A stretch of 47,169 nucleotides of DNA from Bacilli bacterium (GTDB taxonomy: Bacteria > Bacillota_I > Bacilli_A > Izemoplasmatales > Hujiaoplasmataceae). The position numbers and the translations under genes were made by a program. This document shows, in pieces, positions 1 to 47,169 of the stretch. The stretch is from NCBI GenBank assembly GCA_018399755.1, contig JAGYOE010000007.1, forward strand, positions 1-47,169. Direction: 5' to 3'. The number at the start of each line of letters is the position of its first letter. Positions within the stretch are counted from its first letter, which is position 1. The notes under the pieces are model-generated. The model was not told the DNA's origin, did not search any database, and was given only the letters and a program-made list of their open reading frames with translations.

Positions 1-2
1 GT

Positions 3-161
3 AAAAGAATTAAAAGAGGACTTTATCAAAGTAAAAAAGGCATCCTCATCAACGCTGATTTGAATGCCTCATTAAATATAATAAGAAAAAGTAAGCCCGA
101 TGCCTTAGGGACAGGGTTTAAAGGTTGGAACACGCCTAAGCGAACTTACCTTTTTGGTTAG
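3..161 (+). CDS. tnpB: TnpB RNA-guided endonuclease, C-terminal end only (IS200/IS605-type)
   Basis: An open frame enters from the left edge of the window and stops at TAG 159-161, giving the last 52 residues of a protein. It contains RGLYQSKKGILINADLNAS, which matches the end of TnpB: the segment after the zinc ribbon plus the third RuvC motif with its catalytic Asp (INAD.NAS). The tail ends KRTYLFG. TnpB is the RNA-guided nuclease carried by IS200/IS605 transposons, using a guide RNA made from the transposon's right end. The N-terminal part lies outside the window, so whether the gene is intact or whether tnpA accompanies it cannot be seen. The gene stops 27 bp from the convergent ppa stop, so the element was inserted just beyond the end of ppa. 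Confidence 0.85.
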   Translation, partial: KRIKRGLYQSKKGILINADLNASLNIIRKSKPDALGTGFKGWNTPKRTYLFG

Positions 162-176
162 TTGTCGTTTTAAAAG
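90..176 (+). ncRNA. Possible 3' part of the TnpB guide RNA (omega RNA) at the transposon right end
   Basis: TnpB guide RNAs usually overlap the 3' end of tnpB and run to the transposon right end, with the guide taken from flanking DNA. Two pairings fit a folded right end: CTTAGG (104-109) with CCTAAG (135-140), and ACTTACC with GGTTAGT around TTTTT (about 144-162, one T-T mismatch). The exact boundary is not visible. This is inference from TnpB biology plus these helices; no expression evidence exists here. Confidence 0.3.
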
Positions 177-177
177 A

Positions 178-192
178 GTAATCGCAGATTAC
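178..192. terminator. Weak hairpin between tnpB and ppa
   Basis: GTAATC (178-183) pairs with GATTAC (187-192) around a GCA loop. On the plus strand it is followed by TTTTG, on the minus strand by TCTTTTAAAA. It overlaps the ppa stop codon and may end both convergent transcripts. The stem is only 6 bp. Confidence 0.3.
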
Positions 193-701
193 TTTTGTTC
201 TAATTGTTTGGTTAAATTATCAGTATAACGTTTTTGACAATCTTCGATAAGTTCAATTGCATCAGTTTTTGAATAGTAATCTAAAACCTTAACATGATGA
301 CCTGGTTCAAGAATTTTATAGTTTTCAAAAAATAGTTTAATTTCTCTTAATTGAAGATTTTTAATATCACTTATATCATTGATATCTTCAAAACGTGGAT
401 CAGCATTGACCACCGCAATAATTTTTTGGTCGCGTTCACCTGAATCGTACATATCTAAATATCCTACAACTCTAGCATCTACTATACAACCAGGAAAGGT
501 TTGAGTAGTAGCTAGAACTAAAATATCAAGTGGATCTCCATCTTCAGCAAGTGTTTTTTCAATAAAACCATATTCTGCTGGATAAGTCATTTTTGAATAT
601 AAGACCCGATTTAATTTGATTCGATTTTTTTCTTTATCGACCTCATATTTATTTTGAGTACCCATAGGGATTTCAATAATAGCTTCAATAATTTTTGACA
701 T
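189..701 (-). CDS. ppa: Inorganic pyrophosphatase (family I)
   Basis: Hydrolyses pyrophosphate to two phosphates in the cytoplasm, pulling biosynthetic reactions such as tRNA charging and nucleic acid synthesis forward. The 170-residue protein has the family I pattern: an E-x7-K-Y-E start (IEIPMGTQNKYEVDK), the tyrosine loop YPAEYGFIEKT, and the metal-binding signature DGDPLDILVL, followed by D-x4-D type acidic residues near ADPRFED. The length is typical for bacterial family I enzymes. I chose the ATG at 701 because GAAAGGGTGAT lies directly upstream; an in-frame TTG at 719 has no such site. A TTGCAT/17 bp/TATAAT promoter sits upstream. It is a single-gene unit divergent from the EIIB-like operon. 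Confidence 0.96.
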   Translation of the reverse strand: MSKIIEAIIEIPMGTQNKYEVDKEKNRIKLNRVLYSKMTYPAEYGFIEKTLAEDGDPLDILVLATTQTFPGCIVDARVVGYLDMYDSGERDQKIIAVVNADPRFEDINDISDIKNLQLREIKLFFENYKILEPGHHVKVLDYYSKTDAIELIEDCQKRYTDNLTKQLEQK

Positions 702-721
702 AGTATCACCCTTTCGCAAAG

Positions 722-750
722 ATTATATATGAAATAAGCGATAAATGCAA
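722..750 (-). promoter_or_regulatory. ppa promoter
   Basis: On the minus strand, TTGCAT (750-745) and TATAAT (727-722) are separated by 17 bp, a good sigma-70/SigA match just upstream of the ppa ribosome binding site. Confidence 0.65.
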
Positions 751-800
751 TATATTTGTTCAATATTTTTTGAATTCCATCTACTAATTTTTTTATTTTG

Positions 801-809
801 TGATAAAAT
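801..809 (+). promoter_or_regulatory. Extended -10 element before the EIIB-like/Crh-like operon
   Basis: TGATAAAAT is an extended -10 (TGn + TAAAAT). No convincing -35 is seen 17 bp upstream. The start codon follows about 29 bp later with AAGAGGTGG as ribosome binding site. Confidence 0.5.
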
Positions 810-837
810 AATTACATAGGAAATTAAGAGGTGGAAC

Positions 838-1233
838 ATGAATATGATATTAATAATGGCAAATATCTTTACTTGGTTAAAATATAATTTTTGGTGGCTT
901 CTAATTTTATTAGTTTTAATTATTGTTGTTATAGCTTTAATAAGGCTTTTAAACTATCAAAAAGGCACAGAAAAACTGCCTGTTGAAGATGAAACGATTA
1001 ATGATTTTATTGATTGTTATGGAGGAATTAAAAACATTAATAAAGCTGAACTTGAAGGTTCAAGACTTAAGGTTAATTTAAAGGATATAAATAAAGCAAA
1101 TATAGATAAATTTAAAGCTTTAGGCGCAACTGGCATTTTTATTTCTGGAAACAACATTAAAATGGTTTTACCATATGATATGAGTAAACTAATTGAAAAA
1201 ATAAATAATGATAAATTTGGAGGAAATCTATGA
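838..1233 (+). CDS. Membrane-anchored glucose-type PTS EIIB-like protein lacking the phosphocysteine
   Basis: 131 residues. One hydrophobic helix (about 18-38) is followed by a domain (about 53-121) that reads like the glucose-family PTS EIIB fold: GGIKNI, then SRLKVNLKDINK, LGATGI and ISGNNIKMVLP, corresponding to GG.ENI, TRLRV.L.D, LGA.GV and .GN.VQ.I.G in normal EIIBs. In those the phosphorylated Cys sits in D-A-C-I-T-R-L; here the aligned position is Glu73 (ELEGSRLKV). The only Cys (60) lies before the GG, not at the active site. It therefore should not carry phosphate from EIIA. No EIIC domain is present. It overlaps the next gene, a Crh-like protein, by four bases (ATGA), so the two are translationally coupled. 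The role is unknown; a membrane docking site or sensor that reads PTS state is plausible. Start at 838 follows GAGG 6 nt upstream. Confidence 0.75.
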   Translation: MNMILIMANIFTWLKYNFWWLLILLVLIIVVIALIRLLNYQKGTEKLPVEDETINDFIDCYGGIKNINKAELEGSRLKVNLKDINKANIDKFKALGATGIFISGNNIKMVLPYDMSKLIEKINNDKFGGNL

Positions 1234-1496
1234 TTGAAGAAAAATTTAAAATCACTTATCAAAATGGCTTACAGGCCCGTCCAGCCACTAAATTAGTATC
1301 TAAGGCAAACAGTTTTCAAGCAGAAATGTATATGGAATATGCAGATAGGAAAGTAAATTTAAAATCAATTATGGGTGTTTTATCTTTAGGTGTTCCTGGG
1401 GACAGTAAAATTAGAATCACTTTTTCCGGAAAAGATGAAGATGATGCTTATAAAGCAATATCTAGAATTATTTCTGATATTAATGAAATGGTGTAA
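1230..1496 (+). CDS. crh: Crh-like HPr paralogue (Gln15, Ser46)
   Basis: 88 residues with the complete HPr fold. The active-site segment reads GLQARPAT, so the His15 used for phosphotransfer from Enzyme I is Gln, exactly as in Bacillus Crh. The regulatory segment LKSIMGVLSLG keeps Ser46, the site that HPr kinase phosphorylates. A protein with Gln15 and Ser46 cannot pass phosphate to sugars but could act as a CcpA corepressor or bind enzymes. In B. subtilis crh is in the yvcI-yvcL operon; here it is between an EIIB-like protein and an MFS permease, a different setting, so the function is inferred from residues only. GGAGG six bases before the ATG gives a strong ribosome binding site within the 3' end of the upstream gene. 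A cre-like site lies before gap further along the window. Confidence 0.8.
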   Translation: MIEEKFKITYQNGLQARPATKLVSKANSFQAEMYMEYADRKVNLKSIMGVLSLGVPGDSKIRITFSGKDEDDAYKAISRIISDINEMV

Positions 1497-1498
1497 AA

Positions 1499-2758
1499 AT
1501 GTCCAAAATAAATGAACACAAAGGACAAATGCTCAAATTCGGAATGTATGGGTTCTTAAAAAATCTTCGTTTTTTTGAACCTTTTTTAATACTATTCTTT
1601 TTAGAAGTTGGAAATTTAAATCTTTTTCAAGTTGGAATATTAATTTCAATAAGAGAGATTATTATTTATATTGTCGAGATTCCTTCCGGAGTAATAGCTG
1701 ATTTGTATGGTAAAAAAACGCAATTAGTTATGTGTTTTTTATTTTATATATTATCTTTTATTACTTTCTTTTTTGGTGGACTATATCCTTCATTTTTTAT
1801 TTTTGTCTTAGCTATGGGTTTATATGGTTTTGGCGAAGCCTTCAGATCAGGAACTCACAAAGCGATGATTATGCAATTTTTAGATGTTGAAGATATAGAA
1901 GAGCCAAAAAGTGAAGTTTATGGTAAAACACGTTCTATGTCATTAATTGGTTCTACAGTGATGAGTATATTATCAGTAATTTTAATTCTTTGGGTTAAAG
2001 GTGAGTATCAATATTTATTCTTAATCGCAATTATTCCATATTCTTTAGATTTATTAATGATATTAACCTATCCAAAATATATGAATCATAGAAAAGAAAG
2101 CGAGTTTAAGCTTAAACAGTTTCTTAAAGAAAATTGGTTAAGCCTAAAATATGTTTTTAAAAAGCGAAAAGTACGCAACTTCGTTTTAGATGCATCAAGT
2201 TTTCAAGCAGGTTTTAAAAGTATTAAAGATTACATTCAGCCATTAGTAGTTACGGCTTCAATGGGATTTATATTGTTTAGCCAATTAGATACTGAAGAGA
2301 ATGAAAAGGTTTATATTGGGATTATATATGCAGTAATATATATTATTAGTGCTTTAGCTAGTAGAAATGCATATAAATTAGAAGATAAAGTTGATAAAAT
2401 AAAAGCGATTAATTCAGCCTGGCTATTTATGGGTGGTATTTCACTCCTGTTAGGTTTTTTCACGGAAAGTATTGTTATAATATTTGCGACTTTTACGATA
2501 ATGTATATAATCTTGAATTTACGAAGACCGATAATGGTGCAAGAAATTGGTGATGTTACTGAAGAAGGCAGAAGAGCAAGCGCATTAAGTATTCAAGCTC
2601 AATTAACTTCATTATTATTAGTTATTTTCGCACCAATTATAGGCTTAATTGCCGATTATAGTTTAGCGTTATTGTTTAAATTGGTTGGGATTACAATGAT
2701 AGCTATTTTTATAGTTACAACAATTACTAGAAAGAATCTAAATCAAAATAAAGCCTAA
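1499..2758 (+). CDS. Major facilitator superfamily permease
   Basis: 419 residues with about twelve hydrophobic segments in two halves split by a charged loop (about 195-225, rich in Lys/Glu). The first half contains IPSGVIADLYGKKTQ, the MFS loop 2-3 motif (G.laDr.GrR), and a second similar motif lies at GLIADYS near the end. Substrate cannot be assigned; the style resembles uncharacterised permeases and drug-efflux proteins of Firmicutes. The ATG begins two bases after the crh-like stop, without a clear separate ribosome binding site, so expression is probably coupled to the preceding two genes. Its place behind a pseudo-PTS pair makes a transporter whose activity follows carbon status an attractive but unproven idea. 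A strong hairpin terminator follows. Confidence 0.85.
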   Translation: MSKINEHKGQMLKFGMYGFLKNLRFFEPFLILFFLEVGNLNLFQVGILISIREIIIYIVEIPSGVIADLYGKKTQLVMCFLFYILSFITFFFGGLYPSFFIFVLAMGLYGFGEAFRSGTHKAMIMQFLDVEDIEEPKSEVYGKTRSMSLIGSTVMSILSVILILWVKGEYQYLFLIAIIPYSLDLLMILTYPKYMNHRKESEFKLKQFLKENWLSLKYVFKKRKVRNFVLDASSFQAGFKSIKDYIQPLVVTASMGFILFSQLDTEENEKVYIGIIYAVIYIISALASRNAYKLEDKVDKIKAINSAWLFMGGISLLLGFFTESIVIIFATFTIMYIILNLRRPIMVQEIGDVTEEGRRASALSIQAQLTSLLLVIFAPIIGLIADYSLALLFKLVGITMIAIFIVTTITRKNLNQNKA

Positions 2759-2763
2759 AAAAT

Positions 2764-2811
2764 AAGACTTTAAAGGGTTGTATCATTCCTTTAAAGTCTT
2801 TCTTTTATTTT
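2764..2811. terminator. Bidirectional terminator between the MFS gene and trpS
   Basis: AAGACTTTAAAGG (2764-2776) pairs perfectly with CCTTTAAAGTCTT (2788-2800), 13 bp, with an 11-nt loop. The plus strand continues TCTTTTATTTTC and the minus strand continues CTTATTTTTT, so both convergent transcripts can end here. Confidence 0.85.
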
Positions 2812-3800
2812 CTTCCCAAACCAACTTTTCGTTTGCATTTCTTCATTTTTAAATTAGCATATCTATTAGCAATTTCTCTGCCCTTATTTAAAATTTCATG
2901 TAATTCATTTGATTTAATAATTTCATGATATTTTTCTTGAATAGGGATTAATACATCAACTAACTTTTTAGCTAAATCCTCTTTAAATATTTTGTAACCA
3001 ACATTTTTATATTTATTAACTATTTCATTGATTGATAAATCCGTAACGCTAGCAAAGATATTAATTAAATTAGCTAACCCCTTTTGGTTAACCGGATCAT
3101 AGTTGATTACTCCTAAAGAATCAGTTTTTGCTGATTTTATTTTTTTTGTTATAGTTTTTTCATCATCAAAAAGCGTTATATATCCTTTAGGATTGTTTTC
3201 TGATTTTGACATCTTTTTATCAGGGTTTTGTAAATCCATTATTCGAGCTCCTACCTCAGGTATTAGCGGCTCAGGAACTTTGAAAAAATTAGAATAATAA
3301 TTATTAAATCTCGCCGCAATATCTCTTGTTAATTCTAAATGTTGTTTTTGATCATCGCCAACAGGCACATAATCGGCATCGTATAGCAATATATCAGCAG
3401 CCATTAATGCGGGATAAGTAAATAAAGAAGAAGTAATAGAGGTATCGTTTTTATCATTTTTATCTTTATATTGGGTCATTCTTTCTAATTCTCCCATATA
3501 AACATTTGATTGTAATATATAACCTAATTCAGCATGTTCGTGTATTTCTGATTGAATAAATAAAGTTGTTCTTTCTTTATCTAAGCCACAGGCTAAATAC
3601 ATTGCGGCTACGTCTAATGTTCTTTTTCTTAATTCGTGGGGTACTTGTCTTGTTGTAATCGCATGTAAATCAGCGATAAAAAGAAAGAATTCATCATTTT
3701 TTCTTTCCTTTTGTAGTTTAACAAACTGTTTTATCGCACCTAAATAATTTCCTAAAGTTAAGCTTCCTGTTGGTTTAATTCCTGATACTATTCGTTTCAT
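2805..3800 (-). CDS. trpS: Tryptophanyl-tRNA synthetase
   Basis: Charges tRNA-Trp with tryptophan. 331 residues, the usual length. Class I signatures are clear: SGIKPTGSLTLGNYLGAIKQ-type N-terminus (here TLGNYLG takes the HIGH position) and DKKMSKSENN for KMSKS. VPVGDDQKQHLELTRDIA is the conserved TrpRS segment. The start has AAGGAGGAAGAAG directly upstream. Expression is controlled by a tryptophan T-box leader with its own promoter. The C-terminal tail is short and basic (KMKKCKRKVGLGRK). Confidence 0.97.
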   Translation of the reverse strand: MKRIVSGIKPTGSLTLGNYLGAIKQFVKLQKERKNDEFFLFIADLHAITTRQVPHELRKRTLDVAAMYLACGLDKERTTLFIQSEIHEHAELGYILQSNVYMGELERMTQYKDKNDKNDTSITSSLFTYPALMAADILLYDADYVPVGDDQKQHLELTRDIAARFNNYYSNFFKVPEPLIPEVGARIMDLQNPDKKMSKSENNPKGYITLFDDEKTITKKIKSAKTDSLGVINYDPVNQKGLANLINIFASVTDLSINEIVNKYKNVGYKIFKEDLAKKLVDVLIPIQEKYHEIIKSNELHEILNKGREIANRYANLKMKKCKRKVGLGRK

Positions 3801-3805
3801 CTTCT

Positions 3806-4018
3806 TCCTCCTTAAAATTAAAAAATCGCCCTAATGAAAGGACGATTTAATCGCGGTACCACCTTAGTTCTAGATAACTAGCACTTTTACTTTTAACGCA
3901 AGCATACGGATGTTATTAGCATCTCTCAATGGTCCATTCATTTATTTTAGATAAAGGTTTTCACTAACCACCTTTTCTCTGATATCAAAAAATAAATTAC
4001 TACTCCATATCATTGATT
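3806..4018 (-). promoter_or_regulatory. T-box riboswitch leader (Trp specifier) upstream of trpS
   Basis: On the minus strand the leader has the T-box sequence AAGGTGGTACCGCG (3865-3852), a Stem I region with AGAGA and GGTG elements, and a specifier loop reading GAA-TGG-ACC, the UGG Trp codon at 3936-3934. It ends in a terminator hairpin AAATCGTCC/GGGCGATTT followed by TTTTTT (about 3849-3820), which would be replaced by the antiterminator when uncharged tRNA-Trp binds. The specifier matches the downstream gene. Confidence 0.95.
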
Positions 4019-4024
4019 TAATTT

Positions 4025-4053
4025 ATTATAGCAAATTTATGAATTTAAGACAA
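4025..4053 (-). promoter_or_regulatory. trpS promoter, partly inside the pepF 3' end
   Basis: Minus-strand TTGTCT (4053-4048) and TATAAT (4030-4025) are 17 bp apart. The -35 lies within the last codons of the pepF gene, so the T-box transcript starts around 4018, straight after pepF. No terminator separates pepF from trpS; readthrough would meet the T-box terminator. Confidence 0.65.
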
Positions 4054-5806
4054 CTTCTAATTCATCAACTAATTCTTCAAGTCTAGTTACAACAGCTTTA
4101 AATGCTTCCTCTTTAGTTAAATCTACTCCAGCATTTAGGACTTGTTTAACAGGATAATCAGAACCTCCAGATTTTAAAAGATTTATGTAGTTATCAAAAG
4201 CATTTGGTAGTTCGTTTTTGACGTTTTCATATATTTTTAATGAAGCTGCAAAACTAGTTGCATATTGATAAACATAAAAAGGCGTATAGAATAGATGAGG
4301 AATATAGGCCCAAACAAACTCTTTAACTTTTTCTTCTTTTATATCAATATCATAGAACTCTTTATATAAATCAATCATAATTTGTGATAAATTATCGACA
4401 GTTATTGGTTGATTATTTTCAACTAATTTATGAGTTTCCAATTCATAAATCGCGAATAGAGTTTGACGATAAAATGTTCCCATTATATCATCAATTGCTC
4501 TTTGCAATAAAGCTATTTTTTCATTTTTAGATGCTTTTGATTCTTTAATTATATAATCTAGAAGATTATGTTCATTAAATGTTGAAGCTACCTCAGCAAC
4601 AAAGATTGTATAGTTTTGTAAACTTGTTGGCTGAGTTTCAGAAGCATACATTGAATGCATTGAGTGACCTGATTCATGAGCTACTGTAAATACATCAGCT
4701 AAAGTTTTATCATAGTTTAACAGGATATATGGATGTAAGTTAGGCATTGAGCTTGAATAAGCTCCAGTACGTTTTCCTGGTTTTTCATATACATCAACAA
4801 AGCCATCCTTTAAAACATTCTTTGCCTTTTCTTGGAAGTCTTTTGGATAATGAGCTATTGATTTAAAAAATAGTTCTTTTGCTTCAGAAAAGTCATATTC
4901 TTTATCAGTTTTAGCTAGTTCTAAGAAACGGTCATAGGTATGGTGTTTTTCTAATTTTAAATAATCTTTTCTAAGTTTTAAGTATTTTTTTACTGCTTTG
5001 GTGTTTTCTCTAGCAACTTTTGTTAAAGAATAATATACATCTGTAGGTATATTGTTATTGAACAAGTAACTTTCTAAAGAGTTTTTATAATTTCTAGTTT
5101 TAACCCTAGCATAATCGGCATCTAAGACAGTTTTATATATGTTAGCATATGTATTCTTATGTTCGTCATAATAATCGAATACAGCTTCAAATATGTTCTT
5201 TCTTTCTTCGGGCGAATTGCTTTTTTGAATATATGAACGATAATTGCTGTTAGTTATTGTTACTATATCGCCGTTATCAAGCATTACATCTGTTCCTTCA
5301 ATATCAGCTACAGATAAAGAACTATATAAGCTTCTACCTGATGATACTAATTGAGAATAATTAGCTAGAAGTGCTTCTGATTTATCATCTAAGATATGTT
5401 CTTGTCTTCTGAAAAGTTTTTCCATAGCGAATTTATATTCGTGAAGTTCTTTATCTTTTTCAATAAATTCCATAACCTTTTCTTTGCCGAGTGAAATTAA
5501 TTCTGGTTCCTCAAAAGAAACTGCCTGTTGTAATTTTGTAAAGGCTATTTGCACTTTTTGTAATCTTGCGGCATTCTTTGTGTCTTTTTTATTAAGGTCG
5601 CTTAATAAAGAAGCATATTGGTAAGCCTTTAGGCCGGTTGATTCTATTTCTTTTTGAAGTTTAAAAAACTCTTTGAATTTTTTAAAGTCACCTAATTTTC
5701 CCTTATATGTAGCAAGCTTTTTAATGATTTCTTCAGTTTTATTATAAGCTTTCTCGAATTCTTCTAAATCTTTAAATAGATAGGATAAGTCCCATTTCAT
5801 AAACAT
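4037..5806 (-). CDS. pepF: Oligoendopeptidase F (M3 metallopeptidase)
   Basis: Cytoplasmic zinc endopeptidase that cuts short peptides, usually 7-17 residues. The zinc site is VAHESGHSMHSMYA (HExGH, about residue 377) followed by the downstream Glu in the FVAEVASTFNE segment. Other M3B features are the long helical N-terminal region and the FYVYQYATSFAASL segment near the C-terminus that carries the substrate-side tyrosines. At 589 residues the length is normal. I prefer the ATG at 5806 (or 5800), just after AAAGGAGG. An upstream in-frame ATG at 5833 overlaps the predicted -10 element, so it is probably not transcribed. The gene is followed directly by the trpS leader. Confidence 0.95.
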   Translation of the reverse strand: MFMKWDLSYLFKDLEEFEKAYNKTEEIIKKLATYKGKLGDFKKFKEFFKLQKEIESTGLKAYQYASLLSDLNKKDTKNAARLQKVQIAFTKLQQAVSFEEPELISLGKEKVMEFIEKDKELHEYKFAMEKLFRRQEHILDDKSEALLANYSQLVSSGRSLYSSLSVADIEGTDVMLDNGDIVTITNSNYRSYIQKSNSPEERKNIFEAVFDYYDEHKNTYANIYKTVLDADYARVKTRNYKNSLESYLFNNNIPTDVYYSLTKVARENTKAVKKYLKLRKDYLKLEKHHTYDRFLELAKTDKEYDFSEAKELFFKSIAHYPKDFQEKAKNVLKDGFVDVYEKPGKRTGAYSSSMPNLHPYILLNYDKTLADVFTVAHESGHSMHSMYASETQPTSLQNYTIFVAEVASTFNEHNLLDYIIKESKASKNEKIALLQRAIDDIMGTFYRQTLFAIYELETHKLVENNQPITVDNLSQIMIDLYKEFYDIDIKEEKVKEFVWAYIPHLFYTPFYVYQYATSFAASLKIYENVKNELPNAFDNYINLLKSGGSDYPVKQVLNAGVDLTKEEAFKAVVTRLEELVDELEVVLNS

Positions 5807-5833
5807 TGTTCCTCCTTTAAATTTACTAATCAT

Positions 5834-5842
5834 ATTATAACA
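5834..5842 (-). promoter_or_regulatory. Extended -10 of the pepF promoter
   Basis: The minus strand reads TGTTATAAT, a perfect extended -10, about 20 bp before the AAAGGAGG site. The -35 is poor (TTATTA at a 17 bp spacing). Confidence 0.6.
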
Positions 5843-5870
5843 TAAATAGTGGTTTTTAATAAAAATAAAT

Positions 5871-5899
5871 CTTTCAAATTCTTAATAATATGTTATAAT
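5871..5899 (+). promoter_or_regulatory. spx promoter
   Basis: CTTTCA (5871-5876), 17 bp, then TATAAT (5894-5899) preceded by TGT, an extended -10. The start codon follows with GAGGTG as ribosome binding site. Confidence 0.6.
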
Positions 5900-5921
5900 A
5901 TTAAGGAAGTGAGGTGTTTAT

Positions 5922-6365
5922 ATGATTACATTATATACAAGTTCAAGTTGTTCATCATGTCGGAAAGCAAAAAAGTGGTTAGATAATAATAGAATCCCTT
6001 ATAAAGAAAAAAATATCATTGGTATTAAACTCACTAGAAATGATATAATTAACATGTTAAAATATTCTGAAAATGGATTTGAAGATATTATTTCAACAAG
6101 ATCAAAAGTCTTTAAAGAAAGTGAAATAGAACCAGATAGCATGAAATTTTCTGAATTAGCAAATTTTATAATTGATAATCCTACAATTTTAAAAAGACCA
6201 ATTATTATCAATGATCAGATTATGCAAACAGGTTATAATAAAGATGAGATAAGAGCTTTTATTCCTAGAGAGTTAAGAGATATAGCTTTTTGCACTGATG
6301 AATGCACAGATTGTGAGTATAAAGAATGTATAGAACAAGCGATGGCGAGAGCAAAAAATCGATAA
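5922..6365 (+). CDS. spx: Spx/ArsC-family regulator with an extra C-terminal cysteine cluster
   Basis: 147 residues with the thioredoxin-like ArsC/Spx fold. The N-terminus has the CxxC redox switch at Cys10-Cys13 (SSCSSCRKAK), followed by Spx-typical segments: STRSKVFKES, LKRPIIINDQIMQTGYNKDE and IRAFIPRELRD. Spx binds the RNA polymerase alpha C-terminal domain and shifts transcription during disulfide stress. Unlike standard Spx, which ends soon after FLPR in an Ala/Glu/Arg tail, this protein carries four more cysteines in a short tail (124, 128, 131, 136; FCTDECTDCEYKEC). These could form a second redox or metal site. It is a single-gene unit with its own promoter and terminator. Spx versus the closely related MgsR cannot be resolved. 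Confidence 0.88.
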   Translation: MITLYTSSSCSSCRKAKKWLDNNRIPYKEKNIIGIKLTRNDIINMLKYSENGFEDIISTRSKVFKESEIEPDSMKFSELANFIIDNPTILKRPIIINDQIMQTGYNKDEIRAFIPRELRDIAFCTDECTDCEYKECIEQAMARAKNR

Positions 6366-6376
6366 ATTTCTAAATT

Positions 6377-6406
6377 AGGCCAAAATTATTTGGTCTTTTT
6401 CTTTAT
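6377..6406 (+). terminator. spx terminator
   Basis: AGGCCAAA (6377-6384) pairs with TTTGGTCT (6389-6396) with one G-U, a 4-nt loop ATTA, and a TTTTTCTTTATTT tail. Confidence 0.75.
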
Positions 6407-6434
6407 TTAAGCTTAAAAATGAATTTATTTTGAA

Positions 6435-6448
6435 TGAAAACGTTTTTA
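6435..6448 (+). promoter_or_regulatory. cre-like operator (CcpA site) upstream of gap
   Basis: TGAAAACGTTTTTA matches the Bacillus cre consensus TGWAARCGYTWNCW at all but one position and contains the perfect palindrome AAAACGTTTT. Its centre lies about 57 bp before the expected transcription start of gap, upstream of the -35 element. Sites in this position activate (as at ackA) rather than block transcription. CcpA itself is not in the window. Confidence 0.55.
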
Positions 6449-6463
6449 CATATACCAAGATAA

Positions 6464-6492
6464 TTGAAAATAAATACTTTTTAAGTTAAAAT
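6464..6492 (+). promoter_or_regulatory. gap promoter
   Basis: TTGAAA (6464-6469), 17 bp, TAAAAT (6487-6492). AAGGAGGACAATT precedes the start codon, consistent with strong expression. Confidence 0.75.
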
Positions 6493-6524
6493 ATAGATGT
6501 ATAAAAAATATAAGGAGGACAATT

Positions 6525-7529
6525 ATGTCAGTAAAAGTAGCAATTAATGGTTTTGGAAGAATCGGAAGGTTAGCTTTCAGAATTATGTTTGGCAATGAGG
6601 ATTATGAAATCGTTGCTATTAATGATTTAACAGATGCAGAACAATTAGCATATTTATTAAAATATGATAGTTCACAAGGAAGATATGATAAAGATGTTTC
6701 TTTTGAAGGTGATAATTTAATCGTAAATGGGAAGAAATTCCAAATCTTTTCAGAAAGAGATCCTGAGAATTTGCCTTGGAAAGAAAAAGATGTTGATGTC
6801 GTATTAGAGTGTACAGGGATTTTTACATCAGAAGAAGGGGCAAACAAGCATATTAAAGCTGGCGCAAAAAAAGTTTTAATCTCTGCACCTGCAAAAGGCA
6901 ATATTCCTACAATTGTTTATGGAGTAAATGAAGATATTTTAACGGGAAAAGAAAATATTATTTCAGCTGCTTCATGTACAACAAACTGCTTAGCACCAAT
7001 AGTTAAAATCCTCGATGATAATTTTGGTATTGAAAAAGGAATTATGACTACAGTTCATGCATATACAAATGATCAATCTACTTTAGATGTTCCGCACAAA
7101 AAAGGAATTAAAGCACGTAGAGGTAGAGCAGCAGCTATTAATATTATTCCAACTTCAACTGGAGCTGCAGCTGCAGTAGGAAAAGTTTTACCAAAATTAA
7201 ATGGTAAATTAGATGGAATGGCACTTAGAGTACCAGTAAGTGTTGGTTCAGTTGTTGATTTAGTTGTTGAATTAAACAAGAATGTTACTATAGAAGAAAT
7301 CAATAATGCTGTAAAAGCTTCACAATCAGATGTTGTTGGTTATACTGAAGATCCAATTGTATCTTCTGATGTTATTGGAGTTGAATTCGGAACTTTATTT
7401 GATTCTCAATCTACTAAAGTAATGGAAGTCAATGGCAAGCAATTAGTTAAGGTAATTAGTTGGTACGATAATGAGTATTCATTTACCGCTCAAATGATTA
7501 GAACCTTAAAAATACTTGTAAATAAATAA
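6525..7529 (+). CDS. gap: Glyceraldehyde-3-phosphate dehydrogenase
   Basis: Glycolytic enzyme that oxidises glyceraldehyde-3-phosphate to 1,3-bisphosphoglycerate with NAD. 334 residues, the standard length. The Rossmann motif is NGFGRIGRL, with AINDL giving the Asp that favours NAD over NADP. The catalytic cysteine is in SAASCTTNCLAP, and the active-site histidine in TTVHAYTNDQ. WYDNEYSF near the C-terminus is conserved. It stands alone rather than in the usual gap-pgk-tpi operon, with a strong promoter, a cre-like site upstream and its own terminator. Confidence 0.98.
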   Translation: MSVKVAINGFGRIGRLAFRIMFGNEDYEIVAINDLTDAEQLAYLLKYDSSQGRYDKDVSFEGDNLIVNGKKFQIFSERDPENLPWKEKDVDVVLECTGIFTSEEGANKHIKAGAKKVLISAPAKGNIPTIVYGVNEDILTGKENIISAASCTTNCLAPIVKILDDNFGIEKGIMTTVHAYTNDQSTLDVPHKKGIKARRGRAAAINIIPTSTGAAAAVGKVLPKLNGKLDGMALRVPVSVGSVVDLVVELNKNVTIEEINNAVKASQSDVVGYTEDPIVSSDVIGVEFGTLFDSQSTKVMEVNGKQLVKVISWYDNEYSFTAQMIRTLKILVNK

Positions 7530-7533
7530 TAAG

Positions 7534-7557
7534 AAAAGCATCTTCGGATGCTTTTTT
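7534..7557 (+). terminator. gap terminator
   Basis: AAAAGCATC and GATGCTTTT form a 9-bp stem closed by a TTCG tetraloop (7543-7546), followed by a run of T to 7557. Confidence 0.9.
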
Positions 7558-7574
7558 ACTACACGGAGCAATAA

Positions 7575-8204
7575 ATGGAATTTTTTAATGAATGGTTAGA
7601 TTCTCTTAGGATTATAGTACAAGAAAATATTTGGATAGCGCCTTTAGTAGGTATTTTGTTGCCTTTTATTGAGGCTATTTTTCCTACACTTCCTTTAGCA
7701 ATAATTATTTCTTTTAATTTAAGCATATTAGGAAGTGCTTTTGGCGTTATAGAAGGAACAATACTAACAATAATGCTTTCTACACTAGGTTCTTTTGTGG
7801 GTATGTTTTTGATTTTTATAATTATTAGATTAACTTTTGCTGATTTTTTTATCAGAAAAGTTAAAGGTTATAAATATGGAAAAGCATTTATTAATGCTGT
7901 AGAAGGTAAAAGTAAATGGTTTGTGTTAGCCTTAATGTCTAATCCGTTTTTACCATCTTCTATTTTAAACTATGGATTAGCCTTAACAAAAGTTACTGTA
8001 AAAAAATATGTCGCTTTAACAATTGTTTCTAGATTAATTATTATTTTGTTTATGGTCTTTTTAGGCTCTGTTTTTAACCTTCAAGATAATCCTTTAAATG
8101 TTGTTTGGATGATGATTGTATACTTTATGATATTAGGATTATGGTTGATATATCTTAAATCATTAAAAAATAAACAGGGTTCGTTTTTTGAAGATAAAGA
8201 CTAA
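7575..8204 (+). CDS. VTT/DedA-like (TVP38/TMEM64 family) membrane protein
   Basis: 209 residues and five or six membrane segments. The region IEAIFPTLPLAIIISFNL resembles the E-x-x-P-x-P re-entrant part of the VTT domain shared by DedA, TVP38 and TMEM64 proteins, and GSFVGMFLIF matches the glycine-rich helix that follows. Such proteins are thought to move lipids (for example undecaprenyl phosphate or phospholipid) across the membrane. In an apparently wall-less cell a phospholipid role would be more likely, but this is inference. The start at 7575 follows CGGAGC. No promoter is obvious; the gap terminator lies just before. Confidence 0.75.
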   Translation: MEFFNEWLDSLRIIVQENIWIAPLVGILLPFIEAIFPTLPLAIIISFNLSILGSAFGVIEGTILTIMLSTLGSFVGMFLIFIIIRLTFADFFIRKVKGYKYGKAFINAVEGKSKWFVLALMSNPFLPSSILNYGLALTKVTVKKYVALTIVSRLIIILFMVFLGSVFNLQDNPLNVVWMMIVYFMILGLWLIYLKSLKNKQGSFFEDKD

Positions 8205-8210
8205 CAAATA

Positions 8211-8239
8211 TTAAAAGATATTATATTTCATGTTATAAT
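8211..8239 (+). promoter_or_regulatory. Promoter of the PepP-type gene
   Basis: TTAAAA (8211-8216), 17 bp, TATAAT (8234-8239) with a TGT extension. Confidence 0.6.
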
Positions 8240-8258
8240 ATAATTTGAGGTGAGAATA

Positions 8259-9527
8259 ATGAAAAAAAGTATATTTATTAAAAGAAGAAAAGCACTAAGT
8301 AAAAAATTAACTGATCAAAGCTTTGTTTTATTTGCTTCAGGACAAGCAAAACATAAAAGTTTAGATCAGAATTTTAAATATTTTCCAAATCGTAATTTTT
8401 ATTTTTTAACTGGTTTAAAAAGAGAAAATTTTATTTTATTGTTAGCTAGAAATAAACTAGCTAATTTAGAATATATTTTTATTGAAGAGCCAAGTGATTT
8501 TGCAGCTAAATGGTTGGGAAAAAGAATGACTAAAGCTGAGGTAAGTGAAGTTTCCGGTATTAATGAAAAACACATTCATTATTTAAAAGATTTTGATGAG
8601 TTTTTAGGCAATAAATTTTTGCTAGATTCTCGTAATTTACTTTTAGATAAGGTGCCTAAATATATTTACCTTGATATGTTTAGAACGAAATATATGAAAA
8701 AACCTATTAGCCTAGAATTTTTTGGTAAAGTTTTAGAAAATTATCCTGAATTAACAATAGAAGATATTAATAAAATAGTATCGGATATAAGAAGGGTAAA
8801 ATCCATCTCAGAAGTTGAAGAGATAAAAAAAGCAATAGAATACACAAAAAAAGGTATTTACTCTATTTTAGATTATGCAAAACCAAAAATAAATGAAAGA
8901 GAACTAGAAGCTACATTTGAATATAATATTAAACTAGCTGGATCAAGTGGCATGGCTTTTGATACGATTGTTGCTAGTGGAAAAAATGCTACAGTATTAC
9001 ATTATACTGAAAACGATCAAATAATTAATGATAATGAACTTGTCTTACTTGATTTAGGCGCTTATAGTAATGAATATCCTGGTGATATTAGTAGAACTTT
9101 TCCAATAAATGGAAAATTCACAAAAAAACAAAAACAGTATTATCAGATGGTATTAGATGTTAATAAGGAAACTATTAAACAGGTAAAACCAGGAATATAT
9201 GTTAAAGAATTAAATGACTTTGCCAAAGATAAATTGGCTGAAGGATTAATTAAGTTAAACATAATTAAAGATAAATCTGAAATTTCTAAGTATTATTATC
9301 ATGGAGTAAGTCATTATCTTGGCTTAGATGTACATGATGTAGGTACTTATTCTAAAAAGATAGAACCAGGAGTGGTATTGACAGTTGAACCTGGTATCTA
9401 TATCGAAGAAGAAAAAATAGGCATACGAATTGAAGATGATATTTTGGTCACAGAAGATGGATATGAAAACTTAAGTAAAGATATTATTAAAGAAATTGAT
9501 GATATTGAGGAATATATGAATAAGTAG
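8259..9527 (+). CDS. pepP: Xaa-Pro aminopeptidase (M24B, PepP type)
   Basis: Removes an N-terminal residue that precedes proline. The N-terminal 150 residues form an AMP_N domain (FKYFPNRNFYFLTGL), followed by the pita-bread catalytic domain. The five metal ligands are visible: the two Asp in LDLGAYSNEYPGDISRTF (11 apart), His in GVSHYLGLDVHDVG, Glu in LTVEPGIYI and Glu in GIRIEDDILV. 423 residues is typical. I chose ATG 8259, six bases after GAGGTGA; the in-frame GTG at 8250 lies inside that ribosome binding site. Likely works with PepF in turning over peptides. recD2 follows after 7 bp and may be co-transcribed. Confidence 0.94.
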   Translation: MKKSIFIKRRKALSKKLTDQSFVLFASGQAKHKSLDQNFKYFPNRNFYFLTGLKRENFILLLARNKLANLEYIFIEEPSDFAAKWLGKRMTKAEVSEVSGINEKHIHYLKDFDEFLGNKFLLDSRNLLLDKVPKYIYLDMFRTKYMKKPISLEFFGKVLENYPELTIEDINKIVSDIRRVKSISEVEEIKKAIEYTKKGIYSILDYAKPKINERELEATFEYNIKLAGSSGMAFDTIVASGKNATVLHYTENDQIINDNELVLLDLGAYSNEYPGDISRTFPINGKFTKKQKQYYQMVLDVNKETIKQVKPGIYVKELNDFAKDKLAEGLIKLNIIKDKSEISKYYYHGVSHYLGLDVHDVGTYSKKIEPGVVLTVEPGIYIEEEKIGIRIEDDILVTEDGYENLSKDIIKEIDDIEEYMNK

Positions 9528-9534
9528 GCGTTAT

Positions 9535-11763
9535 ATGAGTTTTGTAGAAGGTACTATAAAAAGATATTTATTTTATAGTGAAGAAAATTCTTATTCCGTG
9601 ATTAAAGTGAATATTAATAACACGGATGACCCAGAATTAATTCGTTACGAACCCACAATAGTAGTTTGTGGGTTTTTTCCTAAGTTAGAGGTAAATGCAG
9701 AATATCGTTTTAAAGGAGAAATAAGACATCATGATAAATATGGTATGCAATTTAACGCTAGTAGTTTTGAAAGAATTATTGATAATACATATGATGGTTT
9801 AGTTGATTATTTATCAAGTGATATTTTTTCAGGTGTTGGAGTAAAAACAGCTCAGAAAATAATTGATAAACTAGGACTTAATGCTTTAGATTTAATTGCT
9901 GAAGATAAAGAAATATTAAATGAAATTCCGAGAATAAACAAAAAATTAAAATCTATAATCTATAACGGAATTATAGAAAATAGAGAAATGGAAAACACTT
10001 TAATATGGTTATATGGTTTTTCTATTTCACCTAATATGGCTATGAAAATCTACTCAAATTATGGTATAGAAACCAAAGAAATTATTAAAGAAAACCCTTA
10101 TATATTAATGGAAGAAATTGAAGGTATTGGATTTAAAAGAGCTGATGAAATAGGCTTAAAAATTGGTTTTGATTATGATTCTGATTTAAGAATTCAAGCT
10201 GTTATATATTATCTTTTAAATGAATATATGAGTAAGTATGGGGATACCTATCTAAAAAAAGCAAGGCTTTTAGATTATACTTTAAATTATCTAAATAGCG
10301 GTAGCGAAAAAATAGTTGAGTATGATAAGGTAGAAAAACTTTTAAATAAATTAATTGAGAAAGCTAAAGTTATTGAAGAAGAAAATCTGATATCGTTAAG
10401 TTATTTATATTTTGCAGAAAAATTTATTGCTAGAAAATCAATGGAGTTAAATTATAAACAAGAACATATTAATGATTTAGCGAAATTAATTGTTAATTTT
10501 GAACAAATGAATAATATTACTTACACCAAAGCTCAAAAGCAAGCTATTTCATTAGCGTTAAATAATTACTTCAGTATTATTACTGGAGGACCTGGAACAG
10601 GAAAAACTACTGTTATAAAAGGAATTGTTGATGTTTATAAAATGTTAAGAAATAACCAAATTGATACAGAACTAATCAAACTTGCAGCACCTACTGGAAA
10701 AGCTGCAAAAAGACTTACAGAAGCTACAACTTTACCAGCCACAACTATTCACAAACTTCTAGGTTATGATTTTGATGGGCAGTTTAAATATGGAACGGAC
10801 AATCAAATTGAAGTAAAACTAATCATTCTAGATGAAGCTTCAATGATTGATTGTTTATTGATGAAACGCTTATTAAGTGCTATCAAAAAATCAACTATAC
10901 TTGTTTTAGTGGGAGATGCAAACCAACTTCCTTCTGTAGGTCCAGGAGACGTTTTAAATGATTTGATTTTATCTAATTTATTTCCAGTTAAAAGGTTAGA
11001 TATTATTCACCGGCAAGCAAAAGATTCACACATTATTTCCTTAGCTTATGATGTGTTAGAAAAACAAATATCAAGAGATATTTTTGATAAGTTTGAAGAT
11101 CGTGTGTTTATTAGAACAAAGGATGAATATATTAGCGCTAAAATACTAAAATTAATTGAAAGAACTATAAATCATGGATATCAATTACTTGAAGATATTC
11201 AAGTATTGATACCAATGTATAGAGGTTATAATGGTATTGATAGATTAAATGATTTAATTCAAGCTACTTTTAATTCTGAGAATAAACATCTTAAAATTGA
11301 GTACCGCGGGAAAAAATTCTATTATCAAGATAAAGTAATGCAACTTGTTAATCAACCAGAAAAAAATGTTATGAATGGTGATCAAGGTATTGTTGTTGGT
11401 ATAAATGATGAAAAAGAATTAATTGTTGATTTTTCTGGAAACTTTGTTAAATATAATATGAAAGAATTGGATAATTTAACCTTAGCCTATGCTGTTTCAA
11501 TTCATAAGTCTCAAGGCTCAGAATTTAAAATTGTGATTTTGCCTTTAGCTAATGCATATACAATTATGTTAAGAAAAAAATTATTGTATACAGCGATTAC
11601 TCGAGCTAAAGATATGTTAATAATGGTAGGAAATTTTGAAGCATATAAACGAGGCGTATTGGGAAATGACCGGAAAAGATCAACAAATTTATTAAGGTTT
11701 TTAGAGTCTGAAACTAAAACTAATAATAATCAGAAAACTAGAATAGAAGATTTTCTTGATTAG
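9535..11763 (+). CDS. recD2: RecD2-type ATP-dependent DNA helicase
   Basis: 742 residues, an SF1B 5'-to-3' helicase of the RecD2 type that works without RecBC. An N-terminal OB-like part (1-90) and helix-hairpin-helix-rich region (DIFSGVGVKTAQKI and EEIEGIGFKRADEIG) precede the motor. Walker A is GGPGTGKTT (about residue 352), motif Ia has APTGKAAKRL, Walker B is LIILDEASM, motif III is VGDANQLPSVGPGD, and the last motifs are AYAVSIHKSQGSEF and LLYTAITRAKD. In Bacillus recD2 (yrrC) also lies immediately before alaS, so the order is conserved. Presumed role in replication-fork maintenance and repair. Confidence 0.95.
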   Translation: MSFVEGTIKRYLFYSEENSYSVIKVNINNTDDPELIRYEPTIVVCGFFPKLEVNAEYRFKGEIRHHDKYGMQFNASSFERIIDNTYDGLVDYLSSDIFSGVGVKTAQKIIDKLGLNALDLIAEDKEILNEIPRINKKLKSIIYNGIIENREMENTLIWLYGFSISPNMAMKIYSNYGIETKEIIKENPYILMEEIEGIGFKRADEIGLKIGFDYDSDLRIQAVIYYLLNEYMSKYGDTYLKKARLLDYTLNYLNSGSEKIVEYDKVEKLLNKLIEKAKVIEEENLISLSYLYFAEKFIARKSMELNYKQEHINDLAKLIVNFEQMNNITYTKAQKQAISLALNNYFSIITGGPGTGKTTVIKGIVDVYKMLRNNQIDTELIKLAAPTGKAAKRLTEATTLPATTIHKLLGYDFDGQFKYGTDNQIEVKLIILDEASMIDCLLMKRLLSAIKKSTILVLVGDANQLPSVGPGDVLNDLILSNLFPVKRLDIIHRQAKDSHIISLAYDVLEKQISRDIFDKFEDRVFIRTKDEYISAKILKLIERTINHGYQLLEDIQVLIPMYRGYNGIDRLNDLIQATFNSENKHLKIEYRGKKFYYQDKVMQLVNQPEKNVMNGDQGIVVGINDEKELIVDFSGNFVKYNMKELDNLTLAYAVSIHKSQGSEFKIVILPLANAYTIMLRKKLLYTAITRAKDMLIMVGNFEAYKRGVLGNDRKRSTNLLRFLESETKTNNNQKTRIEDFLD

Positions 11764-11775
11764 GCATATAATTAT

Positions 11776-11804
11776 TTGCAAATAGAAAATAAATATTGTA
11801 TAAT
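11776..11804 (+). promoter_or_regulatory. alaS operon promoter
   Basis: TTGCAA (11776-11781), 17 bp, TATAAT (11799-11804), placed so that transcription begins at the start of the T-box leader. Confidence 0.75.
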
Positions 11805-11810
11805 AATTTT

Positions 11811-12024
11811 GAAATCTATGATGAAGATAAGTAATAAATTATAATTTTTATAGCGAGTTTAGGTTTGGTGAAACTAAACATTTATAATTTATGAAGCTCC
11901 TTCTGAGAGGTGTTAATCGCACACGCCGCTCGCGTTAAGAGCAAAGAGTGCTAGGAAACTAGAATTAAGGTGGTACCGCGATTAATCGTCCTTTAGATAT
12001 TTTTAGGACGATTCTTTTTATTTT
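11811..12024 (+). promoter_or_regulatory. T-box riboswitch leader (Ala specifier) upstream of alaS
   Basis: The leader begins with GATGAAGATAAGTAA, typical for Stem I, has GGTTTGGTGAAACT as the distal loop, and presents GAA-GCT-CC in the specifier loop (GCU Ala codon at 11896-11898). AAGGTGGTACCGCG (11967-11980) is the tRNA acceptor-end binding box. The terminator is AATCGTCCT (11984-11992) with AGGACGATT (12005-12013), then CTTTTTATTTT. Uncharged tRNA-Ala should allow readthrough into alaS and probably the genes after it. Confidence 0.95.
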
Positions 12025-12040
12025 GCATGAGGTGATAAAT

Positions 12041-14674
12041 ATGAAAAGATTAACAGGTAATGAAATTAGACAAATTTGGTTAGATTTCTTTAAAGACAAA
12101 AGTCATAGAGTAGAAGAAAGTGCATCATTAATTCCAAATAATGATCCAACTTTACTATGGATGAATTCGGGAGTTGCTGCTTTAAAAAGATATTTTGATG
12201 GAAGAGTTGTGCCAAAGAATCCAAGAATTGTTAATATTCAAAAATGCATTAGAACAAATGATATTGAAAATGTTGGAAATACTGCAAGACATCACACATT
12301 TTTTGAAATGATGGGTAATTTTTCTATTGGTGATTATTTCAGAGATAAAGCAATTGATTATGCATATGAAATTTTAACTAGCAAAAAGTATTTTGATTTG
12401 CCATTAGATAAACTATATTTTACTTATTATCCTAGTGATTTGGAAACTTATGAAAAATGGATTCAAAAAGGGATAAAAGAATCTCATTTAATAGCCTCAA
12501 TAAATAATTATTGGGAAATTGGTACTGGGCCATGTGGTCCGTGTACAGAAGTATTTTTTGATCGTGGAGCGGATTTTGGAAACTATACAACTGAAACAAT
12601 AAAAAAAGATATTGAAAACGATCGTTATGTAGAACTTTGGAATATTGTATTATCACAGTATAATGCGATTGAAGGAAAGAAGCGTGAAGATTATCCTGAA
12701 TTACCTAATAAAAATATAGATACTGGAGCTGGATTAGAAAGATTTGCATCAATTTTTCAAAATGCAAAGACTAATTTTGAAACTGACTTGTTTTTACCTA
12801 TAATTAATCGATTCTCAAATATTGTAAATATTGAATATACTGGACAAAAATCATTTAAGATTGTTGCTGATCACATCCGTACAATTACGATGGCACTTAA
12901 TGATGGAGCTATGATATCTAATGAAGGTAGAGGCTATGTGATTAGAAGACTTCTAAGAAGAGCTGTCAAGCATGGTAAGCAATTAGGTATTAAAAAACCT
13001 TTCCTAACTGATTTAGTTACGGAAGTAGTTAAGTTAATGAAAGATTTTTATCCAAGCATCTTAGAGAAAGAAACTATTATTAAGAAAATTATAAATAGTG
13101 AAGAAATTAAATTTTTAGAAACTTTAGCTTCTGGTGAACAAAAACTTCAAGAAATATTACAACAAGCAAATAAAAAAGAAATATCAGGTAAAGATGCATT
13201 TGTTTTATATGATACTTATGGATTTCCACTAGAATTAACTGAAGAATATGCTGAAGAAGAAGGTTTCGAAGTTGATATTGTTGGTTTTAAAGAAGAAATG
13301 CAAAAGCAAAAAAATAGAGCTAGAAGTGCTAGAAATGAAGAGTCTTCTTTAGCTTCACAAAATCAAGAATACTTAAATTTTACAGATAAATCTGTTTTTG
13401 TAGGTTATGATCGTTTGGATGAAGTTGCAAAAGTTATCAAGGTTTTTCCGGAAGGAATAGTATTAGATAAAACACCGTTTTATGCTACTTCAGGCGGGCA
13501 GGTATCTGATGTAGGTTATATATATAATGATGAAATTAAATTGACTATAATAGATGTAGAAAAACTTCCTAATGGACAATTTATTCATAAAGCAAAAGAA
13601 AATATATCCAATGATTTAGAGGGACAAACAGTTAGAGCAAGTGTTGACGAAGAAAAACGTAGCTTTACAGAATATCATCATTCAGCTACACACTTGTTAT
13701 TTAAAGCTCTAAGAGATTTACTAGGTAAACATATTAGTCAGCAAGGCTCATATGTATCAAGTGAGGGTTTAAGATTTGATTTTAATCACTATGAATCTAT
13801 CTCTGACGAACAAATTTTAAAAATAGAAAAAGCTGTTAACCAAATGATTAATGATAGATATAAAACAAATACAATGATACTATCTGTAGATGAAGCAAAA
13901 GCAAAAGGTGCTATTGCAGAATTTGGAGAGAAATACACCGATAAAGTTAGGACTGTCGACTTAAAGTACACACTTGATTTATGTGGGGGAACTCATGTTA
14001 AGGATATACAAGATATTGAAAGATTTGCAATAAAATCTGTTTATTCAATTGGATCGGGAATTTATCGTATAGAAGCTTTAGCTAATGATTTAGCTATGAA
14101 TATTTCTGATGAACTAACCGGGATAAATGATGATATCCAAAATTTAAAAAATAAGGCAAACAATATTTTATTTGAAGCAAAAAGCAAAAATATAGAACTT
14201 ACCTTTGAGTATGATTATAATTATAGTCCGATTGGCAGCTATCAAGATGTTATAAATAAACGAGAAATACTAAAAGATTTACAACAAGCTGTTAAAAAAT
14301 TAGAAAAAGAATTTAATAAGAAGAAACAAGAAAAAAGCCTTAAAAGTATCGATGATTTTTCAAAATATACTTTTGGTAATAATATAATTGCTAGTTTAAA
14401 AGGAATTAATGGGTCAGCTTTAAAGCAATTAGCGGATAAATTGATTGAGAAACTAGATAATGGATTCGTGTTATTAGCTTCTGAAATAAATGAAAAAGTT
14501 ATTTTTGTCGCAAAAAGTGCAAACAAATCTTTAGATGCGGGGAAAATAGTTAAGGAAGCTGCTAAAATTTGTGATGGATCAGGTGGCGGAAGAAAAGATT
14601 TCGCTCAAGCCGGAGGGAAAGATACAAGTAAAATTCCTCAAGCTATTGAATATGTTAAGGAGATTGTATTATGA
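12041..14674 (+). CDS. alaS: Alanyl-tRNA synthetase
   Basis: Class II synthetase that charges tRNA-Ala and edits mischarged Ser and Gly. 877 residues. The N-terminal catalytic domain starts with EIRQIWLDFFKDKSH and contains WMNSGVAALK and ARHHTFFEMMGNFS. The editing domain has the zinc-type ligands HHSATHLL and DLCGGTHV. The C-terminal part ends in a DHHA1-like domain with GSGGGRKDFAQAGG. ATG 12041 is chosen because GAGGTGAT lies just upstream. It overlaps ruvX by four bases (ATGA) and heads a likely operon running to trhP2. Confidence 0.98.
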   Translation: MKRLTGNEIRQIWLDFFKDKSHRVEESASLIPNNDPTLLWMNSGVAALKRYFDGRVVPKNPRIVNIQKCIRTNDIENVGNTARHHTFFEMMGNFSIGDYFRDKAIDYAYEILTSKKYFDLPLDKLYFTYYPSDLETYEKWIQKGIKESHLIASINNYWEIGTGPCGPCTEVFFDRGADFGNYTTETIKKDIENDRYVELWNIVLSQYNAIEGKKREDYPELPNKNIDTGAGLERFASIFQNAKTNFETDLFLPIINRFSNIVNIEYTGQKSFKIVADHIRTITMALNDGAMISNEGRGYVIRRLLRRAVKHGKQLGIKKPFLTDLVTEVVKLMKDFYPSILEKETIIKKIINSEEIKFLETLASGEQKLQEILQQANKKEISGKDAFVLYDTYGFPLELTEEYAEEEGFEVDIVGFKEEMQKQKNRARSARNEESSLASQNQEYLNFTDKSVFVGYDRLDEVAKVIKVFPEGIVLDKTPFYATSGGQVSDVGYIYNDEIKLTIIDVEKLPNGQFIHKAKENISNDLEGQTVRASVDEEKRSFTEYHHSATHLLFKALRDLLGKHISQQGSYVSSEGLRFDFNHYESISDEQILKIEKAVNQMINDRYKTNTMILSVDEAKAKGAIAEFGEKYTDKVRTVDLKYTLDLCGGTHVKDIQDIERFAIKSVYSIGSGIYRIEALANDLAMNISDELTGINDDIQNLKNKANNILFEAKSKNIELTFEYDYNYSPIGSYQDVINKREILKDLQQAVKKLEKEFNKKKQEKSLKSIDDFSKYTFGNNIIASLKGINGSALKQLADKLIEKLDNGFVLLASEINEKVIFVAKSANKSLDAGKIVKEAAKICDGSGGGRKDFAQAGGKDTSKIPQAIEYVKEIVL

Positions 14675-15087
14675 AAATTCTTGGCCTTGACTTAGGCTCA
14701 AAAACTCTTGGGGTTGCTAGTTCTGATACAACCAAAACAGTCGCAACAATGGTAAAAACAATTACCTTTGACTCGTTAAACTATAATACAGCAATAAAGA
14801 AACTTCAATCTGCTATTGACATTAATGAATATGGAAAAATTGTTTTGGGATTGCCAAAAAATATGGATGGTTCGATAGGTTCACAAGCAAAAATAAGCAT
14901 AGATTTTAAAGAAAAACTAGAGGAAGCATTTAATGTTGAAGTTGTATTATGGGACGAAAGATTAACTTCAAAAATTGCACAATCAGTTATGATTAGTGCC
15001 AATTTAAGTCGAAAAAAACGCAAGAAAAAGGTAGATTATATAGCCGCAACAATAATTTTGCAAAGCTATTTAGATAGTAGAAAGTGA
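14671..15087 (+). CDS. ruvX: RuvX/YqgF family nuclease (Holliday-junction resolvase-like)
   Basis: 138 residues with an RNase H-like fold. The first catalytic Asp is in MKILGLDLGSKTLGVA, Glu and the strand around VVLWDERLTS, and a last Asp in KKVDYIAATIILQSYL. The family (YqgF, YrrK in Bacillus) is proposed to resolve Holliday junctions and also to act in 16S rRNA maturation; which holds here is unknown. It overlaps both neighbours by a few bases and occupies the same position as Bacillus yrrK. Confidence 0.94.
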   Translation: MKILGLDLGSKTLGVASSDTTKTVATMVKTITFDSLNYNTAIKKLQSAIDINEYGKIVLGLPKNMDGSIGSQAKISIDFKEKLEEAFNVEVVLWDERLTSKIAQSVMISANLSRKKRKKKVDYIAATIILQSYLDSRK

Positions 15088-15095
15088 GGAAAGAA

Positions 15096-15362
15096 ATGGA
15101 AGAAATGCAAGATACACTAATATTAACAGATGAATTAGGAAATGAGATTCGCGCAAGAATAATAATGACATTTGAATCTGATGAGTTCAACAAATCTTAT
15201 GTGGTATATCAAATGGAAGATGATGATAATGAAGAATATCACGCAGCTAGCTTTGATCCAGAAGATGGTGAAGAAGGAAAATTAGAACAAATTGAAACTG
15301 ATGCTGAATGGGATTTAATTGAAGAAGTACTAGAAAGTTTTTTAGAAGATAACGAAGAGTAA
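15096..15362 (+). CDS. yrzB: YrzB family protein (DUF1292)
   Basis: 88 residues, very acidic. The pattern I-L-TDELGNEIRARIIMTF, YVVYQMEDDDNEEYHAASFD and EWDLIEEVLESFLED is that of the DUF1292/YrzB family, whose function is unknown. I prefer ATG 15096 with GAGGAAAG upstream; an in-frame GTG at 15084 would overlap the end of ruvX. In Bacillus yrzB is followed by yrrL (mltG), which is missing here; the stop TAA is followed immediately by the trmR ATG. Confidence 0.88.
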   Translation: MEEMQDTLILTDELGNEIRARIIMTFESDEFNKSYVVYQMEDDDNEEYHAASFDPEDGEEGKLEQIETDAEWDLIEEVLESFLEDNEE

Positions 15363-15983
15363 ATGGTTAATAAATATCTAGCAGAAATTAATAAAGATTT
15401 TAATAACGATATAGTAAAATCTTTGTTAAGTCAAGCTAATAATTTAAAAATCCCTATTATTACTAATGAAGGAATTCATTTTTTAATTCAATTAATAAAA
15501 ATACATTCTTCAAAAAAAGTTTTAGAAATAGGTAGTGCTATTGGTTATAGTTCAATACTAATGGCGCTTTTTACTGATGTCACAATAACAACAATTGAAC
15601 GAGATGAAAAAATCGCAAAATTAGCTCTTAAAAACATTAAGAAAGCTAATTTAAGTAACAGAATTAATTTAATAATTGCTGATGCGAATAATGCTTCTAT
15701 TCCTGAAGATGATTTTGATTTAATTTTTATTGATGCCGCTAAAGCATCTTATATTAATTTTTTTGATAAATTTACTAAAAATTTAAAATCGAATGGGCTA
15801 ATAATTTGTGATAATTTATTGTTTAAAGGACAGGTAAATGAACCAGAATTAATAAAAAGTCGTAATAGAAGACAATTAGTAAAAAAGATTGATAAATTTA
15901 ATCAATACTTAATTAATCAAGAAAATTTTGATAGTTATATATATAATATAGGAGATGGAATTTCAATCTCAATAAAGAAATAA
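15363..15983 (+). CDS. trmR: tRNA 5-hydroxyuridine methyltransferase (YrrM type)
   Basis: 206 residues, a class I SAM-dependent O-methyltransferase of the COMT-like family. Motif I is VLEIGSAIGYSS, the acidic SAM residue is in TTIERDEK, and the catalytic metal region reads LIFIDAAKASY and IICDNLLFKG. In Bacillus the neighbour of trhP1/trhP2 in this position, TrmR (YrrM), methylates ho5U34 to mo5U34 in several tRNAs. The same gene order here supports that role. There is no gap to yrzB upstream. Confidence 0.85.
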   Translation: MVNKYLAEINKDFNNDIVKSLLSQANNLKIPIITNEGIHFLIQLIKIHSSKKVLEIGSAIGYSSILMALFTDVTITTIERDEKIAKLALKNIKKANLSNRINLIIADANNASIPEDDFDLIFIDAAKASYINFFDKFTKNLKSNGLIICDNLLFKGQVNEPELIKSRNRRQLVKKIDKFNQYLINQENFDSYIYNIGDGISISIKK

Positions 15984-15994
15984 AGGTGTATATT

Positions 15995-16873
15995 TTGAAT
16001 ATAGTTGCTAGATTAAAAACAAAAGACGAAATTAAAACATTAGTTGATTTAGGGGTTAATGTTTTTTTACTTGATGTTAATAATCTAACTACAAAATCAA
16101 TTTATCCACTTAGTATAAATGAATTAATAGAAGTAACTAAAAAAATAAATAATTTTAATAAACATGTATATTTATTATTAAATAAAATAATTCATGAAGA
16201 TGATATTAATAAAGTTGAAGCTTTATTTTCAAAACTTCAAGATGAAAAAATACAAGGGATTGTGATTTATGATTTAACTGTATATGTTATTGCGAAAAAA
16301 TTTAATTTAGAAAATAAAATCATATATCAACCAGGCACAATGAACACAAACAGTTATGATGCATATTATTTTAATAATAAAATTAAAGGTATCACCTTAT
16401 CTAAAGAAATTACATTTTCTGAAATTACCCAAATTGTAAATAGTAATAATTATAATCTAGAGTATTCTATTATTGGGCATGGTTATTTGGATATGTTTTA
16501 TTCTAAACGCAAACTGATTACAAATTATTATAAGCATAAAAACATTAAACCTAATAATATTAAAAATAATCATAATTTTGTTTTAAATGAAAAAACGCGT
16601 AAAGCAGCCTTTTACCCTATAATTGAAGATGGTTTTGGCACACATATTTTTAGAAATAAAAAATTAGAATCATTTAAAGAATTTACTAAAATTAGTGTTA
16701 AAGATTTATTTATAGAAAGATTATTTATCGATGATCAAGAATATTATGATGCAATTAAAGCTTATAAAAATGTAGCATATCAAAGAGAATTTTTAAGCAA
16801 GTATGATAATTTTGATAAGGGATTTTACTATTTGCCTACAGAGAAAGTTAAGGGTGATCGCAATGAAGACTGA
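15995..16873 (+). CDS. trhP1: U32-family protein, probable tRNA U34 hydroxylation subunit TrhP1 (YrrN type)
   Basis: 292 residues with the TIM-barrel-like character of U32 'peptidase' proteins: VNVFLLDVNNLT, GIVIYDLTVYVI and YSIIGHGYLDMFYSKRKL. It contains no cysteine, unlike the following paralogue, which suits a partner that does not bind an Fe-S cluster. TrhP1 and TrhP2 make ho5U34 in tRNA from prephenate-derived chemistry in Bacillus. TTG 15995 is the likely start, six bases after AAAGGTG; the GTG at 15986 lies inside that site. It overlaps trhP2 by 11 bases. Confidence 0.8.
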   Translation: MNIVARLKTKDEIKTLVDLGVNVFLLDVNNLTTKSIYPLSINELIEVTKKINNFNKHVYLLLNKIIHEDDINKVEALFSKLQDEKIQGIVIYDLTVYVIAKKFNLENKIIYQPGTMNTNSYDAYYFNNKIKGITLSKEITFSEITQIVNSNNYNLEYSIIGHGYLDMFYSKRKLITNYYKHKNIKPNNIKNNHNFVLNEKTRKAAFYPIIEDGFGTHIFRNKKLESFKEFTKISVKDLFIERLFIDDQEYYDAIKAYKNVAYQREFLSKYDNFDKGFYYLPTEKVKGDRNED

Positions 16874-18050
16874 GTTATTGGCACCCGCAGGTAATCTAGT
16901 AAAAGCAAAATTTGCGCTGATTTATGGAGCTGATGCAGTATATATTGGCGGAAAACAATTCTCTTTAAGGGCACGAGCATCAAACTTTGATCTTTCAATG
17001 ATTAAAGAATTAGTTGATTTTGCTCATGGCATTAATAAAAAAGTATACGTTACTATGAATATTGTTTTTCATGATGAAGATAACAAAGGGTTAGATAAAT
17101 ATTTATTGGAATTAGAAAAAATAAATGTAGATGCAATTATTTGTTCAAATATGCTTGTTATTGAAAAAGCTAAAGAACTTACTAATCTAGAAATACATCT
17201 TTCAACCCAATTTTCAGTAGCGAATTCTTTATTAGCTAATTTCTTTTATGATCAAGGGATTAAACGCGTTGTATTAGCTAGAGAAACATCTTTAGTTGAA
17301 ATTAATACTATTAATAAAAATACAAAAGCCGATTTAGAAGTGTTTATTCACGGAGGAATGTGTGTTTCTTATTCGGGTAGATGTACATTATCAAATTATA
17401 TGGTATTAAGAGATGCTAATAGAGGTGGATGTGCACATTCATGTAGATGGCTTTATAATTTATATGAAAAGGCTAATTTGATTTCTGAAGACTTTGATTT
17501 CCAAATGTCTTCAAAAGATTTAGAGGCAACTAATTATATTAAAGATTTATTAGAATTTAATATAGCGTCTTTAAAAGTAGAAGGCAGAATGAAATCTATT
17601 CATTATATTGCAACGGTAATAAATACTTATAGAAGAATGATTGATGATTATTATAATGGTTATTTAAGAGAAGTATCTCTTTATCAGGAAGAACTGAAAA
17701 AGGCTGAAAATAGGCTTACTTCATTTGGCTTTTTTGGTGGAGATACAACGACAATGCAACAACTATATAATAGCCGGAGCGAATCACCTACGAAAGAATT
17801 TATTGGTATTGTTAAAGATTATCATAACGAAACTAAAACTTTAATTATTCAACAAAGAAATTATTTTCAGCCAGGTGATAAAATTGAAATATTAATGCCG
17901 AATAAAACTATAATTCAGTTTATTGCTAAAGAGTTATTTGATGAAGAAAATAATAAGATAGATGCAGCTAGACATCCATTGCAAATAATTAAAATAAAAT
18001 TACCTATTTCAATTGAAAAAAACAGTATGGTTAGAAAAGTATTAAATTAA
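16863..18050 (+). CDS. trhP2: U32-family Fe-S protein, tRNA U34 hydroxylation subunit TrhP2 (YrrO type)
   Basis: 395 residues. The start KTELLAPAGNLVKAKFA and DAVYIGGKQFSLRARA are typical of U32 proteins. The signature FIHGGMCVSYSGRCTLSNYM with RGGCAHSCRW supplies four cysteines that ligate a [4Fe-4S] cluster in this family. A C-terminal beta-barrel follows (FIGIVKDYHNETKTLIIQQR). With TrhP1 it is expected to hydroxylate U34 of tRNAs. ATG 16863 follows AAGGGTGAT and overlaps the end of trhP1. udk, the next gene in Bacillus, is absent; greA follows. Confidence 0.88.
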   Translation: MKTELLAPAGNLVKAKFALIYGADAVYIGGKQFSLRARASNFDLSMIKELVDFAHGINKKVYVTMNIVFHDEDNKGLDKYLLELEKINVDAIICSNMLVIEKAKELTNLEIHLSTQFSVANSLLANFFYDQGIKRVVLARETSLVEINTINKNTKADLEVFIHGGMCVSYSGRCTLSNYMVLRDANRGGCAHSCRWLYNLYEKANLISEDFDFQMSSKDLEATNYIKDLLEFNIASLKVEGRMKSIHYIATVINTYRRMIDDYYNGYLREVSLYQEELKKAENRLTSFGFFGGDTTTMQQLYNSRSESPTKEFIGIVKDYHNETKTLIIQQRNYFQPGDKIEILMPNKTIIQFIAKELFDEENNKIDAARHPLQIIKIKLPISIEKNSMVRKVLN

Positions 18051-18053
18051 AAA

Positions 18054-18082
18054 TTATGATATTTTTTTAGATATGATATAAT
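18054..18082 (+). promoter_or_regulatory. greA promoter
   Basis: TATAAT (18077-18082) with a TGA extension, and TTATGA (18054-18059) 17 bp upstream as a weak -35. Confidence 0.55.
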
Positions 18083-18104
18083 ATTAAAAGTAAAGGAGAA
18101 TAAT

Positions 18105-18575
18105 ATGGAGAATAAGTATAAATTAACTCAATCGGGTTATGAACAACACAAAAAGGAATTAGAAGAATTAAAAGGCCCTATTAGGGAAAAAAACTTACAT
18201 GATTTAAAAGAGGCAAGAGCTCAAGGAGACTTATCAGAAAACGCTGATTACGATGCTGCAAGAGATGAACAAGCTCGTATTGAAGCGAGAATTAAAGAAA
18301 TTGAAAACATTTTAAAAAATAGTACAATAATTAATGAAAATAATCGATCAAGACTAATAACTTTAGGGAAACAAGTAAAGATTAAATTCATTAAACAAAA
18401 TATTGAAAAAACATTTAAAATAGTAGGTGCTGTAGAAGCAAATCCATTAAATAATCAAATATCTGATGAATCACCTCTAGGAAAAGCACTTATTGGTCAT
18501 AAAAAAGGACAAACTATTCACTACAAAGCTGAAACTGGACAAGAAATTAACGTTGAAATATTAGATGTAAAATAA
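18105..18575 (+). CDS. greA: Transcription elongation factor GreA
   Basis: 156 residues. The N-terminal coiled coil starts KYKLTQSGYEQHKKELEEL and its tip carries the acidic GDLSENADYDAA, which enters the RNA polymerase secondary channel and triggers cleavage of backtracked transcripts. The C-terminal FKBP-like domain includes SPLGKALIGHKKGQ. Preceded by AAAGGAGAATAAT. Placement after the trhP genes matches Bacillus. Confidence 0.97.
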   Translation: MENKYKLTQSGYEQHKKELEELKGPIREKNLHDLKEARAQGDLSENADYDAARDEQARIEARIKEIENILKNSTIINENNRSRLITLGKQVKIKFIKQNIEKTFKIVGAVEANPLNNQISDESPLGKALIGHKKGQTIHYKAETGQEINVEILDVK

Positions 18576-18596
18576 TTTTTTTGAAAGGGCGATATC

Positions 18597-19286
18597 GTGG
18601 TAGGAATTATTGGAGCACTAGATATTGAATTAAATTTCTTTTTTGAAAATATGGTTATTGCAAAAACGGAATTAATTGGTGATAAAACTTTTTATCTAGG
18701 AAAAATTCAAGATAAAGAAGTTGTAATTGTTAAGTCAGATATAGGCAAGGTTAATGCTGCTATTACAGCAACTATCTTAGCTAATTACTATAAAGTAGAC
18801 TCAATTATCAATACCGGTGTAGCTGGAGGATTAAAACCAACTGAGTTAGGAGATATTATTATTGCTAAAGGATTATCTTACTTTGATGTATCTTTAACAG
18901 CTATCGATGAAACTCCTTATGGAAAAATGGGAGAAGATCCACTAATTATTAAAACTGATGAGAAATTACTTAATAAAGCAAGAGCTGTATTTGATGATTT
19001 AAATTACAAATATAGAGTTGGTAATATAGTTTCTGGTGATAAATTTGTTACTAAATTAAGATATTTAGACAAAATAAGTAAAAACGTAGATGATATTTTA
19101 GCTTGTGAAATGGAAGGAATGGCAATAGCTATTACAGCTCATAAATTTAATATACCATTTATTTCAATTCGTGGTATTTCTGATATTGTTGAAGATAATC
19201 TTCAAACAAATTCATATTTAAAACTTTCAAAAGAAATTGCTAGAAAGAGCTCTAATTTTGTTATGGAGTTTCTTAAACTAATTTAA
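18597..19286 (+). CDS. mtnN: 5'-methylthioadenosine/S-adenosylhomocysteine nucleosidase
   Basis: Hydrolyses MTA and SAH to adenine plus a ribose thioether, recycling by-products of the several SAM methyltransferases. 229 residues. Active-site residues match E. coli MtnN: Glu11 (GIIGALDIEL), Glu in ACEMEGMAIA and Arg/Asp in SIRGISDIV. NTGVAGGL is the conserved phosphorylase-fold loop. GTG start at 18597 with GAAAGGGCGAT upstream. The yrrS and pbpI genes that separate greA and mtnN in Bacillus are missing. Confidence 0.96.
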   Translation: MVGIIGALDIELNFFFENMVIAKTELIGDKTFYLGKIQDKEVVIVKSDIGKVNAAITATILANYYKVDSIINTGVAGGLKPTELGDIIIAKGLSYFDVSLTAIDETPYGKMGEDPLIIKTDEKLLNKARAVFDDLNYKYRVGNIVSGDKFVTKLRYLDKISKNVDDILACEMEGMAIAITAHKFNIPFISIRGISDIVEDNLQTNSYLKLSKEIARKSSNFVMEFLKLI

Positions 19287-19954
19287 TGAATAAAATTATA
19301 CTTGATAATTATCCAATAAATTATCAAGTTTTTTTCAAAAATATTAAACACATGTACTTGCGAATTGAAAATGGTCAAATAGTTGTCACTTGTAATAAAA
19401 AAACTAAAAAGAAAACAATTGAAGCTTTTATAAATAATAAAAAATCTTGGATATTATCTCGTTTAACAGTAGAACCAATTTTTTTATATAGTAAAAAAAG
19501 TATGTTTTTTTTAGGAGAAAAATTTCCTGTTACTATTAATGAAAAACAAAAAAAATATATTTGTTTTGATAATAATAAATTTATAATTAATAAAAATACT
19601 ATTGATAAAAAATTAATCGAAAAATTTTATATAAATTTAACGATTACAAAAGCAAAAGAAATTCTTAATAAAAACTCCTTTAATTATTTTAAAGTAAACA
19701 ACTTAATTATTAAAAGTCAATTGATGAAATCAAGACTAGGCAGTTGTAATAGAAGAAAAAAAATTATTAAACTTAATTCTATTTTAACTCGATTTGACTT
19801 AAAATATCTAGAAATGGTCTTATACCACGAATTAGCACATTTAAAAATCAATAATCATTCTCATTTATTTTATCAAGAATTAATTAGTATCTATCCAAAT
19901 TATCAAAAAGATCACAAGCAATTGAACAATTTAATAAAAAATATCCACTATTAG
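19286..19954 (+). CDS. YgjP/DUF45-like metallopeptidase
   Basis: 222 residues. The N-terminal strand-rich part (YLRIENGQIVVTCNKK) and the C-terminal MVLYHELAHLKINNHSHLFY, with HExxH and a further His, match the YgjP family of predicted zinc-dependent proteins (DUF45, SprT/WLM-like). Function is not established. Rich in Lys/Asn/Ile compared with neighbours. The ATG overlaps the mtnN stop (TAATG), so the genes are coupled. The stop is followed by a 68-bp gap holding the yqeG promoter. Confidence 0.8.
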   Translation: MNKIILDNYPINYQVFFKNIKHMYLRIENGQIVVTCNKKTKKKTIEAFINNKKSWILSRLTVEPIFLYSKKSMFFLGEKFPVTINEKQKKYICFDNNKFIINKNTIDKKLIEKFYINLTITKAKEILNKNSFNYFKVNNLIIKSQLMKSRLGSCNRRKKIIKLNSILTRFDLKYLEMVLYHELAHLKINNHSHLFYQELISIYPNYQKDHKQLNNLIKNIHY

Positions 19955-19985
19955 AAGCTATAAATTTAGTTTGGCTTTAAAAAAA

Positions 19986-20014
19986 TAGACTTTTTTCAAT
20001 ATTTTAGGTATAAT
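19986..20014 (+). promoter_or_regulatory. yqeG operon promoter
   Basis: TAGACT (19986-19991), 17 bp, TATAAT (20009-20014). Confidence 0.55.
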
Positions 20015-20037
20015 ATTATGTAGTGACGGAGGATATA

Positions 20038-20598
20038 ATGCTTGAAATTTTTTTAAAGAAAAAATATTTTTATCCGAATCAATATAAAAAGACAATTTAT
20101 GATATTGATTTTAACTATTTAAAAAAAATCGGAATTGAATATATTCTTTTAGATTTAGATAATACATTAGTATCTTATGAAGAAACCCTTCCGACAGAAA
20201 AACTTAAAAATTTAATTAAAAAAATAAAAGACTTAAACCTTCAAGTACTTATTATCTCAAATAATAGAGAACCTAGGGTTAAGTCTTTTAGCAAGACGAT
20301 AAATTGTGATTATATATATAGCGCAAAAAAACCTTTGAAAAGTGGATTTAGAAGAGCTTTAAAAAAGCTGGATAATCCCATACCTAAGAGCGTTTGCTTA
20401 ATAGGTGATCAATTTATGACTGATGTTTTTGGTGGTAAAAAAATGTGCTTTTATGTAATAGTTGTTAATGCAATAAAAAGAAGAACAGAAAAATGGTATA
20501 CAAAAATTAATCGACGTATGGAAAGAAAAGTTCTTGAAAGGTTAAAGAAAACAGATATAGATTTTTATAATAAACTACATTTAGAAGAAAAGAGGTAA
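20038..20598 (+). CDS. yqeG: YqeG family HAD IIIA-type phosphatase
   Basis: 186 residues. HAD motif 1 is YILLDLDNTLVSY, motif 2 the Ser/Thr in LIISNN, motif 3 a Lys in SAKKPLKSGF and motif 4 the acidic LIGDQFMTDVFGG. YqeG of Bacillus precedes yqeH, as here, and the mitochondrial homologue Gep4 is a phosphatidylglycerolphosphate phosphatase, a role that may extend to bacteria. The ATG 20038 follows CGGAGG; the upstream GTG at 20023 would precede that site. Confidence 0.88.
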   Translation: MLEIFLKKKYFYPNQYKKTIYDIDFNYLKKIGIEYILLDLDNTLVSYEETLPTEKLKNLIKKIKDLNLQVLIISNNREPRVKSFSKTINCDYIYSAKKPLKSGFRRALKKLDNPIPKSVCLIGDQFMTDVFGGKKMCFYVIVVNAIKRRTEKWYTKINRRMERKVLERLKKTDIDFYNKLHLEEKR

Positions 20599-20601
20599 AC
20601 T

Positions 20602-21720
20602 ATGATTGATACTTATTGCAGTGGATGCGGCGCAAAAATTCAAAATAAAGATGATACTTTACCAGGCTATATAAGTGATGAATTACGGGAAAGTAAACCT
20701 GATGAAGAACTAGTTTGCCAAAGGTGTTTTAGGATAAGAAATTATTCTGATAATTTTCGTTACCAGGTATCAAATAGAGAATTTTTAGATGTTGTAAGTA
20801 AAATTAAAAATGAAGACGCTTTAATTGTGAAAATAGTTGATATTTTTGATTTTTCTGGTTCATTTGTTCCTGCAATAAAGACATTAACAAATAAAGAAGA
20901 TGTTTTATTAGTTGGTAATAAGGTTGATTTATTGCCTAAAAATGTTAAGTATAAAAAAATCATTAGTTGGTTAAAATTAATGTTGAAAAATCAAGGTTTT
21001 AGTGTTTTAGATAGCGTTTTGGTTTCTGCTAAATATGGCGATAATTTTGACGAATTAATGCGTTTGATTTATAAGTATAAAGGTAAAAGAAATGTATATA
21101 TAGTTGGGTCTACAAATGTAGGAAAATCAAAAATCATTAATCAGATCTTAAAAAGATATTTAGGAGTGGCTTCTGATATTGTAACTGAATCTGTTTCGCC
21201 ACAAACTACTATTGGTTTAATTGGATTCAATTTATTAGATGGGTCAATAATATATGATACTCCTGGAGTAATAAATAAACATCAATATATGCATTATCTA
21301 TCTCGCAAATCATATAAACTAACCTATCCTCAAAAAGAGGTTAAGCCTCTTGTTTTTCAACTTAACGAAGAACAAACTTTATTTTTTGGAGGGTTAGCCA
21401 GATTAGATATTATTTCTGGTGAAACATGTGATGTTATCAATGTTGTAACTTATTTTTCTAATAAGTTGAATATACATAGAACAAGAACAAATAATGCTGA
21501 TCGTCTATATAAAGACAAACTTTATTCTTTACTTTCACCACCAACTTCAATAGATGAAAGACTACCAAAATGGGTATATCACGAGTTTAGAATTAGAGAT
21601 AATCAAAAATACGATGTTGTGTTTTCTGGATTAGGCTTTGTAACTTTAAGAGCTCCATTTTGTATTAGAGCTTATGCTCCATTTGTAGTTGGGGTATATA
21701 CAAGGTTAGCGATTATATGA
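20602..21720 (+). CDS. yqeH: Ribosome biogenesis GTPase YqeH
   Basis: 372 residues. An N-terminal zinc finger (YCSGCGAKIQ and LVCQRCFRIRNY) precedes a circularly permuted GTPase: G4 VGNKVDLLP and G5 VSAKYG come before G1 GSTNVGKSKI and G3 DTPG. YqeH acts in 30S subunit assembly. It overlaps yqeK by four bases (ATGA). In Bacillus, aroE, yhbY and nadD lie between yqeH and yqeK; these are absent here. Confidence 0.95.
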   Translation: MIDTYCSGCGAKIQNKDDTLPGYISDELRESKPDEELVCQRCFRIRNYSDNFRYQVSNREFLDVVSKIKNEDALIVKIVDIFDFSGSFVPAIKTLTNKEDVLLVGNKVDLLPKNVKYKKIISWLKLMLKNQGFSVLDSVLVSAKYGDNFDELMRLIYKYKGKRNVYIVGSTNVGKSKIINQILKRYLGVASDIVTESVSPQTTIGLIGFNLLDGSIIYDTPGVINKHQYMHYLSRKSYKLTYPQKEVKPLVFQLNEEQTLFFGGLARLDIISGETCDVINVVTYFSNKLNIHRTRTNNADRLYKDKLYSLLSPPTSIDERLPKWVYHEFRIRDNQKYDVVFSGLGFVTLRAPFCIRAYAPFVVGVYTRLAII

Positions 21721-22310
21721 TAGATGAATTACTAATAGAAAAAATAAAAGCTTTTTTAAATATTGAATTTAAAGATGATAAAAAAAGGCTTAAGCATATT
21801 TTTAGTGTCGAAAAAATGGCTATTAGCTTAGCTGAAATTTATGCAATAGATATATTTCATGTAAGAGTTTCAGCTTTATTACATGATGTTACTAAAAGAC
21901 TTTCCTATAAAGAAAATCTTGATTTAGCAAGTAAGAGTTTTTCGAAGCAGGAAATTAATTTAGTACCAAAATCTTGTTTGCATGCTTATTCAGCTGCTCA
22001 ATTAGCTATAGAAAAATTCCAAATTACAAATAGAAATATTTTAAATGCAATATCTTATCACTGTAGTGGTAGAAAAACAATGTCAAAGCTAGAACAAATC
22101 ATTTTTATTAGTGATTATATTGAAGAAACTAGATTATTTGCTGATGATGATTTAAGAAAATTAGCAAAATTAAACTTAGATAAAGCAACCTATGAAATTC
22201 TATATAAAACTATTGAATATTTAAAAATAAAAAAACGACCGATATCAGAATTAAGCATAGAGGCTTTAGAATATTACAAGAGAAAAATGGAGGAAATTAA
22301 TGAGCGTTAG
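21717..22310 (+). CDS. yqeK: YqeK family HD-domain hydrolase (Ap4A hydrolase-like)
   Basis: 197 residues. The HD site reads RLKHIFSVEKMA, SALLHDVTKRL and SYHCSGRKTMSKLEQIIFISDYIE, as in YqeK proteins, which symmetrically hydrolyse diadenosine tetraphosphate to two ADP with a di-iron centre. It overlaps yqeH and rsfS. Confidence 0.93.
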   Translation: MIDELLIEKIKAFLNIEFKDDKKRLKHIFSVEKMAISLAEIYAIDIFHVRVSALLHDVTKRLSYKENLDLASKSFSKQEINLVPKSCLHAYSAAQLAIEKFQITNRNILNAISYHCSGRKTMSKLEQIIFISDYIEETRLFADDDLRKLAKLNLDKATYEILYKTIEYLKIKKRPISELSIEALEYYKRKMEEINER

Positions 22311-22647
22311 TTTAAAAAAAGTATATGATACTTTAACGGATTTAAAATTATTTGATATTACTATTTATGATTTTAAAGGACAATCTCCCTTTTTTGATTA
22401 TCAAATAATTGCATCTGCTTCAAATGAAAGACAAGCTCATTCATCAATAGAATTTATTAAAAATATTTTAAGCGAAGATGATAACTATCATATCGAGAAT
22501 GATACTAATAGTCGTTGGGTATTAATTGATTTAAAAGATATTATTATACATGTAATGCATCAAGAAACTAGAAAAAACTATCAAATCGAAAAATTATTTT
22601 ATGATAGAAAAAAATTGGAACCAGAGGATTTAAATGATGGAATATGA
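22300..22647 (+). CDS. rsfS: Ribosome silencing factor RsfS
   Basis: 115 residues, the usual size. Family segments are FDITIYDF, YQIIASASNERQAHS and WVLIDLKDIIIHVMHQETR. It binds uL14 on the 50S subunit and blocks joining with 30S during starvation. GGAGG within the 3' end of yqeK is its ribosome binding site. It overlaps yqeK by 11 and yqeM by 14 bases. Confidence 0.95.
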   Translation: MSVSLKKVYDTLTDLKLFDITIYDFKGQSPFFDYQIIASASNERQAHSSIEFIKNILSEDDNYHIENDTNSRWVLIDLKDIIIHVMHQETRKNYQIEKLFYDRKKLEPEDLNDGI

Positions 22648-23326
22648 TTATTTAGCAAATTTTTATGATGCATTTATTGATGAAGAGGTTTATGAACAAT
22701 ATTTAGATTATATTAATAAATATAGTACAATTGGCTCTGTTTTAGATATTGGTTGTGGTACAGGCAATTTATCATTAGAACTAGCTAGATTGGGTTATGA
22801 TGTTGTCGCAACTGATTTATCCGAAAATATGTTACATATTGTTACTCAACGAGCAAATAGCGAAGGCTTTGATATTGAGGTTGGAGTCTATGATATGCTC
22901 GATCCAATTGATTACAATTTTGATTTAATAGTTGCTTCAATGGATGTAATTAATCATTTATCCGATTTAGAAGATGTCGAATTTGGTTTTACAAATATTT
23001 ATAATAGTTTAAAATCAAATGGCGTTTTTATCTTTGATGTGTTATCAGTTGATTTTATTGATGCTTTTGATGGCTATAATGAAGTTGATAAAGAATATAA
23101 TTTCCGGTGGAAAAGTGAAAAAGGGGAAAAACCCCATAGCATAATTCATACGATTAAATTAAACGATGAAGATTCTGATGGTCAAGTAATTAAAATACAT
23201 GAACAAACCCATGAATATATTGAGTATGAAAAAATCTTTGAAAAAGTTGGATTTACTCTTTTAGATTCTAAGTCTTTACCAGAAAGAAAAATTTTTGTTA
23301 TTCAAAAAAATGAAAATAATAACTAA
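22634..23326 (+). CDS. yqeM: YqeM-like class I SAM-dependent methyltransferase
   Basis: 230 residues. The N-terminus MMEYDYLANFYDAFID and the SAM motif VLDIGCGTGNLSLELA are typical for YqeM; VVATDLSENML binds the SAM ribose, and LIVASMDVINHL follows. The substrate is unknown. It keeps the Bacillus order after rsfS and before the comE genes and ends just before a strong terminator. Confidence 0.85.
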   Translation: MMEYDYLANFYDAFIDEEVYEQYLDYINKYSTIGSVLDIGCGTGNLSLELARLGYDVVATDLSENMLHIVTQRANSEGFDIEVGVYDMLDPIDYNFDLIVASMDVINHLSDLEDVEFGFTNIYNSLKSNGVFIFDVLSVDFIDAFDGYNEVDKEYNFRWKSEKGEKPHSIIHTIKLNDEDSDGQVIKIHEQTHEYIEYEKIFEKVGFTLLDSKSLPERKIFVIQKNENNN

Positions 23327-23358
23327 TAATACTTTAATTTTAAGTATTATTTTTTTTA
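23325..23358 (+). terminator. Terminator of the yqeG-yqeM operon
   Basis: AATAATACTT and AAGTATTATT (10 bp) with a 7-nt loop, then a run of T. It overlaps the end of yqeM. Confidence 0.8.
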
Positions 23359-23405
23359 TAAAGAAAATTATTGCCTTAATAGTAGTATTTTTATGAGGTG
23401 ATAAT

Positions 23406-25145
23406 ATGAAGTTTATTAAAAATAATTTAGGAATAATATTAATTATGGTCGGAGTTATTGGTTTTATTTATTTTAACAATTTTCAAGAAACCAATAATCA
23501 CGAAGAAATCTTAAATAATGAAGAATTTGTTGATATTGAAGAAAGTAGTGAAATTACTGTAGAAATTAAAGGGGAAATAAATATTCCAGGTATTTATAAT
23601 GTAACTCAAGATTTTCGTGTGGTTGATTTAATTAATACTGCTGGAGGTTTAACTGAAAATGCTGATACTTCATCAATTAATCGAGCAAAAAAATTAACTG
23701 ATGAAATGATAGTAATAATTCCTAAACTAAACTTAGATGAATCAAATAATAGTATTATTTTAAAAAACATTGCAGTTGAAATAAGAGGAGAAGTAAAATA
23801 TCCAGGCGTTTATGAGATGAACGAAAATTCAATAGTAAATGATTTAATAGATATCTCGGGTGGTTTAACTAATCAAGCAGATTTATATCAAATAAATTTG
23901 GCTAAAAAATTAGCAGATGGTCAACAAATAGTAATTCCAAAACTAGAAACTAAAACTGAAAACTTAATAAATGTAGAAATAAAAGGTGAAGTAAATAATC
24001 CAGGCGTTTATGTTTTAAGTGAAGGAACAATTGTAATGGATTTAATCGACAAAGCTGGAGGATTAACTGAAGAAGCAAATACTAGAAATGTATCACTAGT
24101 GGAGTTGTTGACAGGTAATCAAGTAATAGAAATTCCCACAAAGGATGAAGAAGTTAATGAAATAGCAGTTGATATAAAAGGGGAGATTACCAATCCTGGA
24201 GTATATTATTTTACTGATATTATAAGATTAATAGATGTTATTAATAAAGCTGGTGGTTTAACAAAAGATGCTTCTTATCAAGAAATAAATTTATCAGAAG
24301 TAATTAATGACGAGGAATTAATTATCATCGAAAAAAATAAAAATGATGAAGAGATAATTGCAGTTGATATAAAAGGAGAGATAAAATATCCTGGTGTTTA
24401 TTATTTGCAAGAAGGTAGTATAATAAAAGATTTAATCGATTTAGCTGGTGGTTTAAAACCTGATGCTGATCGAGAACAGATTAATTTAGCTGATATATTA
24501 ACTAATGAACAACTAATTATCATTCCCGAAAAAATTGATGATAATGATTATATTTATGTACAAATAGAAGGAGAAATATTTCAGCCTGGCATCTATGCTT
24601 TATTACCTGATTCTAGACTTATAATGCTTATTAATAAAGCAGGAGGATTTACCAATGATGCTGATACAGAAAATCTAAATCTAACAAAGATTTTACAAGA
24701 TGAAGAAGTTATTTATATTCCTAGTAAAGAAGACAGTGATAATAAAATATATATTTCAATTACGGGTGAAGTTCAACAACCTGGAACATATTATGTGAAT
24801 TCTAATATAAATGTCATAGAAGCTATAATTATTGCCGGAGGATTAACTTTAAATGCAGATGCACAAAACATTAACTATGATCAAGATATTCAATTAGGGA
24901 CGATTATTACTATACCTAGTTTAAATTTTGTTCAAGATCCAAGTAATTCTCAAGGATTAATAAATATCAATACTGCCAATTTAGAAACGTTACAAAACTT
25001 AAATGGAATTGGGGGTATTTTAGCCGAAAGAATTATACAATATAGAAATAGTAATAATGGTTTTAGCACAACTGAAGAAATAATGAATGTATCAGGGATA
25101 AAAGAAAGTATTTATGAACAAATTAAAGACAATATTACTGTCTAA
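23406..25145 (+). CDS. comEA: Giant ComEA: membrane-anchored DNA receptor with seven SLBB repeats
   Basis: 579 residues, nearly three times the usual ComEA (about 200). A single signal anchor (8-23) is followed by seven SLBB units of about 58-65 residues, starting near residues 50, 122, 188, 253, 318, 383 and 448. Each follows the pattern V-I-KGE-NPGVY, DLI..AGGLT..AD, INL, then a hydrophobic end (IIIP). Ordinary ComEA has one. The C-terminal 60 residues are the helix-hairpin-helix DNA-binding part (LININTANLETLQNLNGIGG). ComEA binds double-stranded DNA outside the membrane and hands it to ComEC, which directly follows and overlaps by 32 bases. The repeats have diverged in sequence, so they are old. 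GAGGTGAT precedes the start. comER and comEB, usual neighbours, are absent. Confidence 0.9.
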   Translation: MKFIKNNLGIILIMVGVIGFIYFNNFQETNNHEEILNNEEFVDIEESSEITVEIKGEINIPGIYNVTQDFRVVDLINTAGGLTENADTSSINRAKKLTDEMIVIIPKLNLDESNNSIILKNIAVEIRGEVKYPGVYEMNENSIVNDLIDISGGLTNQADLYQINLAKKLADGQQIVIPKLETKTENLINVEIKGEVNNPGVYVLSEGTIVMDLIDKAGGLTEEANTRNVSLVELLTGNQVIEIPTKDEEVNEIAVDIKGEITNPGVYYFTDIIRLIDVINKAGGLTKDASYQEINLSEVINDEELIIIEKNKNDEEIIAVDIKGEIKYPGVYYLQEGSIIKDLIDLAGGLKPDADREQINLADILTNEQLIIIPEKIDDNDYIYVQIEGEIFQPGIYALLPDSRLIMLINKAGGFTNDADTENLNLTKILQDEEVIYIPSKEDSDNKIYISITGEVQQPGTYYVNSNINVIEAIIIAGGLTLNADAQNINYDQDIQLGTIITIPSLNFVQDPSNSQGLININTANLETLQNLNGIGGILAERIIQYRNSNNGFSTTEEIMNVSGIKESIYEQIKDNITV

Positions 25146-27237
25146 TAGTTCTAAGTATTCTCACCTTGTAATATTAGCGACACTATTTTTATTTGTATTT
25201 ACTTATTCTTGGTTATTAATACTAATAATAGTATATTTAATATATTTATCTAAAAAAGCCAATAATTTGTTTTTATTGGCTCTAATTTTATTGATAGTTT
25301 TATTTTTAAGAATAAACTTTTTAGAAGATAGAAAAAAAGAAACTTTGCCTTTAGAGGCGGAAGTATATGAAATATATGATGATTATATAATCATAAAATC
25401 AAAACATAAATATTTAGTTTATCTCGAAGATAATAAGGACGTAAAACCAGGAACAATTATTAAGATTAGTGGTATATACTACAATTATGATAGTTATAAT
25501 ATAGTTCATAATTTTGATTATAATAGATATTTACAATCCAAAAATATTATTGGAATAATTGATGCAGAAAATATATCAAAGATTGATGAAACTTTTAATA
25601 TTAGAATTATTAGGTATAAAATAACTAAATATTTAGATAATAACTTTGAATCAACTTCGAGTTACTTAAAAATGTTTGTAATAGGGAATAAAACTGATAT
25701 TGATTCTGATGTAATTGAAAAAAGCAATAGAATAGGTATATCTCATTTATTTGCTATCTCAGGTATGCATTTAGCCTTAATCGTTGGTTTTTTAAATAAA
25801 TTTATGCAGCTTTTTTATTTAAGAAGAAAAACTTATAATTTAATAATTTATCTGTTTATCAGTTTATATATTATTATCACGGGCTTTAATATTCCAATTA
25901 TCAGAGCGGGATTTTTAATGGCAGCAATAATATATGTTAAAAAAAATAACCTCGTTTTAACACGCTCAGATGTAATGGCATTTTCTTATTTAATATTTAT
26001 AATAATTAATCCTAATATAATCTTCAATATTGGGTTTCAGTTTTCTTACATAATTGCTTATTCCATATTATTTAGTAGTTCTTTTATAAATAATAACGAA
26101 AAAATAAAACAAATTTTTCAACTAGGTTTTATTGCAACTCTTTTTGGTTTACCTATATTTTTAGAAATGAATAAGGAATTTGGGTTGTTAAATATCTTTG
26201 TTAATGTAATTTTCGTTATAATTGTGGGTTACATATTGTTGCCAGGGGCATTTTTAGTAATATTATTTCCAAAATTTAATTATTTTTACAAAAATATAAT
26301 CAAATATTTTGAAATATTACTAAAAGATATAGAAAATATAAATGTTTATATTTCTTTTAATATTATTAATCCTTTCTTTAAATTAGGATATTGGATATTA
26401 CTGGTATTAACTATTACGCGTTTTAAAACAGAAAATCGATATCGATATGTAAGTATATTGTTATGTTTTATCTTGATTATTGGTAATTTTAGTTATATTC
26501 CAAAATTAAGTTTTGTAAGAATTTTAGATGTTAATCAAGGTGATGCGATACATTTGCATAATAATGGCTGCAATATGCTTATTGACACAGGAAACGATGA
26601 TGAATATGATCACTTAATTAACTATTTTTTAGGTTCAAATATTAGAGAACTTGATAATGTTGTTTTAACACATAAACATATAGATCATTACGGAGAAATT
26701 AATGATATAATAAGCAAAATTAACGTAAAAAAGATTTATGTAAATAATTATTTTCCTGAAATACCAACTGATAAACAAATAATTTTAGAAGTTGGTGATA
26801 CAATTCATTGCAATAATATTGAGTTGTTTGTCTTAAATGGCGATAATCAATTATCAAACGAAAATAATAATTCTTTAGTTTTATATGGGGAAATTGGTAA
26901 TGAATCTTGGTTGTTTAGTGGAGATATAGAAGCAGATATAGAAACGAAATTAATTAATAATTATAATATTAAAGTTGACCAATTAAAACTATCACACCAT
27001 GGTTCCTTTTCTTCTAGTACAGAAGAATTCTTAAAGAAAATAAAACCAAAAAACGCTTATATATCGGTTGGGAAAAATGCTTATGGCTTGCCTGATGAAC
27101 GCGTTATTAATCGTTTAAAAAATTTAGATGTTAATATACACATTACCAAAGAAAATGGAACAATCACAATTTATTATTTTAATAACTGGCGGTATACAAA
27201 ATATTATTATGAAAGTAAAAAACATTTTAGAATTTAA
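25114..27237 (+). CDS. comEC: ComEC/Rec2 DNA-uptake channel with metallo-beta-lactamase domain
   Basis: 707 residues. N-terminal membrane helices, an OB-like soluble part (about 80-155), then the multi-helix competence channel domain with the conserved HLFAISGMHLALIVG, and a C-terminal metallo-beta-lactamase domain (about 470-700) starting RILDVNQGDAIHL. The zinc motif is THKHIDHYGE, i.e. HxHxDH, followed by SGDIEADIE and SHHGSFSSS. ComEC carries a single DNA strand across the membrane, and its MBL domain is proposed to degrade the other strand. Many ComECs have Asp in place of the middle His. The ATG 25114 lies within the end of comEA with no clear ribosome binding site, so expression should depend on comEA translation. 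Confidence 0.93.
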   Translation: MNKLKTILLSNSSKYSHLVILATLFLFVFTYSWLLILIIVYLIYLSKKANNLFLLALILLIVLFLRINFLEDRKKETLPLEAEVYEIYDDYIIIKSKHKYLVYLEDNKDVKPGTIIKISGIYYNYDSYNIVHNFDYNRYLQSKNIIGIIDAENISKIDETFNIRIIRYKITKYLDNNFESTSSYLKMFVIGNKTDIDSDVIEKSNRIGISHLFAISGMHLALIVGFLNKFMQLFYLRRKTYNLIIYLFISLYIIITGFNIPIIRAGFLMAAIIYVKKNNLVLTRSDVMAFSYLIFIIINPNIIFNIGFQFSYIIAYSILFSSSFINNNEKIKQIFQLGFIATLFGLPIFLEMNKEFGLLNIFVNVIFVIIVGYILLPGAFLVILFPKFNYFYKNIIKYFEILLKDIENINVYISFNIINPFFKLGYWILLVLTITRFKTENRYRYVSILLCFILIIGNFSYIPKLSFVRILDVNQGDAIHLHNNGCNMLIDTGNDDEYDHLINYFLGSNIRELDNVVLTHKHIDHYGEINDIISKINVKKIYVNNYFPEIPTDKQIILEVGDTIHCNNIELFVLNGDNQLSNENNNSLVLYGEIGNESWLFSGDIEADIETKLINNYNIKVDQLKLSHHGSFSSSTEEFLKKIKPKNAYISVGKNAYGLPDERVINRLKNLDVNIHITKENGTITIYYFNNWRYTKYYYESKKHFRI

Positions 27238-27268
27238 TCTATTTCATAATGTATACTTATATTTTACA

Positions 27269-27277
27269 TGTTATAAT
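27269..27277 (+). promoter_or_regulatory. Extended -10 of the holA promoter
   Basis: TGTTATAAT, an extended -10. No good -35 is visible at 17 bp. Confidence 0.55.
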
Positions 27278-27307
27278 ATAATTAATAAGCGATAAGGTTG
27301 TGATATT

Positions 27308-28267
27308 ATGAATAATAATTGCTTTTTGTTTTATGGCAATGATAATTTTTTAATAAAAAAACAGACAAAGAAAATCTTTGTTCAAAATAGCATTAATGAA
27401 GATGCTATTGAAACATATGATGCAGAAGAAGAAGGAATACATTTAGCTTTATCTAATGCTTTGACTTTGCCTTTTTTAGTTGATAAAAAGGGTGTAATTA
27501 TAAAAAACGCTAGTTTCTTAACCAAACAAGCAAAAATCACAAAAGAAGAAATTGAAGACCTTATTCGTTTTCTTGATATGAATGTAAAAGAAACCATTTT
27601 AGTTATTCAAGCTCCGTACGATAAATTAGATAATCAAAGTAAAATTGTAAAATATTTAAAAAAGCATATCATTACAAAACAATATAATAATCAAAAAGAG
27701 CTAAATGTATATGATTTTGTAAAAGAAACATTAGCAGAAAACAAGTTAAAAATAGAGCCTTTTGCCTTAACTCAATTTGTTAACCGAATTAATCATGATT
27801 TAGATAGTTTAAATAATGAGGTGGAAAAATTAATTTCTTTTTCATACGGAAAAGATATTATTAATTCAGATATGGTATCAGAAATTACTAGTAAGGATAT
27901 TGATGAGAATATTTATGACTTAGTGAATGCTTTATTTAATAATGATAAAACTAAATTAATGGAAATATATCGGGATTTAAATCAGATTAATACTAATCCT
28001 ATTTGGATTTTAAGTTCAATTACCAATAAATTTCTTGAAATTCTACATACTAAAGCATTATTAAAAATGGGTTATAATCAAAAAGATATCCTTAAATACT
28101 TTAATATTTCAAGTGGTAGAGCGTATTATATGAAGAAAAATGCTGAAGAAGTTGAAGAAGTTTTATTAGAAGAATACATTAATCAACTATATGACTTAGA
28201 TTACCAAATAAAGAGTGGTAAAATCGATAAAAAATTAGGTTTAGAATTATTTCTTTTAAAAATATAA
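27308..28267 (+). CDS. holA: DNA polymerase III delta subunit
   Basis: 319 residues, part of the clamp loader. The N-terminal FLFYGNDNFLIKKQTKKI is the usual start of delta; ALTLPFLVDKKGVIIKNASFL and NSISTK-type central helices follow, and the C-terminal collar ends YQIKSGKIDKKLGLELFL, which is typical. The place after comEC and before rpsT matches Bacillus yqeN. It has its own promoter and a terminator at 28271. Confidence 0.93.
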   Translation: MNNNCFLFYGNDNFLIKKQTKKIFVQNSINEDAIETYDAEEEGIHLALSNALTLPFLVDKKGVIIKNASFLTKQAKITKEEIEDLIRFLDMNVKETILVIQAPYDKLDNQSKIVKYLKKHIITKQYNNQKELNVYDFVKETLAENKLKIEPFALTQFVNRINHDLDSLNNEVEKLISFSYGKDIINSDMVSEITSKDIDENIYDLVNALFNNDKTKLMEIYRDLNQINTNPIWILSSITNKFLEILHTKALLKMGYNQKDILKYFNISSGRAYYMKKNAEEVEEVLLEEYINQLYDLDYQIKSGKIDKKLGLELFLLKI

Positions 28268-28270
28268 AAA

Positions 28271-28302
28271 AACTCTACTATTTTAAGTAGAGTTATTTTT
28301 TT
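28271..28302 (+). terminator. holA terminator
   Basis: AACTCTACT and AGTAGAGTT (9 bp) around ATTTTA, then ATTTTTTT. Confidence 0.85.
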
Positions 28303-28310
28303 GATATAAA

Positions 28311-28335
28311 TAAAAAAACGTTCGCTTTACGAACG
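28311..28335 (-). terminator. rpsT terminator
   Basis: On the minus strand CGTTCG and CGAACG pair around TAAAG, followed by TTTTTTTA. Confidence 0.8.
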
Positions 28336-28345
28336 CAATGAAAAT

Positions 28346-28606
28346 TTAAAGATTATTAATCTTTCTTGATAAGCGAGCTTTTTGTCTGTCAGCATAATTT
28401 TTATGATGTATGCCTTTTGATACGCTTATATCTAGTTTTTTATAAGCATTGTTTAAAGCTTCGGTTGCTTTATCTTTTTCGCCTGAATTAATAGCTGTTT
28501 CAACTTTCTTGATAGCTGTTTTTAGCGATGATCTAAATGATGCATTCATAAGACGTTTTTTTTGATTTTGAGTATTTCTTTTCTTTTGTTGTTTATTATT
28601 AGCCAT
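28346..28606 (-). CDS. rpsT: Small-subunit ribosomal protein S20
   Basis: 86 residues, basic and helical, binds 16S rRNA early in assembly. The start MANNKQQKKRNTQNQKKR and the end GIHHKNYADRQKARLSRKI are typical. Translation signal GGAGGTGAAATC precedes the ATG. It is convergent with holA, as in Bacillus, with its own promoter and terminator. Confidence 0.97.
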   Translation of the reverse strand: MANNKQQKKRNTQNQKKRLMNASFRSSLKTAIKKVETAINSGEKDKATEALNNAYKKLDISVSKGIHHKNYADRQKARLSRKINNL

Positions 28607-28636
28607 GATTTCACCTCCATAAGCAATAGCGTAAAT

Positions 28637-28665
28637 ATTTTACCAAATAACTTGTAAAAAAGCAA
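28637..28665 (-). promoter_or_regulatory. rpsT promoter
   Basis: On the minus strand TTGCTT (28665-28660), 17 bp, TAAAAT (28642-28637) with a TGG extension. Confidence 0.65.
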
Positions 28666-28734
28666 CAAATAAAAGCATCCAATAGATAAATATATAGATA
28701 ATTATTTATTATCAAAACAATTGTTTAAGATAAC

Positions 28735-28763
28735 TTGGTTATTTCTAAAAAAAAAGATATAAT
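28735..28763 (+). promoter_or_regulatory. Promoter of the GH65-like/pyk unit
   Basis: TTGGTT (28735-28740), 17 bp, TATAAT (28758-28763). Confidence 0.65.
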
Positions 28764-28795
28764 ATAGATATTATATTATTAAGGAAGTGGACTTA

Positions 28796-30760
28796 TTGTT
28801 AAAGATTGAAAATAAAAACATAAAAAATCTAGCCTTAACAAGAGCAAAATTTAGTCTATCTAACCATTTACTTTCTTATTTTGGTGGACTTGAAGAAGAA
28901 TCTAGTAAAAATAATCCAATTTTAAAAATAAAATTAGAGGAAGAATTTTCTAAACAAGAAATAATTGGGTTTAATTTACTTTACGCTATTATTAAAGCAA
29001 ATGATAGTATATTACATCCAAGTTTTAATAAACCTAAATCACATAAACAATGGCTAAATTTAGATAGTAATATTTTATTCAGAGAGACCACTTATAACGT
29101 TAATGGAGTAAATATTACAATTGAGTCAACTAAATTTTTAGACGAAAACCAAGCAATAATTTATCATCAGTATAGTTTTTTTACTGATAAGGAAATTAAT
29201 TTAGATTTTTATCATGGAATTGAAGATAATAGTTTGAATAAAGATTTAAAAATAACAAAAATATCCAGTGGCAATCATGAAAAATTAGTATCAGCTAAAT
29301 ATCAAGAAAAATTAAAAATAAAACATATGATGATATACAAGAAAAACTTTCGTCATAAAAATCATAATAAAAAAAATCAAAGTATTGAACATTATAAAAT
29401 TAATGCAGTTCCTAATCGCAAGTATAATATAATCCATTATGTGGGAATTTTATTTAAGAACGAAAAATTATTTAGAAAAGAACTTAAAAAAAGAAGAAAT
29501 AAAGGCTTTAAAGCTTTGCTTAATAGCCATAAGAAAAAATGGTCTGAAATATTTTCTGAAAGCCAAATTAATATCATCAGCAATCAAAAAGTTAACAATT
29601 TAGTTAATTATAGCATTTATCAAATGTTAACTAATATTCCTAATAAATTTGGTATGATTGATGGTAATTATAATAGGGATAGTTGGTTAAAAGATATTTT
29701 TGTTAGTAAATTTTATTTAAATACATCTTTAAAGTATGCCAGAAAAATTTTAAAAAGAAGAATTGATGATTTGGTTATTGCAAAAAGCGTTGCCAAAAAA
29801 TTAAAGTTTAAAGGCGCACTATATTTAGATGAACTAGAAGAATTTAATCAGGGATTTCGACAACTTTACTTAAATGGATTGATTGCATATAGCTTAGATC
29901 AATATTATGAGAGTACTCATGATATAAGTATTTTATCAGATGGTGGTCTTTTAATGCTTATGGAGATATGTAATTTTTATGTTGATTATGCTAAGTTAAA
30001 TAGTAAAAAAACGCGGTATGATATCTTAAACGTCTCAAATATTGATAATACTATTCAAAATATTGATAATCATAGTTTAACAAATTATTTAATTAAAAAT
30101 AGTTTTAAATTACTAAATAAATATACTAAATTATATAAAAAACATGATAGGCTTAAATTTGAAGAACTTATCAATCATAATAAATTAAAAAATATTTTTA
30201 GCAAAGTAAAAACAGTTAATAAGAAATTATATTTTCGTGGCTATAATAATAACTATATTTATCAATTATACCAAGGGTTTTATAATGATATGAATTCAAG
30301 CTATTTTGAAATGGTTAATGACAAAATAAACATTACAAACGATCTTTTATTATTATTTATTTTATTTCCTCAAGAATTTGCCGACTTCATTATAGAAAAA
30401 AACAAAACTTATTATCAAGATAAATTTGTCGATAGTAATTATAATAAATTATTATCTTCGTTGGTTACATATAGAGTTATTGATGAAGATAATCTGACTA
30501 ATTTTCTAGATTCTGTAAGTATAAATAAACCTAGTTTATATATAAACAATCAAGGAATTAACTTAGGCATTTCAGGAACTATATATTATTACATTGTCTA
30601 TCATTTAGCTAAACTGAGAATTGATAATCATGTTTTAACAATAGACTCATTGTTGCCAAAAGACATTAGGAGAATTGAATTTAACCTAAAGCATTTTAAT
30701 AAACAAGCAGATATAAAAATAAAGAGAAATAGCGCAAGATTAGAATGGGTTAATAAATAA
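28796..30760 (+). CDS. GH65-like glycoside phosphorylase homologue with a degenerate active site
   Basis: 654 residues. Family 65 (maltose, trehalose and kojibiose phosphorylases) is seen along the whole chain: the N-terminal sandwich start (ALTRAKFSLSNHLLSYFG), the (alpha/alpha)6 segment LIAYSLDQYYESTHDISIL leading to LMEICNFYVDYA, the IDNHSLTNYLI helix, and the C-terminal ISGTIYYYIVYHLAKLRIDN with LLPKDIRRIEF. Residues that should bind substrate are changed: the family FWDTE segment reads SWLKDIF (about residue 298), the GIH-A phosphate histidine reads GINLG (about 590), and the SSLS serine pair reads DSNYN. The general-acid region GALYLDELEEF still has Glu. It is likely not a normal phosphorylase. 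The ribosome binding site is AAGGAAGTGG, best used with TTG 28796; a GTG at 28787 overlaps it. pyk follows by 11 bp, so they probably share a transcript. Confidence 0.68.
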   Translation: MLKIENKNIKNLALTRAKFSLSNHLLSYFGGLEEESSKNNPILKIKLEEEFSKQEIIGFNLLYAIIKANDSILHPSFNKPKSHKQWLNLDSNILFRETTYNVNGVNITIESTKFLDENQAIIYHQYSFFTDKEINLDFYHGIEDNSLNKDLKITKISSGNHEKLVSAKYQEKLKIKHMMIYKKNFRHKNHNKKNQSIEHYKINAVPNRKYNIIHYVGILFKNEKLFRKELKKRRNKGFKALLNSHKKKWSEIFSESQINIISNQKVNNLVNYSIYQMLTNIPNKFGMIDGNYNRDSWLKDIFVSKFYLNTSLKYARKILKRRIDDLVIAKSVAKKLKFKGALYLDELEEFNQGFRQLYLNGLIAYSLDQYYESTHDISILSDGGLLMLMEICNFYVDYAKLNSKKTRYDILNVSNIDNTIQNIDNHSLTNYLIKNSFKLLNKYTKLYKKHDRLKFEELINHNKLKNIFSKVKTVNKKLYFRGYNNNYIYQLYQGFYNDMNSSYFEMVNDKINITNDLLLLFILFPQEFADFIIEKNKTYYQDKFVDSNYNKLLSSLVTYRVIDEDNLTNFLDSVSINKPSLYINNQGINLGISGTIYYYIVYHLAKLRIDNHVLTIDSLLPKDIRRIEFNLKHFNKQADIKIKRNSARLEWVNK

Positions 30761-30771
30761 GGAGTGGAATA

Positions 30772-32193
30772 ATGAAAAGGAAAACTAAAATTATTTGTAC
30801 AATTGGACCAGTAATAGATTCAGAAGAAATGATTGAAAAAATAATCAATGCCGGAATGAATGTAGCTAGATTAAATTTTTCACATGGATCTCATGAAGAG
30901 CATTCTAAGAGAATAAAGCTGATTCGTTCTATAGCGAAAAAACTTAATCGTTATATCGGAATAATGGCCGATACTCAAGGCCCAGAAGTTAGAACGGGTA
31001 TGTTTAAAGATAATTTTGCTAGTTTTAAAAAGGGCGATAAGGTTAAGATTGTAAAGGAAAAAATACTAGGAACAAAAAAGGTTTTTCATATATCATCAGA
31101 TGAATTATATAGTGATATTAGTGTTGGGGATTTTTTGTTAATTGATGATGGTAAGATTCGATTAAACGTTATTGAAAAATCAAAAGATAGTTTTATTTGT
31201 GAGGTTGCAAATTCTGGAGTCATTCAAAGCAGGAAAGGCGTAAATATTCCTAACGCAAAATTAACTATGCCGTTTATTTCTGATAAAGATGATTCTGATA
31301 TTAGATGTGCAGCACAAGCTAATGTTGATATGATTGCTCTTTCTTTTGTAAGACAAAAAGAAGATATCTTAGCTGTTAAAAAAATTATGAAAGAAGAAAA
31401 TCGTGAAGACATAGAATTGATTGCTAAAATTGAAAATCAAGAAGGTGTTGATAATCTTGATGAAATTTTAGAAGTTATTGATGGGATTATGGTGGCTAGA
31501 GGAGATTTAGGAGTAGAAGTATCTACCCAACTCGTTCCAATTTATCAAAAGAAAATAATTGCTAAAGCGAATGAATTAGGAAAACCAGTTATTACTGCGA
31601 CTCATATGCTAGAATCGATGATGACTTCACCTAGACCAACGAGAGCTGAAGCGAATGATGTTGCTAATGCAATCTTAGATGGTTCAGATGCAATTATGCT
31701 TTCTGGAGAAACTGCAGCTGGTGATTATCCGATTGAATCAGTATTAACAATGGATACAATTGCTAAAGCTATTGAAGATACAATCAACTATGAGGAAAAA
31801 TTACAGAAATCAATTAAGACATCTCATCCAACAATTAATGATGCGATTGGAATAGCTGTCAGTCAAACTGTACTAGCCTTACCTCATGCAGAAGTTATAA
31901 TCGCTTTTACAGAAACCGGCGGAACCGCAAAAAGGATGGCTAAATTTAGACCTGGTGTTCCAATTATTGCAGTAACAAATAGTATTGATACCTGTCAACG
32001 ATTATCTTATTATTGGGGTGTATTCGCAACTATCGGAGAAAATGTGACTGATTTGAAATATCACGATGAAGTGGCAATTAAGGTAGCTAAAGATTTTGGT
32101 TTTGAAGTTGGCGCTACATTAGTTATAACCTCTGGTTGGGGTCAAAAACATGGTTTTACAAATACACTAAGAATTATTGATATTGAAGAATAA
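30772..32193 (+). CDS. pyk: Pyruvate kinase
   Basis: Final ATP-forming step of glycolysis. 473 residues, without the extra C-terminal domain of Bacillus Pyk. Motifs include RKTKIICTIGP, ARLNFSHGSHEEH, IELIAKIENQEG (catalytic Lys), MVARGDLGVE and ITATHMLESMM with PTRAEANDVANA. The metal and ATP loop reads MADTQGPEVRTG; the usual form is LDTKGPEIRTG, so Lys is replaced by Gln, while Glu of GPE suggests potassium dependence. It lies directly behind the GH65-like gene and ends at a bidirectional terminator. Confidence 0.97.
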   Translation: MKRKTKIICTIGPVIDSEEMIEKIINAGMNVARLNFSHGSHEEHSKRIKLIRSIAKKLNRYIGIMADTQGPEVRTGMFKDNFASFKKGDKVKIVKEKILGTKKVFHISSDELYSDISVGDFLLIDDGKIRLNVIEKSKDSFICEVANSGVIQSRKGVNIPNAKLTMPFISDKDDSDIRCAAQANVDMIALSFVRQKEDILAVKKIMKEENREDIELIAKIENQEGVDNLDEILEVIDGIMVARGDLGVEVSTQLVPIYQKKIIAKANELGKPVITATHMLESMMTSPRPTRAEANDVANAILDGSDAIMLSGETAAGDYPIESVLTMDTIAKAIEDTINYEEKLQKSIKTSHPTINDAIGIAVSQTVLALPHAEVIIAFTETGGTAKRMAKFRPGVPIIAVTNSIDTCQRLSYYWGVFATIGENVTDLKYHDEVAIKVAKDFGFEVGATLVITSGWGQKHGFTNTLRIIDIEE

Positions 32194-32205
32194 AACAAAT
32201 AAAAA

Positions 32206-32242
32206 AAACTGAAATTAGTTGCTAATTTCAGTTTCTTTTTTT
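32206..32242. terminator. Bidirectional terminator between pyk and the PAP2 gene
   Basis: AAACTGAAATTAG (32206-32218) pairs with CTAATTTCAGTTT (32222-32234), 13 bp with a 3-nt TTG loop. T-runs follow on both strands. It overlaps the last codons of the PAP2 gene. Confidence 0.85.
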
Positions 32243-32958
32243 ATTAAACCAGTTTTATAATTTAGTTTGTCAAAAAAGTTTCCAACTTTTTTAACAATTG
32301 CTGAATCTTTTAATAACCAATAGAAAATTTCGCCTAGTAATAAGCCGGCTATTAAATCAATAACATAATGCTGTTTAAGTGTTTGAGTTGCAATAATTAT
32401 TGAAATTGCTAAAGCAAAAATAGCTATTTTTGATATCTTAGGCATTTTTTTATCTATTCTAACGCCGATAACACATATCCAACTTGCTAAGGTATGCATC
32501 GAAGGTAAAGCGTTTCTAGGACCAGCTGATTGATATATCCACATAACTATAGATTCGGTAAAATTTAAATCAGTTCGCGGAGTTAAATAATTATTATTAA
32601 TAAACAAACCAGAAGTAACCCGCCAACTTTCCACATCAGATTGCCATAGGAAATACCAAATGCCACAAATCGTAAAAGTGATAATTGCGATCGTAGAAAT
32701 TAAATACATATTTTTTTTAGAGCGATATCCGATATATAAAAATGAAAAAAACCAAAAAGGATAAGCGATAATATATGGATAAATATGCCAACTTACAAAA
32801 GGTACTAAATTATTAAAGTCTATAAATATATAACTATAATCAATGCCAGGATTACCAAAAGCTTCTGCATATATTTGATTGCCGAAATAGTTAACTAATA
32901 AAAACATTAATACAACAAACATAGGGATAATTGTTTGTTTTAATCTTTTAGTATTCAT
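32215..32958 (-). CDS. PAP2-superfamily membrane phosphatase/transferase (Aur1/Ipt1-like)
   Basis: 247 residues with about six membrane segments. The active-site motifs are NALPSMHTLASW (C2, Ser-Met-His) and TQTLKQHYVIDLIAGLLLG (C3, with the nucleophilic His and Asp); the Lys replaces Arg of the classical form. This pattern fits PAP2_3/inositolphosphotransferase-type members, which use lipid phosphates. Role probably in membrane lipid synthesis, exact substrate unknown. The translation signal GGGGAGGTTTAA precedes the ATG. It has its own promoter and is divergent from the E2-like gene. Confidence 0.8.
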   Translation of the reverse strand: MNTKRLKQTIIPMFVVLMFLLVNYFGNQIYAEAFGNPGIDYSYIFIDFNNLVPFVSWHIYPYIIAYPFWFFSFLYIGYRSKKNMYLISTIAIITFTICGIWYFLWQSDVESWRVTSGLFINNNYLTPRTDLNFTESIVMWIYQSAGPRNALPSMHTLASWICVIGVRIDKKMPKISKIAIFALAISIIIATQTLKQHYVIDLIAGLLLGEIFYWLLKDSAIVKKVGNFFDKLNYKTGLIKKETEISN

Positions 32959-32981
32959 TTAAACCTCCCCGCTCACAAAAA

Positions 32982-32990
32982 ATTATAACA
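32982..32990 (-). promoter_or_regulatory. Extended -10 of the PAP2 gene
   Basis: The minus strand reads TGTTATAAT. The -35 at 17 bp is poor (TATATA). Confidence 0.5.
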
Positions 32991-33036
32991 TATCTTAAAA
33001 TGATTATATAGATATTTTTTTGCTTTTTATTATATA

Positions 33037-33065
33037 TTGCTAATATCTAGTTTTTGTGATAAAAT
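33037..33065 (+). promoter_or_regulatory. Promoter of the E2-like gene
   Basis: TTGCTA (33037-33042), 17 bp, TAAAAT (33060-33065) with a TGA extension. GGCGAGGGATGTT precedes the ATG. Confidence 0.65.
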
Positions 33066-33096
33066 TATTAAGTAAATTAAAAAGGCGAGGGATGTT

Positions 33097-33963
33097 ATGT
33101 TTGGATTCAGAAGTGACGGCAAAAAAATAAAAAATATTGATCCTTTTATGAAGATAGTTCCTCATATTATGTTTCATAGAAATGATGCTTTAGTTATGAA
33201 AACTGAAGAGGTTGATTGCGAAAAATTTGATAAATATATTCTACAAAAAAGAAAAAAAGAGAATATTAAAGTTGATTATATGGATATTATTATAACTGCT
33301 TTTATTAGAGTCATTTCATTAAGACCAAAATTAAATCGTTTTGTTGTTAATGGTAGGATATTTAAAAGAAAAAATATTCAATTATCTTTTGTAATTAAAA
33401 AACGTTTAGAAGATAGATTTGAAGAAACAACGATAAAACTTAATTTTGATGGTTCTGAATCGATTTATGATGTAAAAGAACTTATAAATGAAGAACTTAA
33501 AAAAAACAAAGGTGAACAGAATAAAAATGCTGTTGATCGTTTAGCTAAAGCTTTAACTAATGGCCCTAATTTTATGATTAAAGGTATGGTTAGGTTTTTT
33601 ATGTGGTTAGATAAGCATGGAATGTTACCAAAATCTATAATTAATGTATCACCTTTTCATTCATCTGTATTTTTGGTTAACTCTAGATCTATAAAAATGA
33701 GCCCGGTATATCATCATATATATAATTTTGGAACAGTGGGTCAATTTGTTTCAATGGGAAAAGAACAATATAAACCTGTAGTAATTAATCCAAATAAAAA
33801 AGAATTTGAAATTAAGAAAATGATGGATTTAGGTATGGTAGTAGATGAAAGAATATGTGATGGATTATACAATAGTTTATCGTTAAAAGAATTACATAAT
33901 ATATTAGCTAATCCTAGTGTATTAGATGAGAAAAATAATAATGTTATAAAGGATGTAGATTAA
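33097..33963 (+). CDS. E2/CAT-fold acyltransferase-like protein without the catalytic histidine
   Basis: 288 residues resembling the catalytic domain of 2-oxoacid dehydrogenase E2 subunits and CAT: PHIMFHRNDALVMKTEEVDCEKFDKYI, MDIIITAFIRVISLRPKLNRF and, near the end, MGMVVDERICDGLYN. The E2 motif is H-R-x-x-D-G with His as general base; here Glu251 replaces the His (D-E-R-I-C-D-G), so normal acyl transfer is unlikely. It has no lipoyl or E1-binding domain and no E1/E3 genes nearby. Stand-alone E2-like proteins occur in other low-GC bacteria, and their role is unknown to me. The next gene, a small membrane protein, starts 5 bp later. Confidence 0.75.
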   Translation: MFGFRSDGKKIKNIDPFMKIVPHIMFHRNDALVMKTEEVDCEKFDKYILQKRKKENIKVDYMDIIITAFIRVISLRPKLNRFVVNGRIFKRKNIQLSFVIKKRLEDRFEETTIKLNFDGSESIYDVKELINEELKKNKGEQNKNAVDRLAKALTNGPNFMIKGMVRFFMWLDKHGMLPKSIINVSPFHSSVFLVNSRSIKMSPVYHHIYNFGTVGQFVSMGKEQYKPVVINPNKKEFEIKKMMDLGMVVDERICDGLYNSLSLKELHNILANPSVLDEKNNNVIKDVD

Positions 33964-33967
33964 TTAT

Positions 33968-34198
33968 ATGGTATTTTTATCAATTTTATTAATATTAATA
34001 GGTCTGTTTTTTGTGCTTATTGGTTTTAAATTTTTATTTAAAACTGTTGTGACAATTCAAGCATTACAAAACATTAAATATAATAGTTCGGGTAATCCAA
34101 GCAAACAAGCGATTATTACGACAAAAGTGTTTGGTGTTATTATTATCCTAATAGGTGCATACTTTATTGGTACAGCTATTTTGGCTTTAATAAGTTAA
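33968..34198 (+). CDS. Small two-helix membrane protein, unknown
   Basis: 76 residues, not recognised. Two membrane helices (about 3-28 and 52-74) are joined by a polar loop of about 20 residues with Asn, Ser and Lys (IKYNSSGNPSKQ). It begins 5 bp after the E2-like stop without a clear separate ribosome binding site, so the pair is probably one operon; a terminator follows. Its job may be to place the E2-like protein at the membrane, but nothing in the sequence shows this. Confidence 0.65.
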   Translation: MVFLSILLILIGLFFVLIGFKFLFKTVVTIQALQNIKYNSSGNPSKQAIITTKVFGVIIILIGAYFIGTAILALIS

Positions 34199-34228
34199 AG
34201 AAACAGATTTTCTGTTTCTTTTTTATTT
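34197..34228 (+). terminator. Terminator of the E2-like/small membrane protein operon
   Basis: AAAGAAACAGA and TCTGTTTCTTT pair over 11 bp with a TTT loop, then TTTTATTTAT. Confidence 0.85.
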
Positions 34229-34253
34229 ATACATAAATTTATAAGGTGAAAAT

Positions 34254-36092
34254 ATGAGTTTATTAAGAATAAATAACATAACAAAAACCTTTGGAAGCGA
34301 ATTAATACTTGATCATGTATCCCTTGATATCAATCAACATGAAAAAATTGCTTTAATCGGAAAAAATGGTACAGGAAAAACAACGCTCTTCAAAATAATA
34401 TTAAAAGAAATTGACTCTGATTATGGAGAGATTTTTTTACATGGTAAAACTAGAATTGGATATTTATCACAAGATATAATTGAAGATGAAACAAATACTT
34501 TATACGAAGAAGTAATTAAAGTTTTTTCTGATACCATAAGAAAAGAAAATGAATTAAAAACACAAACAAAAATACTAGAAAATGATCATTCTGATAAACA
34601 ATTAAAAAAATATGCTAGATTGGAAGATGAATTTAATCAACTAGGTGGTTATGATTACCATATTAAGATTGATACATTATTGTCTAATTTTGGTTTTAGT
34701 AAACTAGATTATAATCGAGAAATTAATAGTTTTTCTGGTGGCGAAAAGACAAGAATTGCTTTTGCAAAACTATTAATGATTGAACCAGAAATTTTATTAT
34801 TAGATGAACCAACCAATCATATGGATATTGAAATAATTGAGTGGTTAGAAGATTATTTAAAAAATTACAAAAATGCAGTTTTAATTATCACGCATGACAA
34901 GTATTTCATTAATAAAGTAGTAAATAAAATTTATGAAATAGAACAAAATAAATTAGAAGTATATTATGGTAATTATGATTACTATGAAGAAGAGAAAACA
35001 AATCGATATGAACTACAATTAAAGAAGTATCAAAAACAGCAAAAGGAAATTGAACATTTACAAAGTTTTGTGGATAGATTTAGATATAAAGCAAAAAAAG
35101 CTAGATCTGCTCAAGATAGAATAAAAAAAATAGATAGAATAGATAAACTAGAAGAACCAAAAATTTATAATCCACATGTGAATTTAAATTTTTCTACAAA
35201 ACGCCCGACTAATATACATATCTTAGAGTTAAAAGATTTGACAATTGGTTATGAAACCTCACTAATTAAAAAGATAAATTTTAAGATGCGAGGATTTGAA
35301 AAAACAGGAATTATTGGCGCTAATGGTACAGGAAAAACAACTTTAATTAAAACGATACTTGGAGAAATAGAACCAATTTCTGGAGAAGTTATTTTTAATA
35401 AAAAACTAAAGATTGGTTATTTTGATCAAAATCTAGATTTTTTTAATAAAGAGAATAATTTACTAGAAACTGTTCATAATCGTTTTCCAAGTAAAACCTT
35501 AACTGAAGTTAGAAGTGATTTAGCAAGAGTTATGTTTACTGGTGATGATGCATATAAAGAGATAAAAGTTTTAAGTGGCGGTGAACTAGTTAAACTTCAG
35601 ATATTATTATTGATGCTTGAAAAACCAGAATTGCTTATTCTTGATGAACCAACTAATCACTTAGATATTGATACTAAAAATATAATTGAAGATGTTTTTG
35701 AAGAATTCTCGGGACCAATCATTTTTATATCTCATGATAGGTATTTTATTAATAAGGTCGCAACCAAAATTATTAGTATTACCGATAAATTTCAAGTGTT
35801 TGATGGTAATTACTCTGAATTTGTTAAACATCAAGAAAAAACCAAGCCTAAAAAAGCAACTAATAGTTTAAAGAAAAAAACTAATAAAAACATAAATCAA
35901 AAAAGTTTAAAAGAACTTGAAACAAAAATTATAGATTTAGAAGCTAAATTAGATGTAAAAAAACAAGAATTATTTTTAGAAGAGGTTTATAATGATTACA
36001 AAGAATATCACCGAAGAAATGAAGAAATTAAAAAGATAGAAACAGATATCGAAGTTATTTACAATGAATTAAGCGATTTGCTAAAAAAATAA
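34254..36092 (+). CDS. ABC-F family ribosome-associated ATPase (YdiF type)
   Basis: 612 residues with two ABC domains and no membrane part. Walker A sites are GKNGTGKTTL and GANGTGKTTL; signatures SFSGGEKTRIAFA and LSGGELVKLQ; Walker B LLLDEPTNHMD and LILDEPTNHLD. The P-site linker between them (about 240-300) is rich in Lys/Glu and predicted coiled coil, and a C-terminal coiled coil (about 540-610) is added, as in YdiF/Uup-like members. ABC-F proteins act on stalled or antibiotic-bound ribosomes. It lies in front of argS but has its own terminator upstream. Confidence 0.92.
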   Translation: MSLLRINNITKTFGSELILDHVSLDINQHEKIALIGKNGTGKTTLFKIILKEIDSDYGEIFLHGKTRIGYLSQDIIEDETNTLYEEVIKVFSDTIRKENELKTQTKILENDHSDKQLKKYARLEDEFNQLGGYDYHIKIDTLLSNFGFSKLDYNREINSFSGGEKTRIAFAKLLMIEPEILLLDEPTNHMDIEIIEWLEDYLKNYKNAVLIITHDKYFINKVVNKIYEIEQNKLEVYYGNYDYYEEEKTNRYELQLKKYQKQQKEIEHLQSFVDRFRYKAKKARSAQDRIKKIDRIDKLEEPKIYNPHVNLNFSTKRPTNIHILELKDLTIGYETSLIKKINFKMRGFEKTGIIGANGTGKTTLIKTILGEIEPISGEVIFNKKLKIGYFDQNLDFFNKENNLLETVHNRFPSKTLTEVRSDLARVMFTGDDAYKEIKVLSGGELVKLQILLLMLEKPELLILDEPTNHLDIDTKNIIEDVFEEFSGPIIFISHDRYFINKVATKIISITDKFQVFDGNYSEFVKHQEKTKPKKATNSLKKKTNKNINQKSLKELETKIIDLEAKLDVKKQELFLEEVYNDYKEYHRRNEEIKKIETDIEVIYNELSDLLKK

Positions 36093-36112
36093 TTAAAAAA
36101 TTGTTTTTTCTA

Positions 36113-36121
36113 TGGTAAAAT
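36113..36121 (+). promoter_or_regulatory. Extended -10 of the argS promoter
   Basis: TGGTAAAAT, with TTAAAA 17 bp upstream as a weak -35. Confidence 0.5.
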
Positions 36122-36143
36122 TAAATGTTAATGGAGGTTAACT

Positions 36144-37847
36144 ATGATTGAAATATTGAAATCAAATTTAAAAACTGAAATTGAAACTAAACTACAAAAC
36201 CACTATTCTGAAAAGATTAATCTTGTAGTTGAAACACCGAAAAACTCTGAACTAGGGGATATATCAATTCCTGTATTTTCAATTGTCAAAGTAGTTCGAA
36301 GACCTCTTTTAGAAGTAGTTGAAATTGTTAGAGAAATGATAGAATCGAGCAAGTATAAAGATAATTTTTCTGAAATTAAAAAGATATCGGGTTTTATCAA
36401 TATTAAATTAAATAGAATTAAAGTTAGTCAAGCCGTAATTAATGAATTTTCAAGTAATCAAAATTATGGAAATTCTAATATAGGTATTGGCAAAACAGTA
36501 GTAATTGATTATTCATCACCAAATATTGCTAAACCATTTTCAGTTGGGCACTTACGTTCTACTGTAATTGGCCATGCGATTGGAAATATTTTAGAAAAAC
36601 TTAGTTATAAAGTTGTTAGAATTAATCATTTAGGAGATTTTGGAACTCAATTTGGAAAAATAATTTATGCTTATTTAAATTTTGGCGACAAAGAAAAGGT
36701 TAAGAAAAATCCAATTGACGAATTAGTTAAGTTATATGTTAAGTTTCATAAAATAGCAAAAGATAAGCCTGAAATAGAGGAAAAAGCTAGAGAGATTTTT
36801 AAAGAACTTGAACAAAAAAACCCTAAATATGTTGAATTATGGGAATATTTTAGAGAAGTATCTTTAAAAGAATATATGAAAGTATATAAACTATTAAATG
36901 TTGAATTTGATCATTATGATGGTGAGGCATTTTATAATGATAAAATGGCTTCTGTGGTAAAAGAACTTCGAGAAAAATCGTTACTAAAAAAGGACCAAGG
37001 CGCAATGATTGTCGATTTAGGGGAAGAATATCCACCAGCCTTAATTCAGAAGCGTGATGGTTCAACTTTATATATTACGAGAGATTTAGCAGCGCTGTTT
37101 TATCGTAAAAGAACCTATGATTTTGATGAGGTTTTATATGTTGTTGGAAATGAACAAAAGTTGCATTTTGATCAATTAAAAGCTGTAGTTAGAAAAATGG
37201 GTTATGATTATTATCAAGATATTCATCATATTAATTTCGGATTAGTACTACAAAATGGCAAGAAAATGTCTACAAGAGAAGGAAAAGTAGTTAAATTAAT
37301 TGATGTGTTAAATGAAGCAAGTAAATTAAGTCTAAAATATATTAATGAAAAAAATCCTAGTTTAGAAAACAAAGAAGAAATTGCAAAAAAAGTAGGTGTT
37401 AGTGCGATTATATTTAATGATTTAAAAAATTATCGCGCTAATGATATTGAATTTAATCTTAAAGATATGGTGAATTTTGTTGGACAAACAGGTCCGTATT
37501 TACAATACACTTCTGTGCGAATTTCTTCAATTTTAAAAGAAAATCAAATTGATAAAGATTCAATAGATTATAATTATTATACAAATGATTATAGTTATGA
37601 GTTAATAAAAACAATTGATGAATATAGAGATATTTTGTTAAAAGCAAAATCAGAATATTCACCATCAGTTCTTGCGAAGTATTTATTAACTTTAGCTAGT
37701 TATTTTAACAGTTTTTATTCTCAAGAAAAAGTTATGGTTGAAGACCTAATTGAGAGAAATTCCAAACTTTATTTAATATCAATTGTTAGATATATTTTAG
37801 ATGATGGAATGAAATTATTGGGAATGAAAGTTATCAAGAAAATGTAA
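36144..37847 (+). CDS. argS: Arginyl-tRNA synthetase
   Basis: 567 residues, class I. The HIGH motif is in KPFSVGHLRSTVIGH; the KMSKS region is degenerate (GKKMSTREGKVV), as in many ArgRS. The N-terminal additional domain and the C-terminal helical anticodon-binding DALR domain (RVRISSIL-type segment, YFNSFYSQEKVM) are complete. ATGGAGGTTAACT precedes the start. Unlike trpS and alaS, no T-box leader is visible. It is followed by an ABC exporter pair. Confidence 0.97.
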   Translation: MIEILKSNLKTEIETKLQNHYSEKINLVVETPKNSELGDISIPVFSIVKVVRRPLLEVVEIVREMIESSKYKDNFSEIKKISGFINIKLNRIKVSQAVINEFSSNQNYGNSNIGIGKTVVIDYSSPNIAKPFSVGHLRSTVIGHAIGNILEKLSYKVVRINHLGDFGTQFGKIIYAYLNFGDKEKVKKNPIDELVKLYVKFHKIAKDKPEIEEKAREIFKELEQKNPKYVELWEYFREVSLKEYMKVYKLLNVEFDHYDGEAFYNDKMASVVKELREKSLLKKDQGAMIVDLGEEYPPALIQKRDGSTLYITRDLAALFYRKRTYDFDEVLYVVGNEQKLHFDQLKAVVRKMGYDYYQDIHHINFGLVLQNGKKMSTREGKVVKLIDVLNEASKLSLKYINEKNPSLENKEEIAKKVGVSAIIFNDLKNYRANDIEFNLKDMVNFVGQTGPYLQYTSVRISSILKENQIDKDSIDYNYYTNDYSYELIKTIDEYRDILLKAKSEYSPSVLAKYLLTLASYFNSFYSQEKVMVEDLIERNSKLYLISIVRYILDDGMKLLGMKVIKKM

Positions 37848-37873
37848 TTTAAATTGTTTAGGAGGTTACATAT

Positions 37874-39703
37874 ATGTCCAATATACAAAAAAAAGAAAAA
37901 CCTAAACGTAATATAGGTAAAAATCTAAAATTAATGATGAAATGGATGGGAAAATATGGGTTTTTATTAATCCCAGCTATATTAATATTAGCATTTGAAT
38001 CATATTTACGAACAATAGTACCATTATTTGGTCAACATATAATTGATGTTATTTTGCCAAATAATTCTGAAGTTTCAAAATTGCCAGCAATTCTTGGTGA
38101 TTTAATTTTAGGAGATAGACCTACTCAGTTACTAATTGCTGGTGGATTAATTATTCTAACAGCCTTAGTAAGAAGTATTTTTATTTTTTCAAGAAGAGCT
38201 ATTAGTGGAGTATTCGCTGAAAGAACAGCTTATAACTTAAGAAATAATTTATATAAACATCTACAGGATGCTGATTATCATTTTCACTCACATTCTGAAA
38301 CCGGGGATATTATTCAACGGTGTACAACAGACGTGGAAATGTATAAAAGATTTATTTCTGAACAAATTATCCAAGTGGGAAGATTGATTTTTCTAGTTGG
38401 TTTTTCAATATGGCAAATGTCAAGATTAAATATTAATATGATGCTTATATCATTAGTTATCGCGCCAATATTGTTTATTACAGCAATATTTTACTTTAGA
38501 AGAGTAGAAAAGATGTATCATATTATCGAAGACAATGAAGCTAAGATGACAACACATGTACAAGAAAATGTTAGCGGGGCTAGAGTAGTTAAAGCTTTTG
38601 CTAATGAAAGATATGAAATAAATAAATTTGATAATTTAAGTAGAAAATTTACTGACTCAGACTATAAATTAGTTAAACGTATGGCAATATTTTGGAGCTC
38701 TACGGATTTTTTATCTTTTATCCAATTTTTCTTAATAGCTATAATTGGAATCATCTATGCTTCTAATGGAACAATAACTTTAGGTATGTATACTGCCTTT
38801 TTGGCTTATGCTGGTAACATAATTTGGCCAATGCGACAATTAGGAAGATTAGTAGGTGATTTTTCTAAGGCGATTGTTTCAGTTGATCGTTTGGATAAAA
38901 TTATCTCAAACCCTGGTGAGTATGTTGATGAAGAAAATAAAATAAAACCAGAAATTAAAGGTAATATTGAATTTAGAAATGTAACATTTAAGTTTTCTGA
39001 TTCTATAGAAGATCAAATTGTAGATATAAACTTTAGTGCGAACAAAGGCGAAACAGTTGCAATTATAGGTAAGACAGGCTCAGGGAAATCAACTTTAATA
39101 AACTTGTTAGTTAGATTACTAGATTATCAAAAGGGTAAAATATTAATCGATAATAACGAAGTTAAAGATATCGAAAAGCATCACTTGCGTAAAAACATTG
39201 GCTTTATCTTACAAGAACCGTTTTTATTTTCTCGTTCAGTAGAGGATAATATTAAGATTGCTGCTAAAGGTGTATCTGAAGATCGGGTTAAAAGTGTAGC
39301 TGAAATTGCTAAAGTGCATGAAGATATTGTTAATTTTGAAGAAGGTTATCAAACTTTAGTTGGTGAAAGAGGAGTAACATTATCTGGTGGACAGAAACAA
39401 CGTGTAGCAATTGCTAGGATGTTAATTAATCCAAAACCTATTTTAGTATTTGATGATAGTTTATCGGCCGTAGATACGGTAACTGATATGCAAATAAGAA
39501 AAGCCTTAAAAGAAGAATGGAAAGAATCAACAGTATTAATTATTACACACAGAATAACGACCGCTGCTGAAGCTGATAAGATTTTGGTTTTAGAAGATGG
39601 TAAAATAGTAGAATCAGGCACACATAATGAATTAATCAAACGCAAAGGTGCTTACAAAAATATTTGGGAAATTCAATCTAAGATTGATTTCCGCTTGAAG
39701 TAG
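37874..39703 (+). CDS. Heterodimeric ABC exporter subunit with degenerate catalytic site
   Basis: 609 residues with six membrane helices followed by one nucleotide-binding domain (from about 355). Walker A is GKTGSGKSTLIN and the signature is canonical (LSGGQKQRVAIAR), but the catalytic Glu after Walker B is Asp (ILVFDDSLSAVD). In pairs such as LmrCD, BmrCD and TM287/288 the same change marks the degenerate site. It should pair with the next gene, 10 bp downstream. Substrate unknown (drug or lipid type). AGGAGGT precedes the start. Confidence 0.9.
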   Translation: MSNIQKKEKPKRNIGKNLKLMMKWMGKYGFLLIPAILILAFESYLRTIVPLFGQHIIDVILPNNSEVSKLPAILGDLILGDRPTQLLIAGGLIILTALVRSIFIFSRRAISGVFAERTAYNLRNNLYKHLQDADYHFHSHSETGDIIQRCTTDVEMYKRFISEQIIQVGRLIFLVGFSIWQMSRLNINMMLISLVIAPILFITAIFYFRRVEKMYHIIEDNEAKMTTHVQENVSGARVVKAFANERYEINKFDNLSRKFTDSDYKLVKRMAIFWSSTDFLSFIQFFLIAIIGIIYASNGTITLGMYTAFLAYAGNIIWPMRQLGRLVGDFSKAIVSVDRLDKIISNPGEYVDEENKIKPEIKGNIEFRNVTFKFSDSIEDQIVDINFSANKGETVAIIGKTGSGKSTLINLLVRLLDYQKGKILIDNNEVKDIEKHHLRKNIGFILQEPFLFSRSVEDNIKIAAKGVSEDRVKSVAEIAKVHEDIVNFEEGYQTLVGERGVTLSGGQKQRVAIARMLINPKPILVFDDSLSAVDTVTDMQIRKALKEEWKESTVLIITHRITTAAEADKILVLEDGKIVESGTHNELIKRKGAYKNIWEIQSKIDFRLK

Positions 39704-39713
39704 AGGTGATTTC

Positions 39714-41582
39714 ATGAATGACAAATTACGCGATGAGGAACATTTCTCCTCTAAAAAGATAGATTGGGATGTTTGGAAAAAAATATTTTCATTTTTAAAA
39801 CCTGTAAAAACATATATAATACTTGGCTTAATTGTTGTTACTATTTTAGCTGCAGGTGATGTATTGTATCCTTTTCTAACTAAGTATGCAATTGATGATA
39901 TTATTATTCCTAATCAGGATTTAATTGAAAACGGTCTTGAACCAGATTTATCTGGACTAAGAACATTAATTATTTTATTTGTTAGTTTTATGATTTTTCA
40001 GTCTATAAGTATTTACTTATTTATAATTGCGGCTGGTAAAATCCAAACTGAATTAGCTTTCAATATTAGAAAAAAAGCATTTCATCACTTACAAGAATTG
40101 CCTTTTTCATACTATGATAGAACAAGAGTAGGTTGGATTATGGCGAGAATGACATCTGATTCTCGAAATTTAAGTGAAATTTTATCCTGGGGCTTTATAG
40201 ATTTAGCTTGGGGATTATTGTTAATGTTTATTTTGACAACTTTTATGTTTGTAATAAATTATATTTTAGCTTTAACAGTACTTGCTATGGTTCCGTTTTT
40301 AGTAATAGTATCTATATTTTTTAGAAAATATATTTTAAAAGCTTATCGGTCAATTAGGAAAGTTAATTCCAAAATAACAGGAGCTTATAATGAGGGAATC
40401 ACTGGTGCAGTTACGACAAAAACATTAGTTTTGGAGAATGAAAATTTTGATGAATTTGATGATTTAACAACCGATATGAGAATGCAGTCAATAAAAGCAC
40501 ATTTATTACAGGGATTATATTTTCCTTCTATGTTATTTTTAATTTCAGTCGGGGTTGCTTTGGTTTATTTAGTTGGTGGTAACTTAGTTATTAGTACAAG
40601 CGCGGCTTTAGGAATTGGTACTCTTTATTTATTTACAAACTATGTATGGCAATTTTTTGAACCAGTTAATAACGTAGCTAATATTTATGCAAGATTCCAA
40701 CAAGCTCAAGCATCTGCCGAAAGAATTGTTTCACTAATTGAAACTGAATTAGATATTAAAGATACCGAAGATGTTATCGAAAAATATGGAACATTATTTG
40801 ATTATAAAAAAGAAAACTTTGAAGAACTTAAAGGCGATGTAGAATTTAAACATGTTGATTTTAAATACAATGTGGGAGAAAAAGTTTTAACTGATTTTAA
40901 TTTAAAAGTTAAGGCTGGGGAGACAATTGCCTTAGTAGGTCATACTGGGGCAGGTAAAACGACAATAATTAATCTTATTTCACGTTTTTATGAACCAACT
41001 AAAGGTGAAATAATAATCGATGGAAAAGATTATCGTAAGCGTTCATTAGGGTGGTTACATTCTAATCTAGGCTATGTATTACAAACTCCGCACTTATTTA
41101 GCGGTAATGTAATGGAAAATATTAGATATGGAAAATTAGATTCTACTGATGAAGAGGTTATTGCAGCTGCTAAAGCAGTTGAGGCTCATGATTTTATTAT
41201 GAAGTTCGAAGAAGGATATCAAACCGAATGTGGTGAAGGTGGATCAAGACTTTCAGTTGGACAAAAACAATTAGTTTCTTTTGCAAGAGCTATATTATCT
41301 GATCCAAAAATATTGATACTTGATGAAGCTACCTCTTCAGTTGATACTGAAACTGAACAAGTTATTCAAGCAGCAATTAATAAATTATTGCAAGGTAGAA
41401 CATCTTTTATTGTTGCCCATAGATTATCAACAATAGTTCAAAGTGATAAAATTTTAGTTTTAGAAAATGGAAAAATTATTGAACAAGGTTCACATGAAGG
41501 GTTAATAAATGCAAAAGGATATTATTATAAGTTATATACAAATCAATACTCAGAGGATATGTTGCACCCAAATAAAAATTAG
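39714..41582 (+). CDS. Heterodimeric ABC exporter subunit with catalytic Walker B
   Basis: 622 residues, six helices then a nucleotide-binding domain. Walker A is GHTGAGKTTIIN, Walker B is complete (ILILDEATSSVD), but the signature reads LSVGQKQLVSFAR rather than LSGGQ. The two subunits therefore form one working site (this Walker A/B with the partner's LSGGQ) and one degenerate site. A hairpin overlapping the stop codon follows. Confidence 0.9.
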   Translation: MNDKLRDEEHFSSKKIDWDVWKKIFSFLKPVKTYIILGLIVVTILAAGDVLYPFLTKYAIDDIIIPNQDLIENGLEPDLSGLRTLIILFVSFMIFQSISIYLFIIAAGKIQTELAFNIRKKAFHHLQELPFSYYDRTRVGWIMARMTSDSRNLSEILSWGFIDLAWGLLLMFILTTFMFVINYILALTVLAMVPFLVIVSIFFRKYILKAYRSIRKVNSKITGAYNEGITGAVTTKTLVLENENFDEFDDLTTDMRMQSIKAHLLQGLYFPSMLFLISVGVALVYLVGGNLVISTSAALGIGTLYLFTNYVWQFFEPVNNVANIYARFQQAQASAERIVSLIETELDIKDTEDVIEKYGTLFDYKKENFEELKGDVEFKHVDFKYNVGEKVLTDFNLKVKAGETIALVGHTGAGKTTIINLISRFYEPTKGEIIIDGKDYRKRSLGWLHSNLGYVLQTPHLFSGNVMENIRYGKLDSTDEEVIAAAKAVEAHDFIMKFEEGYQTECGEGGSRLSVGQKQLVSFARAILSDPKILILDEATSSVDTETEQVIQAAINKLLQGRTSFIVAHRLSTIVQSDKILVLENGKIIEQGSHEGLINAKGYYYKLYTNQYSEDMLHPNKN

Positions 41583-41607
41583 CCTATAAGTTTATTATAG
41601 GCTTTCT
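41581..41607 (+). terminator. ABC exporter operon terminator
   Basis: AGCCTATAA (41581-41589) pairs with TTATAGGCT (41595-41603) around GTTTA; the tail TTCTT is weak. Confidence 0.55.
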
Positions 41608-41625
41608 TATATGAGGAGAATGATT

Positions 41626-43032
41626 ATGAAATTACCAGGATTTATCGATTCACATTTACATATGCTAGGTTTAGGATATTACGCTTCATTAATAGATTTA
41701 TCACAAGCAAAATCCATTAAAGAAGTTCAAGATATCTTACGAAATAATATGCCAAATAATATATTAATTGGTAGAGGTTGGAATCAAGATCAGTTTCAGG
41801 AAAACAGAATAATAACAAAGCATGATTTACATAAAGTATCTACAGAGATTCCCATAGTTATTACTAGAGCTTGTGGGCATGTTTTAGTTGCTAATGATAA
41901 AATGATGGAAATAGCTGGTATTGATATTTCTACTAGAAAAGTTAGTGGTGGGGATTTTTCTTACACTAATGGTATTTTCAGTGAAAAAGCTTTAGGTTTA
42001 ATTACAGACCATTTGCCAAAACCAACAAAAAATCATTTAAAAAAATATTTTATCAAAGCAAATCAGATTTTATTGAAAAATGGAATTACAAGTATAGCAA
42101 GTGATGATTTTTGTGTTTTTGATATTCCCTACAATGACATAATTGAAGTATTGAAAGAACTATATAAAGAGGATTTAATTCAAGTAAAAATAACTGAACA
42201 GGTTAATTTACCTAAATCTCAGTTTATTGATTTTCTAAACAATGGTTATGCAAATAAAAAAATAAATGAGAAATTAAAAATGGGCCCATTAAAAATTCTA
42301 GCAGATGGTTCTTTGGGTGGAAGAACAGCGTATTTAAGTGAGCCTTACGCAGACGATAAGAATAATTATGGAATAAATACATTTAGTGATAAAGAGTTAT
42401 TTGATTTAGTACATCTAGCTGATAAAAATAATATTGATGTAGCAATTCATACAATAGGCGATCAAGCAACTCAACAAGCTATTGATGCAATAAAAAAATC
42501 TTTAGAAATAACAAAAAGAGAAAACCATAACCATGCATTAGTTCACGCACAACTAACTAGAAAAGATCAAATTCTAGAAATGCAAAAATATAATATTGGC
42601 GCAATAGTTCAACCAATTTTTATAAATACTGATATAAAAATTGTTGATAAGCGACTAGGTGAAAGAAAAAACAATGCTTATTTATTTAAAACAATGGATG
42701 AGTTTTTGGATTTAGGTTTTAGTACAGATGCACCAGTAGAATCAGTTAATCCTTTTTACAATCTTTATTCAGCTTTGACATATAAAAGCATTAAGTATCC
42801 AAATCTGCCTAGTTTAAATAAAGGTCAATGTTTTTCAGTTAAACAAGCATTAAAGGCATATACAGTTAATAATTTAAAATACATCTATTTAGATAAATTA
42901 GATGAATCGGATTACATTATTATTGAAGAAGATATTTTTAGCCTTGAAGTTGAAAGGATTAAAGATATAAAAGTTAAACAGACTATTATTAATGGAAAAA
43001 TAGTTTATAATCAAGACAAAAAAACACTTTGA
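41626..43032 (+). CDS. YtcJ-like amidohydrolase, short N-terminus
   Basis: 468 residues of the metal-dependent amidohydrolase (TIM barrel) superfamily. Metal ligands are in GFIDSHLHM, HTIGDQATQQAIDA, LVHAQLT and FSTDAPVESVNP, as in YtcJ-like proteins. Usually 50-80 residues that form half of a beta-sandwich precede the first His motif; here the protein starts five residues before it, while the C-terminal sandwich half remains (SDYIIIEEDIF...KQTIINGKIVY). Substrate unknown. ATG 41626 is seven bases from GAGGAG; ATGs at 41611 and 41620 lie before or inside that site. Confidence 0.85.
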   Translation: MKLPGFIDSHLHMLGLGYYASLIDLSQAKSIKEVQDILRNNMPNNILIGRGWNQDQFQENRIITKHDLHKVSTEIPIVITRACGHVLVANDKMMEIAGIDISTRKVSGGDFSYTNGIFSEKALGLITDHLPKPTKNHLKKYFIKANQILLKNGITSIASDDFCVFDIPYNDIIEVLKELYKEDLIQVKITEQVNLPKSQFIDFLNNGYANKKINEKLKMGPLKILADGSLGGRTAYLSEPYADDKNNYGINTFSDKELFDLVHLADKNNIDVAIHTIGDQATQQAIDAIKKSLEITKRENHNHALVHAQLTRKDQILEMQKYNIGAIVQPIFINTDIKIVDKRLGERKNNAYLFKTMDEFLDLGFSTDAPVESVNPFYNLYSALTYKSIKYPNLPSLNKGQCFSVKQALKAYTVNNLKYIYLDKLDESDYIIIEEDIFSLEVERIKDIKVKQTIINGKIVYNQDKKTL

Positions 43033-43056
43033 TAATTATAATAATTATTGTATAAT
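43029..43056 (+). promoter_or_regulatory. Promoter of tRNA-Leu
   Basis: TTGATA (43029-43034), 16 bp, TATAAT (43051-43056), overlapping the stop of the amidohydrolase gene. Confidence 0.6.
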
Positions 43057-43068
43057 ATATTCTGATGT

Positions 43069-43155
43069 GCCGGTATGGTGGAATTGGTAGACACGATGGA
43101 TTCAAAATCCATTGCCGTTAAAAGCGTGTCGGTTCGAGTCCGACTACCGGTACCA
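43069..43155 (+). tRNA. tRNA-Leu(CAA)
   Basis: 87 nt with a complete clover leaf. The acceptor stem GCCGGTA pairs with TACCGGT; its first pair is G-U. The anticodon stem ATGGA/TCCAT holds the loop TTCAAAA with anticodon CAA at 43103-43105, which reads UUG. A long variable arm (type II) and the GGTTCGAGTCC T-arm fit leucine. Discriminator A and CCA (43153-43155) are encoded. Own promoter and terminator. Confidence 0.95.
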
Positions 43156-43165
43156 TTCAGTTAAT

Positions 43166-43199
43166 AAAAATCTCTTAGAAAACTAAGAGATTTTTTATT
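43166..43199. terminator. Terminator of tRNA-Leu, also usable by the convergent GGDEF gene
   Basis: AAAAATCTCTTAG (43166-43178) pairs with CTAAGAGATTTTT (43183-43195) around AAAA, followed by TATTTG on the plus strand; the minus strand offers a T-run as well. Confidence 0.8.
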
Positions 43200-43203
43200 T
43201 GTT

Positions 43204-45660
43204 TTATTGATTCTTCAATACTTTTTCAATAAAAATTTTGGCAATGCTAGGATCAAATTGTTTGCCAGAACAAGCTATGATTTCCTCAATTGCTTCTTTT
43301 TTGGTAATGGCCTCTTTATAAGGCCTTTTTGAAGTCATAGCTTCATAGGCATCAGCTATACATATTATTCTTGAGAATAGCGGTATTTGAGTTTTAGCAA
43401 GTCCTTGAGGATAGCCTAACCCATCCCATCTTTCATGATGACTTAGTGCGTATTCAGCTAAGTTTGAGTATTGATCTGCGGCTCTAAGAATATTATAACC
43501 ATTTTCTGTGTGTTTTTTGATTATATCGAATTCATCTTTAGTTAATTTTGTAGGTTTATTAAGAATTGAATCAGGAATTGTTATCTTTCCGATATCATGA
43601 TATAAACCTGCAAGTTTTAATTCCTTTAAATCATCAGCTTTAATTTTCATTGCTTTTCCAATTTTATAACTTATTTTAGCAACTCTTTCTGAGTGGATTT
43701 TTTCTTGTTCGTATTTATTTGTTAAAGTTTCAAATATAGCTTGGATTGTATTATTTCTAATGCTTTTTCCTTCGGTTATTTTGCTGCGATACATTGAATT
43801 TTCAGCATTTTTTAATAACTCTTGTAACTCAGAATTATAATCATTGCTTATCTCATAACCAATAGCAATTGATAGGGGAACATTTTCAATTGTTATTTTA
43901 TTTAAAGCTTCATCTATTTTTGATTTTACTTGTTGTAATTCCTCATTGCTAGTATTTGGAAGAATAATAGCAAATTCGTCTCCACCTATACGTGATACAG
44001 TGGCCTTAGAAGGGGTTATTTTCAAAATAGTTTTAGCAGCTTTTTTTAATGCTTTATCACCAATATCGTGGCCATAGGCATCGTTTAAAATCTTTAGGCC
44101 GTTTAAATCTAACATCATTAAGCCAACAGGATATTGTTTTTCTTTTATCTTTGAAAAAGTTTCTACGAAATATCTACGATTATATAAACCTGTTAAAAAA
44201 TCATGAGTTGATATATATTCAATTTGCTTTTGTTTTTCCATTGGTTCAGTTATATCTCTTGATATACCAACTGCGCCAATAATAATATTATCTTCATCAT
44301 AGATTGGCGAAATTGAAGATTCAAAATATAGTATTTTATTATTTGTTTTATGGTGCCAATCATAAATTGAATGTTCACCCTGTAAAGCCTTGGTATATAT
44401 TTTATCTCGTTCATTACCATTATCGCCAAAAACTTGAGTAATTGTCTTGCCAATAAAATCTTCAGGCTTCATGTTTAGTTTTTTTATTCCATTACCAAAA
44501 ACTGAAATAAAAACTTTATCTTTATTAATTTCAAAGATAATATCACCAGTTGATTCCATTAATAATTTAACGCGTTGATTTTCTAAAGTTAATTTTCTTT
44601 GCGATTCCTTGCTTTTAGTGAAGTAATAATCTGTCGAATCAAGCATATTGTTGATTGCACTGATAACTGGTTTAAATTGTTTGTTATTATTTTCGCTTAA
44701 TCTATAAGCAATATTTTTATCAATATTGATATCTAATATATCGGAAATCAAATTTTTAAAAGGATTATCTATTTGTTTTTTAAAAACAAATAGTAAGATT
44801 AGTGCACTTGCAATAACAACAACAAAGACAATTATAATAACTTGTCTAAACACTTCCATTGGCGAAGAAAACTCATCAATAGGCATAAAAGCACTAATCG
44901 TATAAGAATTATTTGCTATTTGTCGATAAGCAATAACACCTTTTTCATCATCAATAGTAATCTCATCAATAAAACCATCACCTTGACTGATTAAGTGATT
45001 GTCTGTAAGGCTTGATAAATGTAAAACAACTTCATCATTAATAAGATCAGGATGTGCTATTAAATGATTATTTTTATCAATTAAAAAAACATAACCATTT
45101 TCTCCAACTTTAGTTTCAGAAACAACGGAAGTAATTGATTTTATGTCAATATCTATTGCTAGAACTCCAAAGATATCTTCTCCAAAATAGATAGTTTTTG
45201 CAGCAGTAACAATTATTGCATCTTCAGAAGCGTTAATAAAAGCTGGTGTATAAATATGGCTATCTGAAGCAATTGCCATTTCGTACCAAAGTCTTGTAGT
45301 TAAATCAAAATCATCTCCAGGAACAAAGCCGCTAGAATTGATCATAGTTTTATCTGGTTTACCTAGATAAATGGAAAAAATAAAATCATTTGATTCGGAT
45401 ATATCAGTTATATAAGTTAATAATTCATCATCATTATTGTAATTGTTTTCAATAAATATTTCAATATTATCAAGTATTGTTTCAATTGTATGGAAATAAT
45501 GAACTACTTCTAAAGAAACATTATCTCTTTCAAGCAAAATTGTTTCAGTTTGTTCTCTTTCAATTAACTTAGTAGTAAAATTAAAAGTAGCGATTAATAG
45601 ACCGAAAATAATTGCAAGAAATATAGTAACAATAATATAAGTTTTTTTTATATGATTCAT
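43204..45660 (-). CDS. Membrane sensor with dCache, PAS, GGDEF and HD-GYP domains (cyclic-di-GMP turnover)
   Basis: 818 residues. A first membrane helix (about 10-30), an extracellular dCache sensor (about 35-270, with LTTRLWYEMAIASDSHIYTPAF and VGENGYVFLIDKNNHLIAH), a second helix (about 275-297), a HAMP-like linker, a PAS domain (about 365-485), GGDEF (about 490-640) and HD-GYP (about 655-815). The GGDEF site is intact (RIGGDEFAIIL), but the RxxD inhibitory site reads PSKA. The HD-GYP has HDIGK and HHERWDGLGYP. It could both make and break cyclic di-GMP. AAGGTGAG precedes the start; the gene lies 4 bp after the nitrilase-family gene and may share its transcript. Confidence 0.9.
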   Translation of the reverse strand: MNHIKKTYIIVTIFLAIIFGLLIATFNFTTKLIEREQTETILLERDNVSLEVVHYFHTIETILDNIEIFIENNYNNDDELLTYITDISESNDFIFSIYLGKPDKTMINSSGFVPGDDFDLTTRLWYEMAIASDSHIYTPAFINASEDAIIVTAAKTIYFGEDIFGVLAIDIDIKSITSVVSETKVGENGYVFLIDKNNHLIAHPDLINDEVVLHLSSLTDNHLISQGDGFIDEITIDDEKGVIAYRQIANNSYTISAFMPIDEFSSPMEVFRQVIIIVFVVVIASALILLFVFKKQIDNPFKNLISDILDINIDKNIAYRLSENNNKQFKPVISAINNMLDSTDYYFTKSKESQRKLTLENQRVKLLMESTGDIIFEINKDKVFISVFGNGIKKLNMKPEDFIGKTITQVFGDNGNERDKIYTKALQGEHSIYDWHHKTNNKILYFESSISPIYDEDNIIIGAVGISRDITEPMEKQKQIEYISTHDFLTGLYNRRYFVETFSKIKEKQYPVGLMMLDLNGLKILNDAYGHDIGDKALKKAAKTILKITPSKATVSRIGGDEFAIILPNTSNEELQQVKSKIDEALNKITIENVPLSIAIGYEISNDYNSELQELLKNAENSMYRSKITEGKSIRNNTIQAIFETLTNKYEQEKIHSERVAKISYKIGKAMKIKADDLKELKLAGLYHDIGKITIPDSILNKPTKLTKDEFDIIKKHTENGYNILRAADQYSNLAEYALSHHERWDGLGYPQGLAKTQIPLFSRIICIADAYEAMTSKRPYKEAITKKEAIEEIIACSGKQFDPSIAKIFIEKVLKNQ

Positions 45661-45664
45661 AAAC

Positions 45665-46480
45665 TCACCTTAAATTTTTGATTTTAGTCAAATTTATTTC
45701 GTTTTTAACTATTGGAATTGTGTTTCTAGCCTTATCTATTTCATTGAGGTCAATATTTATTTCAAATAAGCCTTCATCTTCTTTAAGTTGGTTTAGTATC
45801 TTGCCTAATGGATTGACTACTAATGAATGTCCGTAAGGTTCATAATTGCCAAATGAATCTTTACTTGGACTAGCACCAACTAAAAATATTTGGTTGTCAA
45901 TAGCTCTAGCTTTAAAAGTAGTATGCCAATGTAATGGGCCAGTATAACTATTAAATGCTCCAGGAACAAAAATAACTTTTGCGCCTTTCTCTCGAATTTT
46001 TTTAGCAAGCAAAGGAAAACGAATATCGAAACAAATCATTATACCTATTTTACCAAATTCAGTATCAAAAGTAATTATTTCTTTTCCAGGACTTAAGACA
46101 TCAGCTTCAGAAAAAGTAGTTTTATCAGGATAAGTGATCGAAAATAAATGGATTTTGCGATACTTAGAAATAAACTCCCCATTTCGATTAAAAATAAAAC
46201 TTGTATTATAAATCTTATCACTATCAGCTTCTGGAATTGAACCACCAATAACATAACTATTATATTTATTTGCGATATTTTTTAAAAACTTAAATATTTC
46301 ACTATTTTTATAGTGTTTAAATTTTTGAAAATAATTTAATTCATAAGGAGTAGTAAACATTTCGGGGAAAATTATAAAATCATATTTATTTGACTTAGTT
46401 TTTGTTAATAGTTTTTTTAAATTATCGATATTATCTTTATATTTTTCCTTTACGCTATTTTGAATAACCAATATCTTCAT
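45665..46480 (-). CDS. Nitrilase-superfamily amidase (omega-amidase/Nit2-like)
   Basis: 271 residues. Catalytic triad Glu in IIFPEMFTTPYE, Lys in YRKIHLF, Cys in GIMICFDIRFP. This pattern is nearest to Nit2/omega-amidases, which hydrolyse alpha-ketoglutaramate and related amides; the exact substrate cannot be told. ATG 46480 is chosen because GGTAGGTGATAAGA precedes it; a GTG three codons upstream lies within that site. The gene is first of a two-gene minus-strand unit. Confidence 0.88.
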   Translation of the reverse strand: MKILVIQNSVKEKYKDNIDNLKKLLTKTKSNKYDFIIFPEMFTTPYELNYFQKFKHYKNSEIFKFLKNIANKYNSYVIGGSIPEADSDKIYNTSFIFNRNGEFISKYRKIHLFSITYPDKTTFSEADVLSPGKEIITFDTEFGKIGIMICFDIRFPLLAKKIREKGAKVIFVPGAFNSYTGPLHWHTTFKARAIDNQIFLVGASPSKDSFGNYEPYGHSLVVNPLGKILNQLKEDEGLFEINIDLNEIDKARNTIPIVKNEINLTKIKNLR

Positions 46481-46497
46481 TCTTATCACCTACCTTT

Positions 46498-46526
46498 ATT
46501 CTATCATTTACTACTATATATGAAAA
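46498..46526 (-). promoter_or_regulatory. Possible promoter of the nitrilase/GGDEF unit
   Basis: Minus strand TTTTCA (46526-46521), 17 bp, TAGAAT (46503-46498) with a TGA extension. It would leave a leader of only about 11 nt, so it is tentative. Between here and the next gene I see only the trxB promoter and AT-rich DNA. Confidence 0.35.
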
Positions 46527-46730
46527 GATAATTTAATATATAACCACTTTTAAAGACATAATTGGAAGAAGTTTTAAAATGATATTAGCATATAATAAAC
46601 AATCAAAATGATAAATTCAATAATAATTTAATTATTTTTTCTGATAAAAACGCCATATAAAAACTAATAGATAAAATGTTTTTTAATGTTGGCAAATATT
46701 AAATTTTAATTAACAATAATAATAGTTTTA

Positions 46731-46739
46731 TGTTAGAAT
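46731..46739 (+). promoter_or_regulatory. Extended -10 of the trxB promoter
   Basis: TGTTAGAAT, an extended -10; no good -35 (TAACAA at 17 bp). ATGGAGGTGG follows before the start codon. Confidence 0.45.
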
Positions 46740-46767
46740 AGATAGGGAATGAAATGGAGGTGGTTAT

Positions 46768-47169
46768 ATGAATAATAATTATGATGTAATAATTATAGGT
46801 GCTGGACCAGCTGGTCTTAGCGCTGCTATTTATGCAAAAAGAGCAATGCTAAAATTTCTTGTTCTAGAAAAATTTTTACCAGGTGGTGGAATAGCTGATA
46901 CATTTGAGTTGGAAAATTATTTAGCTGTTGGCAAAGTAAGTGGTATGGAAATGGCTGATATGATGACTAAACATATAAATGATTTGGATATTGATATAAA
47001 ATCTGAAACTGTTGAAAATATTAATGTAAATGAAGATTTCAAGTTAATTAAAACTAATAAAACCGAATATAAAACCAAAAATATAGTAATAGCTACTGGG
47101 GCATCTCCTAAAAAATTGAATTTTCCAGGCGAAGAAAAATTTTCTGGAAAGGGAATTTCTTATTGTGCA
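46768..47169 (+). CDS. trxB: Thioredoxin reductase, N-terminal part (cut by the window end)
   Basis: The first 134 residues are present. The FAD-binding motif is DVIIIGAGPAGLSAAIYA, followed by PGGGIADTFELENY and the second FAD motif NIVIATGASPKKL. The sequence stops within GISYCA, just at the first Cys of the redox-active CxxC. In most TrxB the segment reads GGQMANT; here GGGIADT. It reduces thioredoxin with NADPH, fitting the thiol theme of the upstream Spx-type regulator. AUG with GGAGGTGG upstream. Confidence 0.92.
   Translation, partial: MNNNYDVIIIGAGPAGLSAAIYAKRAMLKFLVLEKFLPGGGIADTFELENYLAVGKVSGMEMADMMTKHINDLDIDIKSETVENINVNEDFKLIKTNKTEYKTKNIVIATGASPKKLNFPGEEKFSGKGISYCA

Follow-up and report, generated by a model that had tools for sequence, protein, structure and literature searches.

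Two overlapping genes of an Izemoplasmatales genome were found to encode a membrane-anchored EIIB-like protein without its phosphorylatable cysteine and an HPr-like protein without His15, in a genus in which no working PTS phosphoryl chain (EI, HPr-His15, and EIIA and EIIC of the glucose type) was found. The favoured interpretation of these data, to which we give a little less than an even chance, is that the pair belongs to a dismantled PTS, in which an HPr kinase/HPr(Ser46) switch sits next to an EIIB domain that is non-catalytic, tethered to the membrane and used for docking, with a presumed contact between HPr and EIIB.

The overlapping gene pair and its products

The source genome is an Izemoplasmatales MAG of 1.23 Mb (80% complete) from a group of wall-less deep-sea bacteria, and it encodes one HPr and one EIIB. 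Its genus (g1; five congeners including CP076020.1) is taken to be Hujiaoplasma, including Hujiaoplasma nucleasis zrk29. The window, that is the whole stretch of 47,169 nucleotides analysed, opens inside a TnpB-like transposon gene that is cut by the contig start, so that only its end (INADLNASLNIIRK, positions 1-162) is present. The original prediction had placed two adjacent, translationally coupled genes at positions 838-1496, and its coordinates as well as its numbering of Glu73, Gln15 and Ser46 were confirmed (Table 1); the ATG of the HPr gene at 1230 overlaps the TGA of the EIIB-like ORF by 4 bases. A scan of the operon for promoters and terminators returned sites no more numerous than in shuffles.

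Table 1. Features of the EIIB-like/HPr-like gene pair and its surroundings (window positions).
Feature	Position	Strand	Basis
SD-like AGAGGTGG ahead of EIIB-like ORF	827-834		Read from sequence
EIIB-like protein, membrane-anchored, cysteine-less, 131 aa	838..1233	+	ORF; EIIB by sequence and fold
Single N-terminal transmembrane helix, core aa 20-38	895..951	+	Hydropathy maximum; AF2 helix 3-40
EIIB-fold domain, aa 51-127	988..1218	+	AF2 elements H51-60 to H116-127; Foldseek to 3bp3, 1o2f, 3bp8
Glu73 codon, column of EIIB phospho-Cys (GlcB Cys421)	1054..1056	+	Alignments
GGAGG ribosome-binding site of HPr gene, within EIIB-like ORF	1219..1223	+	Read directly
HPr-like (Crh-like) protein, 88 aa	1230..1496	+	ORF; PF00381 4.5e-25
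Gln15 codon (CAG), position of HPr phospho-His15	1272..1274	+	Alignment
Ser46 codon (TCA), HPr-kinase site, kept	1365..1367	+	Alignment
MFS transporter, 2 bases 3' of HPr gene	1499..2758	+	PF07690 7e-20; outside conserved core (synteny)

The EIIB-like protein falls below the curated cut-offs of both Pfam and NCBIfam. Its match to PF00367 is weak (18.9 bits against a cut-off of 27); the glucose-type IIBC model TIGR02002 matches it with E=5e-8, and the solved EIIB domain of GlcB (3bp3) matches it by sequence with E=1.7e-4. An AF2 model based on 23 homologues gave a mean pLDDT of 85, and its top Foldseek matches all hold EIIB domains (TMt 0.81 for 3bp3, 0.81 for 1o2f and 0.83 for 3bp8). The EIIB fold is present and a phosphorylatable cysteine is not, as had been predicted: in the alignment with GlcB the Cys column is occupied by Glu73, and no Cys lies at the site. 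The protein is like the glucose-family EIIBs (PtsG/GlcB, PF00367) in its fold, its G-G-x-x-N-I start and an Arg or Lys at the Arg424 position; it is unlike them in lacking the phospho-Cys and an EIIC, in having a single-helix anchor of its own and in staying under the Pfam cut-off. Hydropathy peaks at 3.26 across 19 residues starting at residue 20, and basic residues after the membrane helix suggest that the EIIB domain is cytoplasmic. By its sequence, the domain is tied to the membrane and is unable to serve as a phospho-Cys carrier.

Both genes have dN well under dS and evolve under purifying selection. The EIIB-like protein is fast-evolving (57-71% identical to its congeners), and its gene is under purifying selection, with dN/dS of about 0.15-0.36 and dS near saturation. 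The HPr-like proteins of the genus are 84-94% identical, and the predicted exchange of His15 for Gln15 with Ser46 kept is constant in 5/5 species, the motif around position 15 being otherwise intact. With Gln15 in all five species and purifying selection on the EIIB-like gene, the observation is not a product of chance or error.

Bacillus Crh is a paralogue that exists alongside a normal HPr, in the presence of a working PTS, and is encoded in a different operon. The protein described here resembles Crh in Gln15, the retained Ser46, the presence of an HPr kinase and a similar length and fold; unlike Crh, it is the sole HPr of a genus without a PTS, and it scores nearer to HPr. Its closest solved relatives are Gram-positive HPr first (71.9 bits to 1ka5) and Crh next (57.5 bits). 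The Gln15 HPr probably arose separately from Bacillus Crh, as judged from its His15-bearing sisters within the host family in a tree that held no Bacillus Crh. A second HPr-like paralogue is present in many Izemoplasmatales (L059, L066, L050, L061, L064, L071, L074, L076, L080-L082). It keeps His15 and Ser46, has Arg17 and Pro18 replaced (GLHA[EKLQI][LI]A and similar), and, at both loci that were read, is encoded by a gene flanked by pgk and tpiA.

Loss of the phosphoryl chain and of His15

The EI N-domain was not found in any of the five genus g1 genomes, two of which are single contigs that are 94-96% complete, and PF02896 was confined in the five congeners to ORFs of PPDK length. Glucose-type EIIA and EIIC were likewise not found in these five genomes, the search having covered glucose types only. 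An HPr kinase is present in all five congeners, and along its whole length, with the P-loop, it aligns to HPr kinases of known structure. With His15 lost from the sole HPr, the protein cannot carry PEP-derived phosphate, and with Ser46 and the HPr kinase kept, ATP-dependent formation of Ser46-P is the one known phosphorylation still open to it. Read from the genomes, no EI-dependent phosphorylation is possible for the HPr of this genus, and the system is very probably a PTS remnant whose HPr is Ser46-only.

The loss of His15 goes with the loss of EI throughout the host family. The EIIB-linked HPr keeps His15 in 22/22 genomes with an EI N-domain and has lost it in 7/7 genomes without any EI N-domain (Fisher p 6e-7, a value that overstates the evidence because only two or three independent events underlie it). 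Five of the seven genomes have Gln (genus g1) and two have Asn (G011 and G018, genus g8), and the third g8 genome, G024, retains both His15 and EI. The Gln and Asn HPrs fall in two separate clades of the tree, which points to two loss events in the host family. Outside the order, G117 (family f20) has an HPr with Thr15 and Ser46 (L197:1495-1755) and an HPr kinase, without EI; the EIIB-like gene of this genome is located apart from the Thr15 HPr gene. Note, however, that there are counter-cases outside the family, as His15 is retained in G097, which lacks EI, and in G063 and G064 (82-83% complete), where no EI was detected.

Stand-alone N-terminal halves of EI, 224-246 aa in length, were observed at L104-L109 and L113 (for example L104:2474-3145 and L106:2482-3216). 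They carry the His-bearing mobile domain without the PEP-binding half, with ispG or dnaX close by. Such a half is the only EI of about 12 host-family genomes, and the HPr keeps His15 in all of these.

Conservation of the anchored EIIB family and its link to HPr

Among 92 small anchored EIIB-like proteins, a count that leaves out four canonical EIIB or EIICB stretches, the Cys is missing from the site in 91 (59/60 HPr-linked and 32/32 orphan), and the catalytic Arg424 position is Arg or Lys in 60/60 of the HPr-linked proteins. The sole Cys-bearing member, from G141, has a single helix and is encoded just upstream of ptsH and ptsI (L221:1908-2396); it may show what the ancestor of the Cys-less proteins looked like. 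An acidic residue fills the Cys column of 43 of the 59 Cys-less linked proteins, with Val, Ile, Gln or Thr among the others, and residues so varied leave a general phospho-mimic unsupported. The two phosphate-carrying residues that the original prediction had seen to be missing are both gone, but not in one event: the loss of Cys is old and near universal, and that of His15 is recent and limited to two lineages of the host family.

That the two genes belong side by side was upheld by the genome search, in which the EIIB-like and HPr genes were neighbours in six families within the orders searched (f1, f3, f10, f12, f16 and f23), 19 of the 47 pairs overlapping by 4 bases. A single clade (support 96/92) unites the linked HPrs of f1, f3, f12, f16 and f23; it also includes the long-branched HPr of G117 and excludes f10, and the pair thus looks like an old, vertically inherited unit. 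Ppa and TrpS remain neighbours of the pair across the order. In family f10 (L011, L012, L013, L015, L022, L023), the linked EIIB-like protein has several membrane helices and about 220 aa, and is separated from HPr by a gap of about 65 bases with no overlap.

The anchored EIIB-like protein also persists where no HPr was detected, in at least 16 genomes, and in G043 (99% complete), from which HPr, HPr kinase and EI are absent, its gene still lies beside TrpS. HPr therefore cannot be its only partner, and the pair as an obligate unit was not supported, the EIIB-like protein having outlived HPr in G043. It could be that there is no contact between the two proteins: the EIIB-like protein would have a membrane role of its own with another conserved partner, and HPr would stand behind it only by old operon order. 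This is an alternative of real weight, though we would not call it probable; the HPr-less genomes, the many unlinked copies and the gene kept in place in G043 are all consistent with it. It is opposed by the retention of the coupled pair across several families as the flanking genes change, by the single clade of the linked HPrs, and by the family f1 genomes with one HPr, which retain the EIIB-linked copy.

Possible roles of the pair

E. coli EIIB-Glc and Mlc (3bp8) set a precedent for an EIIB that is tethered to the membrane and on which a regulator docks, with the difference that the state of the Cys is the switch there and the EIIB-like protein here has no Cys. By analogy with the binding of Mlc by EIIB-Glc, the EIIB-like protein could be a non-catalytic docking domain that binds a protein, a role that we consider somewhat probable. 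Its ligand, where the genes overlap or abut, would be HPr, either with or without phosphate on Ser46; HPr is a candidate here, and only tentatively so. HPr kinase would then set the membrane occupancy of HPr, on or off with the energy state. The full form of this proposal, a PTS-free membrane module in which HPr kinase drives a Ser46-only HPr on and off a Cys-less anchored EIIB receptor, must be considered doubtful. In a normal PTS, HPr and EIIB each dock on EIIA and not on one another; if the two met directly here, that would be new.

The retained Ser46 could instead be read by a transcription factor. A LacI-family protein of the source genome has CcpA (1zvv, 1rzr) as its best solved relatives, at 199 bits against 114 for the next non-CcpA protein. 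Matches to the CcpA model were found in all five congeners. It could be, then, that HPr-Ser46-P acts through this CcpA-like protein in classical catabolite repression and that the EIIB-like protein is incidental. In Bacillus CcpA, Tyr295, Arg303 and Lys307 contact HPr-Ser46-P. In genus g1, Tyr295 is replaced by Thr, Arg303 by Ser or Ala and Lys307 by Gln or Glu, so that no CcpA with the three residues was found there, whereas 6/6 CcpA-like proteins of the sister family f3 keep them all. The Tyr295/Arg303 pair is lost throughout the host family (L212, L214, L215, L218, L222-L240), none of its other readable CcpA-like proteins keeping Tyr295 together with Arg303. The loss of these contacts makes the classical Ser46-P output doubtful in the genus, though Ser46 and the kinase are kept, and cre-like sites are not enriched within the window (4 found for 4.2 expected). 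A full CcpA mode was rejected on the lost contact residues, and the CcpA route as a whole is considered unlikely.

The original prediction also had the pair control the MFS permease encoded next. In all five congeners the MFS gene does lie just downstream, at a distance of 2-5 bases, and it is co-directional in g6 and g10; however, it follows the pair in genera g1, g6 and g10 only, is absent after it in six other genera of the host family (g2, g3, g7, g8, g9 and g11), and does not follow it in the A. laidlawii-type and other loci read. The gene joined the pair late, in three genera, MFS control as a common function was rejected on this synteny, and gating of the transporter by the pair is improbable. 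Decay of both genes as functionless relics heading to loss is the least credible alternative and was discarded, for although the genus has lost the PTS and the EIIB-like protein evolves fast, both genes have open frames, good ribosome-binding sites and dN well below dS, and HPr is well conserved around position 15 and Ser46. The predicted signalling module thus stands as far as both phospho-acceptors are gone and Ser46, the HPr kinase and the neighbouring pair are kept, and falls with respect to MFS control and an obligate unit. The loss of both acceptors suggests a part in signalling and not in sugar uptake.

Each half of the pair resembles something known, Crh on the one side and EIIB on the other. 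The pairing of a Crh-like protein with a Cys-less anchored EIIB had been thought undescribed, and in a literature search with little subscription content no described membrane-anchored Cys-less EIIB or EIIB-HPr pair was found. Reports on Brucella (PMC2937029) and Xanthomonas (PMC6916182) describe PTS or HPr kinase parts used in regulation without a full sugar PTS, and the present system is similar in retaining PTS parts, perhaps for regulation. It differs from Brucella, which keeps EINtr and NPr and with them a phosphate input of the EI type, in having neither such an input nor His15.

His15 has been lost repeatedly, within the host family exactly where the EI N-domain is gone, and this constitutes a natural experiment that splits the two jobs of HPr and in which Ser46 is retained when phosphotransfer through His15 can be dispensed with. 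As a family, the Cys-less anchored EIIB is widespread in the class, and none of the curated models used accepts it. HPr kinase occurs in nearly all Mollicutes, where no universal transcription factor accompanies it (PMC5138195), and an HPr that is the only one in its genome, lacks His15 and shares an operon with a membrane EIIB-like protein is a concrete candidate for an HPr kinase target there; the cultured H. nucleasis zrk29 makes tests possible. If the PTS-free module were true, HPr and EIIB would touch directly, in a way not used by the PTS, and the module would supply the effector so far missing for HPr kinase in wall-less bacteria that lack a CcpA able to read HPr-Ser-P.
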